A stretch of 35,260 bases of DNA from Nitrososphaerota archaeon (GTDB lineage Archaea; Thermoproteota; Nitrososphaeria; Nitrososphaerales; Gagatemarchaeaceae): assembly GCA_029785375.1 (NCBI GenBank), contig JAFLZV010000007.1, forward strand, positions 1 to 35,260, in the 5' to 3' direction. The translations under genes and the position numbers were made by a program. The notes beneath the pieces were generated by a model. It was given only the letters and a program-made list of their open reading frames with translations, had not been told where the DNA came from and did not search any database. Below, one piece after another: positions 1 through 35,260 of this stretch. Numbering within the stretch: the first letter of the stretch is position 1; each line of letters begins with the position of its first letter.

Positions 1-1059
1 CACGAGGAGCAGCTGCTCCTTGAAGGCCTCCCTGATCTTCTGCTGCTCTGGCTCCGCCTTCTCCGTCTGGAGAAGGGGCTCGCACTTCTTGTAGGCCCCT
101 CTCATCTCCTCTATCATATCCGGGGGCAACCTGCTTTTGTTCGTCGAGTACCTCGCTTCGATGTCCCCCTTGTGCCCCATGAAGAACTGGCGCCACGGAT
201 GGGAGATGAGGCCCCTCGACTCGGCTATGTCGAAGGCCGTGTCGCAGTAAGACCGGAGCACGTAGGGCCTCCAAGTGAACCCGGCCGCCTTGATGGCTAG
301 TTTCACCTCCCAGCCTACCTTCGTCGTCCGAAGGAAGGCGAGCCTGCTTCCCTCTCTTACGTGGCCGATCACTGGGCTTTCCGGGCCGAGCTTCTCCCCC
401 CTTCTCATTCTTGATTCAAGGTACTCCTTCAGGTACTTGCGCCCTTCCTCCGGCAGGAAGGTGAAGTACTGGTGCCTGGCCTTGCTCAGGGTCTTCCTCA
501 CCACGACGATAGCAGGTGCCTTGGAGAAATCCACGCTGCGAGACTTGATTTCTAGTTCCCGCAGGTCCCCCAGTCGAAGCCCATCCACACCAATGTAATT
601 TCCGATGCTCTCCGGTCTCAGGCCGCAGAAGGCCATGAGTGAGGCGATCGCCCTCGCCCTTGGGTCGCAGTGCCTGAATATCTGGGCAAGCTGCTCCTTT
701 GTCGGGACCACCTCGTCCACGTAGTCCGACGTCGGGAGCTTGACCTTCCTATCGATCTTCAGACCGAAGTGTCCAAGCCAAGATCTTAGGGTGATGAGAT
801 TGTTCCTTACTTGCGCTGGCTTCTCTCCCTTCTCCAGTGACTTCGCGACGTAGTCAAGGATGAAGTCGTCGAAGCCCTCGGGGGATGCGCGCTTCTTCTC
901 GATTATTGCCTTCGGGTCGAGGCCCGTCACGTTACCAAACCGTCCTAGGCGCCTGAGCCTCTCCTCTGCGGTGATTATGCTCCCCCTGGCGAGGTTGTCA
1001 TACCATCGCCTCACGTCGATGTCTTTCAGGAGATGCTTGTGTTTGGCGTGCGCGCCCAT
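1..1059 (-). CDS. Tyrosine recombinase/integrase (5' part; runs off window start)
   Basis: The minus strand is open from ATG at 1059 to the window edge (353 codons, no stop), so the C-terminus is cut off. The protein is a phage/XerC-type tyrosine recombinase, which cuts and rejoins DNA at short core sites. An N-terminal SAM-like core-binding domain (about 15-105) precedes the catalytic domain. Visible catalytic residues are Arg148 in FCGLRPES, a Lys near 189-194, Arg269 in YVLRSYCD, His296 in FFMGHKGD and the nucleophile Tyr304 in EARYS. The usual HxxR box reads YxxR here, a variation seen in archaeal integrases. Its start lies 40 bp from the 3' end of tRNA-Gly on the same strand, the classic position for an integrase of an element inserted in a tRNA gene. 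The rest of any element would lie left of the window. Whether it is a provirus, plasmid or remnant cannot be told. Confidence 0.9.
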   Translation of the reverse strand, partial: MGAHAKHKHLLKDIDVRRWYDNLARGSIITAEERLRRLGRFGNVTGLDPKAIIEKKRASPEGFDDFILDYVAKSLEKGEKPAQVRNNLITLRSWLGHFGLKIDRKVKLPTSDYVDEVVPTKEQLAQIFRHCDPRARAIASLMAFCGLRPESIGNYIGVDGLRLGDLRELEIKSRSVDFSKAPAIVVVRKTLSKARHQYFTFLPEEGRKYLKEYLESRMRRGEKLGPESPVIGHVREGSRLAFLRTTKVGWEVKLAIKAAGFTWRPYVLRSYCDTAFDIAESRGLISHPWRQFFMGHKGDIEARYSTNKSRLPPDMIEEMRGAYKKCEPLLQTEKAEPEQQKIREAFKEQLLLV

Positions 1060-1098
1060 GCGGCTACGTTAGCAACCGCTGTATTTGAACCTAGTTAA

Positions 1099-1200
1099 TG
1101 GTGCGGTGGCCGGGATTTGAACTCTCGAGTCATTTTGGATGACTTCCCGAGTTAGTAGCGTGGCAGGCTACTGTCCTGGACCAGGCTAGACGACCACCGC
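1099..1200 (-). tRNA. tRNA-Gly(GCC) with a 24-nt non-canonical intron in the T arm
   Basis: Read on the minus strand from 1200. The acceptor stem GCGGTGG/CCACCGC is perfect, the D stem is GTCT/GGAC, and the anticodon stem GTAGC/GCTAC is perfect around the loop CTGCCAC, giving anticodon GCC (Gly). The T stem is only possible if 24 nt (1122-1145) are removed: then TCGGG pairs with CCCGG around the loop TTCAAAT. Discriminator A and CCA are encoded (1099-1102). The variable loop has 4 nt. A TTTTAA box lies 30 nt upstream. The 3' end faces the integrase gene, so this tRNA is the likely attachment site of the adjoining element. Confidence 0.93.
1122..1145 (-). other. tRNA-Gly intron at position 53/54 (BHB type)
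   Basis: The pre-tRNA folds as a bulge-helix-bulge. CTCG pairs with CGAG (4 bp), each followed by a 3-nt bulge (GGA and AGT), and the intron closes with AGTCAT/ATGACT around a CCAAA loop. Cutting after the second base of each bulge removes 24 nt and restores a normal T arm. The site (53/54) is not the canonical 37/38, so processing would need an endonuclease that accepts non-canonical positions. Confidence 0.88.
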
Positions 1201-1225
1201 TCGTTTCATGTCGCGCTGGATTGGA

Positions 1226-1235
1226 GGTTAAAAGC
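1226..1235 (-). promoter_or_regulatory. TATA-like promoter of tRNA-Gly
   Basis: On the minus strand GCTTTTAACC is centred 30 nt upstream of the tRNA 5' end. The same CTTTTAAC core sits at the same distance upstream of tRNA-Ala in this window, which supports it as the tRNA promoter element. Confidence 0.6.
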
Positions 1236-1251
1236 TTGCGGCTCGCGCGGC

Positions 1252-1650
1252 TCAGCCGACTTTGGCCCCGATAGAGACCCCCCGTTCAGGGGCCAGGAGG
1301 GATAGCTCCGTCTCGTTGAAAGCTGCCAGGAGCATGCACTCCGAGACGACCCCGGCCACCGACTTCGGCTCGAGGTTGAGCACGGCGACCACCACCTTGT
1401 CCTGAAGCTCTTCCTTCGAGTACCTGTCCTTGATCCCGGCGACACACTGCCTGGTTACCCCATCCCCGAAATCGACGGTCAGCCTGTACACCGGCTTCCG
1501 CGCTGCCGGGATGTCGTCGACGGTCGTTATCTTTCCGACCTTCATCTCAACCTTTGCGAACTCGTCTATCGTGATGGACAATGTGAATCTGGCGGCGGCT
1601 TCCGGAGTTAAGGATTGAGGAGGCAGCTTTACGCACCCCCGGCAGGACAT
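1252..1650 (-). CDS. CsaA/EMAP-II-like tRNA-binding domain protein
   Basis: A 132-residue protein that is essentially one OB-fold tRNA-binding domain, as in CsaA, the MetRS C-terminus and YtpR. The family pattern begins at ITIDEFAKVEMKVGKI (about 26-41) and continues through VAGIKDRY and LLAAF to the C-terminal GAKVG. Free-standing versions bind tRNA or act as a chaperone-like or MetRS partner; the role here is not shown by the sequence. CsaA proteins usually start right before the ITIDEF segment, so the first 23 residues may be untranslated and a TTG just before SITIDE could be the true start. The longer ATG version is given. It lies between tRNA-Gly (same strand) and the divergent antiporter gene, with only 29 bp to the latter. 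Confidence 0.82.
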   Translation of the reverse strand: MSCRGCVKLPPQSLTPEAAARFTLSITIDEFAKVEMKVGKITTVDDIPAARKPVYRLTVDFGDGVTRQCVAGIKDRYSKEELQDKVVVAVLNLEPKSVAGVVSECMLLAAFNETELSLLAPERGVSIGAKVG

Positions 1651-1679
1651 ATCAGGCTGTACCCCCAGGGGGGAGTGGG

Positions 1680-2930
1680 ATGGTGGACACAGTCTCCGTT
1701 TTCACGATTGTGACAGCCATCATCATCGCCGGCTTTCTGAGCGAGCTGTTCTTCAAGAAGACAGGCGTCCCTATCTTCATCTTCCTGATCCTCCTCGGGA
1801 TCGTCATCGGACCCATCCTCAACCTCCTCCCCAGGACGTCTCTGCTCCCCGCGCTAGGCGTCTTCGCTGAACTCACCCTCCTCATGGTTCTGTTCTACGG
1901 CGGGATGGACACGAGTTTTGGGGCAATCCTGAAGGGAGGAGGGAGGACGTTCGTCCAGGTGACGGTCTACGTGTTCGGGAGCACCGCCGCCATAGCTGCG
2001 GTGGTGAGCTTTCTGACCCGCTGGGATCCTCTCTCTTCACTCATCTTTGCGAGTATGGTCGGTGGAGAGACCACCGCGGCCGTGGTGATCCCCTTGTCGA
2101 GGTCGCTGAAGCTCCCCGAAATCACAGTCGCCTTCATAACGCTCGAGTCGGTGATGAACGCGATTTTCTCCATCATACTTTTCTTCGCTTTCGTCGGCAT
2201 CTATCAGACCGGCTCTGCCAACCTGGTGGACACGGTCTCCAAGATCGCCGCGAACTTCTCGGTCGGGATCGTGGTCGGTGCTGTCCTCTCCGTCGGCTGG
2301 GTGTTCATACTTAACAGGTTCCAGCAGAGGAAGTATACTTACGTTCTCACCCTTGGGCTGGTGTTCGGCACCTACGTCATCAGCAGCGACGTGGGAGGGA
2401 GCGGCGAGCTCTCCGTGCTCATATTCGGCATCATCCTGGGGAACTACCAGCTGATCAACCGGCTGACCAACAGGGTCATCAGCATGGATGCCCTCAGGCA
2501 GAGGCTGGGCCTTTTTCAGGAGGAGATATCCTTCCTGATGGAGACCCTGTTCTTCGTGTTCCTGGGACTCACGTTCCAGATCAATACGTCGAGCATCATA
2601 GCCAACCTGGGCCTGGGGGTAGGGGTCGTGCTCGTCTTGGTTCTGTTCAGAACGGCGGCGACGACCATATCCACCGCCGGGTCGGAGCTGGCTCAGAACA
2701 GGAGGGAGATCATTTTGATGTGCGCTCAGGGGCTGGTGCCAGCTACCCTCGCGGTCACGGCGGTCAATCTCGGCCTCCCGCATGCCAACTCCTTCGTCAA
2801 CATCGTCACATATGTCATCATCTTGACGAACCTGATAGCCGCGGCGGGAGCCGTCTGGAGGCTGAGGAGCCAAAAGAGCAGCTTTAGGGAGTTCATGGCC
2901 GGGCTCGACTATTCTTACGGCATGAGGTAG
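1680..2930 (+). CDS. Cation:proton antiporter (NhaP/CPA family)
   Basis: A 416-residue integral membrane protein with about 11-12 hydrophobic helices, fitting the monovalent cation:proton antiporter superfamily. These proteins exchange Na+ or K+ for H+ across the membrane. The helix with SMVGGETTAAVV and the following segment TLESVMNAIFS correspond to the substrate-binding unwound helix and the conserved acidic ExxxN-type helix of NhaP-like proteins. Early helices carry the family's FKKTGVPIFIFLILLGIVIGP-like start. No long C-terminal regulatory domain (TrkA-N, UspA) is present. The ATG is preceded by a purine-rich GGGGGAG that can serve as ribosome binding site. It heads a plus-strand run with the unknown protein at 2961 and the GltD-like protein at 3586. 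Ion specificity cannot be read from sequence. Confidence 0.88.
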   Translation: MVDTVSVFTIVTAIIIAGFLSELFFKKTGVPIFIFLILLGIVIGPILNLLPRTSLLPALGVFAELTLLMVLFYGGMDTSFGAILKGGGRTFVQVTVYVFGSTAAIAAVVSFLTRWDPLSSLIFASMVGGETTAAVVIPLSRSLKLPEITVAFITLESVMNAIFSIILFFAFVGIYQTGSANLVDTVSKIAANFSVGIVVGAVLSVGWVFILNRFQQRKYTYVLTLGLVFGTYVISSDVGGSGELSVLIFGIILGNYQLINRLTNRVISMDALRQRLGLFQEEISFLMETLFFVFLGLTFQINTSSIIANLGLGVGVVLVLVLFRTAATTISTAGSELAQNRREIILMCAQGLVPATLAVTAVNLGLPHANSFVNIVTYVIILTNLIAAAGAVWRLRSQKSSFREFMAGLDYSYGMR

Positions 2931-2960
2931 ACTTCGAATGTAGGCCGTCGATGCCACGAA

Positions 2961-3578
2961 GTGGTCTTCCAGCCCATGGAGGGGAGCCGTGGTGAAGGAG
3001 GGCGCCGAAAGTCATTTAGGCCCGGTGGAAGCGACTATCCACTGACCGGGCAGTTGGCCGAGTTTGTCGTCAAAAAGTCAGGGACCCGTTCAGACGCGGT
3101 CCTGGCCGAGGGAGGGAGAGAGGTCGGGGAACTCAAAGCTGATGGAGCGACCGCGTTCAAGCTGACCTCGGAAGGCAAGGCTTGGACGCTGGACCGGAGG
3201 GTCCGCGGCGAAGTCAGGCCGTTCTCCATCAGCGCAAGCCCTGCAGACGATGCGTCGGCTCCGGTCCTCGTCATAGAAAACCACGTCTTCTTCCATGGCG
3301 GGAAGGCATACTATTTCACCGGCGTCCCTGAAGGCGCCCGTCCAGGAGACCAGTTCCACGGGAGGCGGCACGTCAACAGGCTGGACGCGTTCCCTTTCTT
3401 CAGCCTCGAAGAGGTAGACCCAGAGACGTGGGCCCGACTGGGGAGGCACAGGGGGGTCTCCGTCGGGACGATAGAAGGGCTCGGTTTCGAAGGGTTCCGC
3501 GTCTCGGTCGCAGACGAGTTGGAAGACATCGGGCTCCTCCTCGCGGGGGCGGCCTATCTGCTCTATACATCGGGGTAG
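2961..3578 (+). CDS. Conserved-looking protein of unknown function
   Basis: I do not recognise this 205-residue protein. It is soluble, with a charged basic N-terminal stretch (residues 1-25) and a body rich in short beta-like segments (VGELKADG, AFKLTSEG, VLVIENHVFF, YYFTGVP), ending in a hydrophobic helix (VADELEDIGLLLAGAAYLL). That beta-rich pattern plus one terminal helix recalls LURP-one/scramblase-like folds, but this is only a guess. It starts with GTG at 2961; an in-frame ATG at 2976 is an alternative. It sits 30 bp after the antiporter and 7 bp before the GltD-like gene, all on the same strand, so they are probably co-transcribed. Confidence 0.6.
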   Translation: MVFQPMEGSRGEGGRRKSFRPGGSDYPLTGQLAEFVVKKSGTRSDAVLAEGGREVGELKADGATAFKLTSEGKAWTLDRRVRGEVRPFSISASPADDASAPVLVIENHVFFHGGKAYYFTGVPEGARPGDQFHGRRHVNRLDAFPFFSLEEVDPETWARLGRHRGVSVGTIEGLGFEGFRVSVADELEDIGLLLAGAAYLLYTSG

Positions 3579-3585
3579 GTGCCTC

Positions 3586-5082
3586 TTGGTAGTCTTCAGG
3601 CCAGACAGGGTAGGCCCCTTTCCATTCCCGAAGTCCTCCCCGGAGACGAGGAGGAAAGACTTCTCGGAGGTCGAGCAACCTTATACCAAGGAGCAGGCTA
3701 TGCTGGAGGCAGACCGCTGCCTCCGCTGCGGCACTCCGGTCTGCATCGATGCCTGCCCGGTCCAGTTGGACGTCCGCGGTATGATGGATGCGGTCGCCAA
3801 CGGGGACTTCAAGACGGCTTACGAGAGGATAAGAGAGACCAACCCCTTGCTGGGGGTTACGGCGAGGTGCTGCCCTCAGCTCCAGGGCCTCTGTGAGGAC
3901 GCGTGCGTGGTCCGCTGGGGAGGCCAACCCCTCTCCATCGGGATGGTCCAGAGGTTCATGGCGGACTGGGAGCAGAACGAGTCAAGGCAGCCCGGACCCG
4001 CCTCCGAGCCTAAGACAGGGAAGAAAGTAGCCGTGGTAGGGGGCGGTCCAGCTGGGCTGGCGGCGGCGGCGCTGCTCCTAAGATACGGCCATGGCGTCAC
4101 GATCTACGAGGAGTCGGATCATCTCGGGGGGACGGCCTGGTATGGGATACCCGACTATCACCTTCCCAAAGACGTTCTGTCCTACGAAGCCGGGCGCATC
4201 GTAGAGGCAGGAGTCGTCGTCAAGACAGGGGTGAAGGTCGGTCGAGACGTAAGCTTGTCTTTGCTGCTTGACGAGGCCGACGCCGTATTGGTCGCAACGG
4301 GATCTAGGGACGTGAGGACCTTGGACACCCCAGGGGCTCAACTGGGAGGAATCTACGACGGCTACGGATTCCTCAGGCGTGTGTACATGGAAGGAGTGGA
4401 CGTCTACCTCCGGGGTTATGCGAAGGAGCTCGGCAAGGACGTGGTCGTCGTCGGCGGCGGCGACAGCGCCCTCGACTGCGCGAGGACCGCTCTCAGGTTG
4501 ACACAAGGAAACGTGACTGTCGTCTACAGGCGCGACGAGAAGGATATGCCAGCCGACCCGATCATGGTGCAGGAGGCGAAGGAGGAAGGGGTTGAGTTCG
4601 AGTTCCTTTCTGACCCAATCGAGTTTGTCGGAGACGGACGGGTCGTGACGGGGATGGTCGTGGCGGCGATGCAGCTCGGCCAGCCAGACTCTACGGGAAG
4701 GAAGCACCCCGAGCCCATCCCCGGCAGGTCGTCTACGCTGAAGTGTGACAGCGTACTCCTGGCTATAGGGAGAGGGCCCGACTCGTTCCTTGAAAAGGTC
4801 GAAGGGCTGAAGGCAGGCCCCAAGGGCGCGATCTCTGTTGACGATCACTACAGGACATCCATGACGGGCGTCTTCGCGTCGGGAGACGCCACCACTGGCG
4901 AGACCCTAGTGGTGAAAGCCATGGGGCATGCCAGGGAGTGTGCTCAGAGGGTCCATGAGTTCCTGACAGGGCTCGAAGGGCGTCATGTGTCCCTCTACGA
5001 GCGGTACTACCTAGAGAGGACCACCGAGGACTCGTACCAGGACATGCTTGACGGGAAAGAGGGGGGCCTTCCTCCAGACTGA
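3586..5082 (+). CDS. GltD-like NAD(P)H:FAD iron-sulfur oxidoreductase
   Basis: A 498-residue flavoprotein of the glutamate synthase small-subunit/NfnB/DPD-N family, which moves electrons between NAD(P)H and a partner via FAD and [4Fe-4S] clusters. The N-terminal ferredoxin-like domain has two cysteine groups: C45, C48, C53, C57 and C95/C96, C103, C107. FAD binding follows (VVGGGPAGLAAA, about 150-161), then a second Rossmann site for NAD(P) (VVVVGGGDSALDC, about 285), and the C-terminal FAD motif ASGDATTG. The start is TTG, with no better-placed ATG. No large glutamate synthase subunit is in the window, so the electron partner is unknown. It could be a glutamate synthase-like, sulfide-dehydrogenase-like or ferredoxin-NADP+ oxidoreductase subunit. 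It ends convergent to MscS with 129 bp between. Confidence 0.85.
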   Translation: MVVFRPDRVGPFPFPKSSPETRRKDFSEVEQPYTKEQAMLEADRCLRCGTPVCIDACPVQLDVRGMMDAVANGDFKTAYERIRETNPLLGVTARCCPQLQGLCEDACVVRWGGQPLSIGMVQRFMADWEQNESRQPGPASEPKTGKKVAVVGGGPAGLAAAALLLRYGHGVTIYEESDHLGGTAWYGIPDYHLPKDVLSYEAGRIVEAGVVVKTGVKVGRDVSLSLLLDEADAVLVATGSRDVRTLDTPGAQLGGIYDGYGFLRRVYMEGVDVYLRGYAKELGKDVVVVGGGDSALDCARTALRLTQGNVTVVYRRDEKDMPADPIMVQEAKEEGVEFEFLSDPIEFVGDGRVVTGMVVAAMQLGQPDSTGRKHPEPIPGRSSTLKCDSVLLAIGRGPDSFLEKVEGLKAGPKGAISVDDHYRTSMTGVFASGDATTGETLVVKAMGHARECAQRVHEFLTGLEGRHVSLYERYYLERTTEDSYQDMLDGKEGGLPPD

Positions 5083-5211
5083 CCCCAACGGCTGAACCCA
5101 GTGGCGCCGCGGGGCTTTTGCTTGGGCGGGGCCGGCCGCAGACAACGCAAACCCCGTCGGCCGAGTCAGTCCTGGCCGGGCGAGGCCGCGCGCGCAGGAA
5201 GACGGTGTCGA

Positions 5212-5958
5212 CTACTTCGTTTTCCGCATCGAGTTGATCGTCTCTGTAATCCTCTTGTTCACTTCGGCCATCATCATGTCCCTTTCCTCTGGGCTCTGGA
5301 TGTAGACGAGGATCGTCAGCTCGGTGGACTGCGAGCCCTTGGACTTCGTCGTGAGGACCGGAGGGAACCGCTTGTCCAGGTGAAGCCACAGCTTGTCCAA
5401 GCTCTTCATGACCTCGCTTTCGAAGGTCGCCAGGTCGACTTCGTTCCCGACCGTCACGGGGATTACGAGCTCCTTCCATGCCCTGGGGGTCACGTTGACC
5501 ACTTCTCTCTCCATGAATACGGTGTTGGGGACCGAGACCAGGTGGTTCTCGGCGTCCAGGATGACTACGCTGATGGAGTTCATCTCGATCACCTTGCCTG
5601 TATGGCCCCCCACTGAAACCGAGTCGCCCAGCCTGAACGGGACGTACACGTCTGTGAAGTACTTCGAGCCCATGTTCTCCAGCGGCTTCCTGAGGGTAAC
5701 TATCACCCCGGCGCCCAGCAGGGTGACTATCACGGTGAGTATCTCGGTGTTGAAACCGAGCACCCCCAGACCGAGGATCGTCCCCACGGACCAGACCAGC
5801 AGCTTCACGGCGCGCCTAGCCTGGACGGTGACGGCCGGGGTGCTTGTGCTCATCACTCGCGCCGTTATGCTGGTCATGACGCGCGCGACTATCCAGGTCG
5901 CGAGGATGATCGCGACGAAGTAGAGCTCGGGTGTGAGCAAGGCGACTACGTTTACCAT
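5212..5958 (-). CDS. MscS-type mechanosensitive channel
   Basis: A 248-residue small-conductance mechanosensitive channel. Three transmembrane segments lie at about 8-30, 50-68 and 72-92. The third is the Gly/Ala-rich pore helix (TVIVTLLGAGVIVTLRKP), and is followed by the cytoplasmic beta domain (RLGDSVSVGGHTGKVIEMN) and a mixed alpha/beta tail. It releases small solutes when membrane tension rises on hypo-osmotic shock. ATG at 5958 overlaps the stop of the upstream glycosyltransferase by 7 nt, and GGAGAAGGG just before it is a good ribosome binding site. This start is chosen over a longer open frame reaching 6216, which lies inside the glycosyltransferase gene. Coupling to trehalose-type synthesis genes fits a compatible-solute role. 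Confidence 0.92.
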   Translation of the reverse strand: MVNVVALLTPELYFVAIILATWIVARVMTSITARVMSTSTPAVTVQARRAVKLLVWSVGTILGLGVLGFNTEILTVIVTLLGAGVIVTLRKPLENMGSKYFTDVYVPFRLGDSVSVGGHTGKVIEMNSISVVILDAENHLVSVPNTVFMEREVVNVTPRAWKELVIPVTVGNEVDLATFESEVMKSLDKLWLHLDKRFPPVLTTKSKGSQSTELTILVYIQSPEERDMMMAEVNKRITETINSMRKTK

Positions 5959-7382
5959 TTCCCTTCTCCGCCGACGAGTTCCGTTATCATCTTGGACTCG
6001 CTCCTCACTCCTTCTGCGATGGTGCAAAGCCTGGAAGTCTCTAATCCAGCCCTGCCCAACCGGGCTCCCAGCTCGGTGTCGTCCAAGATAAGAGATATCT
6101 TCTCCGCCATGCCTTCTATGTCTTCTGGGTCCACGAGATAGCCATTTTTCCCACCCTTGATGAGCTCCGCTATCCCGGCTCTGTTCGTAACTATGGCGGG
6201 GCGTCGATGGAGCCACCCTTCAACAACGACCAACCCGAACCCCTCCCTTACCGAAGGCAGCAAGGTCAGGTCGCACCGCTCGTAAAGCGCGTCGAGCTCT
6301 CTCTGGGATATATGCCCGGTGAAAAGAACCCTGTCTGTCACCCCCAGCGACCCGCACAGCCTGGTCAGCTCTTGTCGCCATCGTTCCGATTTCGACAGCC
6401 CGAGGCCCTGCCTCGAGCCAGAGAAGCTGCCGTTGCCGACGGCCACCAGCTTAGCCTTCGGAAGGCGCTTGAGGATCCTTGCGAGGGCTCTTATCGCCCT
6501 GTCCTGACCCTTGAGCGGGTCCATCCGCGCTACCAATAGAATCACCCTGTCATCCCTCGCTATGCCCATCCCCTCGGTGAGGGCCGCAACTTCCTTCCCT
6601 GACGGGCGAGAGTAGTCGCGAGGGTCGACGTATGGGTAGATCCTCTCGACTCTGCCCTGGTATCCGAACTGCTTGAGGGAACTCAGGTACTTGTCTGCGC
6701 TCACCACTATGAGGTCGTAACTGTTGAAGTATGTCGAAAGCGGTTCAGTCCACTGGGTCGGAATCATCGAGGTCTCGAAGGGGATGTGCCAGCGGTACAC
6801 CTTGGGCTTCAAGGTCCCTATCATGTGTCCCACCGGGAGCTGTTGGAAGTCGTGGATGTAGAACAGGTCGAAGTCGTGCCTCTTGTCCAGGTCCTTCATG
6901 AGTTCGGCGGTCAGGCGGTTATAGTGGGCGAACTCCGCGTAGTCGTCGCTCCAGAACATGTCGTCCGCCGTCGCGCCCCTTGTTTCGACGCCGTGAGCCC
7001 GGCCCGATATCGTCTCCTTGATCGTCCCGTAGCTCCGGAGCCTGGGGGTGTCGAGGGTTACGGAGTGCAAGATGATCCCGTCGACATCGATGGTCTTGGG
7101 TCCAGTGGGGTTGAGGGAGACCCAGTGCACCCCCTCGACCCTGCCGTCCTGCCTGAGGTGTCTCAGGAGAGGGAGCACCATGCGCGTCACCCCTCCTGGG
7201 GAGTATCGGTAGTCCACGCCTTCCTTCAGCTCGGAGAGCCTGAGGACCCCACGCCCCCGTATGCGCCTCTTCGGGAGCTGCGAGACGAATTGGACCAGGG
7301 GCGTCTGCGTGTTGACGCAGATGCTGAGCTTGTCCGTAGCGCTAGCACCGCCTTCGTCGGCGTTGGGAGGAGCGGGGGGCAT
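5952..7382 (-). CDS. GT4-family glycosyltransferase, probable trehalose (phosphate) synthase
   Basis: A 476-residue GT-B retaining glycosyltransferase. The acceptor-side domain begins with a glycine turn SPGGVTRMVLPLL (61-73). The nucleotide-sugar domain has VARMDPLKGQ (Arg286, Lys291) and the EX7E signature E380-GFGLVVV-E388. The segment KVYRWHIPFE (about 194-203) resembles the central region of TreT-type trehalose synthases. Its gene overlaps the HAD phosphatase upstream by 41 nt and the MscS gene downstream by 7 nt. A comparable grouping of trehalose synthesis, glycosyltransferase and MscS genes is known from Thermoproteus tenax. I infer synthesis of trehalose or its phosphate from an NDP-glucose. 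Glucosylglycerate or another disaccharide solute cannot be excluded. The first about 18 residues look unstructured, and the true start may be slightly later. Confidence 0.82.
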   Translation of the reverse strand: MPPAPPNADEGGASATDKLSICVNTQTPLVQFVSQLPKRRIRGRGVLRLSELKEGVDYRYSPGGVTRMVLPLLRHLRQDGRVEGVHWVSLNPTGPKTIDVDGIILHSVTLDTPRLRSYGTIKETISGRAHGVETRGATADDMFWSDDYAEFAHYNRLTAELMKDLDKRHDFDLFYIHDFQQLPVGHMIGTLKPKVYRWHIPFETSMIPTQWTEPLSTYFNSYDLIVVSADKYLSSLKQFGYQGRVERIYPYVDPRDYSRPSGKEVAALTEGMGIARDDRVILLVARMDPLKGQDRAIRALARILKRLPKAKLVAVGNGSFSGSRQGLGLSKSERWRQELTRLCGSLGVTDRVLFTGHISQRELDALYERCDLTLLPSVREGFGLVVVEGWLHRRPAIVTNRAGIAELIKGGKNGYLVDPEDIEGMAEKISLILDDTELGARLGRAGLETSRLCTIAEGVRSESKMITELVGGEGKW

Positions 7383-8115
7383 CCCTTCCTTTCGGAGCCG
7401 GCCATGGAGGTTCCCCTCGCTTGCTGAGTTTCATGGAAGCCCGACCTGAGGTCCGGACGCTAATGAACTTCCTTATCGCCTCGGACACTCCCGCACCGTC
7501 GCTCCTCTTGGAGACGTAGTCCGCCTCGCGTGACAGGATGTCCGACGAGTTCCTCACGGCGACCCTCAGGTCGGCGATCCGGAACATCGCGACGTCGTTT
7601 TCCCCGTCTCCGATGCACATCAGGGGCTTTCCTCTTGCTGCCAGGGCTTCGATGGCTCGGGACAGACCAGCACCCTTGTCCACGCCTGGAGGGACAACCA
7701 TCATGCGGTCTTTGTTGAACTCGACCTCGACTCCCCGATCCAGCCAGCTCTTCACCGAGCCCTCTTCTTCTCTGGCGAGCGAGATGATGACCTCCTCTTT
7801 CCCGCCTCCTAACCTCTCCAGGAGCTTCCGCCTCACAGCGTGCCAATCTGGAGGGGAAAGGTCCGTCTCCTTCCCTCCAACCACTAGCAGTGCACCGTTC
7901 TCTGCGACCACCGCGTCGAACAAGGACAAGTCGAGCAGCCCCTTGAGCTCGGCGAGACTCCTTCCTGTGACGAGGATGAGATCCACACCTGACCGTTTCA
8001 CCGATGCAAGCAGACGGAGCAGCGCTGGACTGACAGGTCGGTCCCCTTGGTAGATTGTTCCGTCGAAATCCAAGGCCAGGACGCCCACCTTGGGGCGCCG
8101 GGGGTCGCGTGTCAT
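7342..8115 (-). CDS. HAD-superfamily (type IIB) sugar phosphatase
   Basis: A 257-residue haloacid-dehalogenase phosphatase with all four motifs. DFDGT (16-20; Asp16 nucleophile, Asp18 acid/base) is motif I, VTGRS (Thr50) is motif II, Lys147 in VDKGAG is motif III, and GDGENDVAMF (169-178) is motif IV. The type-IIB cap lies between motifs II and III, as in sucrose/trehalose-phosphate phosphatases and archaeal phosphoglycolate phosphatase. The position directly before a GT4 glycosyltransferase suggests it removes phosphate from a disaccharide phosphate such as trehalose-6-phosphate. The fold ends near residue 220; the last 37 residues are a basic, low-complexity tail ending in a run of arginines, partly encoded across the next gene's start. 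It begins 12 bp after the GH15 gene. Confidence 0.85.
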   Translation of the reverse strand: MTRDPRRPKVGVLALDFDGTIYQGDRPVSPALLRLLASVKRSGVDLILVTGRSLAELKGLLDLSLFDAVVAENGALLVVGGKETDLSPPDWHAVRRKLLERLGGGKEEVIISLAREEEGSVKSWLDRGVEVEFNKDRMMVVPPGVDKGAGLSRAIEALAARGKPLMCIGDGENDVAMFRIADLRVAVRNSSDILSREADYVSKRSDGAGVSEAIRKFISVRTSGRASMKLSKRGEPPWPAPKGRDAPRSSQRRRRRC

Positions 8116-8127
8116 GTTCTCTCGCGG

Positions 8128-10014
8128 CTACCCGTGCGTTCCTGCGTCGTTACTGGACGCCAGCGCTTCCTGCTTCTTCTGCGCGGCGGCTTCGAGCTCC
8201 TTCGCGGCCAGTATCAACCCCATGTGGCTGAACGCCTGAGGGAAGTTGCCGAGCGCCTCGCCGCTCCCCGGCTCGACCTCTTCCGAGTACAGCCCCAGGT
8301 GGTTCGAGTGGCTCAGCAGCTCCAGGAAGTTCTTCTCGGCCTCCTCGACCTTCCCCAGCCTCGCGAGACATGCGACCAGCCAGAACCCGCAGAGGAGGAA
8401 CGCGCCCTCGTCCCCCTTCAGCCCGTCATCGATCCTGTACCTGTACACCAACGCCCCCTTGGCGAGCTCTCTCTGGATCCCTTCTATCGTGAGGCGCATC
8501 TTCTCGTCTTCGGCGTCCATGAACCCCATTAGGGGGAGCATCAGATTCGCAGCGTCCAGGTCGCTGCTTCCGTAGTACATTACGAAAGAGCTTTTCTTGG
8601 GGCTCCACCCCTTCCTCAGCACCTGCGTCCGTATCTTCTGCTTCGTCGCGGTCCACTCAGGCACGTCCTCCTTGTGGCCTGTAGCCCTGGCAATCCTGAC
8701 CGCCCTGTCGAGCCCTGCGAAGCACCACCCCTTGGTGTACACGAAGTGCTCTCTCTTGTTCCTGATTTCCCAGATCCCGTTGCCGGGCTCGTCCCAGTGT
8801 TCGACTATGAAGTTTGCCAGAGGCTTCACGAACCTGTAGTACATCTCCTCGTTCACGGCGGCCCCCCACCTGTGAGAGAAGTAGAGGGCGTCGAGCATAT
8901 ACCCATACGCGTCGAGCTGAAGCTGAGACGATGCCGCGTTCCCCACCCTCGCCGGCTTCGACCCCTTGTAGCCCTTGAGGTGCTTGAGCTCCCTTTCAGG
9001 CATGTTCGTCCCCCCGTCGACGTCGTACATCAGCCTGAGGTCAAGGTCGAGGGCCGGGTTGTTGTCCACCAGCCAGTGGAGGTACCTCTCGGTCTCGCTC
9101 TTGAACCCCAGCACGTCGAAAGCCCACAGCGAACTGGCCGAGTCTCGTATCCACGAAAACCGATAGTCCCAGTTCCTGTTCCCTCCGAGCGCTTCTGGAA
9201 GGGAGGTGGTTGCTGCAGCAACAACTGCGCCGGTAGGAGAATACACCAGTAGCTTCAGCGCGAGCGCGGACCTCAGGAGCTGCGCCCTCCACCGGCCTCT
9301 GTACCTGCACTGGGACGCCCAGTCCAGCCAGAATAGCTCGGTCCGGGCGCGCTGTCGCTCCGTATGGTAGTCGTTTATGCCGCGAGGGGCAGCCTCACCG
9401 TAGCTCAAGACGAAGGTCGTCTTCTGCCCCTGGACCATGGCGAAGGTGGAGTCGACCCCGTCCTTGGAAAGCTCGAATGGGACCGACCAGGACATGACCA
9501 TTTCGTGTTTTCGGGTCCGCATCGAAAGTCCCCGCTCGCTGGCCGAAAAGACAGGCGTCTGGATGCCGTAGTCGAAGGTGGGCTTGAACAGGAACCTCAT
9601 CTGGGCGGAGCCACTCAGGCACGAGACGATGCGGTGTATCTCCGGAGGGGTGGACCAGGCGTCCGTGGTGTGAGAGCACGGCATGAAGTCTGTCAGTTGG
9701 ATGTGGGCCGCTTCCGTCCTGAACTCGGTCCGCAAGATGTTGGTTTCGTCCATGTAGGACTGGGTGGAGAGCGACGAGCCCGTCGGTTGAATCAGCCAAC
9801 GGCCGCCCTTCTCCGGGTCCAGTATAGCGGCGAAGACTGACGGCGAATCGAACCGAGGGAGACAGCACCAGTCGATCGAACCGTCATACCCGACGAGGGC
9901 CACCGTCCTGGTGTTTCCGATCACGCCATAGCCGCTGATGGGCTTGTACTCCCCCACAGAAGGGACGGAGAAGCGCTTCCCCGCAGACTTCTGGCTCGGA
10001 CCTTCCTCGTTCAT
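8128..10014 (-). CDS. GH15 glycosidase, probable trehalase (or glucoamylase)
   Basis: A 628-residue glycoside hydrolase family 15 protein, an inverting enzyme that releases glucose. An N-terminal beta-sandwich begins with ISGYGVIGNTRTVALVGYDG and is followed by the (alpha/alpha)6 barrel. Family landmarks are GGNRNWDYRFSWIRD (278-291), RVGNAASSQLQLDAYG (356-371), NGIWEIR with the likely general acid Glu416, and YSEEVEPGSGEALGNFPQAFSH with the general base at Glu578/579. Length and order match archaeal GH15 enzymes; in Sulfolobus and Thermoplasma several of these are trehalases. No signal peptide is visible, so it acts in the cytoplasm, which favours an intracellular substrate such as trehalose over starch. 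The gene lies between glucose dehydrogenase (34 bp upstream) and the phosphatase, so glucose made here can enter the oxidative pathway directly. Confidence 0.88.
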   Translation of the reverse strand: MNEEGPSQKSAGKRFSVPSVGEYKPISGYGVIGNTRTVALVGYDGSIDWCCLPRFDSPSVFAAILDPEKGGRWLIQPTGSSLSTQSYMDETNILRTEFRTEAAHIQLTDFMPCSHTTDAWSTPPEIHRIVSCLSGSAQMRFLFKPTFDYGIQTPVFSASERGLSMRTRKHEMVMSWSVPFELSKDGVDSTFAMVQGQKTTFVLSYGEAAPRGINDYHTERQRARTELFWLDWASQCRYRGRWRAQLLRSALALKLLVYSPTGAVVAAATTSLPEALGGNRNWDYRFSWIRDSASSLWAFDVLGFKSETERYLHWLVDNNPALDLDLRLMYDVDGGTNMPERELKHLKGYKGSKPARVGNAASSQLQLDAYGYMLDALYFSHRWGAAVNEEMYYRFVKPLANFIVEHWDEPGNGIWEIRNKREHFVYTKGWCFAGLDRAVRIARATGHKEDVPEWTATKQKIRTQVLRKGWSPKKSSFVMYYGSSDLDAANLMLPLMGFMDAEDEKMRLTIEGIQRELAKGALVYRYRIDDGLKGDEGAFLLCGFWLVACLARLGKVEEAEKNFLELLSHSNHLGLYSEEVEPGSGEALGNFPQAFSHMGLILAAKELEAAAQKKQEALASSNDAGTHG

Positions 10015-10048
10015 GTGGCAGCCTCACTGCGGGTCTTCAGGGGGTCGG

Positions 10049-11140
10049 TCAATGCCCGTCCTGGTGTAACTGAAGCACTGTCTTCACCGAGTCCCCACCC
10101 TTGGCCGAATAGGCGTCGTCCCATCTTGACAGCGGGACCTTGTCTGTGATAAGCCGCTCGAGGAATCCTGGAAAGCGCCTCTTGATGCGGACCAAGTCCG
10201 CGGCTCCTTCCCTGAAGTAAGAGATGTTGGCGTTCACCGACCCGAAGTAGACCCTGTTCCCCAAGACGAGGTTGGTGAAGACCTTGCCTGCGTCCTCGGT
10301 GCCGACCTGAGACCTGTATATCCCGATGTATGAGACGACGCCGTTGGTGCCTGAAAGGTTCTGCGCTTCGAGGGCGACCGCCGCCGACCCGGTAGCCTCG
10401 AGGACTACGTCGAATCTGTCTTCCATGGAAGAGAGAGGGACATCCCCGACGTCGACGTAGGCTGCGCCTGTGGACGCCGCGAGCGTTGCCTTCAAGCTCC
10501 CCGGAGGCTTCCTTGCCACAGCGGTCACTTTGAGCCCCTTCATCCTGAGCAGCGCTGTCGCCAGGAGCCCTACGGGGCCGGCGCCGAGCACCAGGGCGTT
10601 CTGAGGCTTCCACTTCATCCGCCCCGCCTGCATCCCGAAAGCCTGGTTTAGCCCCTTTTCGACTATGGTCAGCGGCTCGAGGAGCACCCCCACCTCGGAC
10701 AGCGCCTCGGGGAGCTTGACGACGAAGCGCGAATCTGTGACCGCGAGCTCGCTGGCGAACCCGTGCAGCCCCTTGATCCCGTGTTCGCTGTAATGGCCCG
10801 TCAGACACATGTCAGACTCGCCGCTCCTGCAGTTGAGGCAGTTCTCCGGGCAGTTCCTCCTGACCGTCGGGACCACCAAGTCCCCCGCCTCGAATCCCCT
10901 GGAACCCGGGCCCACCCTCTCCACCCTCGAAAGGGACTCGTGGCCGATGGTCAGATACGGCGACCCTGCCGGAGCTTCACCGTAGAACCCAGAGATGATG
11001 TCCATGTCCGTGCCACACACCCCCACCCTATGGACCCGCAGGAGGAGCTCGCCGCGCTTGGGGGAGGGGTCGGGCGCCTCCCTCAACGAAAGAGAGTTGG
11101 ATGACCCTGGGACGACGGTTATCGCCTTCACGGGAATCAC
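10049..11140 (-). CDS. gdh: Glucose 1-dehydrogenase (zinc-dependent MDR family)
   Basis: A 363-residue medium-chain dehydrogenase of the archaeal glucose dehydrogenase type, which oxidises glucose (often also galactose) to the lactone with NAD(P)+. Catalytic zinc ligands are Cys42 (GVCGTD), His67 and Glu68 (IGHES). A four-cysteine structural zinc loop uses C97, C101, C104 and C112. The nucleotide fold has LGAGPVGLLA near residue 185. The start is GTG immediately after the TGA of the aldehyde dehydrogenase, so the two are translationally coupled. Pathway context (gluconate dehydratase, KDG aldolase, glycerate kinase within 6 kb) supports glucose as the substrate and makes this the first step of the non-phosphorylative Entner-Doudoroff route. 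Confidence 0.9.
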   Translation of the reverse strand: MIPVKAITVVPGSSNSLSLREAPDPSPKRGELLLRVHRVGVCGTDMDIISGFYGEAPAGSPYLTIGHESLSRVERVGPGSRGFEAGDLVVPTVRRNCPENCLNCRSGESDMCLTGHYSEHGIKGLHGFASELAVTDSRFVVKLPEALSEVGVLLEPLTIVEKGLNQAFGMQAGRMKWKPQNALVLGAGPVGLLATALLRMKGLKVTAVARKPPGSLKATLAASTGAAYVDVGDVPLSSMEDRFDVVLEATGSAAVALEAQNLSGTNGVVSYIGIYRSQVGTEDAGKVFTNLVLGNRVYFGSVNANISYFREGAADLVRIKRRFPGFLERLITDKVPLSRWDDAYSAKGGDSVKTVLQLHQDGH

Positions 11141-12622
11141 TCAGTTGTAAGGGAACAGGTAAGGGAGCCCAGGCCTGTCGCTCCAGTCGATGTAGCATGT
11201 CTTCAGCTGGGTGTAGAGCTCGAGCCCGTATCTCGAGCCTTCGGCCCCGAGGCCCGACATCCTGAAGCCCGTGTGCGCTCCCTGTAGCTGCTCTGGACCC
11301 ACCTGGTTGACGTAGGTCTCCCCGAACCTTATCTTGTGCATCGCCTTCATGACGTTCCCGTTGTCCTTGGTGAAGACATAGGAGGCGAGCCCATAATCCG
11401 AGTCGTTCGCCATGTCGATGGCCTGGTCAAACGAGTCCACCTCCAAGACGGGGACCACCGGCCCGAATATCTCCTTCTGTACGAGAGGAGAGTCCTGCTG
11501 GACCCCGTCGATCACAGTGGGTTCCAGATACCACCCCTTCTTCATGGAAGTAGGGCGGCGCCCACCGAGGATTACCTTCGACCCCTCCCCTTCAGCAAGC
11601 TCGACGAAACGCTCGCTGGTCTCCCTTTCTCTCATGCTGACCATCGGCCCCAGGTCCGTCCCTTTGGAAAGAGGGTCCCCGATCCTGAGCGCCTTCGACA
11701 TCTCGACGAACTTCGCGAGGAAACGTCCCTTGACCGACCGGTCGAGGTACATCCGCTCCGAGCTTATGCAGGTCTGGCCGCAGTTCCAGTACCTGGCCCA
11801 CACGGCGCACTTCAGCGCCCACTCCAAGTCCGCGTCCCGCCAGACGATGAACGGCGCCTTTCCGCCCAGCTCCAGTATGAGCTTCCCCAGCTGGTTCGAA
11901 GCGCTCTGCATTATCTTGCGGCCCGCTTCAGTGCTCCCCGTCATGGTGACCAGCCCCGTTGCCTTGTTCCCGCAGAGCTCGTCGCCGACCTCCGACCCAT
12001 CCCCCGTCACCAGGTTCACCACCCCCTTCGGGATGCCGGCTTCTTCGGCTATCTTCACCATCTCCACGGCGCTGAGCGGGGTGTTGCTGGATGGCTTCAC
12101 AACGACAGAGTTGCCGGTTATGAGGGCGGGAGCGAGCTTCCTGGCCACCATGGCCGAAGGGAAGTTCCAGGGGGTGATGGCCGCCACCACCCCTATGGGG
12201 AGCTTGAGTATCATGACGGTCTGCCGCGGGTTGTCGCTCGGGAGGACATCCCCTTCTATCCTGCGGGCGAATTCGGCGAAATACTCGAAGTGAGACGCCG
12301 ACCCCTCCACCTCCAGCCTGGACTCGAAGAGCGGCTTGCCCTGCTCCATCGTCAGCACCCTGGCAAGCTCCTCCTTCCGCTCCCTGATCATATGGGCCAT
12401 CTTCAGCATGAACGAAGCGCGTTCGAGGGGAGGGAGATCCTCCCACTTCTTCTGGGCCTTGGCGGCCGAGTCCAGGGCCTTCTTCGCGTCTTCCCTCGTC
12501 CCTTTTGGGACGGTCGCGATGACGCTCTCCGTCGTGGGGCTCGCGACCCTGATTGTCTCTTCAGACGATCCTCTGACCCATTCCCCGTCTATGTACATCA
12601 GCTCAGTGCGCGACGCAGACAT
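11141..12622 (-). CDS. Aldehyde dehydrogenase, probable glyceraldehyde dehydrogenase
   Basis: A 493-residue NAD(P)+-dependent aldehyde dehydrogenase. The catalytic Cys285 is in NCGQTC, the general base Glu251 in LELGGKAP, and the oxyanion Asn155 in PWNFP. Succinate-semialdehyde and lactaldehyde dehydrogenases look alike, so the substrate is inferred from context. It heads the six-gene minus-strand run next to glucose dehydrogenase, and the pathway needs a step from glyceraldehyde to glycerate. In Thermoplasma and Picrophilus that step is done by an enzyme of this superfamily. I choose ATG at 12622 over an in-frame TTG at 12637, because a TATA-like TGTAAATA lies about 32 nt upstream of the ATG and would place the transcript start after the TTG. 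Confidence 0.85.
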   Translation of the reverse strand: MSASRTELMYIDGEWVRGSSEETIRVASPTTESVIATVPKGTREDAKKALDSAAKAQKKWEDLPPLERASFMLKMAHMIRERKEELARVLTMEQGKPLFESRLEVEGSASHFEYFAEFARRIEGDVLPSDNPRQTVMILKLPIGVVAAITPWNFPSAMVARKLAPALITGNSVVVKPSSNTPLSAVEMVKIAEEAGIPKGVVNLVTGDGSEVGDELCGNKATGLVTMTGSTEAGRKIMQSASNQLGKLILELGGKAPFIVWRDADLEWALKCAVWARYWNCGQTCISSERMYLDRSVKGRFLAKFVEMSKALRIGDPLSKGTDLGPMVSMRERETSERFVELAEGEGSKVILGGRRPTSMKKGWYLEPTVIDGVQQDSPLVQKEIFGPVVPVLEVDSFDQAIDMANDSDYGLASYVFTKDNGNVMKAMHKIRFGETYVNQVGPEQLQGAHTGFRMSGLGAEGSRYGLELYTQLKTCYIDWSDRPGLPYLFPYN

Positions 12623-12650
12623 GACCGTGGTATCCAAGAAACGCCTAGCG

Positions 12651-12658
12651 TATTTACA
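12651..12658 (-). promoter_or_regulatory. TATA-like promoter of the glucose/trehalose operon
   Basis: On the minus strand TGTAAATAC is centred about 32 nt upstream of the aldehyde dehydrogenase ATG at 12622, which fits a very short leader. It is the only such element in the 48-bp divergent gap to the glycerate kinase gene, so one short region probably controls both directions. Confidence 0.4.
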
Positions 12659-12670
12659 TCTTGACTTCAG

Positions 12671-14035
12671 GTGCCTGAAGAAGGGAGCTTCTGGTTGGGC
12701 AGCGCGTTCAGGAAGTCAGCAGCTCGGGGCGACCTGCGGAAGGACGCCCTGGCCGCAGTCAGGGCCGCCATCGGCGCGGCTGACCCCCGCCGCCTCGTTC
12801 TGAGGGAGCTTTCGGCCGAAGGGGGCGTTCTGACGGCGGGCCGGTTCAGCGGAGCGCTTGAGGGGTACCGGCGTGTGGTGGTCGTAGGCGGGGGGAAGGC
12901 CTCGGCGATGATGGCTGCCGGGGTCGAGAGGGTCCTCGGCACCCGGCTCGACGGGGGGGTCGTGATAGTACCCGAATATCAGCGTCCGCTCCCCAGGCTC
13001 CGCAAAGTGAGGTTCGCGAAGTCGACCCACCCTCTCCCCTCGGAGAAGGGAGTGAGGGCCGTCAGGGCGATGCTCGGGTTCCTGAGCGGCGTCGGCGCCG
13101 GGGACCTTGTCGTCGTCCTGGTCTCGGGTGGAGGCTCCGCTCTAATGCCTGCCCCCATAGCAGGGGTCACGCTCAAAGAGCTCGAAGTCACCACGAGCCT
13201 CCTCCTGAAGGCCGGGGCGGAGATCGGGGAGGTCAACTGCGTCAGAAAGCACCTTTCGGAGATAGCGGGCGGAAGGCTGGTGAAGAAGATGAACGGCGCG
13301 AAAGTCCTGGCGCTGCTCATCTCGGACGTCGTCGGGGACGACCTGAGTTCGGTGGCCTCCGGCCTTACGGTCCCGGACCCCACCACGTTCTCTGAGGCCA
13401 GGCGCATCCTGACGAACCGCGGAATCTGGAGCAGAATCCCTCCGTCGGTCAGGGGTGCAGTCCAGAAAGGGGCAGAAGGGTCGACCGCTGAGACCCCGAA
13501 GCCAGGCGACAGGGCGTTCAGGAGGGTGACGAACGTCCTCGTCGGGTCCAACGACGTGGCTACCGGTGCGGCGAGCGAAGCGCTCAGGGCCCGCGGCTAC
13601 ATGGTCACCCGCGCTTCCTCCGTCAGGGGGGAGGCCAGAGACGTCGGGAAGAGGCTCGCTGCGCTCGCTAGGACGACGCCAGGATCAGGACGGTGGGCGG
13701 CGGTGTGGGGCGGAGAGACTACCGTGACAGTCAGAGGGGATGGGACAGGAGGGAGGAACCAAGAGCTGGCCCTCTCTGCCGCCATCGAGCTCAGGGGGAC
13801 TTCAGATATCATGCTTGCCTCTTTCGGGACGGACGGGGTGGACGGGCCGACGGACGCGGCCGGGGCGCTGGCTGACTCGAGCTCATTCGACAGGGCGAAG
13901 GCCATGGGGCTCGACCCGAACGCGCTGCTGGAGAATAACGACTCCCACTCATTCTTCAGGTCGCTGGGTGACCTGGTCGTGACGGGCCCCACCGGGACGA
14001 ACGTCAATGACGTGATGTTGGCTATCCGCCGTTAA
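12671..14035 (+). CDS. gck: Glycerate 2-kinase (GckA/MOFRL family)
   Basis: A 454-residue glycerate kinase of the GckA type, which phosphorylates glycerate with ATP to 2-phosphoglycerate, the last step of the non-phosphorylative Entner-Doudoroff pathway. The N-terminal domain has VVVVGGGKASAMM (67-79), STHPLP, VLVSGGGSALMPAP and NCVRKHLSEIAGGRL. The C-terminal MOFRL domain has the signature GTGGRNQELALSAA and ends with GTDGVDGPTDAAGA and TGPTGTNVND. The given start is GTG. Because the shared TATA-like element is only about 17 nt upstream of it, a TTG at 12695, preceded by GGGAG, may be the real start; the extra eight residues are not conserved in the family. It is divergent from the glucose operon and convergent with gluconate dehydratase, 1 bp apart. 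Confidence 0.9.
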   Translation: MPEEGSFWLGSAFRKSAARGDLRKDALAAVRAAIGAADPRRLVLRELSAEGGVLTAGRFSGALEGYRRVVVVGGGKASAMMAAGVERVLGTRLDGGVVIVPEYQRPLPRLRKVRFAKSTHPLPSEKGVRAVRAMLGFLSGVGAGDLVVVLVSGGGSALMPAPIAGVTLKELEVTTSLLLKAGAEIGEVNCVRKHLSEIAGGRLVKKMNGAKVLALLISDVVGDDLSSVASGLTVPDPTTFSEARRILTNRGIWSRIPPSVRGAVQKGAEGSTAETPKPGDRAFRRVTNVLVGSNDVATGAASEALRARGYMVTRASSVRGEARDVGKRLAALARTTPGSGRWAAVWGGETTVTVRGDGTGGRNQELALSAAIELRGTSDIMLASFGTDGVDGPTDAAGALADSSSFDRAKAMGLDPNALLENNDSHSFFRSLGDLVVTGPTGTNVNDVMLAIRR

Positions 14036-14036
14036 C

Positions 14037-15221
14037 CTAGGACTTCTTCCAGGTGTCCTTGACGACCCAGACAGGCTCGTCCGGGTCGAACGTCTCCTGT
14101 CCTTCGAAGAGGTGCTCTTCCAGGACTCTCTCATCTATGTCCACGCCGATCCCGGGCTTGGAGGGAACGGTCGAGTGCCCCTTCACCACCGGCGTCCCGT
14201 CCTTCACCAGCCTCCGCTTCCACTCAGGGAACACGTCGTAGAACGACTCCTGCACGAGGAAGTTGGGGATGGCGGCGTCGACCTGAAGGGTGGCCGCGTT
14301 CTGGATTGGGCCGAAGGCGTTGTGGAACGCCATCTCGACGCCGTAGGCTTCGGCTATGGCGCTCACCTTCTTCGCCTGGGTTATCCCTCCTATGTTGGTG
14401 ATGTCGGCCTGGAGGAAGTCGGTCAGGTGGTTCGAGCAGACGTATGCCGCGTGCTCTTTGGTGAGTATCCGTTCCCCCAGCGCCACCCTTATCCGGGTCG
14501 AAGCCCGGTACTTCCTTAGCCCTTCCACGTTGTCGGGGTGGATGGGCTCCTCTGCGAAAAGAGGCTCGAGAGGCTCGAGTTTCCTTGCGGCCGATATCGC
14601 GGAGTTCGGGTTGAACCGCCCGTGGTGCTCTATCAGCAGCTCCACCTTCCCTCTGGTGGCGTCCTTGACGGCCTTGACCCGCTCGTACGCGAGCTCCAGC
14701 CCTGGGGCGTCGATCCAGTCGTAATACCTTCCGAAGGGGTCGAACTTCAGCGCCGTGTACCCCATGGCCGCATACTTCTTGGCCCTCGCCCCAAACTGGG
14801 CAGGGGTCACGCAGTCCGAGTACCAGCCGTTGGCGTAAAGCCTCACAGACTTCCTGAATGACCCGCCGATGATCCTGTGGACCGGCTCGCCGAGCTTCTT
14901 CCCGACGATGTCCCAGCAGGCGATGTCGAAGGCACTGAGGGCGGTGGTCGACTCGAACGACACCGGGAGATAGAAGTCATGCTTGTGCCACTCGTGCTGG
15001 TTCAGCTCCACGTCGGCGGGGTCCTTCCCCTTGTAGAGCCTCCCCACCTCTCGGAGAGACTCCACCACGGGCCTCACCCGGAGGGTCGGGACAGCCTCGC
15101 CATAGCCGACGATCCCATCGGAGGTGGTGAGCCTGAGGACGATGGATATCCCCGCCCAGGTTGCGCCGCCAGCCTTCGCGGGTTCGCCGAGCGTGAATAT
15201 CTCGAAGTCTGTTATCTTCAA
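14037..15221 (-). CDS. gnaD: Gluconate (sugar-acid) dehydratase, enolase superfamily
   Basis: A 394-residue member of the mandelate racemase/enolase superfamily that closely follows Sulfolobus-type gluconate dehydratase in length and motifs: GGATWAGISIV, YGEAVPTLRV, YANGWYSDCVTP, ALKFDPFGRYYDWID, IEHHGRFNPNSAI, EEPIHPDN, LGERI and AFHNAFGPIQNA. Likely Mg2+ ligands are Glu198, Glu224/225 and Glu250, with His300 as catalytic base. It converts gluconate (often also galactonate) to 2-keto-3-deoxy-sugar acid. The start is TTG, with MKITDF as the typical N-terminus. It is the last gene of the minus-strand run cyclase - KDG aldolase - dehydratase, 30 bp after the aldolase. Confidence 0.92.
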   Translation of the reverse strand: MKITDFEIFTLGEPAKAGGATWAGISIVLRLTTSDGIVGYGEAVPTLRVRPVVESLREVGRLYKGKDPADVELNQHEWHKHDFYLPVSFESTTALSAFDIACWDIVGKKLGEPVHRIIGGSFRKSVRLYANGWYSDCVTPAQFGARAKKYAAMGYTALKFDPFGRYYDWIDAPGLELAYERVKAVKDATRGKVELLIEHHGRFNPNSAISAARKLEPLEPLFAEEPIHPDNVEGLRKYRASTRIRVALGERILTKEHAAYVCSNHLTDFLQADITNIGGITQAKKVSAIAEAYGVEMAFHNAFGPIQNAATLQVDAAIPNFLVQESFYDVFPEWKRRLVKDGTPVVKGHSTVPSKPGIGVDIDERVLEEHLFEGQETFDPDEPVWVVKDTWKKS

Positions 15222-15251
15222 CCAGAACGCCCGCCTTTTCTCCTCTGTCCC

Positions 15252-16103
15252 CTATTTCAACCCAGCCTTCTCTACCAGCTCGCGGACCTTGCGCCGCTCC
15301 AGCTCAGACAGAGGGGTCTGCGGTGGTCTCACTTCGCCTACGGGGAACCCTGCTGCGCCCATGGCCGCCTTCAGCCCGGCGGGGAAGTAGCCTGTCCCGG
15401 CGGCTTTGACGAGGGGGAGCAGTGACTTCTGGGCTCCAAGGGCGTCATCCCGTCGTCCGTTCTTGAAGAGGTCGAAGATGCTCGAGGAGGTCTTCGGGGC
15501 TATGTTGGAGATGCTTATGACCGCGCCCTTCCCTCCTGCCTCCAGGCAGGAGTATGCCATGGCGTCAGACCCGGTGAACACCGCCACCTTCTGTCCGACG
15601 GCTTCGATGAAAGCCACGAGGTTGAGCATGTTGTACTCTGTGTACTTCATGCCGACTATCATCTCCTCCTCCGCCAGCCTCGACACGACAGTAAGGGGGA
15701 CGAAGTTGTGGGTCCACTCTGGAATATTGTAGAGCACCAGTGGGAGCGTCACCCCGCCGTGTATCAGCGCGAAATGACGGAACAAGCCTTCCTCGTCCAC
15801 CCTGTAGTAGTACGGAGCTGTGGCCACGACCCCGTCGGCGCCCACGTCTGCTGCGTCCTTGGCGTACGCTATGGCGTTCCTGGGGGCAGGGTCGGATATC
15901 CCCGCTAGGACGGGGACCCTGGAGTTCGTTTTGTCTACGACTATCTCCAGTACGCGCTTCCGCTCTCTCCTGTCAAGGAGGGCGAACTCTCCGGTCGTCC
16001 CCAGCGGGAACAAGCCGTCGACCCCCCCATCGATGAGGTAGTCTGTGAGTTCACGTAGTCTTCCTTCGTCCACCTCCCCGTTCTTGTCGAACGGGGTAGG
16101 CAT
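15252..16103 (-). CDS. 2-keto-3-deoxygluconate aldolase (DapA/NAL family); start disturbed
   Basis: A 283-residue TIM-barrel class I aldolase of the dihydrodipicolinate synthase/N-acetylneuraminate lyase family. Motifs are GTTGEF (35-40), the catalytic Tyr125 in LYNIPE, and the Schiff-base Lys153 in VGMKYTEYN. From its neighbours it cleaves KDG to pyruvate and glyceraldehyde. The first in-frame ATG (16103) would cut off the first barrel strand. Upstream in the same frame the codons read ALALELRGIWSP, the expected N-terminus, but no ATG opens this frame. The well-placed TAGGAG-ATG-ATG at 16141-16152 is one base out of frame because of a GGG run (16139-16141). With two Gs the protein would start MALALELRGIWSP. 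So there is a one-base insertion, a sequencing error, or a rare CTG start at 16136. Confidence 0.85.
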   Translation of the reverse strand: MPTPFDKNGEVDEGRLRELTDYLIDGGVDGLFPLGTTGEFALLDRRERKRVLEIVVDKTNSRVPVLAGISDPAPRNAIAYAKDAADVGADGVVATAPYYYRVDEEGLFRHFALIHGGVTLPLVLYNIPEWTHNFVPLTVVSRLAEEEMIVGMKYTEYNMLNLVAFIEAVGQKVAVFTGSDAMAYSCLEAGGKGAVISISNIAPKTSSSIFDLFKNGRRDDALGAQKSLLPLVKAAGTGYFPAGLKAAMGAAGFPVGEVRPPQTPLSELERRKVRELVEKAGLK

Positions 16104-16149
16104 GGGCGACCAGATGCCGCGGAGCTCAAGCGCCAGCGCCCATCATCTC

Positions 16150-16815
16150 CTATAGAGGGTACGCCATTGCCCGGGCAGGAGCCCCGTCGCACCCCCCGAT
16201 CTTTATGGGGAGGCAGACGAAGAAGACGCGCCTTCCCACCAGCCCCGCAAGCCCTTCGGCGAGCGACTCGATGATAGGTATCCCGTGCGACAGAAGGGTC
16301 AGGTGCGCCACCGGGCGGGGAGCACCGAACCCCTCGACCGAAAGATAGTCGATCCCGACCGCCTTGACCCTCTTCTTCACCAGCCAGTCGGCGGCGTCCC
16401 CTCCGAGGTAGGTGTACCTCCGCCTCGCCTTGGGGTCGCGCCACCTCCTGCTGAATCCTGTGTAGATCAGGACTACGTCCCCCGCCCGGGCTGACGAAGC
16501 ATGCCGTTGGAGGTCGGAGCCGGCTATGGCGGACCCCGGGGGCAGGTCGGACACGTCGACCACCTCCGCTTCCCCTACAAAGCTTTCGACAGAAAGCTCG
16601 TCTAGCGCCTTCCCTCCCTTGACGAAGTGGGCGGGAGCGTCGACGTGCGTCCCCGTATGCGACCCTAGCCTCATGACAGAAAGGTTGACTCCGTCCTTTG
16701 CGAGCGTCTTGTACTTCGAGATCCTCGGGACCGCGTCGCCCACGTAGAACGTCATGCCGTTTTCGATGGTCTGGGTGAGGTCCACCGCGCTCCCCGTGCT
16801 GACCGTCACTGACAT
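16150..16815 (-). CDS. Cyclase/kynurenine-formamidase-family metal hydrolase
   Basis: A 221-residue protein of the cyclase family (kynurenine formamidase, isatin hydrolase). The family metal-binding signature is plain: HTGTHVDAPAHF, followed by VGIDYLSVEGFGAP and the C-terminal LPIKIGGCDGAPARA. Members hydrolyse amide, ester or ring bonds using zinc or manganese. It is the first gene of a run with KDG aldolase and gluconate dehydratase; its stop is followed directly by the ribosome binding site of the aldolase. This position suggests a sugar-acid substrate, for instance gluconolactone, since the route lacks a recognisable lactonase here. That is inference only. ATG at 16815 is chosen because a GTATTAC box sits about 26 nt upstream; a longer open frame to 17061 overlaps the divergent glycosidase. 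Confidence 0.82.
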   Translation of the reverse strand: MSVTVSTGSAVDLTQTIENGMTFYVGDAVPRISKYKTLAKDGVNLSVMRLGSHTGTHVDAPAHFVKGGKALDELSVESFVGEAEVVDVSDLPPGSAIAGSDLQRHASSARAGDVVLIYTGFSRRWRDPKARRRYTYLGGDAADWLVKKRVKAVGIDYLSVEGFGAPRPVAHLTLLSHGIPIIESLAEGLAGLVGRRVFFVCLPIKIGGCDGAPARAMAYPL

Positions 16816-16888
16816 GGAAGCGCAGGCCCGGAGACAGGTAATACGCCTTTTCGCGGAACGAAATACGTAAGAGAAACTGAACCCTGAG

Positions 16889-18001
16889 TTGAGCGTGGAC
16901 CTTATGCGGAGGTTCTCGTTCGGGGTGAATCTCGACGACACCTGGAGGTATTCGGGGGTGTCTGAGCCGAAGTCGATTATCTTTCCGCACCTGCTTTCCC
17001 TGAGCCTTAGAGAAAGAGATGGATTCGAGAAGGTAGAGGAAGCCACCATCAAGCTGCGCAACCAGGCGATACCTCAGGACGAAGCCGACAGGGCTTCGCT
17101 CGCCCTCGCTGACAGCCTTCGGTCCATAGGTGCTGACTTCGTCAGATGCTGGTTCCCATGGAGGTTCTTTGAACCGGTCCCCGTCCCCGAGGCCGACCTT
17201 GGCTCGCTGCTTGACTCGGGGTACGAGAGATGGCCGACTGACGAGTTGGTCAGGGCCCTCCTTGAACAGGGCATATCCGTCCTGCCCGTACTCGCCTGCG
17301 GTTACGAGCGCATGCTGCCGCACGGGCTGAGCCCGGACGCGGGAGAAGAAGAGTACCTGAAGAGGGCCGAGACACATGCGAGGGCGCTGGTCAGGCACTA
17401 CAGGGGGAAGGTCAGCACCTGGCAGATAGAGAACGAGCCCAACTGGTGGGCGATGCACGAGGTGGGAGGGTGGCGCACGGGGGCGTCCTGGCTCGAGGGG
17501 CCGGGCTTCAGGGACGCGCTCCTCAAAGTCCTCAACGACGCGGTCCACGAAGAGGACCCGCAGGCCACGACCATGACCAACCTCGAGGGTGACGAGGAGA
17601 AGCTGGAGGTAGCGGAGTTCGCGAAATACTGCGACATCGTGGGACTAGACTTCTACCCGAACTACAAAGCTTCGGAACCCGTCGACGCGGCGGTGATCAG
17701 GAGGGCTCAGGACGTGTCCAAGGAGACCGGCAAGCCGGTGATGATCGCGGAGACAGGATATCCGAGCGGGCCGTCGCTGCTTGGTTACAGTGAAAAGAAG
17801 CAGGCGGACTACGTCGAAGGGGCCATGAGAGAGGCATTCTCCCTGGAGGGAGTCACGGGCATAGGCATCTGGAGGTACCTCGACACCTCCTGGTCTTCGT
17901 TCCCGCCGCAGGAGAACCACTTCGGGCTGATAGACGAGAAGGAGGGCCCGAAGAAAGCCTGGTACAGATACGGCGAAGCCCTGAAGGAGCTGAAGGGCTA
18001 A
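16889..18001 (+). CDS. Clan GH-A glycoside hydrolase (TIM barrel), family unassigned
   Basis: A 370-residue retaining glycosidase of clan GH-A. The acid/base is Glu183 in TWQIENEPNWW and the nucleophile is Glu288 in VMIAETGYPS. Other barrel-strand features are FVRCWFPWRFFEP (84-96), VLPVLACGY and DIVGLDFYPNY. Between them they place it near GH5/GH39/GH53-like enzymes, but I cannot assign the family or the sugar. There is no signal peptide, so it is probably cytoplasmic. The start is TTG at 16889; an in-frame ATG at 16904 is a good alternative. It is divergent from the cyclase gene with 73 bp between, and tRNA-Ala follows 58 bp downstream. It probably feeds monosaccharides to the adjacent oxidative pathway. 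Confidence 0.82.
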   Translation: MSVDLMRRFSFGVNLDDTWRYSGVSEPKSIIFPHLLSLSLRERDGFEKVEEATIKLRNQAIPQDEADRASLALADSLRSIGADFVRCWFPWRFFEPVPVPEADLGSLLDSGYERWPTDELVRALLEQGISVLPVLACGYERMLPHGLSPDAGEEEYLKRAETHARALVRHYRGKVSTWQIENEPNWWAMHEVGGWRTGASWLEGPGFRDALLKVLNDAVHEEDPQATTMTNLEGDEEKLEVAEFAKYCDIVGLDFYPNYKASEPVDAAVIRRAQDVSKETGKPVMIAETGYPSGPSLLGYSEKKQADYVEGAMREAFSLEGVTGIGIWRYLDTSWSSFPPQENHFGLIDEKEGPKKAWYRYGEALKELKG

Positions 18002-18025
18002 GGGGTCTGGGGTAGGGCTTCAATT

Positions 18026-18033
18026 CTTTTAAC
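18026..18033 (+). promoter_or_regulatory. TATA-like promoter of tRNA-Ala
   Basis: CTTTTAAC is centred 30 nt upstream of the tRNA 5' end. Core sequence and distance are the same as upstream of tRNA-Gly at 1226-1235. Confidence 0.6.
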
Positions 18034-18087
18034 TGCAGGTTCCCAGGCAGGGCCCAAGAGGGCCGGTCGTCTAGTCTGGTAGGATAC

Positions 18088-18103
18088 AGCGGAGCGCGTC
18101 CAG
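18088..18103 (+). other. tRNA-Ala intron 1, 16 nt at position 27/28 (non-canonical BHB)
   Basis: A complete bulge-helix-bulge. GGAT (18082-85) pairs with GTCC (18098-101); each strand is followed by a 3-nt bulge (ACA and AGT), and the intron is closed by GCG/CGC around GAG. Cutting after the second bulge base removes 16 nt and creates the anticodon stem CTCCC. Position 27/28 is non-canonical. Confidence 0.87.
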
Positions 18104-18113
18104 TCCCTTGGCA

Positions 18114-18126
18114 AAGAAATCCAGAC
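18114..18126 (+). other. tRNA-Ala intron 2, 13 nt at canonical position 37/38
   Basis: TTGG (18108-111) pairs with CCAG (18121-124), with bulges CAA and ACT, flanked by the exon helix CTCCC/GGGAG. That helix exists only after intron 1 has been removed, so intron 1 is probably cut first. A competing stem (CCAGTC with GACTGG) joins sequences of both introns in the unspliced form. Confidence 0.85.
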
Positions 18127-18166
18127 TGGGAGAGGTCGGGGGTCCAAATCCCCCCCGGTCCACCTT

Positions 18167-19087
18167 TCACTTCGGGTGCGACTGACCGATGATCTCTTTG
18201 TACCCCAGGTAGAGGTTCCCGAACCCGATCACCCCCACGGTGAGGAGGACTAGAACCGTCGCGACGCCTACCGAATTCAGGTTGGGGATGGGGTTCCCGG
18301 TGCTCAAGGCCAGGTTGCCCAGGACTGGGAAGCCGACCACCAACCCCCCGATTATCGCAAACGCAATCCCGCCGAGATAGAGCGTCCGGGCAGCGGCAGA
18401 GCGGCCGACATATTTGATCTGCCCGGCGGTGAGCTTCTTCAACCTCATTATGTTAGCGAAGACGGAACCCAGTATCACCTGCATAATCATGGTCCCTATC
18501 CCGAAGGAAGTCCCTACGAGGGCGGCGTAGAATATGTTCGGCATCTGGGGCGCAAGTATGAAGACGATCACGCTCGCATAGGCTCCGAGTCCCCACCCCG
18601 CTATGAAGCCATGAACGGTGGCGAGTTTCAGGGGCACGGGCTTGGGCCCGTCCTCCGCCTCGTGCATTGGGACCCGCTCCGCCTGGGCCGTGTGGTGCTG
18701 GTCGCCCCCAAGGAGGCGGTCCAGGGGGACATGAATGTCCGAGCCTTTGAGCAGATAGTAGCCGGCGAGAAGCATCCCTATCCCTACGAGCACGTAGATG
18801 TAACCTTCGAGGTTGTAGGCCTCGTATATCGCAGCGAGCCCGGCGAACCCCATCGCCGCCAAGATCGTTCGCTGGATGGTAAATCCACCGGAGAACATGA
18901 AGCCGGCCCTCATCCCTCCTCTTGAGCTGTAGCTGCCAATCGAGTAGCTGAACGTTATCGGCCATGTGTGCTCGTCTGGGGTCAGTCCATGGAGCATCCC
19001 GAGGACCACGGCTATGCCCAAGATCGCTGGAACCGCAAGCCCTGACGCAGGATGAAGGAGCGAGCCCAGGTCAAACATGCCTGGCAC
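18167..19087 (-). CDS. Membrane metal transporter, NicO/UreH-like (probable Ni/Co)
   Basis: A 306-residue integral membrane protein with about 6-8 transmembrane helices. An early helix carries HGLTPDEH (His33, Asp38, His40), close to the HX4DH metal signature of nickel/cobalt transporters and NicO/RcnA/UreH-type proteins. A cytoplasmic or loop region near the middle is rich in His and acidic residues (GGDQHHTAQ, MHEAEDG), a common trait of divalent-metal transporters. The gene starts inside the end of the DtxR-like regulator gene (17-nt overlap), so both are one operon and the transporter is probably controlled by that regulator. The metal and the direction of transport are inferred; iron or manganese are alternatives. 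Confidence 0.75.
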   Translation of the reverse strand: MPGMFDLGSLLHPASGLAVPAILGIAVVLGMLHGLTPDEHTWPITFSYSIGSYSSRGGMRAGFMFSGGFTIQRTILAAMGFAGLAAIYEAYNLEGYIYVLVGIGMLLAGYYLLKGSDIHVPLDRLLGGDQHHTAQAERVPMHEAEDGPKPVPLKLATVHGFIAGWGLGAYASVIVFILAPQMPNIFYAALVGTSFGIGTMIMQVILGSVFANIMRLKKLTAGQIKYVGRSAAARTLYLGGIAFAIIGGLVVGFPVLGNLALSTGNPIPNLNSVGVATVLVLLTVGVIGFGNLYLGYKEIIGQSHPK

Positions 19088-19496
19088 CTACCGGAATCGG
19101 CCTCCCGTGGGGGCACTTCTCTGGATGGCTCAGGTGAGCACAAAGCTTCTCCAGGTCGGCCTCGTCAATCGGAATCGCCATGGATGATGAGACCCTGCAG
19201 GCCTCCTCCAGCGGCAGGCCGTTCCTGACCAGCACCGTCTCGATGAGACGGTGGGTCCTGGTCGCCCTTTTGAAACAGTCAGCCCCCTCCTTTGACAGCC
19301 TGTAGCCGCTCGGCCCCTTCTCGACCAGATCCATGCCCATCAGTTTGGCCAGGAACTGAAGCGCAGTCGGAGGGGCTATCTTCATCGTGACGGCGACGTC
19401 CTTCACCCTAGCCGGCCAGCCGTCGGAAGACAGGGAGTGGACCGACTCCAAGCAGTCCATCTCTCTTCGGCTGAGAGCCAGGCTCACGTTAGACAT
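19071..19496 (-). CDS. DtxR/MntR-family metal-dependent repressor
   Basis: A 141-residue regulator with an N-terminal winged helix (about 8-75; recognition region PPTALQFLAKL) and the DtxR dimerisation/metal domain (HRLIETVLVRNG, then HPEKCPHGRPIP). Of the usual metal ligands, His82, Glu86 and Cys100 are in place, but the expected Glu-His pair after the cysteine is replaced by Ser (EACRVSSSM). Extra candidates cluster near the end: Cys119, His121, His124, Cys128 and His130. This suggests a different metal preference from iron or manganese DtxR, in line with the co-transcribed NicO-like transporter. ATG at 19496 is chosen because a TATA box lies about 29 nt upstream, which would make the transcript leaderless or nearly so. 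Confidence 0.85.
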   Translation of the reverse strand: MSNVSLALSRREMDCLESVHSLSSDGWPARVKDVAVTMKIAPPTALQFLAKLMGMDLVEKGPSGYRLSKEGADCFKRATRTHRLIETVLVRNGLPLEEACRVSSSMAIPIDEADLEKLCAHLSHPEKCPHGRPIPVGARHV

Positions 19497-19517
19497 GACC
19501 TAATCAGGTTAGGTTAT
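19495..19517 (-). promoter_or_regulatory. Operator palindrome of the DtxR-like repressor
   Basis: ACCTAA-TCAGG-TTAGGT (19498-19514) is a perfect 6-bp inverted repeat. With one mismatch it extends to 23 bp, beginning ATGACC and ending GGTTAT. The half-site resembles the TTAGGTTAG half of known DtxR boxes. It sits between the TATA box and the regulator's start codon, so binding would block transcription start: the layout expected for autoregulation together with the transporter. Confidence 0.72.
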
Positions 19518-19520
19518 GAC

Positions 19521-19529
19521 TAATATAAA
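19521..19529 (-). promoter_or_regulatory. TATA box of the regulator-transporter operon
   Basis: On the minus strand TTTATATTA is centred about 29 nt upstream of the ATG at 19496, next to the operator palindrome. This predicts a transcript beginning at or just before the start codon. Confidence 0.65.
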
Positions 19530-19565
19530 CGTGCCGCTGGCACATGCCGGCGGTTGATCAGACCG

Positions 19566-20876
19566 CTACTCCAACGCTCCCTCGTCTGGGCTGGTGGGCG
19601 TCGGGATACGGCTCACCACCCCGACGGCTGCGAAGACGAACACTGCGGCTAGGATGAATGTGAGGTAGTAGCCGTCTGACAGGATGGAGACGGAGATGAA
19701 CCCTGAGGCGAAGGCGCCGAGCATCGCCGCTATGCCGACGACTGCGGAGTATACACCCAAGGCGGCCCCGGCGCCCTTGCTTTGGATGGTTGTGAACATC
19801 ATCGTGTTGGCGGAGGTGTAGTAGACGGCGAAGGCCACTCCGCTTGCCAAGGGGTAGAAGATGAGGACTGGAAACACGAAGTATGGGTCGCGGACGAAAA
19901 GGGCCGCCGCACCGACCGCGAGGTACATCCACCCCCGGAGCATCAGCCCCTGTATCGACGTGGTGGTGAGGCTTCGGGAACTGACGTATTTTCCAGCGAC
20001 CCTGAACGCCAGCGTCTGGACCGCCATCCCTGCCAGGATCACCCCGAACACCTCTGCCTTGGACGATGTGAACAGGTACATGGCCGGGACGAAGGAGGTG
20101 TTGAACAACCCGCTTGAGACATAGAAGAGTATGGTAGACATGTAGAACAGGGGACGGCTCCTTGTCAGCGTCGATCTGATTCCTCTGAAGGCACGCTCGA
20201 AGTCGGAGAGAGTGGGAATCGCAACAAAGAACACCGGGTTCGTCAGGAGGCGGGTGAAGAAGCTCGGCCGCCTCCTCGCCAGGGTCTCCCTTTCTAGGAC
20301 GAATGGAGGCTCCTTGATCATAACGAGGGCGAGGACCGCTGACACCAGCGATAAGGCACCCATGGGGACGAAGAGGAGGACGAGTTGGTCCGGAAGGGCC
20401 CCAGCCCAGATGGTCCCTACGACGTATCCTCCGACGTTGCCCACGCTTGAAATCATGGAGAGCCTCGCGAAAGCGTTCGCCCATCTGCTCTTCGACTCCG
20501 TCTCCATTATCAGGAGGTTCATGGGGGTCGCCGAAGCGAAGGAGACGAACGATATCATGCCGTAGATTGCGATCGTCCCTCCAGCCGAGCCGACGAAGTA
20601 GAAGGACGCTAGGAGCGCGGCTGTCAGAGAGTAGCTCAGCGCCACCAGCGCCCTTCTCTTGTGGAGTCGGTCTATGGCCAGCCCCCAGAAGAGCGCCGCC
20701 GGGATGCTTATGCCGTTGTAGACCGCGGACGCCAGGCCTCCATAGATGGTCCCGAGGGTCTGGCCGTTGAGCTCCACGAGGTAGAGCAGCACCATTGTCC
20801 CCAGCGGGCCCGTGGCGAAGGAGACAGGGAAGACGCTGTACAGCCACCTGTCGTGCTTGGCTTTCGGTTGCGCCAT
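19566..20876 (-). CDS. Major facilitator superfamily permease
   Basis: A 436-residue membrane protein with about 12 transmembrane helices in two halves joined by a basic loop (LERETLARRRPSFFTRLL and following). The short loop after the second helix has AIDRLHKRRALVALSY, a form of the MFS signature between helices 2 and 3. Substrate is unknown; nothing beyond family membership can be read. The start ATG at 20876 follows a strong GGGGGGAGGGC ribosome binding site. A longer frame reaching 21098 runs into the divergent methyltransferase gene and is not used. It ends 69 bp from the DtxR operon promoter and is divergent from the ribosomal cluster. Confidence 0.85.
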   Translation of the reverse strand: MAQPKAKHDRWLYSVFPVSFATGPLGTMVLLYLVELNGQTLGTIYGGLASAVYNGISIPAALFWGLAIDRLHKRRALVALSYSLTAALLASFYFVGSAGGTIAIYGMISFVSFASATPMNLLIMETESKSRWANAFARLSMISSVGNVGGYVVGTIWAGALPDQLVLLFVPMGALSLVSAVLALVMIKEPPFVLERETLARRRPSFFTRLLTNPVFFVAIPTLSDFERAFRGIRSTLTRSRPLFYMSTILFYVSSGLFNTSFVPAMYLFTSSKAEVFGVILAGMAVQTLAFRVAGKYVSSRSLTTTSIQGLMLRGWMYLAVGAAALFVRDPYFVFPVLIFYPLASGVAFAVYYTSANTMMFTTIQSKGAGAALGVYSAVVGIAAMLGAFASGFISVSILSDGYYLTFILAAVFVFAAVGVVSRIPTPTSPDEGALE

Positions 20877-20964
20877 GCCCTCCCCCCAGCGCTTCGGTTC
20901 ATCTGTTTTGCACCGAAAGGACCTCGTGGAAGACTGAATTAGCGCCTGGAGGGGCCAAGCTCCG

Positions 20965-21786
20965 ATGGCGCGCCCCCACAGGCTCACGGCGGTTTCGATA
21001 CCGGACACGGTCCTTGAAGAAAAGGAGTCCCCCAGGGAGAAGACGGCGAAGCTGGGTGTGATCGCGAGGGCCTGCGCGATATACGGGGTGGACGTCATCG
21101 AGGTCTTCAGGGACCCCCGCGGAAGGGGAGAGGGGATTGAGATCCGCAGGGTCTTGGAGTACCTCGAGACCCCGCAGTATCTCAGGAAGAGGATCTACCC
21201 CATGAACGAGTCGCTGAAGTATGCCGGCATCCTCCCTCCCCTCAGGATCCCTTCGCACAAACCGAAGGTCCCGATTGGCTCCATCTCGGTAGGCGAAACG
21301 AGGGAGGGGGTCGCCAACGCGGACGGAACGGTGGATGTCGGGCTCGAAGCGCCCGCAAGGCTTCTCGGGGAGGCGGTCCCAGGAAGCAGGGTGACGGTCA
21401 GGATTTCATCGGTGGCCCCCCTCGAGGCAAGGAAGGCGGGGCCAGACGAATTGCAGGAATATTGGGGGTACAGGGTGGAGACAGGGTCGCTGAGCCGGGT
21501 TACTTCAGACGACAGGTTTGACGTCAAGGTGGCGACTTCGAGGCTCGGCACGCCTCTGGAGGAGGCGCTGGGTCCGCTGAAGGGCGCCCTCGGACAGGCG
21601 AAGGGGGTGAAGCTGGTATTCGGTTCGCCGTCGAGGGGGCTCCCTGACATCTTCGGGGACGAGATGTCCAAGTTCGATTTCGTGGTCAACCTCTATCCGC
21701 GTCAGGAAGTGAAGACCGTGAGGACGGAGGAGGCGATCTTTGCCGGACTTGGGCTTGTGAGCATCCTTTCAGTCGGGAAAGCTTAA
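20965..21786 (+). CDS. SPOUT-class RNA methyltransferase (archaeal DUF171 family)
   Basis: A 273-residue protein of the archaeal SPOUT/DUF171 family, predicted RNA (uridine) methyltransferases using S-adenosylmethionine. It starts with VSIPDTVLEEKESPREKTAKLG, has an inserted OB-like segment (VGETREGVANADGTVDVGL, about 110-130), and ends with the trefoil-knot region: VFGSPSRGLPDIFG, then VNLYPRQEVKTVRTEEAIFAGL. The position directly before rpl3 is typical in archaea, and this family is thought to act on rRNA. ATG at 20965 is preceded by GGAGGGG. There are 46 bp to rpl3. Confidence 0.85.
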   Translation: MARPHRLTAVSIPDTVLEEKESPREKTAKLGVIARACAIYGVDVIEVFRDPRGRGEGIEIRRVLEYLETPQYLRKRIYPMNESLKYAGILPPLRIPSHKPKVPIGSISVGETREGVANADGTVDVGLEAPARLLGEAVPGSRVTVRISSVAPLEARKAGPDELQEYWGYRVETGSLSRVTSDDRFDVKVATSRLGTPLEEALGPLKGALGQAKGVKLVFGSPSRGLPDIFGDEMSKFDFVVNLYPRQEVKTVRTEEAIFAGLGLVSILSVGKA

Positions 21787-21832
21787 GTGCGAACCGCAAA
21801 ACGGGCCTCTGGAAAGGAAGGTTTAGCGTGAG

Positions 21833-22783
21833 TTGGGTCATAGGAAGCATTCCGCGCCCCGTAGAGGTAGCCTTGCATACAGGCCCAGAGGACGCGCCAA
21901 GAGCTTCGTCCCCAGGGTGAGGACCTGGCCGAAGGTCGAAGGAGACAAGCCGACCCTCTTAGGATTCCCTGGGTACAAAGCCGGGACCGCCCACGTCATA
22001 ACAGTGGATGACAGGGCGAAGACCCCCAACTTCGGCAAGCCTCTGTTCAACATCTCGAGCGTCCTCGCCCTCCCAGACGCCCAGGTGGTCGGGCTGAGGC
22101 TCTACAGGCACGAAAACGGGGCGGACCGGGCGATAGCAGACGTAAAGCAGGCCGGCCAGACTGCAGACAAGATTCCCCTGGACCGGGCCAACAAGGTCGC
22201 CGCGGTTGTCTCCTCTGTCCCCAGCGATGTCGGGCTCTCGCAGAAGAAGGCCGTGATAATGGAAGTGGGCGTGTCCGGCGGGGACCTGAAGGCGCAGGCC
22301 GAGTTCGTCCTCTCTTTGGTGGGGAAGAAGGCGAAGTTCACAGATGCTTTCAAGGCAGGGATGTACGTGGACGTCCTCGGGATCACGAAGGGGAAAGGGT
22401 ACGAGGGGCCCATAACCAGATTCGGAGTCAAGCGGAAACAGCACAAGTCCAGGAAGACCGTCAGGGCTGTGGGAGTGATAGGCCCATGGCACCCGGCGGC
22501 CGTGATGTACACCATCGCGAGGGCAGGCCAGATGGGGTTCCACCAGAGGACCGAGTCGGGGAAGAGGATTCTTCTCGTCGGGGACGCGTCCAAGAGCCCC
22601 ATTACCCCCCAAGGGGGTTTCGGGCACTTCGGGGTCGTGAGCGGAGATTACGCGGTAGTGAGAGGCTCGGTGCCTGGACCTGCGAGCAGATTCGTGATGG
22701 TAAGGATGAGGGCAAGAGGGTTCACAAAGAACCAGAACCCGCCTCAGGTCATAGAGGTCAGCACCATGGCGAGGAAGCCATGA
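21833..22783 (+). CDS. rpl3: 50S ribosomal protein L3 (uL3)
   Basis: A 316-residue archaeal/eukaryotic-type L3. The N-terminus GHRKHSAPRRGSLAYRPRGRAKS and later GKGYEGPITRFGVKRKQHKSRKT and GPWHPAAVMYT are diagnostic. The tip region GQMGFHQRTE (reaching towards the peptidyl-transferase centre) is present. The start is TTG at 21833, the only one giving the conserved N-terminus. The stop overlaps the ATG of rpl4 (ATGA). Confidence 0.96.
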   Translation: MGHRKHSAPRRGSLAYRPRGRAKSFVPRVRTWPKVEGDKPTLLGFPGYKAGTAHVITVDDRAKTPNFGKPLFNISSVLALPDAQVVGLRLYRHENGADRAIADVKQAGQTADKIPLDRANKVAAVVSSVPSDVGLSQKKAVIMEVGVSGGDLKAQAEFVLSLVGKKAKFTDAFKAGMYVDVLGITKGKGYEGPITRFGVKRKQHKSRKTVRAVGVIGPWHPAAVMYTIARAGQMGFHQRTESGKRILLVGDASKSPITPQGGFGHFGVVSGDYAVVRGSVPGPASRFVMVRMRARGFTKNQNPPQVIEVSTMARKP

Positions 22784-23574
22784 AGGCCGGAGTCGTCGGT
22801 CTGAACGGGAAGCCGTCCGGCGAGGTCGAGGTACCCGGAGTCTTTGCCACAGCGCAGAGGCCCGACCTGGTGAAGCGGATGTTCTGGCTCATAGGCTCGC
22901 ATGCCCTGCAGCCTCAGGGGAGGGACCCCCTTGCGGGAGAGAGGACCACGGCAGAGACGCACAGCCCTCCTACAGGGACAGGGCGCTCCAGGATACCGCG
23001 GGTGAAGGGAGACAGATACTCGAAGGGCGGACTGGCCGCAGGGGTGGCCAGCGTCGTGAAGGGGAGGCTCCCCCATCCTCCGAGGTCTGAGAAGGTCATC
23101 CACCTGGGAGCCAACAGGAAGGAGAACCGCCTAGCGAAAGAGTCGGCGATAGCCTATACTGCAAACCTTGACGCGGTGAGGGCGCGGGGCCACAAAGTGC
23201 AGAAGCTCTCGCTCCCGCTGGTCGTAGCGGATGACGTTGAGACAGTGGAGAAGACAGGAGAGCTGGTGTCGTTCTTCGAAAAGGTCGACCTGAAGGCCGA
23301 GCTAGAGAGGGTCGACAGGAGCACTAAGCGGAACACGGGGAAGAGGCGGCTCAGGGGGAGGGCATACCGGACCGGGGTCGGTCCACTGATAGTGGTCACC
23401 AACGACAGAGGGGTCGGAAAGGCGGCCGCAGGTATCCCCGGCGTCAGAGTGACGCGGGTCGACAGCCTGAGCGTGCTGGACCTCGCACCCGGAGGAGTTC
23501 CGGGGAGGCTGACCTTGTGGACCGAGTCGGCGCTCGGGGCTCTGCAGTCGAGGGGGAAGGGGGCGGCATCGTAG
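22780..23574 (+). CDS. rpl4: 50S ribosomal protein L4 (uL4)
   Basis: A 264-residue archaeal L4. It has the globular start (VVGLNGKPSGEVEVPGVF), the long loop region with TTAETHSPPTGTGRSRIPRVKG that threads into the exit tunnel, and GVGPLIVV/DLAPGGVPGRLTLWTE at the C-terminus. ATG at 22780 overlaps the rpl3 stop by 4 nt. Rpl23 starts directly at its stop. Confidence 0.95.
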   Translation: MKAGVVGLNGKPSGEVEVPGVFATAQRPDLVKRMFWLIGSHALQPQGRDPLAGERTTAETHSPPTGTGRSRIPRVKGDRYSKGGLAAGVASVVKGRLPHPPRSEKVIHLGANRKENRLAKESAIAYTANLDAVRARGHKVQKLSLPLVVADDVETVEKTGELVSFFEKVDLKAELERVDRSTKRNTGKRRLRGRAYRTGVGPLIVVTNDRGVGKAAAGIPGVRVTRVDSLSVLDLAPGGVPGRLTLWTESALGALQSRGKGAAS

Positions 23575-23841
23575 TTGAGGCTGGAAGACGCTCAGAAGAT
23601 TCTGAAGAGGCCATACGTCACGGAAAGGACGTTCGACCAGATTGAGCGCGAGAACAAACTCTGCTTCATCGTAGAAGACAGGGTGACCAAGGTGCAGATC
23701 GCGAACGCTGTGCAGGCCCTCTATGAAGTCAAGGTCGAGGCCGTCAACACATCCAGGACCATACGAGGGAAGAAGGCGTTCGTGAGGCTCACCGAAACTG
23801 GAAAAGCCGCCGAGCTGGCGACCAAGATGGGGCTGGTGTAG
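23575..23841 (+). CDS. rpl23: 50S ribosomal protein L23 (uL23)
   Basis: An 88-residue L23 of archaeal size, which lies at the tunnel exit and docks SRP. It has ILKRPYVTERTF, IENKLCFIVED-type beta segments and VKVEAVNTSRTIRGKKAFVRL. The start is TTG immediately after the rpl4 stop codon, with no spacer. Confidence 0.95.
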   Translation: MRLEDAQKILKRPYVTERTFDQIERENKLCFIVEDRVTKVQIANAVQALYEVKVEAVNTSRTIRGKKAFVRLTETGKAAELATKMGLV

Positions 23842-23844
23842 GGA

Positions 23845-24582
23845 ATGGGGAAGAGGATCCTACAGAGACGGCGTGGAAAGGCAGGAATACAGTTCAGGGC
23901 TCCAAGCAGAGGGAAAGTGGCCCCCGTCAGGTACCCCAGGGCCGATTACGACGGGTCGGCGACCGTCACCGCGATACTAGACGAGAGAGGAAGGAGCGCG
24001 CCCCTGGCGCAGCTGAAGGTCAGCCGGGACAAGTACGCTTACCTCCCGGCGGTGGCAGGGATGTCGGTCGGTCAGCAGGTCTCCTTGGGGAGCGTGGCAG
24101 CCGTGCACGAAGGAAACGTGATGCCTCTTTCAAGGATTCCCGAGGGGACGCGGATTTGCAACGTGGAACTGAGGCCCGGAGACGGAGGGAAGCTGGTGAG
24201 AGCGTCCGGGGCATCGGCGGTCCTGTTCTCCAAGGCGGGTGGGAGGGCCATCCTCAAGCTGCCTTCGGGGAAGAACGTCCAGATCCACGACACGTGCAGG
24301 GCGACCATAGGGGAGGTGGCCGGAGGCGGGAGGAAGGAGAAACCATTCCTGACGGCCGGCGCAAGACATCACGCCATGAGGGCTGCAGGGCGTGTCTACC
24401 CGCGGATGAGGGGCATAGCCATGGCAGTAGTCTATCACCCATTCGGAGGCGGCAGACACCAGCACCCGGGGAAGTCGACCAGCACTTCAAGAAACGCTCC
24501 TCCTGGGAGGAAGGTAGGATTAATAGCGCCGAGGAAGACGGGAAGGAAGAGGTTGGCCAGAACCAGCATGGAGATATCGTAG
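23845..24582 (+). CDS. rpl2: 50S ribosomal protein L2 (uL2)
   Basis: A 245-residue archaeal L2 beginning GKRILQRRRGKAGIQFRAPSRG, with GTRICNVELRPGDGGKLVRASG in the middle and the conserved C-terminal MRGIAMAVVYHPFGGGRHQHPGK segment, including the histidine region that supports the peptidyl-transferase centre. ATG lies 3 nt after the rpl23 stop; the rps19 ATG follows the stop directly. Confidence 0.96.
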   Translation: MGKRILQRRRGKAGIQFRAPSRGKVAPVRYPRADYDGSATVTAILDERGRSAPLAQLKVSRDKYAYLPAVAGMSVGQQVSLGSVAAVHEGNVMPLSRIPEGTRICNVELRPGDGGKLVRASGASAVLFSKAGGRAILKLPSGKNVQIHDTCRATIGEVAGGGRKEKPFLTAGARHHAMRAAGRVYPRMRGIAMAVVYHPFGGGRHQHPGKSTSTSRNAPPGRKVGLIAPRKTGRKRLARTSMEIS

Positions 24583-24978
24583 ATGCCCAAGGAGTTCAGG
24601 TACAGGGGGAAGTCGATGGAGGAACTCAACGCGATGTCTACGGAAGCCCTGCTCGAGCTTCTGCCGTCCAGGGCCAGGCGCTCCCTCAACAGGGGAGTGT
24701 CCGAGGAGAAGAGAAAGCTGCTGGAGGACGCCCGGGCCCTGAAGGAAGGGAAGACAGAAGGGCAAATCAAGACCCACGCGAGGGACATGATAGTACTACC
24801 GACCATGGTCGGGCTCACCATCGCTGTGCACAACGGGCGGGAGTTCGTCCCCCTCGAAGTGAAGCCAGAGATGATCGGGAGGTATCTTGGGGAGTACGTG
24901 ATCACCAACAAGAAGGTTGTGCATGGCACTCCTGGAATCGGCGCGAGCCGGTCAAGCCTCTACGTGCCCTTGAAGTGA
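24583..24978 (+). CDS. rps19: 30S ribosomal protein S19 (uS19)
   Basis: A 131-residue archaeal S19. The N-terminal extension ([17 protein letters not shown]) is the archaeal/eukaryotic type. The core has [23 protein letters not shown] and [21 protein letters not shown]. In most archaea rpl22 and rps3 follow; here the next gene is an unrelated membrane protein and then a convergent gene, so the cluster ends here. Confidence 0.95.
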
Positions 24979-24979
24979 G

Positions 24980-25384
24980 TTGTTCGAAGCTGCGTCCTTT
25001 GTCAGGGTCGCTGCCTTCGGGGTAGTCTACGCAGGCATCGAATACAGATATGTGAACCGGTACGAACGGGAACCGGTCGCCGCCGCGGGCGGGGAAGTCG
25101 AGAAGCCGGTCTTCTGGGTCATGCTCCCATACCATCTGTATCTCCTCCTCCCGCTTTTCGTCATCGTGGCCTACTCCCCATCGCTAACGGCTTGGGCTGG
25201 GAACTTGTTCTTCCTGGCGGCGCTGGAGGACATGGCCTACTTCGCCTGGCGGAGGACCCCGGTCTCGAAGAGGGACTGGACCACTAAGCTGATGGGGAGC
25301 TTCAGGGTCGGGCCGATGGAGATCCCCTTCTGGTGGCCCCTCGCCGCCGTGGTCGCAGCCGCACTGTTCTGGGCCAAGGTGTAG
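24980..25384 (+). CDS. Small membrane protein of unknown function
   Basis: A 134-residue protein with three or four hydrophobic segments: around 3-20, PYHLYLLLPLFVIVAYSP (49-66), WAGNLFFLAALEDMAYFAW (70-88) and a C-terminal FWWPLAAVVAAALFWA. I do not recognise a family. The TTG start is 1 nt after the rps19 stop, so it is probably co-transcribed with the ribosomal genes. It stands where rpl22 would be expected. It ends directly against the convergent P5C dehydrogenase gene (no spacer). Confidence 0.6.
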   Translation: MFEAASFVRVAAFGVVYAGIEYRYVNRYEREPVAAAGGEVEKPVFWVMLPYHLYLLLPLFVIVAYSPSLTAWAGNLFFLAALEDMAYFAWRRTPVSKRDWTTKLMGSFRVGPMEIPFWWPLAAVVAAALFWAKV

Positions 25385-26971
25385 CTACCTGACGTCGGTC
25401 TGGGACTGGTCCCTGAGGAAGTTGAGAAGGTAGAACGGGCTTCCGACCCCCTTCCCAGTCACGCCGCTCGCCTTCCACCCCGTGAATGACTGCGCGCCGG
25501 GCCACGCCCCGGTTGTCGACCCGCCGCTCCTGTTGGCGTAGGTGACGCCGAAGCCGATGGTGCCGAAGAACTTCTTGACCTCCCTGGGGTCCCTTGAGAA
25601 TATCCCCGCCGTGAGGCCGTAGTCGGTGGCGTTCGCCCTGGACAGCGCCTCGTCGAGCGAACCGAACTCGTTCACTACCACGAAGGGGACGAAGAGTTCG
25701 TCCCTGACCAGCCTGCTGTCCTCGGGGACGTCGGTCACGACCGTGGGGGACACGTAGAACCCCTTAGAGGCGTCCAAGACCCGACCCCCGGCCACAGTCC
25801 TTCCTCCCGACTGTTTCGCGTCCTCGACCGCCCTCCTGAAGGTCTCGACCGCTTTGGCGTTGATGACGGGACCCATGAAGGTCTGTTTCTTCCTCGGATC
25901 ACCCACCACGACCTTGTCCACCCGCTCCTTCAGCGCCTCGATGAACTTGTCCTTCACGTCCTTCTGGACGTACACCCTAGAGGTGGCGCTGCACTTCTGC
26001 CCGCCGTAGCCGAAGGCCGCCCTGACGGTTCCCTCCACCGCCCTGGAGATGTCTGCCTTCGCCGTCACTATGGTTGGGTTCTTGCTCCCCATCTCGAGCA
26101 GAATCGGCTTCGGGTAGGGCTGCTCGGAGTGGAAGCGCCTGAAAAGCCTCATCCCGACCTCCCTGGAGCCTGTGAAAGCTATGCCGTCGACGTCGGGGCT
26201 GGTGACGAACTCGTCCTCGAACGCGCTGCCCGGGCCGGTGACGAAGTTCACAGCGCCTGCGGAGACTCCGGCGTCTGCGTACAACTGGTAGAGCATCAGC
26301 CCGGTGAGCGGCGCCTCGCTGGTCGGCTTCAGGATGACCGAGTTCCCGGCAATCAGCGCCCCCATCGCCATCCCGTTGGCAAGCATGAAAGGGAAGTTGA
26401 ACGGGGAGATGACTGGCCAGACCCCAAAGGGCTTCAGGACGTCGAGGTTCCGCTCCCCAGGGCCGCCAGGACCCATCTTGATGGAGTACCCCTTCTCCTT
26501 CCGCATGACCCCGACGTAGTATCTCACCGCGTCCATCGCCTCCCAGCACTCGGCGAGGGCCTCGAGCCTGTTCTTCCCCACTTCGTATGTTATGGCCGCG
26601 GCGATGTCGAACTTTCTCTCGTCGATGAGCTTGGCGTACCTTTCCATGACCCTGACCCTCTCCTGCCAGGGTTTCGAGCTCCAGGTCGCGAACCCCTTCT
26701 TGGCTGCCTCGATGGAGGCCCTGGCGTGCTCTCTCGTCCCCACCTGGAACTTGCCGACGACGATGGAAGTGTCGATGGGGCTGCGGTGCTCGAACTCCCC
26801 GGCGTCCGACCAGACCTCCTTCCCTCCGATGTACATCGGATGCCTTTCTCCGAGTCGCGACTCGAGGCGCCCGAGGGCCGATTCGAACCTGGGGTCGAGG
26901 CTCTCGTCTGCGAAGAGCGTCACGTAAGTGACTTTTCTGGCGGACTTCTTTGAGGGGGAACCCTTTGGCAT
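25385..26971 (-). CDS. 1-pyrroline-5-carboxylate dehydrogenase
   Basis: A 528-residue aldehyde dehydrogenase of the RocA/PutA-C type, which oxidises glutamate semialdehyde (from proline or arginine breakdown) to glutamate. The catalytic Cys327 is in GYGGQKCSATSR, Glu293 in LLEMGSKNP, and Asn192 in SPFNFPFMLANG. The long N-terminal arm (VTYVTLFADESLDPRFESAL) and GQKCSA, rather than GQTC, are typical of this subfamily. ATG at 26971 is chosen; a longer frame to 27160 lies inside lipB. A TTTTAG box about 28 nt upstream suggests its own leaderless promoter despite standing only 38 bp after lipB. Glutamate made here could give 2-oxoglutarate for central metabolism. Confidence 0.88.
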   Translation of the reverse strand: MPKGSPSKKSARKVTYVTLFADESLDPRFESALGRLESRLGERHPMYIGGKEVWSDAGEFEHRSPIDTSIVVGKFQVGTREHARASIEAAKKGFATWSSKPWQERVRVMERYAKLIDERKFDIAAAITYEVGKNRLEALAECWEAMDAVRYYVGVMRKEKGYSIKMGPGGPGERNLDVLKPFGVWPVISPFNFPFMLANGMAMGALIAGNSVILKPTSEAPLTGLMLYQLYADAGVSAGAVNFVTGPGSAFEDEFVTSPDVDGIAFTGSREVGMRLFRRFHSEQPYPKPILLEMGSKNPTIVTAKADISRAVEGTVRAAFGYGGQKCSATSRVYVQKDVKDKFIEALKERVDKVVVGDPRKKQTFMGPVINAKAVETFRRAVEDAKQSGGRTVAGGRVLDASKGFYVSPTVVTDVPEDSRLVRDELFVPFVVVNEFGSLDEALSRANATDYGLTAGIFSRDPREVKKFFGTIGFGVTYANRSGGSTTGAWPGAQSFTGWKASGVTGKGVGSPFYLLNFLRDQSQTDVR

Positions 26972-26994
26972 GAAACCAGTCGCCGGTATCCCCG

Positions 26995-27003
26995 CTAAAA
27001 TCT
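26995..27003 (-). promoter_or_regulatory. TATA-like element upstream of P5C dehydrogenase
   Basis: On the minus strand AGATTTTAG is centred about 28 nt upstream of the ATG at 26971, matching the spacing of the other promoters in the window. The similarity is weak in sequence. Confidence 0.4.
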
Positions 27004-27009
27004 TGTCGC

Positions 27010-27648
27010 CTAACCTTCTCTCACAAGGTGTTGGTGGACCATCTGGACCCCGAAGACGTTCGAGTATTCTCTGGCGAAACGGGCCTTGACGTCGCCCATA
27101 GGGACAGGATGCCCGAGGATCTTCTGCATCGAAGTCATGGTCGAGGGGTCGAGGCCGCACGGCCTGATGAGTTCAAAATATTCCAGCTCGGTATTGACGT
27201 TCAGCGCGAAGCCGTGGTACGTCACCCAGTCTGCGACCGCCACCCCTATGGACGCCAGTTTCTTTCCGTCGACCCAGATGCCCGGATGGCCTTCCACCCT
27301 CTCGCCGACAATCCCGTACCCCCGGACGGTGTCGATGACCGACTGCTCGATGTTGCGGACGTGCCGCCGGACGTCGTGGTCCGCGAGGAGGACTATCGGG
27401 TACCCCACGAGCTGGCCTGGGCCGTGGTAGGTCGCGTCCCCACCCCTTTCGACCTGGAAGACAGGGATGCTCTGGGGCTTGAAGTTGGTCGGGGAAGTCT
27501 TGCGGCCGAGGGTGATGACGTGAGGGTGCTCCACCAGGATGAGGGAGTCTGGCATCTCCCCTCTGGCTCGCTTCGCAGCGAGCTCCCTTTGAAGCTCTAG
27601 GGCCCCGCCGTATTCCATCCTTTCGAAGTCGAGGAGGTAGCCGCTCAT
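27010..27648 (-). CDS. lipB: Octanoyltransferase LipB
   Basis: A 212-residue LipB, which transfers octanoate from acyl carrier (or acyl-CoA) to lipoyl domains, the first step of lipoate assembly. Motifs are ILVEHPHVITLGRK, RGGDATYHGPGQLVGYPI (68-85), HPGIWVDGKKLASIGVAV with Lys130, and the catalytic Cys164 in IRPCGLD. ATG at 27648 overlaps the stop of the E3 gene by 4 nt (ATGA), so it is translated with the dehydrogenase complex. With lipA at the other end of the operon this gives the complete route to make lipoyl groups on E2. Many archaea have LplA-type ligases instead; LipB in an archaeon is less usual. Confidence 0.92.
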   Translation of the reverse strand: MSGYLLDFERMEYGGALELQRELAAKRARGEMPDSLILVEHPHVITLGRKTSPTNFKPQSIPVFQVERGGDATYHGPGQLVGYPIVLLADHDVRRHVRNIEQSVIDTVRGYGIVGERVEGHPGIWVDGKKLASIGVAVADWVTYHGFALNVNTELEYFELIRPCGLDPSTMTSMQKILGHPVPMGDVKARFAREYSNVFGVQMVHQHLVREG

Positions 27649-29042
27649 GTCCTGAGCTGGTGTATCGGATGGCCGGCCGCGGACTCGGAAGCTTCCATTA
27701 TCGCCTCTGGGAGGGTCGGGTGGGGGTGGATGGTCAGGGCGATGTCTTCGACGGTCGCCCCCATTTCGATGGCGAGGGCGGCTTCGCTTATCAGGTTGGA
27801 CGCCTCGGGGCCCACGATCTGGACTCCCAGTACGAGGCCGTCCTGCTCGTTGGAAACGACCTTCACGAACCCTTCGGGCTCTCCGGCTGACAGCGCCCTT
27901 CCAAGGGCAGCGAACTGGAACCTGCTCTTCCTGACCCGGTACCCCGCCTCGATGGCCTTGGCTTCTGTCAGCCCCGCGCTGGCGACTTCCGGGTCGCAGA
28001 ACACCGCGTCGGGGACCACCCTCCAGTCGGCGGCCGAAGGGAGCCCCGCTATGCATTCGGCGGCCACGACACCTTCCTTGGAAGCCTTGTGGGCGAGGAG
28101 TGGGGGCCCCCTCACGTCTCCGATGGCATAGACGCCCGGGACGTTGGTCTGCATCTTTTCGTTGGTAAGCACATATCCCCTGGAATCGGTCTGCACCCCG
28201 ATGGCCTGGAGGTTCAGCTTCTCCATCCTGGGTTTTCTACCGACGCTCACGAGAACCTTGTCGGCGGTGGCGCTCTGTTTCCCGTCTGGGGACTCGATCT
28301 CCACCTCGGCCTCCCCCCCTTTCTTCACGATGCGCGACACCTTGGACTTCAGATAGATCTTCGCCCCCTTCGACTCGAGCTTCCTGTGAACTACCCTGAC
28401 CACTTCTGGGTCGCTCCCCGGGAGTAGCTGATCCATGATCTCGACGACGGTGATGGCGCTCCCGAGATTCTGGAACATCGAGGCGAATTCTAGGCCGATG
28501 GCACCTCCCCCTACTATCAGGAGTCTGCCCGGGGCCCCCTTCAGTTCGAGACCCTCCTTCGAACTTATGACCAGGTCGCCGTCGAACTCCAGGCCCGGGA
28601 GGCTCGACGACCTAGTCCCGGTCGCTATCACGAGATTCTTGAAGGTGACGTCCTCCTTCCCCTTCGCCGTTGTCACCACAAGCCTCCCTGCAGCTGCGAT
28701 CTCCGCCTCTCCGGACAAGACGGTGGCGTGGTACCCCCTGAGGAGGCCCTCTACCCCGCTCACGAGCCTGGAGACCACCTCCCCCTTCCACTTCTGCATC
28801 TGGGCGAAGTCCACGGAGATGCCTGACGACTGCACCCCGAACTTCTCTGCATCCTTCACTCTGTCGACCAGCTTCGCGACAGTGATCAGCGACTTCGAGG
28901 GGATGCACCCGTAGTTCAAGCACTCCCCGCCCAGCCTGTCTGCTTCCACCACCACAGTCTTCAGCCCCAGCTGGGCGGCTCGGATTCCACAGACGTAACC
29001 GCCCGGTCCGCCGCCTATGATTGCGACGTCTGCTTCGATCAT
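27645..29042 (-). CDS. lpdA: Dihydrolipoamide dehydrogenase (E3)
   Basis: A 465-residue flavoprotein disulfide reductase that reoxidises the lipoyl group of E2 and passes electrons via FAD to NAD+. FAD site IIGGGPGGYVCG; redox disulfide Cys41-Cys46 in GGECLNYGCIPSK; NAD site LIVGGGAIGLEFASMF; second FAD motif YAIGDV; catalytic His441-Glu446 in HPHPTLPEA near the C-terminus. Length matches the family. The ATG start is 55 bp after the E2 stop; a GTTTAAG box in that gap may be an internal promoter. Confidence 0.95.
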   Translation of the reverse strand: MIEADVAIIGGGPGGYVCGIRAAQLGLKTVVVEADRLGGECLNYGCIPSKSLITVAKLVDRVKDAEKFGVQSSGISVDFAQMQKWKGEVVSRLVSGVEGLLRGYHATVLSGEAEIAAAGRLVVTTAKGKEDVTFKNLVIATGTRSSSLPGLEFDGDLVISSKEGLELKGAPGRLLIVGGGAIGLEFASMFQNLGSAITVVEIMDQLLPGSDPEVVRVVHRKLESKGAKIYLKSKVSRIVKKGGEAEVEIESPDGKQSATADKVLVSVGRKPRMEKLNLQAIGVQTDSRGYVLTNEKMQTNVPGVYAIGDVRGPPLLAHKASKEGVVAAECIAGLPSAADWRVVPDAVFCDPEVASAGLTEAKAIEAGYRVRKSRFQFAALGRALSAGEPEGFVKVVSNEQDGLVLGVQIVGPEASNLISEAALAIEMGATVEDIALTIHPHPTLPEAIMEASESAAGHPIHQLRT

Positions 29043-29072
29043 GAAGACTCTGTCGTCGCGGCGCGCTACCGG

Positions 29073-29079
29073 CTTAAAC
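29073..29079 (-). promoter_or_regulatory. Possible internal TATA-like element before E3
   Basis: GTTTAAG on the minus strand, about 34 nt upstream of the E3 ATG in a 55-bp gap. It may allow extra E3 expression independent of E1 and E2. Confidence 0.3.
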
Positions 29080-29097
29080 GTTGCTGACCCGTACCGG

Positions 29098-30309
29098 CTA
29101 GAGCACTTCGGCCAGGAGCTTCTTGGTGTCCTGGATGGTGTCTATGACCTTGGACGTGAACCTGGCGGCGTAGGCGCCGTCCATGACCCTGTGGTCGAAG
29201 GAAAGCGAGAGGTAGGTGGTATCCCTCACTTCGATCTTCCCGTCACGGACCACCGGCCTCTTTGCGATCTTTTGGAGCCCGAGTATGGCGACCTCCGGGA
29301 GGTTGATGATTGGGGTGGCAAAGAGCCCTCCTATGGCCCCGACGTTGGTTATAGTGAAGGTCGAGCCTCGGACTTCGTCCAGCGAGAGCTGGCCGCTCCT
29401 CGCCCTCTCCGAGAGCTTCGAAATCTCTCCGGCCAACTCGAAGATGTCCTTCCTGTCTACGTCCCTGACCACGGGGACGACGAGCCCCTGCTCGGTGTCG
29501 GTCGCTATCCCGATGTTGTAGTACTTCTTCAGGACGATACTCCCTGCCTGCTCGTCCAGGGACGAATTCGCGTAGGGGAACTCCTTGAGAGCCGGGACCA
29601 GCGCCTTGATGATGAACGGAAGGAACGTCAGGTGGACCCCCCTCTTCTCCGCGCTCCCCCTGAAGGCGTCCCGCAGCTGGACGAGCTCGGTCATATCCGC
29701 CTCGTCTACGTGGGTGACCTGGGCGGTAGTCCTGAGGGACTTCGACATCCTGTCGGCAATGGTCCTCCTAAGTCCGCGCAGCGGGACCACCTCTTCTCTG
29801 GGGTCAGCCTTGACCGCAGACGGAGGCGCAGGGACGGTCACAGTTGCGGTCGCAGAACCCGACGCTGACCGCCTTACATCATCGTCTGTGACCCTTCCTG
29901 CTGGTCCCGAGCCATGGAGAGCCGAGATGTCCACCCCGAGCTCCCTAGCGAGCCTGCGAGTCGCCGGGGAGGCGATGACCTGGCCGCCAGAGATGAGAGG
30001 AAGAGCAGCCGCATGCGCGAGTGCCTGCTGTGGCTGACGGGGCGGAACAGCAGGAGCGGCCGAAATGGGACCCGACCCTCCGTCGTCGATCATCATTATG
30101 GTCTGACCGACCTTGGCGACGTCACCCTCTTTCACGAGCAGCTTCGTGACCTTCCCGCTCCGTGGGGACGGAATCTGGACGTTCACCTTGTCCGTCATGA
30201 CCTCAACTATCGGCTGGTCCTCCTTGACCTGGTCCCCTTCCTTCGTCAGCCACTTCAGTATCTCCCCCTCTGTAATCCCCTCTCCCAGGTCTGGCAGCTT
30301 GAACTCCAT
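29098..30309 (-). CDS. Dihydrolipoyl acyltransferase (E2) of 2-oxoacid dehydrogenase complex
   Basis: A 403-residue E2 with three parts. The lipoyl domain (1-76) has the modified Lys41 in EVMTDKVNV. A peripheral-subunit-binding domain (about 111-147) reads VIASPATRRLARELGVDIS then GSGPAGRVTDDDV. The catalytic domain (about 170-403) has the active-site motif SFDHRVMDG (His373, Asp377). Ala/Pro-rich linkers separate them. It takes the acyl group from E1 and transfers it to CoA, and forms the core of the complex. Only one lipoyl domain is present. The ATG start is 55 bp after the E1 stop. Substrate (pyruvate or branched-chain 2-oxoacids) is not fixed by the sequence. Confidence 0.94.
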   Translation of the reverse strand: MEFKLPDLGEGITEGEILKWLTKEGDQVKEDQPIVEVMTDKVNVQIPSPRSGKVTKLLVKEGDVAKVGQTIMMIDDGGSGPISAAPAVPPRQPQQALAHAAALPLISGGQVIASPATRRLARELGVDISALHGSGPAGRVTDDDVRRSASGSATATVTVPAPPSAVKADPREEVVPLRGLRRTIADRMSKSLRTTAQVTHVDEADMTELVQLRDAFRGSAEKRGVHLTFLPFIIKALVPALKEFPYANSSLDEQAGSIVLKKYYNIGIATDTEQGLVVPVVRDVDRKDIFELAGEISKLSERARSGQLSLDEVRGSTFTITNVGAIGGLFATPIINLPEVAILGLQKIAKRPVVRDGKIEVRDTTYLSLSFDHRVMDGAYAARFTSKVIDTIQDTKKLLAEVL

Positions 30310-30333
30310 TGAGGAATGCGGCCCTCTGGAGGG

Positions 30334-30340
30334 TTAAAAA
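30334..30340 (-). promoter_or_regulatory. Possible internal TATA-like element before E2
   Basis: TTTTTAA on the minus strand is centred about 28 nt upstream of the E2 ATG, in a 55-bp gap of an otherwise overlapping operon. This suggests a leaderless internal transcript for E2, the most abundant subunit in such complexes. Confidence 0.4.
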
Positions 30341-30364
30341 CTCTGCATGCTCGCGCACGGAAGC

Positions 30365-32515
30365 CTAGTACCTGACCAGCTCGAGCGCAGCCTTCGCTAT
30401 CCCTTCCTTGCTGGGGATGTAGTAGTCCTCGAGCTTCGCGAGCGGTATCGGTATGTCGAAGCCGGTCACCCTCCTGATGGGCGCCCTCAGGTAGTCCAGT
30501 GCCCTCTCCGCCACCGTGGCCGCGACCTCGGCCCCGACACCGACGGTACGGGGTGCTTCGTGCACGACCACCAATCGCCCTGTCTTCCTGACCGAGCCAA
30601 GGACGGTGTTGAAGTCTATCGGAGAGACCGTCCGGAGGTCGACCACCTCGGCAGACACGGACTGCTCCGCCTGGAGCTCCTCCGCTGCCTGCGTGGTCGG
30701 GACCATCATCGCGCCGTAGGAGACCAGGGTGACGTCATGCCCCTCCCTCGTGACCTTCGCCTTCCCTATGGGGATCATGTACTCCTCTTCAGGGACCTCG
30801 GCCTTGGGGGAGTCGTAGATCTTCTTGGGCTCCATAAAGACGACCGGGTCAGGATCTACCAGCGCTGACGCGAGCAGCCCCTTGGCGTCATAGGGGGTCG
30901 AGGGGACGACCACTTTGAGCCCTGGAGTGTGCGCGAAGTAGGCTTCGGGCGACTCCGAGTGGAGTTCAGGAGGCCTTATCCCCGCCCCGTAGGGGAACCT
31001 GATCACCCCTCTGGCTGCGAACCTTCCTCGGGTCCTGTTCCTCATCCTTGCGATATGGCTGAAGATCTGATCGAACGCCGGGAAGGTGAAGCCGTCGAAC
31101 TGGAACTCCGCCACGGGGACCAAGCCGCCGAGAGAGAGCCCGACGAAGATCCCGGCTATGCTCAGCTCGGCGAGCGGCGTGTCGAAGACCCTGTCCGGCC
31201 CGAACTCGTCATAGAGCCCTCGGGTCACCTGGAAGACGCCGCCGTTCTTCGCCACGTCTTCTCCGAAGATCACCACCCTCTTGTCCCGTTGCATCCCCTC
31301 CCTCAGGGCCATGTTCACGGCGTTCCTGATGTTCACCCCCTGCCTCCCTCCTGTAACGGTCGGCTCAGGTGCGGCTTCTACAGGCCTTGGCTCCGTGCCG
31401 AACCGCTCGGTCTTCTCGGCGACGAGGGTCTGGGTGAGCGTAGAGAAGGTGTAGTCGAAGATCCCCGATGGCTCGGGGGGCGGGGTGTTGCGGTAGGCGG
31501 CGATGGCGTCGCTCAACTTCGCTTGCGCGGCCTCCGCCACTGCCTCCTTCGACCTGTCGTCCAGGAGGCCCCTGGACCTGAGGTACTTCTCGAACCTGAC
31601 GATGGGGCCTCGCTTTTCCCAGTCCACGACCTCGTCGGGGGCCTTCAGCTTGTTGGAGACGAGCTCCGCTGTTGTGTGTGGTCCCATCCTGTAAGTGGAG
31701 TATTCGATGAGCGTCGGCCCGCCTCCCCGGCGCGCCTTGTCGACGGCGTACTTCGTGGCCTCATACGAAGCGATGGCATCGTTCCCGTCGACTAGTATCC
31801 CTTCGAACCCGTAGGCGACCGCCTTCTGGGCTATGGTCTTCGAAGCGGTCTGGGCGCTTCTCTTCACGGACAGGGCCCACTGGTTGTTCTCGATGCCGAA
31901 CACTACGGGGAGCTTGTAGACACCTGCGAAGTTCAGGGCCTCGTGGAAGTCTGCCTTCGACGTTCCGCCGTCTCCGGTCACCACGTAAGCCACCGACTTC
32001 TCTCCTTCGAGGCGCTTGGCCATGGCCAGCCCTGCCGCATGTGGGAGCTGCGTCGCGACCGGGACCGCGAGAGGAACCATGTTCAGGTTTTCGGGTATCT
32101 GCATCCCTCTTTCGTCTCCCCCCCAATACAGGAGGAGTTTGAGGGCAGGCATGCCGAAGGCGAGCATCCCCGCCGAATCCCTGTACATCGGGACGTACCA
32201 GTCCTGCTTTTCGAGGGCGTTCACAGGGCCGACCTGCGCTGCCTCCTGCCCCTTCCCCGGCGCGTAGGTCCCTATCTCTCTCAGCGTGGAGAGGTTGGTC
32301 GCCTTGTCGTCGAAAAGCCTCCCGAAGACGAGCTGTTCGTACATCCTCTTCAGGGTCTCGGACGACAGATTGGGGTCCTTACCTCTGATGACGCCGTCCG
32401 GCGTCAGCCTCTGGAACAGGAAGTCCTTGGCGTCAGTGAACCTGAAGTCCGCCTCGCTGAAGATCCTGGGGACGGCGTCAGACCCCGCGCTCTTCAGAGA
32501 GTCTGCTTCTGTCAA
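30365..32515 (-). CDS. 2-oxoacid dehydrogenase E1, alpha and beta subunits fused
   Basis: A 716-residue thiamine-diphosphate enzyme in which the usually separate E1 alpha and E1 beta chains are joined. The alpha part (1-370) carries the ThDP motif GDGGTSKADFHEALNFAG... ending in ENN (181-211) and the phosphorylation-loop-like region YSTYRMGPHTT. A Pro/Ala-rich linker (about 371-392) leads to the beta part (393-716), with FGEDVAKNGGVF (Glu419), FDTPLAELSIAG, FPAFDQIF and VSYGAMMVPT. It decarboxylates a 2-oxoacid, probably pyruvate or a branched-chain acid, and acylates E2. The start is TTG, overlapping the lipA stop by 4 nt (TTGA). The fused arrangement is unusual; bacterial and archaeal relatives mostly have two genes. 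Confidence 0.93.
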   Translation of the reverse strand: MTEADSLKSAGSDAVPRIFSEADFRFTDAKDFLFQRLTPDGVIRGKDPNLSSETLKRMYEQLVFGRLFDDKATNLSTLREIGTYAPGKGQEAAQVGPVNALEKQDWYVPMYRDSAGMLAFGMPALKLLLYWGGDERGMQIPENLNMVPLAVPVATQLPHAAGLAMAKRLEGEKSVAYVVTGDGGTSKADFHEALNFAGVYKLPVVFGIENNQWALSVKRSAQTASKTIAQKAVAYGFEGILVDGNDAIASYEATKYAVDKARRGGGPTLIEYSTYRMGPHTTAELVSNKLKAPDEVVDWEKRGPIVRFEKYLRSRGLLDDRSKEAVAEAAQAKLSDAIAAYRNTPPPEPSGIFDYTFSTLTQTLVAEKTERFGTEPRPVEAAPEPTVTGGRQGVNIRNAVNMALREGMQRDKRVVIFGEDVAKNGGVFQVTRGLYDEFGPDRVFDTPLAELSIAGIFVGLSLGGLVPVAEFQFDGFTFPAFDQIFSHIARMRNRTRGRFAARGVIRFPYGAGIRPPELHSESPEAYFAHTPGLKVVVPSTPYDAKGLLASALVDPDPVVFMEPKKIYDSPKAEVPEEEYMIPIGKAKVTREGHDVTLVSYGAMMVPTTQAAEELQAEQSVSAEVVDLRTVSPIDFNTVLGSVRKTGRLVVVHEAPRTVGVGAEVAATVAERALDYLRAPIRRVTGFDIPIPLAKLEDYYIPSKEGIAKAALELVRY

Positions 32516-33438
32516 GCGTGGCTTTCGGCCGCGGCGTCCATATAAGATTGGTGTCCCTTCTGGTCCTTTTCGACAGCTCTTTTGACAAAGAGCTCGCCGG
32601 CCCGGTAGCTGCTCCTCACAAGGGGTCCCGACGCGACGTAGAGGAACCCTAGCCTCTCCCCGATGGACCTGTAGCGCTCGAACCTGTCGGGAGGGACGTA
32701 CTCCTCCACCCTGATGTGCCTCGCCGACGGCCTGAGATACTGCCCTACGGTGAGGAAATCGACCCCTGCCAACCTCAGGTGCGTCATGGCCTGGGCCACC
32801 TCCTCCTCAGACTCCCCCAGCCCCACCATGATAGACGACTTCGTGAAGACGCGGGGGTCGAGCTTCTTCACGTTCCTCAGGACGGAGAGGGACTGCCAGT
32901 AGGACGCCCTTGGGTCCCTCACCCTGCCTGTGAGAGTCATTGTCGTTTCGATGTTGTGGGCGATGACGTCGGGCCGTGCTTCGACCACCTTCCTCAGGTC
33001 CTGCAAGTCCCCCTGAAAGTCGGGAATCAGGACCTCGACCAGGGTCCGCGGGTTCTTCTCTTTCACAAGCCTGATGGTCCTGGCGAAGTGGGAAGCGCCA
33101 CCGTCAGGCAGGTCGTCCCTGTCGACGGAAGTGAGAACAACGTAAGTCAGCCCCATCTGCGACAAGGCGAACGCTACGTTCTCTGGCTCGAGCTCGTCAA
33201 TCGCCCCCTGAGGCTTCCCGGGGGTGACCATGCAGAACCTGCAGGCGCGAGAGCAGACATCCCCCATCAGCATGAGGGTGGCGGTCCCGCCCCCCCAGCA
33301 CTCGTGGATGTTTGGGCAGTGCGCCTCTTCGCAGACCGTGTGGAGGTTCAGGCGGTTGAAGAGCCCCTTGAGGTCCTGGTAGGTCTCCCCGTCCGGAGGC
33401 TCTACGGTGAGCCACCGGGGCTTCGGTTCTGATAACAA
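32512..33438 (-). CDS. lipA: Lipoyl synthase LipA
   Basis: A 308-residue radical-SAM enzyme that inserts two sulfurs into octanoyl groups on lipoyl domains. The auxiliary cluster uses Cys36, Cys41 and Cys47 (CEEAHCPNIHEC), and the radical-SAM cluster Cys62, Cys66 and Cys69 (CSRACRFC). The C-terminal GPLVRSSYRAGE contains the conserved RSSY serine ligand. The start is TTG, 2 nt after the stop of the XRE-type regulator, and the stop overlaps the E1 start. It is therefore made together with the complex it matures. Confidence 0.95.
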   Translation of the reverse strand: MLSEPKPRWLTVEPPDGETYQDLKGLFNRLNLHTVCEEAHCPNIHECWGGGTATLMLMGDVCSRACRFCMVTPGKPQGAIDELEPENVAFALSQMGLTYVVLTSVDRDDLPDGGASHFARTIRLVKEKNPRTLVEVLIPDFQGDLQDLRKVVEARPDVIAHNIETTMTLTGRVRDPRASYWQSLSVLRNVKKLDPRVFTKSSIMVGLGESEEEVAQAMTHLRLAGVDFLTVGQYLRPSARHIRVEEYVPPDRFERYRSIGERLGFLYVASGPLVRSSYRAGELFVKRAVEKDQKGHQSYMDAAAESHA

Positions 33439-33440
33439 GT

Positions 33441-33875
33441 TCAGCTGCCCGCGAGGAGTTTCAGCCTATCAAAATCCTTTGCGGAGAAGGTGCCCTCGCA
33501 GGCGTAACACCCTTCGACCTTGAAGCCCGGTTCAAGGTCCCCGTGAAGCAGGCACATCATCTTGTTGAACCTGATGTAGTCCAGGACCTCGGTCATAGAA
33601 CGGAGGGCCTCCCGAAATTCCGGTTGGTCTCGAGAGAGTTCCTTCGCTATCTCGTCCGCTGCTTTCGCGACCGTCGAGTCGGCTTCGAGGTTCACCATCA
33701 TCCCCCTCGTCTTCCTCGCGTAGTTGCTCACCGAGGCTTGGGTGACGCCCAGGCGACTCGCGACCATCTGCTGGGTCATCTGATAGTCGCCCTGGAGCCT
33801 CCTCGCCACCATGGCTCTGAGGGCAGGTAGGGCGGACTTCGCCACGATTTCGTATGGGCTTATCAGCCGGGACAT
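33441..33875 (-). CDS. XRE-type helix-turn-helix regulator with C-terminal cysteines
   Basis: A 144-residue regulator. The N-terminal helix-turn-helix (about 15-56) reads LPALRAMVARRL then MTQQMVASRLGVTQASVSNYARK, as in archaeal XRE-like predicted regulators. A helical middle (60-110) is followed by a short C-terminal part with three cysteines (MMCLLHGDL, then GCYAC), which could bind metal or an iron-sulfur cluster or sense redox state. Being the first gene of the lipA-E1-E2-E3-lipB operon (2 nt before lipA) it probably controls that operon and itself. ATG at 33875; a TATA box lies 34 nt upstream and a palindrome between the two. The ligand is unknown. Confidence 0.82.
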   Translation of the reverse strand: MSRLISPYEIVAKSALPALRAMVARRLQGDYQMTQQMVASRLGVTQASVSNYARKTRGMMVNLEADSTVAKAADEIAKELSRDQPEFREALRSMTEVLDYIRFNKMMCLLHGDLEPGFKVEGCYACEGTFSAKDFDRLKLLAGS

Positions 33876-33884
33876 ACAGTTTCA

Positions 33885-33898
33885 ATAACGTATGTTAT
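33885..33898 (-). promoter_or_regulatory. Palindrome at the start of the lipoyl-dehydrogenase operon
   Basis: ATAAC-GTAT-GTTAT is a perfect 5-bp inverted repeat placed between the TATA box (33904-33913) and the regulator's ATG. A further GTTAT copy lies in the TATA region (33904-33908). The position suits a repressor site, most simply for the regulator encoded just downstream. Confidence 0.5.
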
Positions 33899-33903
33899 AG
33901 TCT

Positions 33904-33913
33904 GTTATATAAG
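33904..33913 (-). promoter_or_regulatory. TATA box of the regulator-lipA-2-oxoacid dehydrogenase operon
   Basis: CTTATATAAC on the minus strand is centred about 34 nt upstream of the ATG at 33875. It is the best TATA match in the window and predicts a leader of under 10 nt. On the other strand, the 144 bp up to the Lhr start at 34058 hold only a very small open frame (33987-34043) that I do not call a gene. Confidence 0.65.
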
Positions 33914-34057
33914 CCGATTCTACGTTGGGAAGTCACTTTCGCCACCTCCATCCTTGCCAGGCCGTGAAACACCGCAAACTTATTGGATGGGGGCTGTCGG
34001 TTTCGAATTCCTTCTTGGGTTCAGGCGCTTTCATGCCCCATGAGGTAGGTTGACCGA

Positions 34058-35260
34058 TTGTCAGGTCAGAACGGTTTCCAGTTGCTTTCACCTCCCCTTG
34101 TCGCGGCCCTGAAGGAGAGGGGGTTCGACTCCCCCACTGAGCCCCAGGAGAAACTGCTCCCAATAGTGCGCGAGGGGAAGAATGCGCTCCTGATGGCCCC
34201 TACGGGGACAGGGAAGACCGAGGCTGCGATCCTTCCCATACTGGACGCCCTGGTGAGGGAAGGAGAACCGAGAGAGAAAGGGACGAAGCTCCTGTACATC
34301 ACCCCCCTGCGGGCCCTCAACAGGGACATGCTTGACAGGATGCAGTGGTGGTGCAAGCGCTTCGACATCAGGCTCGGGGTCAGGCATGGGGACAGCTCCC
34401 AGGCTGAGAGGACCAATCTGAGCTTCGCTCCGCCGGACATCCTCATCACTACCCCTGAGACGCTGCAAATCCTGCTGGTCGGCAGGAGGATAAGACAGAA
34501 CCTGGCGAAGCTGAGGTGGGTCGTGGTGGACGAGGCCCACGAGCTGTCGGAAGACAAGCGAGGGAGCCAGCTCAGCGTGGGGCTCGAAAGGCTCCGGGAC
34601 GTGGCGGAGAAGGAGTTCCAGGTGGTCGGCCTGTCCGCGACGGTCGGGTCCCCTGAGAAGGTGGCACAGTTCTTGGTGGGGAGCGGGAGAAAGTGCGAGG
34701 TGGTGCGAGTCCCGGTGGAGAAGAGCCTCTCCCTGAGGGTAGACGCCCCGAGAGCGACCGGGGACGACAAGATACTCGCGGACTCGATCTACTCCTATCC
34801 GGAGGTCGCTGCGAGGCTCAGGACGGTGAGGGAGCTTGTTGAGAAGTACAGGTCGGTGCTAGTCTTCACCAACACGAGGTCGGAGGCAGAGGCCTTGTCG
34901 AGCCGCTTCAGGGTATGGGACCCCAGCTTCCCCATCGCGGTGCACCACAGCTCCCTTTCGAAGGCGACTCGGGAGGCGGTCGAGAAGGGCCTCAAGGAAG
35001 GCAAACTGCTCGGCGTGATCTGCACGAGCAGCCTCGAGCTCGGCATAGACATCGGGTTCCTAGAATACGTGGTGCAGTACAACTCCCCCAGGCAGGTCAC
35101 GAGGCTGATCCAGCGGGTAGGGAGGAGCGGACACAGAATCGGGCAGGTCTCCAACGGTCTCGTCATCACCCAGGACTCGGACGACACTCTCGAAGCGGCG
35201 GTCCTTTGCCGCAAGTCTGTCATGGGAGAGCTTGAGCCCCTTGCACCGGTCTTCAGCCCC
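34058..35260 (+). CDS. Lhr-type DEAD/DEAH helicase (5' part; runs off window end)
   Basis: 401 codons with no stop before the window edge. It is a superfamily-2 helicase of the archaeal Lhr/Hel308-like group, with motif I MAPTGTGKTEA (46-56), Ia TPLRALNRDM, motif II VVDEAHE (Asp158-His161), motif III GLSATVGS, then in the second RecA domain FTNTRSEAE, HHSSLS, CTSSLELGIDIG and motif VI QRVGRSGHR. Lhr proteins remodel replication forks and R-loops and act in DNA repair. The start is TTG at 34058, with GAGGT 12 nt upstream; the frame is closed by TAG at 34046, so no earlier start is possible. The N-terminal part is short, so the first RecA domain begins almost at once. Confidence 0.9.
   Translation, partial: MSGQNGFQLLSPPLVAALKERGFDSPTEPQEKLLPIVREGKNALLMAPTGTGKTEAAILPILDALVREGEPREKGTKLLYITPLRALNRDMLDRMQWWCKRFDIRLGVRHGDSSQAERTNLSFAPPDILITTPETLQILLVGRRIRQNLAKLRWVVVDEAHELSEDKRGSQLSVGLERLRDVAEKEFQVVGLSATVGSPEKVAQFLVGSGRKCEVVRVPVEKSLSLRVDAPRATGDDKILADSIYSYPEVAARLRTVRELVEKYRSVLVFTNTRSEAEALSSRFRVWDPSFPIAVHHSSLSKATREAVEKGLKEGKLLGVICTSSLELGIDIGFLEYVVQYNSPRQVTRLIQRVGRSGHRIGQVSNGLVITQDSDDTLEAAVLCRKSVMGELEPLAPVFSP

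Follow-up and report, generated by a model that had tools for sequence, protein, structure and literature searches.

A short segment of the window (the whole 35,260-nt stretch of Nitrososphaerota DNA analysed here) raises the question of whether a tRNA-Ala(GGC) gene that standard programs pass over is a working gene interrupted by two very small introns and, if so, whether these introns have to leave the precursor in a fixed order. Taken as a whole, the explanation that the locus is a genuine, functional tRNA-Ala(GGC) gene whose two tiny introns would be removed by cleavage and ligation in the cell has, in our estimate, a probability of about 0.94.

Identification of the gene

The tRNA-Ala(GGC) gene at 18060-18162 was not detected by ARAGORN, and the Rfam tRNA model also missed it, with a low threshold yielding only chance matches at the locus. 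In an exhaustive splice search all BHB-like removals were tried and the remaining RNA was scored as a tRNA; the top-ranked answer is exactly the removal of introns at 27/28 and 37/38 (Table 1). The observed score of 37.8 compares with 32.6 for the best null, and none of 120 interior shuffles was as good. The splice search, the shuffles and the relatives described below thus show that the original prediction was exact in the identity of the gene, its coordinates and the positions of both introns. Alanine identity features are present, namely the anticodon GGC and the G3:U70 pair, which is invariant in 12 aligned orthologues. A TTTTAA element lies upstream of both tRNA genes in the window, in each case exactly 27 nt before the first base, and is likely to represent a shared TATA-type promoter.

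In nearly all tRNAs position 55 is a U (pseudouridine), but the T-loop here reads TCCAAAT, with C55 instead (window 18144). C55 recurs in several related genes for tRNA-Ala(GGC), and a few other tRNAs of G016, a complete genome from the same genus, share it.

Table 1. Features of the tRNA-Ala(GGC) locus; exons and introns are given in their order in the window sequence
Feature	Position in window	Strand	Description	Sequence
TATA-like element	18027-18032	+	upstream of tRNA-Ala(GGC)	TTTTAA
tRNA-Ala(GGC) gene	18060-18162	+	two introns; mature RNA 74 nt; no encoded CCA	
Exon 1	18060-18087	+	tRNA positions 1-27; bears G3 of G3:U70	GGGCCGGTCGTCTAGTCTGGTAGGATAC
Intron 1	18088-18103	+	16 nt, position 27/28	AGCGGAGCGCGTCCAG
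Exon 2	18104-18113	+	tRNA positions 28-37; anticodon GGC at 34-36	TCCCTTGGCA
Intron 2	18114-18126	+	13 nt, canonical position 37/38	AAGAAATCCAGAC
Exon 3	18127-18162	+	tRNA positions 38-73	TGGGAGAGGTCGGGGGTCCAAATCCCCCCCGGTCCA
BHB 1	18082-18101	+	central helix 18082-18085 with 18098-18101; bulges ACA and AGT	GGAT/GTCC
BHB 2	18104-18131	+	exon helix TCCC/GGGA; central helix 18108-18111 with 18121-18124; bulges CAA and ACT	TTGG/CCAG
Competing helix	18073-18127	+	prediction only; D-loop 18073-18079 with 18121-18127 (end of intron 2 and T38)	

Intron number and phylogenetic distribution among orthologues

When related genomes were screened with the interrupted gene, 141 of 151 matched at E <= 0.1, although many of these matches cover no more than the acceptor end and T-arm of other tRNAs; parsing them left 43 distinct tRNA-Ala(GGC) genes. 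The orthologues carry zero, one, two or three introns, at sites 27/28, 37/38 and 59/60, and in most relatives the introns measure 13-18 nt. Both introns of the window gene are present in most members of the genus and in several other genera of the family. Other genes have the 37/38 intron only (L218/L038, L222 and L254/L094), introns at 37/38 and 59/60 (L220) or all three (L085, L087/L036, L216/L060 and L217), and uninterrupted genes occur both within the family (L251/L043) and among the sampled orthologues of several further families in the order (L229-L237, L239). One of the three-intron genes is identical between Candidatus Gagatemarchaeum stordalenia (L060) and a genome of the window's family (L216 in G041); the genus Candidatus Gagatemarchaeum is classified in Candidatus Gagatemarchaeaceae, Nitrososphaerota. 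The window thus belongs to a Nitrososphaeria MAG of this family.

The spliced 74-mer aligns with the naturally uninterrupted orthologues without a gap over all 74 columns. In the cloverleaf of the aligned genes 100% of the cells are paired, and double-sided changes number 30, compared with an average of 7.4 in shuffles. Among these changes, pair 27:43 shifts from C-G to G-C and pair 28:42 from T-A to C-G across relatives, and since positions 27, 28 and 42-43 are spread over three exons, the paired exon bases covary across both introns.

Plotted on a ribosomal protein L3 tree, which represents a single gene and has some weak forks, the two-intron genes fall on both deep branches of the family, genes that carry the 37/38 intron alone, or no intron at all, lie nearer the base, and the 59/60 intron appears in two separate clades. 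This placement of the two-intron genes indicates that the two-intron state is probably old in the family, with later loss. The third intron was probably gained or lost more than once, as far as this single-gene tree can tell; its similar sequence in the separate clades also suggests repeated gain or loss.

The extra T-loop intron at 59/60 is 29 nt long in all the genes listed above that carry it, with, for example, a TTCG/CGGA helix and bulges AAT and TAT. In a different family of the order, L227 and L228 have a 30-nt insert at 27/28 of tRNA-Ala(GGC) in which the GGAT/GTCC motif is absent, apparently an independent intron at or near this site. The tRNA-Ala(GGC) genes L225 and L226 combine a longer D-loop intron with a short one at 37/38.

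BHB motifs and the proposed processing

Both motifs could be confirmed as originally drawn, with GGAT/GTCC pairs for the 27/28 intron and TTGG/CCAG pairs for the 37/38 intron. The 27/28 intron has the BHB layout of a 4-bp central helix flanked by two 3-nt bulges, in which the predicted cut sites lie; it has a 3-bp inner helix (GCG/CGC) and no exon-side helix. The 37/38 intron would be cut one nucleotide 3' of the anticodon, and its intron-side helix consists of no more than one pair.

In the 25 distinct relatives that carry the 27/28 intron, the central helix of BHB 1 is complete without exception and the first inner pair is always G-C, while the second inner pair is kept in 24 of 25 by five different pair types. 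At least two inner pairs form in 24 of the 25, compared with a mean of 4.7 and a maximum of 11 in 2000 rounds of shuffling. Retention of the inner helix by varying pairs, far above the shuffles, is strong evidence that the 27/28 intron is under selection as an RNA structure. For intron 2, the TTGG/CCRR pairing is kept in nearly all genes, with a single mismatch in L216, L217 and L221; the upstream intron of L221, as derived by hand from its sequence, is best read as shifted to 25/26.

We propose that the precursor carries two minimal introns and that a heteromeric (alpha2beta2-type) splicing endonuclease would cut both motifs, the relaxed one at 27/28 that lacks an exon-side helix and the one at 37/38 that almost lacks an intron-side helix, after which RtcB would join the exons into a normal 74-nt tRNA. 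Cleavage and ligation in the cell, like the subunit arrangement of the enzyme, we infer from the sequence, the motifs, the comparison with empty sites, the covariation and the enzymes of congeners.

Splicing enzymes in congeners

Because the window's own MAG, which is 61% complete, gave no match for endA or RtcB, these enzymes are seen in congeners only. An endonuclease-family match is present in all 13 genomes of the genus with a completeness of 90% or more and a contamination of 5% or less, and most of them have two endA paralogues. In G016, the nearest match of paralogue one is Aeropyrum pernix chain 3p1z_B (E 1.5e-42). This paralogue retains the active-site Tyr/His/Lys triad, whose His is replaced by Ala in PDB chain 3ajv_B, as well as the Lys aligned with A. 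pernix residue 44, for which we refer to a 2011 paper cited in PMC3218864. Paralogue two lacks the catalytic His. RtcB was found in both complete congeners. Such a pair, one member catalytic and the other without the His, would fit an alpha2beta2-type assembly, and in gene content the suggested check of the endonuclease came out as predicted in the complete congeners.

Alternative readings and the order of splicing

Failure of both standard finders to recover the gene and the presence of C55 in its T-loop might point to a decaying pseudogene or an assembly error, in which case the two segments would not be introns at all. We regard this as extremely improbable, since the same arrangement recurs, with helix-preserving changes, in independently assembled genomes of several genera, and since the complete genome G016 yielded no further GGC gene; the gene is probably single-copy. 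If the locus is a functional gene with two introns, these could still be removed in an obligatory order, intron 1 leaving before BHB 2 can form while a stem between the two introns blocks the latter, as had been supposed at the outset. It is true that pair 27:43 closes only once intron 1 is gone, and passages of the tRNAscan-SE 2.0 paper describe other close-set introns of which one has to leave before the second BHB forms (PMC8450103). However, four of the five pairs of the BHB 2 exon helix (TCCC/GGGA) lie wholly within exons 2 and 3 and are available in the unspliced RNA, as is the entire central helix of BHB 2. The two BHBs can also be drawn simultaneously, and one constrained fold of the precursor contains both. 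The supposedly strong intron-intron stem (CCAGTC/GACTGG) can be drawn, but its pair probability is 0.007, and constrained folding rules it out as the main competitor; removal of intron 1 in silico leaves the probability of BHB 2 at 0.00, the same as before. An obligatory order of this kind is unlikely, and the original prediction does not hold in confining the exon helix to the RNA that has lost intron 1 or in the stem that it named, and the ordered pathway that it drew from them is not supported.

The strongest competing stem is instead a helix between the D-loop (AGTCTGG) and CCAGAC of intron 2 plus T38 of the exon, with a predicted probability of 0.99. Folding at 37-65 C favours this helix over BHB 2, which it excludes, while it is compatible with BHB 1; the folding takes no account of tertiary contacts and also fails to predict the mature D-stem, so the energies are not to be trusted for the order of splicing. 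The pairing would allow intron 2 to act as an internal chaperone that holds the D-stem open and frees GGAT for BHB 1, so that intron 1 would tend to leave while intron 2 is still in place. In 21 of 26 relatives that have an intron at 27/28 or immediately beside it, 7/7 positions at the end of intron 2 are complementary to the D-loop, including a double change in L086 (AGTTTGG/CCAAACT), whereas the four genes without intron 1 (L218, L220, L222 and L254) lack full pairing; folding likewise predicts the helix in most two-intron relatives and in none of these four. Several genes have a higher predicted BHB 1 probability when intron 2 is present (0.63 versus 0.00 in L072, 0.93 versus 0.07 in L084). 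Against this, much of the match to the D-loop comes free, because CCAG is needed anyway to pair with TTGG of the anticodon loop and the same AGTCTGG is found in intron-less orthologues. Intron 1 also occurs without the pairing (in L091, L092, L093, L216, L217 and L219), and most of the sequences are closely related, leaving few independent cases. Since the D-loop is shared with intron-less genes and some two-intron genes do without the pairing, we treat the chaperone role as a conjecture and a rather improbable one; if it were true, the evolution of two introns in one tRNA would be coupled, and the order in which they leave would be built in.

Relation to known multi-intron tRNAs

The expectation that multi-intron tRNAs occur mainly in Thermoproteales and a few related lineages is out of date, for they are also documented in Caldiarchaeum, where two-intron tRNAs have been published (PMC3293823), and in Thaumarchaeota. 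Passages of the tRNAscan-SE 2.0 paper report tRNA genes with multiple non-canonical introns in some Crenarchaeota and Thaumarchaeota, and BHBs whose formation has to await the departure of another intron have likewise been described before (PMC8450103). Those thaumarchaeal genes resemble the present one in phylum, in having multiple non-canonical BHB introns per gene and in requiring iterative removal to be found, but the passages name neither Gagatemarchaeaceae nor a 27/28 intron of tRNA-Ala(GGC). A partial search of the literature returned no paper on tRNA introns in Gagatemarchaeaceae.

Thermoproteales such as Pyrobaculum and Thermofilum, with up to three introns, likewise have several short BHB introns per tRNA at canonical and non-canonical positions; their endonuclease is heteromeric, as the one here is proposed to be. 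They belong to a different phylum and to hot springs, whereas many of the relatives here come from acidic soils and similar sites and the introns described here are very short. In Caldiarchaeum subterraneum, tRNA-Thr(GGU) has one or two introns (PMC3293823), so that intron number varies at one locus between close relatives, as it does here; its introns, however, are at 24/25 and 45/46 with a gene fragment nearby, while we saw no fragment here, and the state with two introns probably goes far back in the family.

The family adds a well-documented, intron-dense archaeal group outside Thermoproteales. With zero, one, two and three introns at a single tRNA locus, and intron-less orthologues for comparison, intron gain and loss become traceable. 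Because genes of this kind escape both ARAGORN and the Rfam tRNA model, these genomes can seem short of essential tRNAs.

Other tRNA genes

A twice-interrupted tRNA is typical of this genome and no exception. Two introns also give the best parse for Asn(GTT), Thr(CGT), Arg(TCT), Lys(TTT), Phe(GAA) and Glu(TTC) in the MAG that contains the window. A T-arm-based census of G016, which misses genes with T-arm introns, gave 29 tRNAs with acceptable scores (8 without an intron, 14 with one and 7 with two); manual inspection covered part of its splice sites, and the parses include at least one in which the introns went unplaced and a few that seem incorrect. An intron at 27/28 was assigned to Ala(GGC) only.

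The window's other tRNA gene, tRNA-Gly(GCC) at 1102-1200 on the minus strand, is detected by Rfam and missed by ARAGORN. It has a 24-nt intron at 53/54 (1145-1122) with a central helix CTCG/CGAG, bulges GGA and AGT and a 6-bp inner helix (AGTCAT/ATGACT). A third candidate at 34019-34143 was rejected, as it has a poor splice-search score, has no Rfam tRNA match and, as read from the sequence, is situated where a helicase-like reading frame starts. On the smaller contig C2 of G016, at about 150.9-151.6 kb (L210-L212), uninterrupted tRNA genes (Ser, Leu and others) are clustered, in contrast to the intron-rich chromosome; this cluster may belong to a mobile element, a plasmid or a virus.
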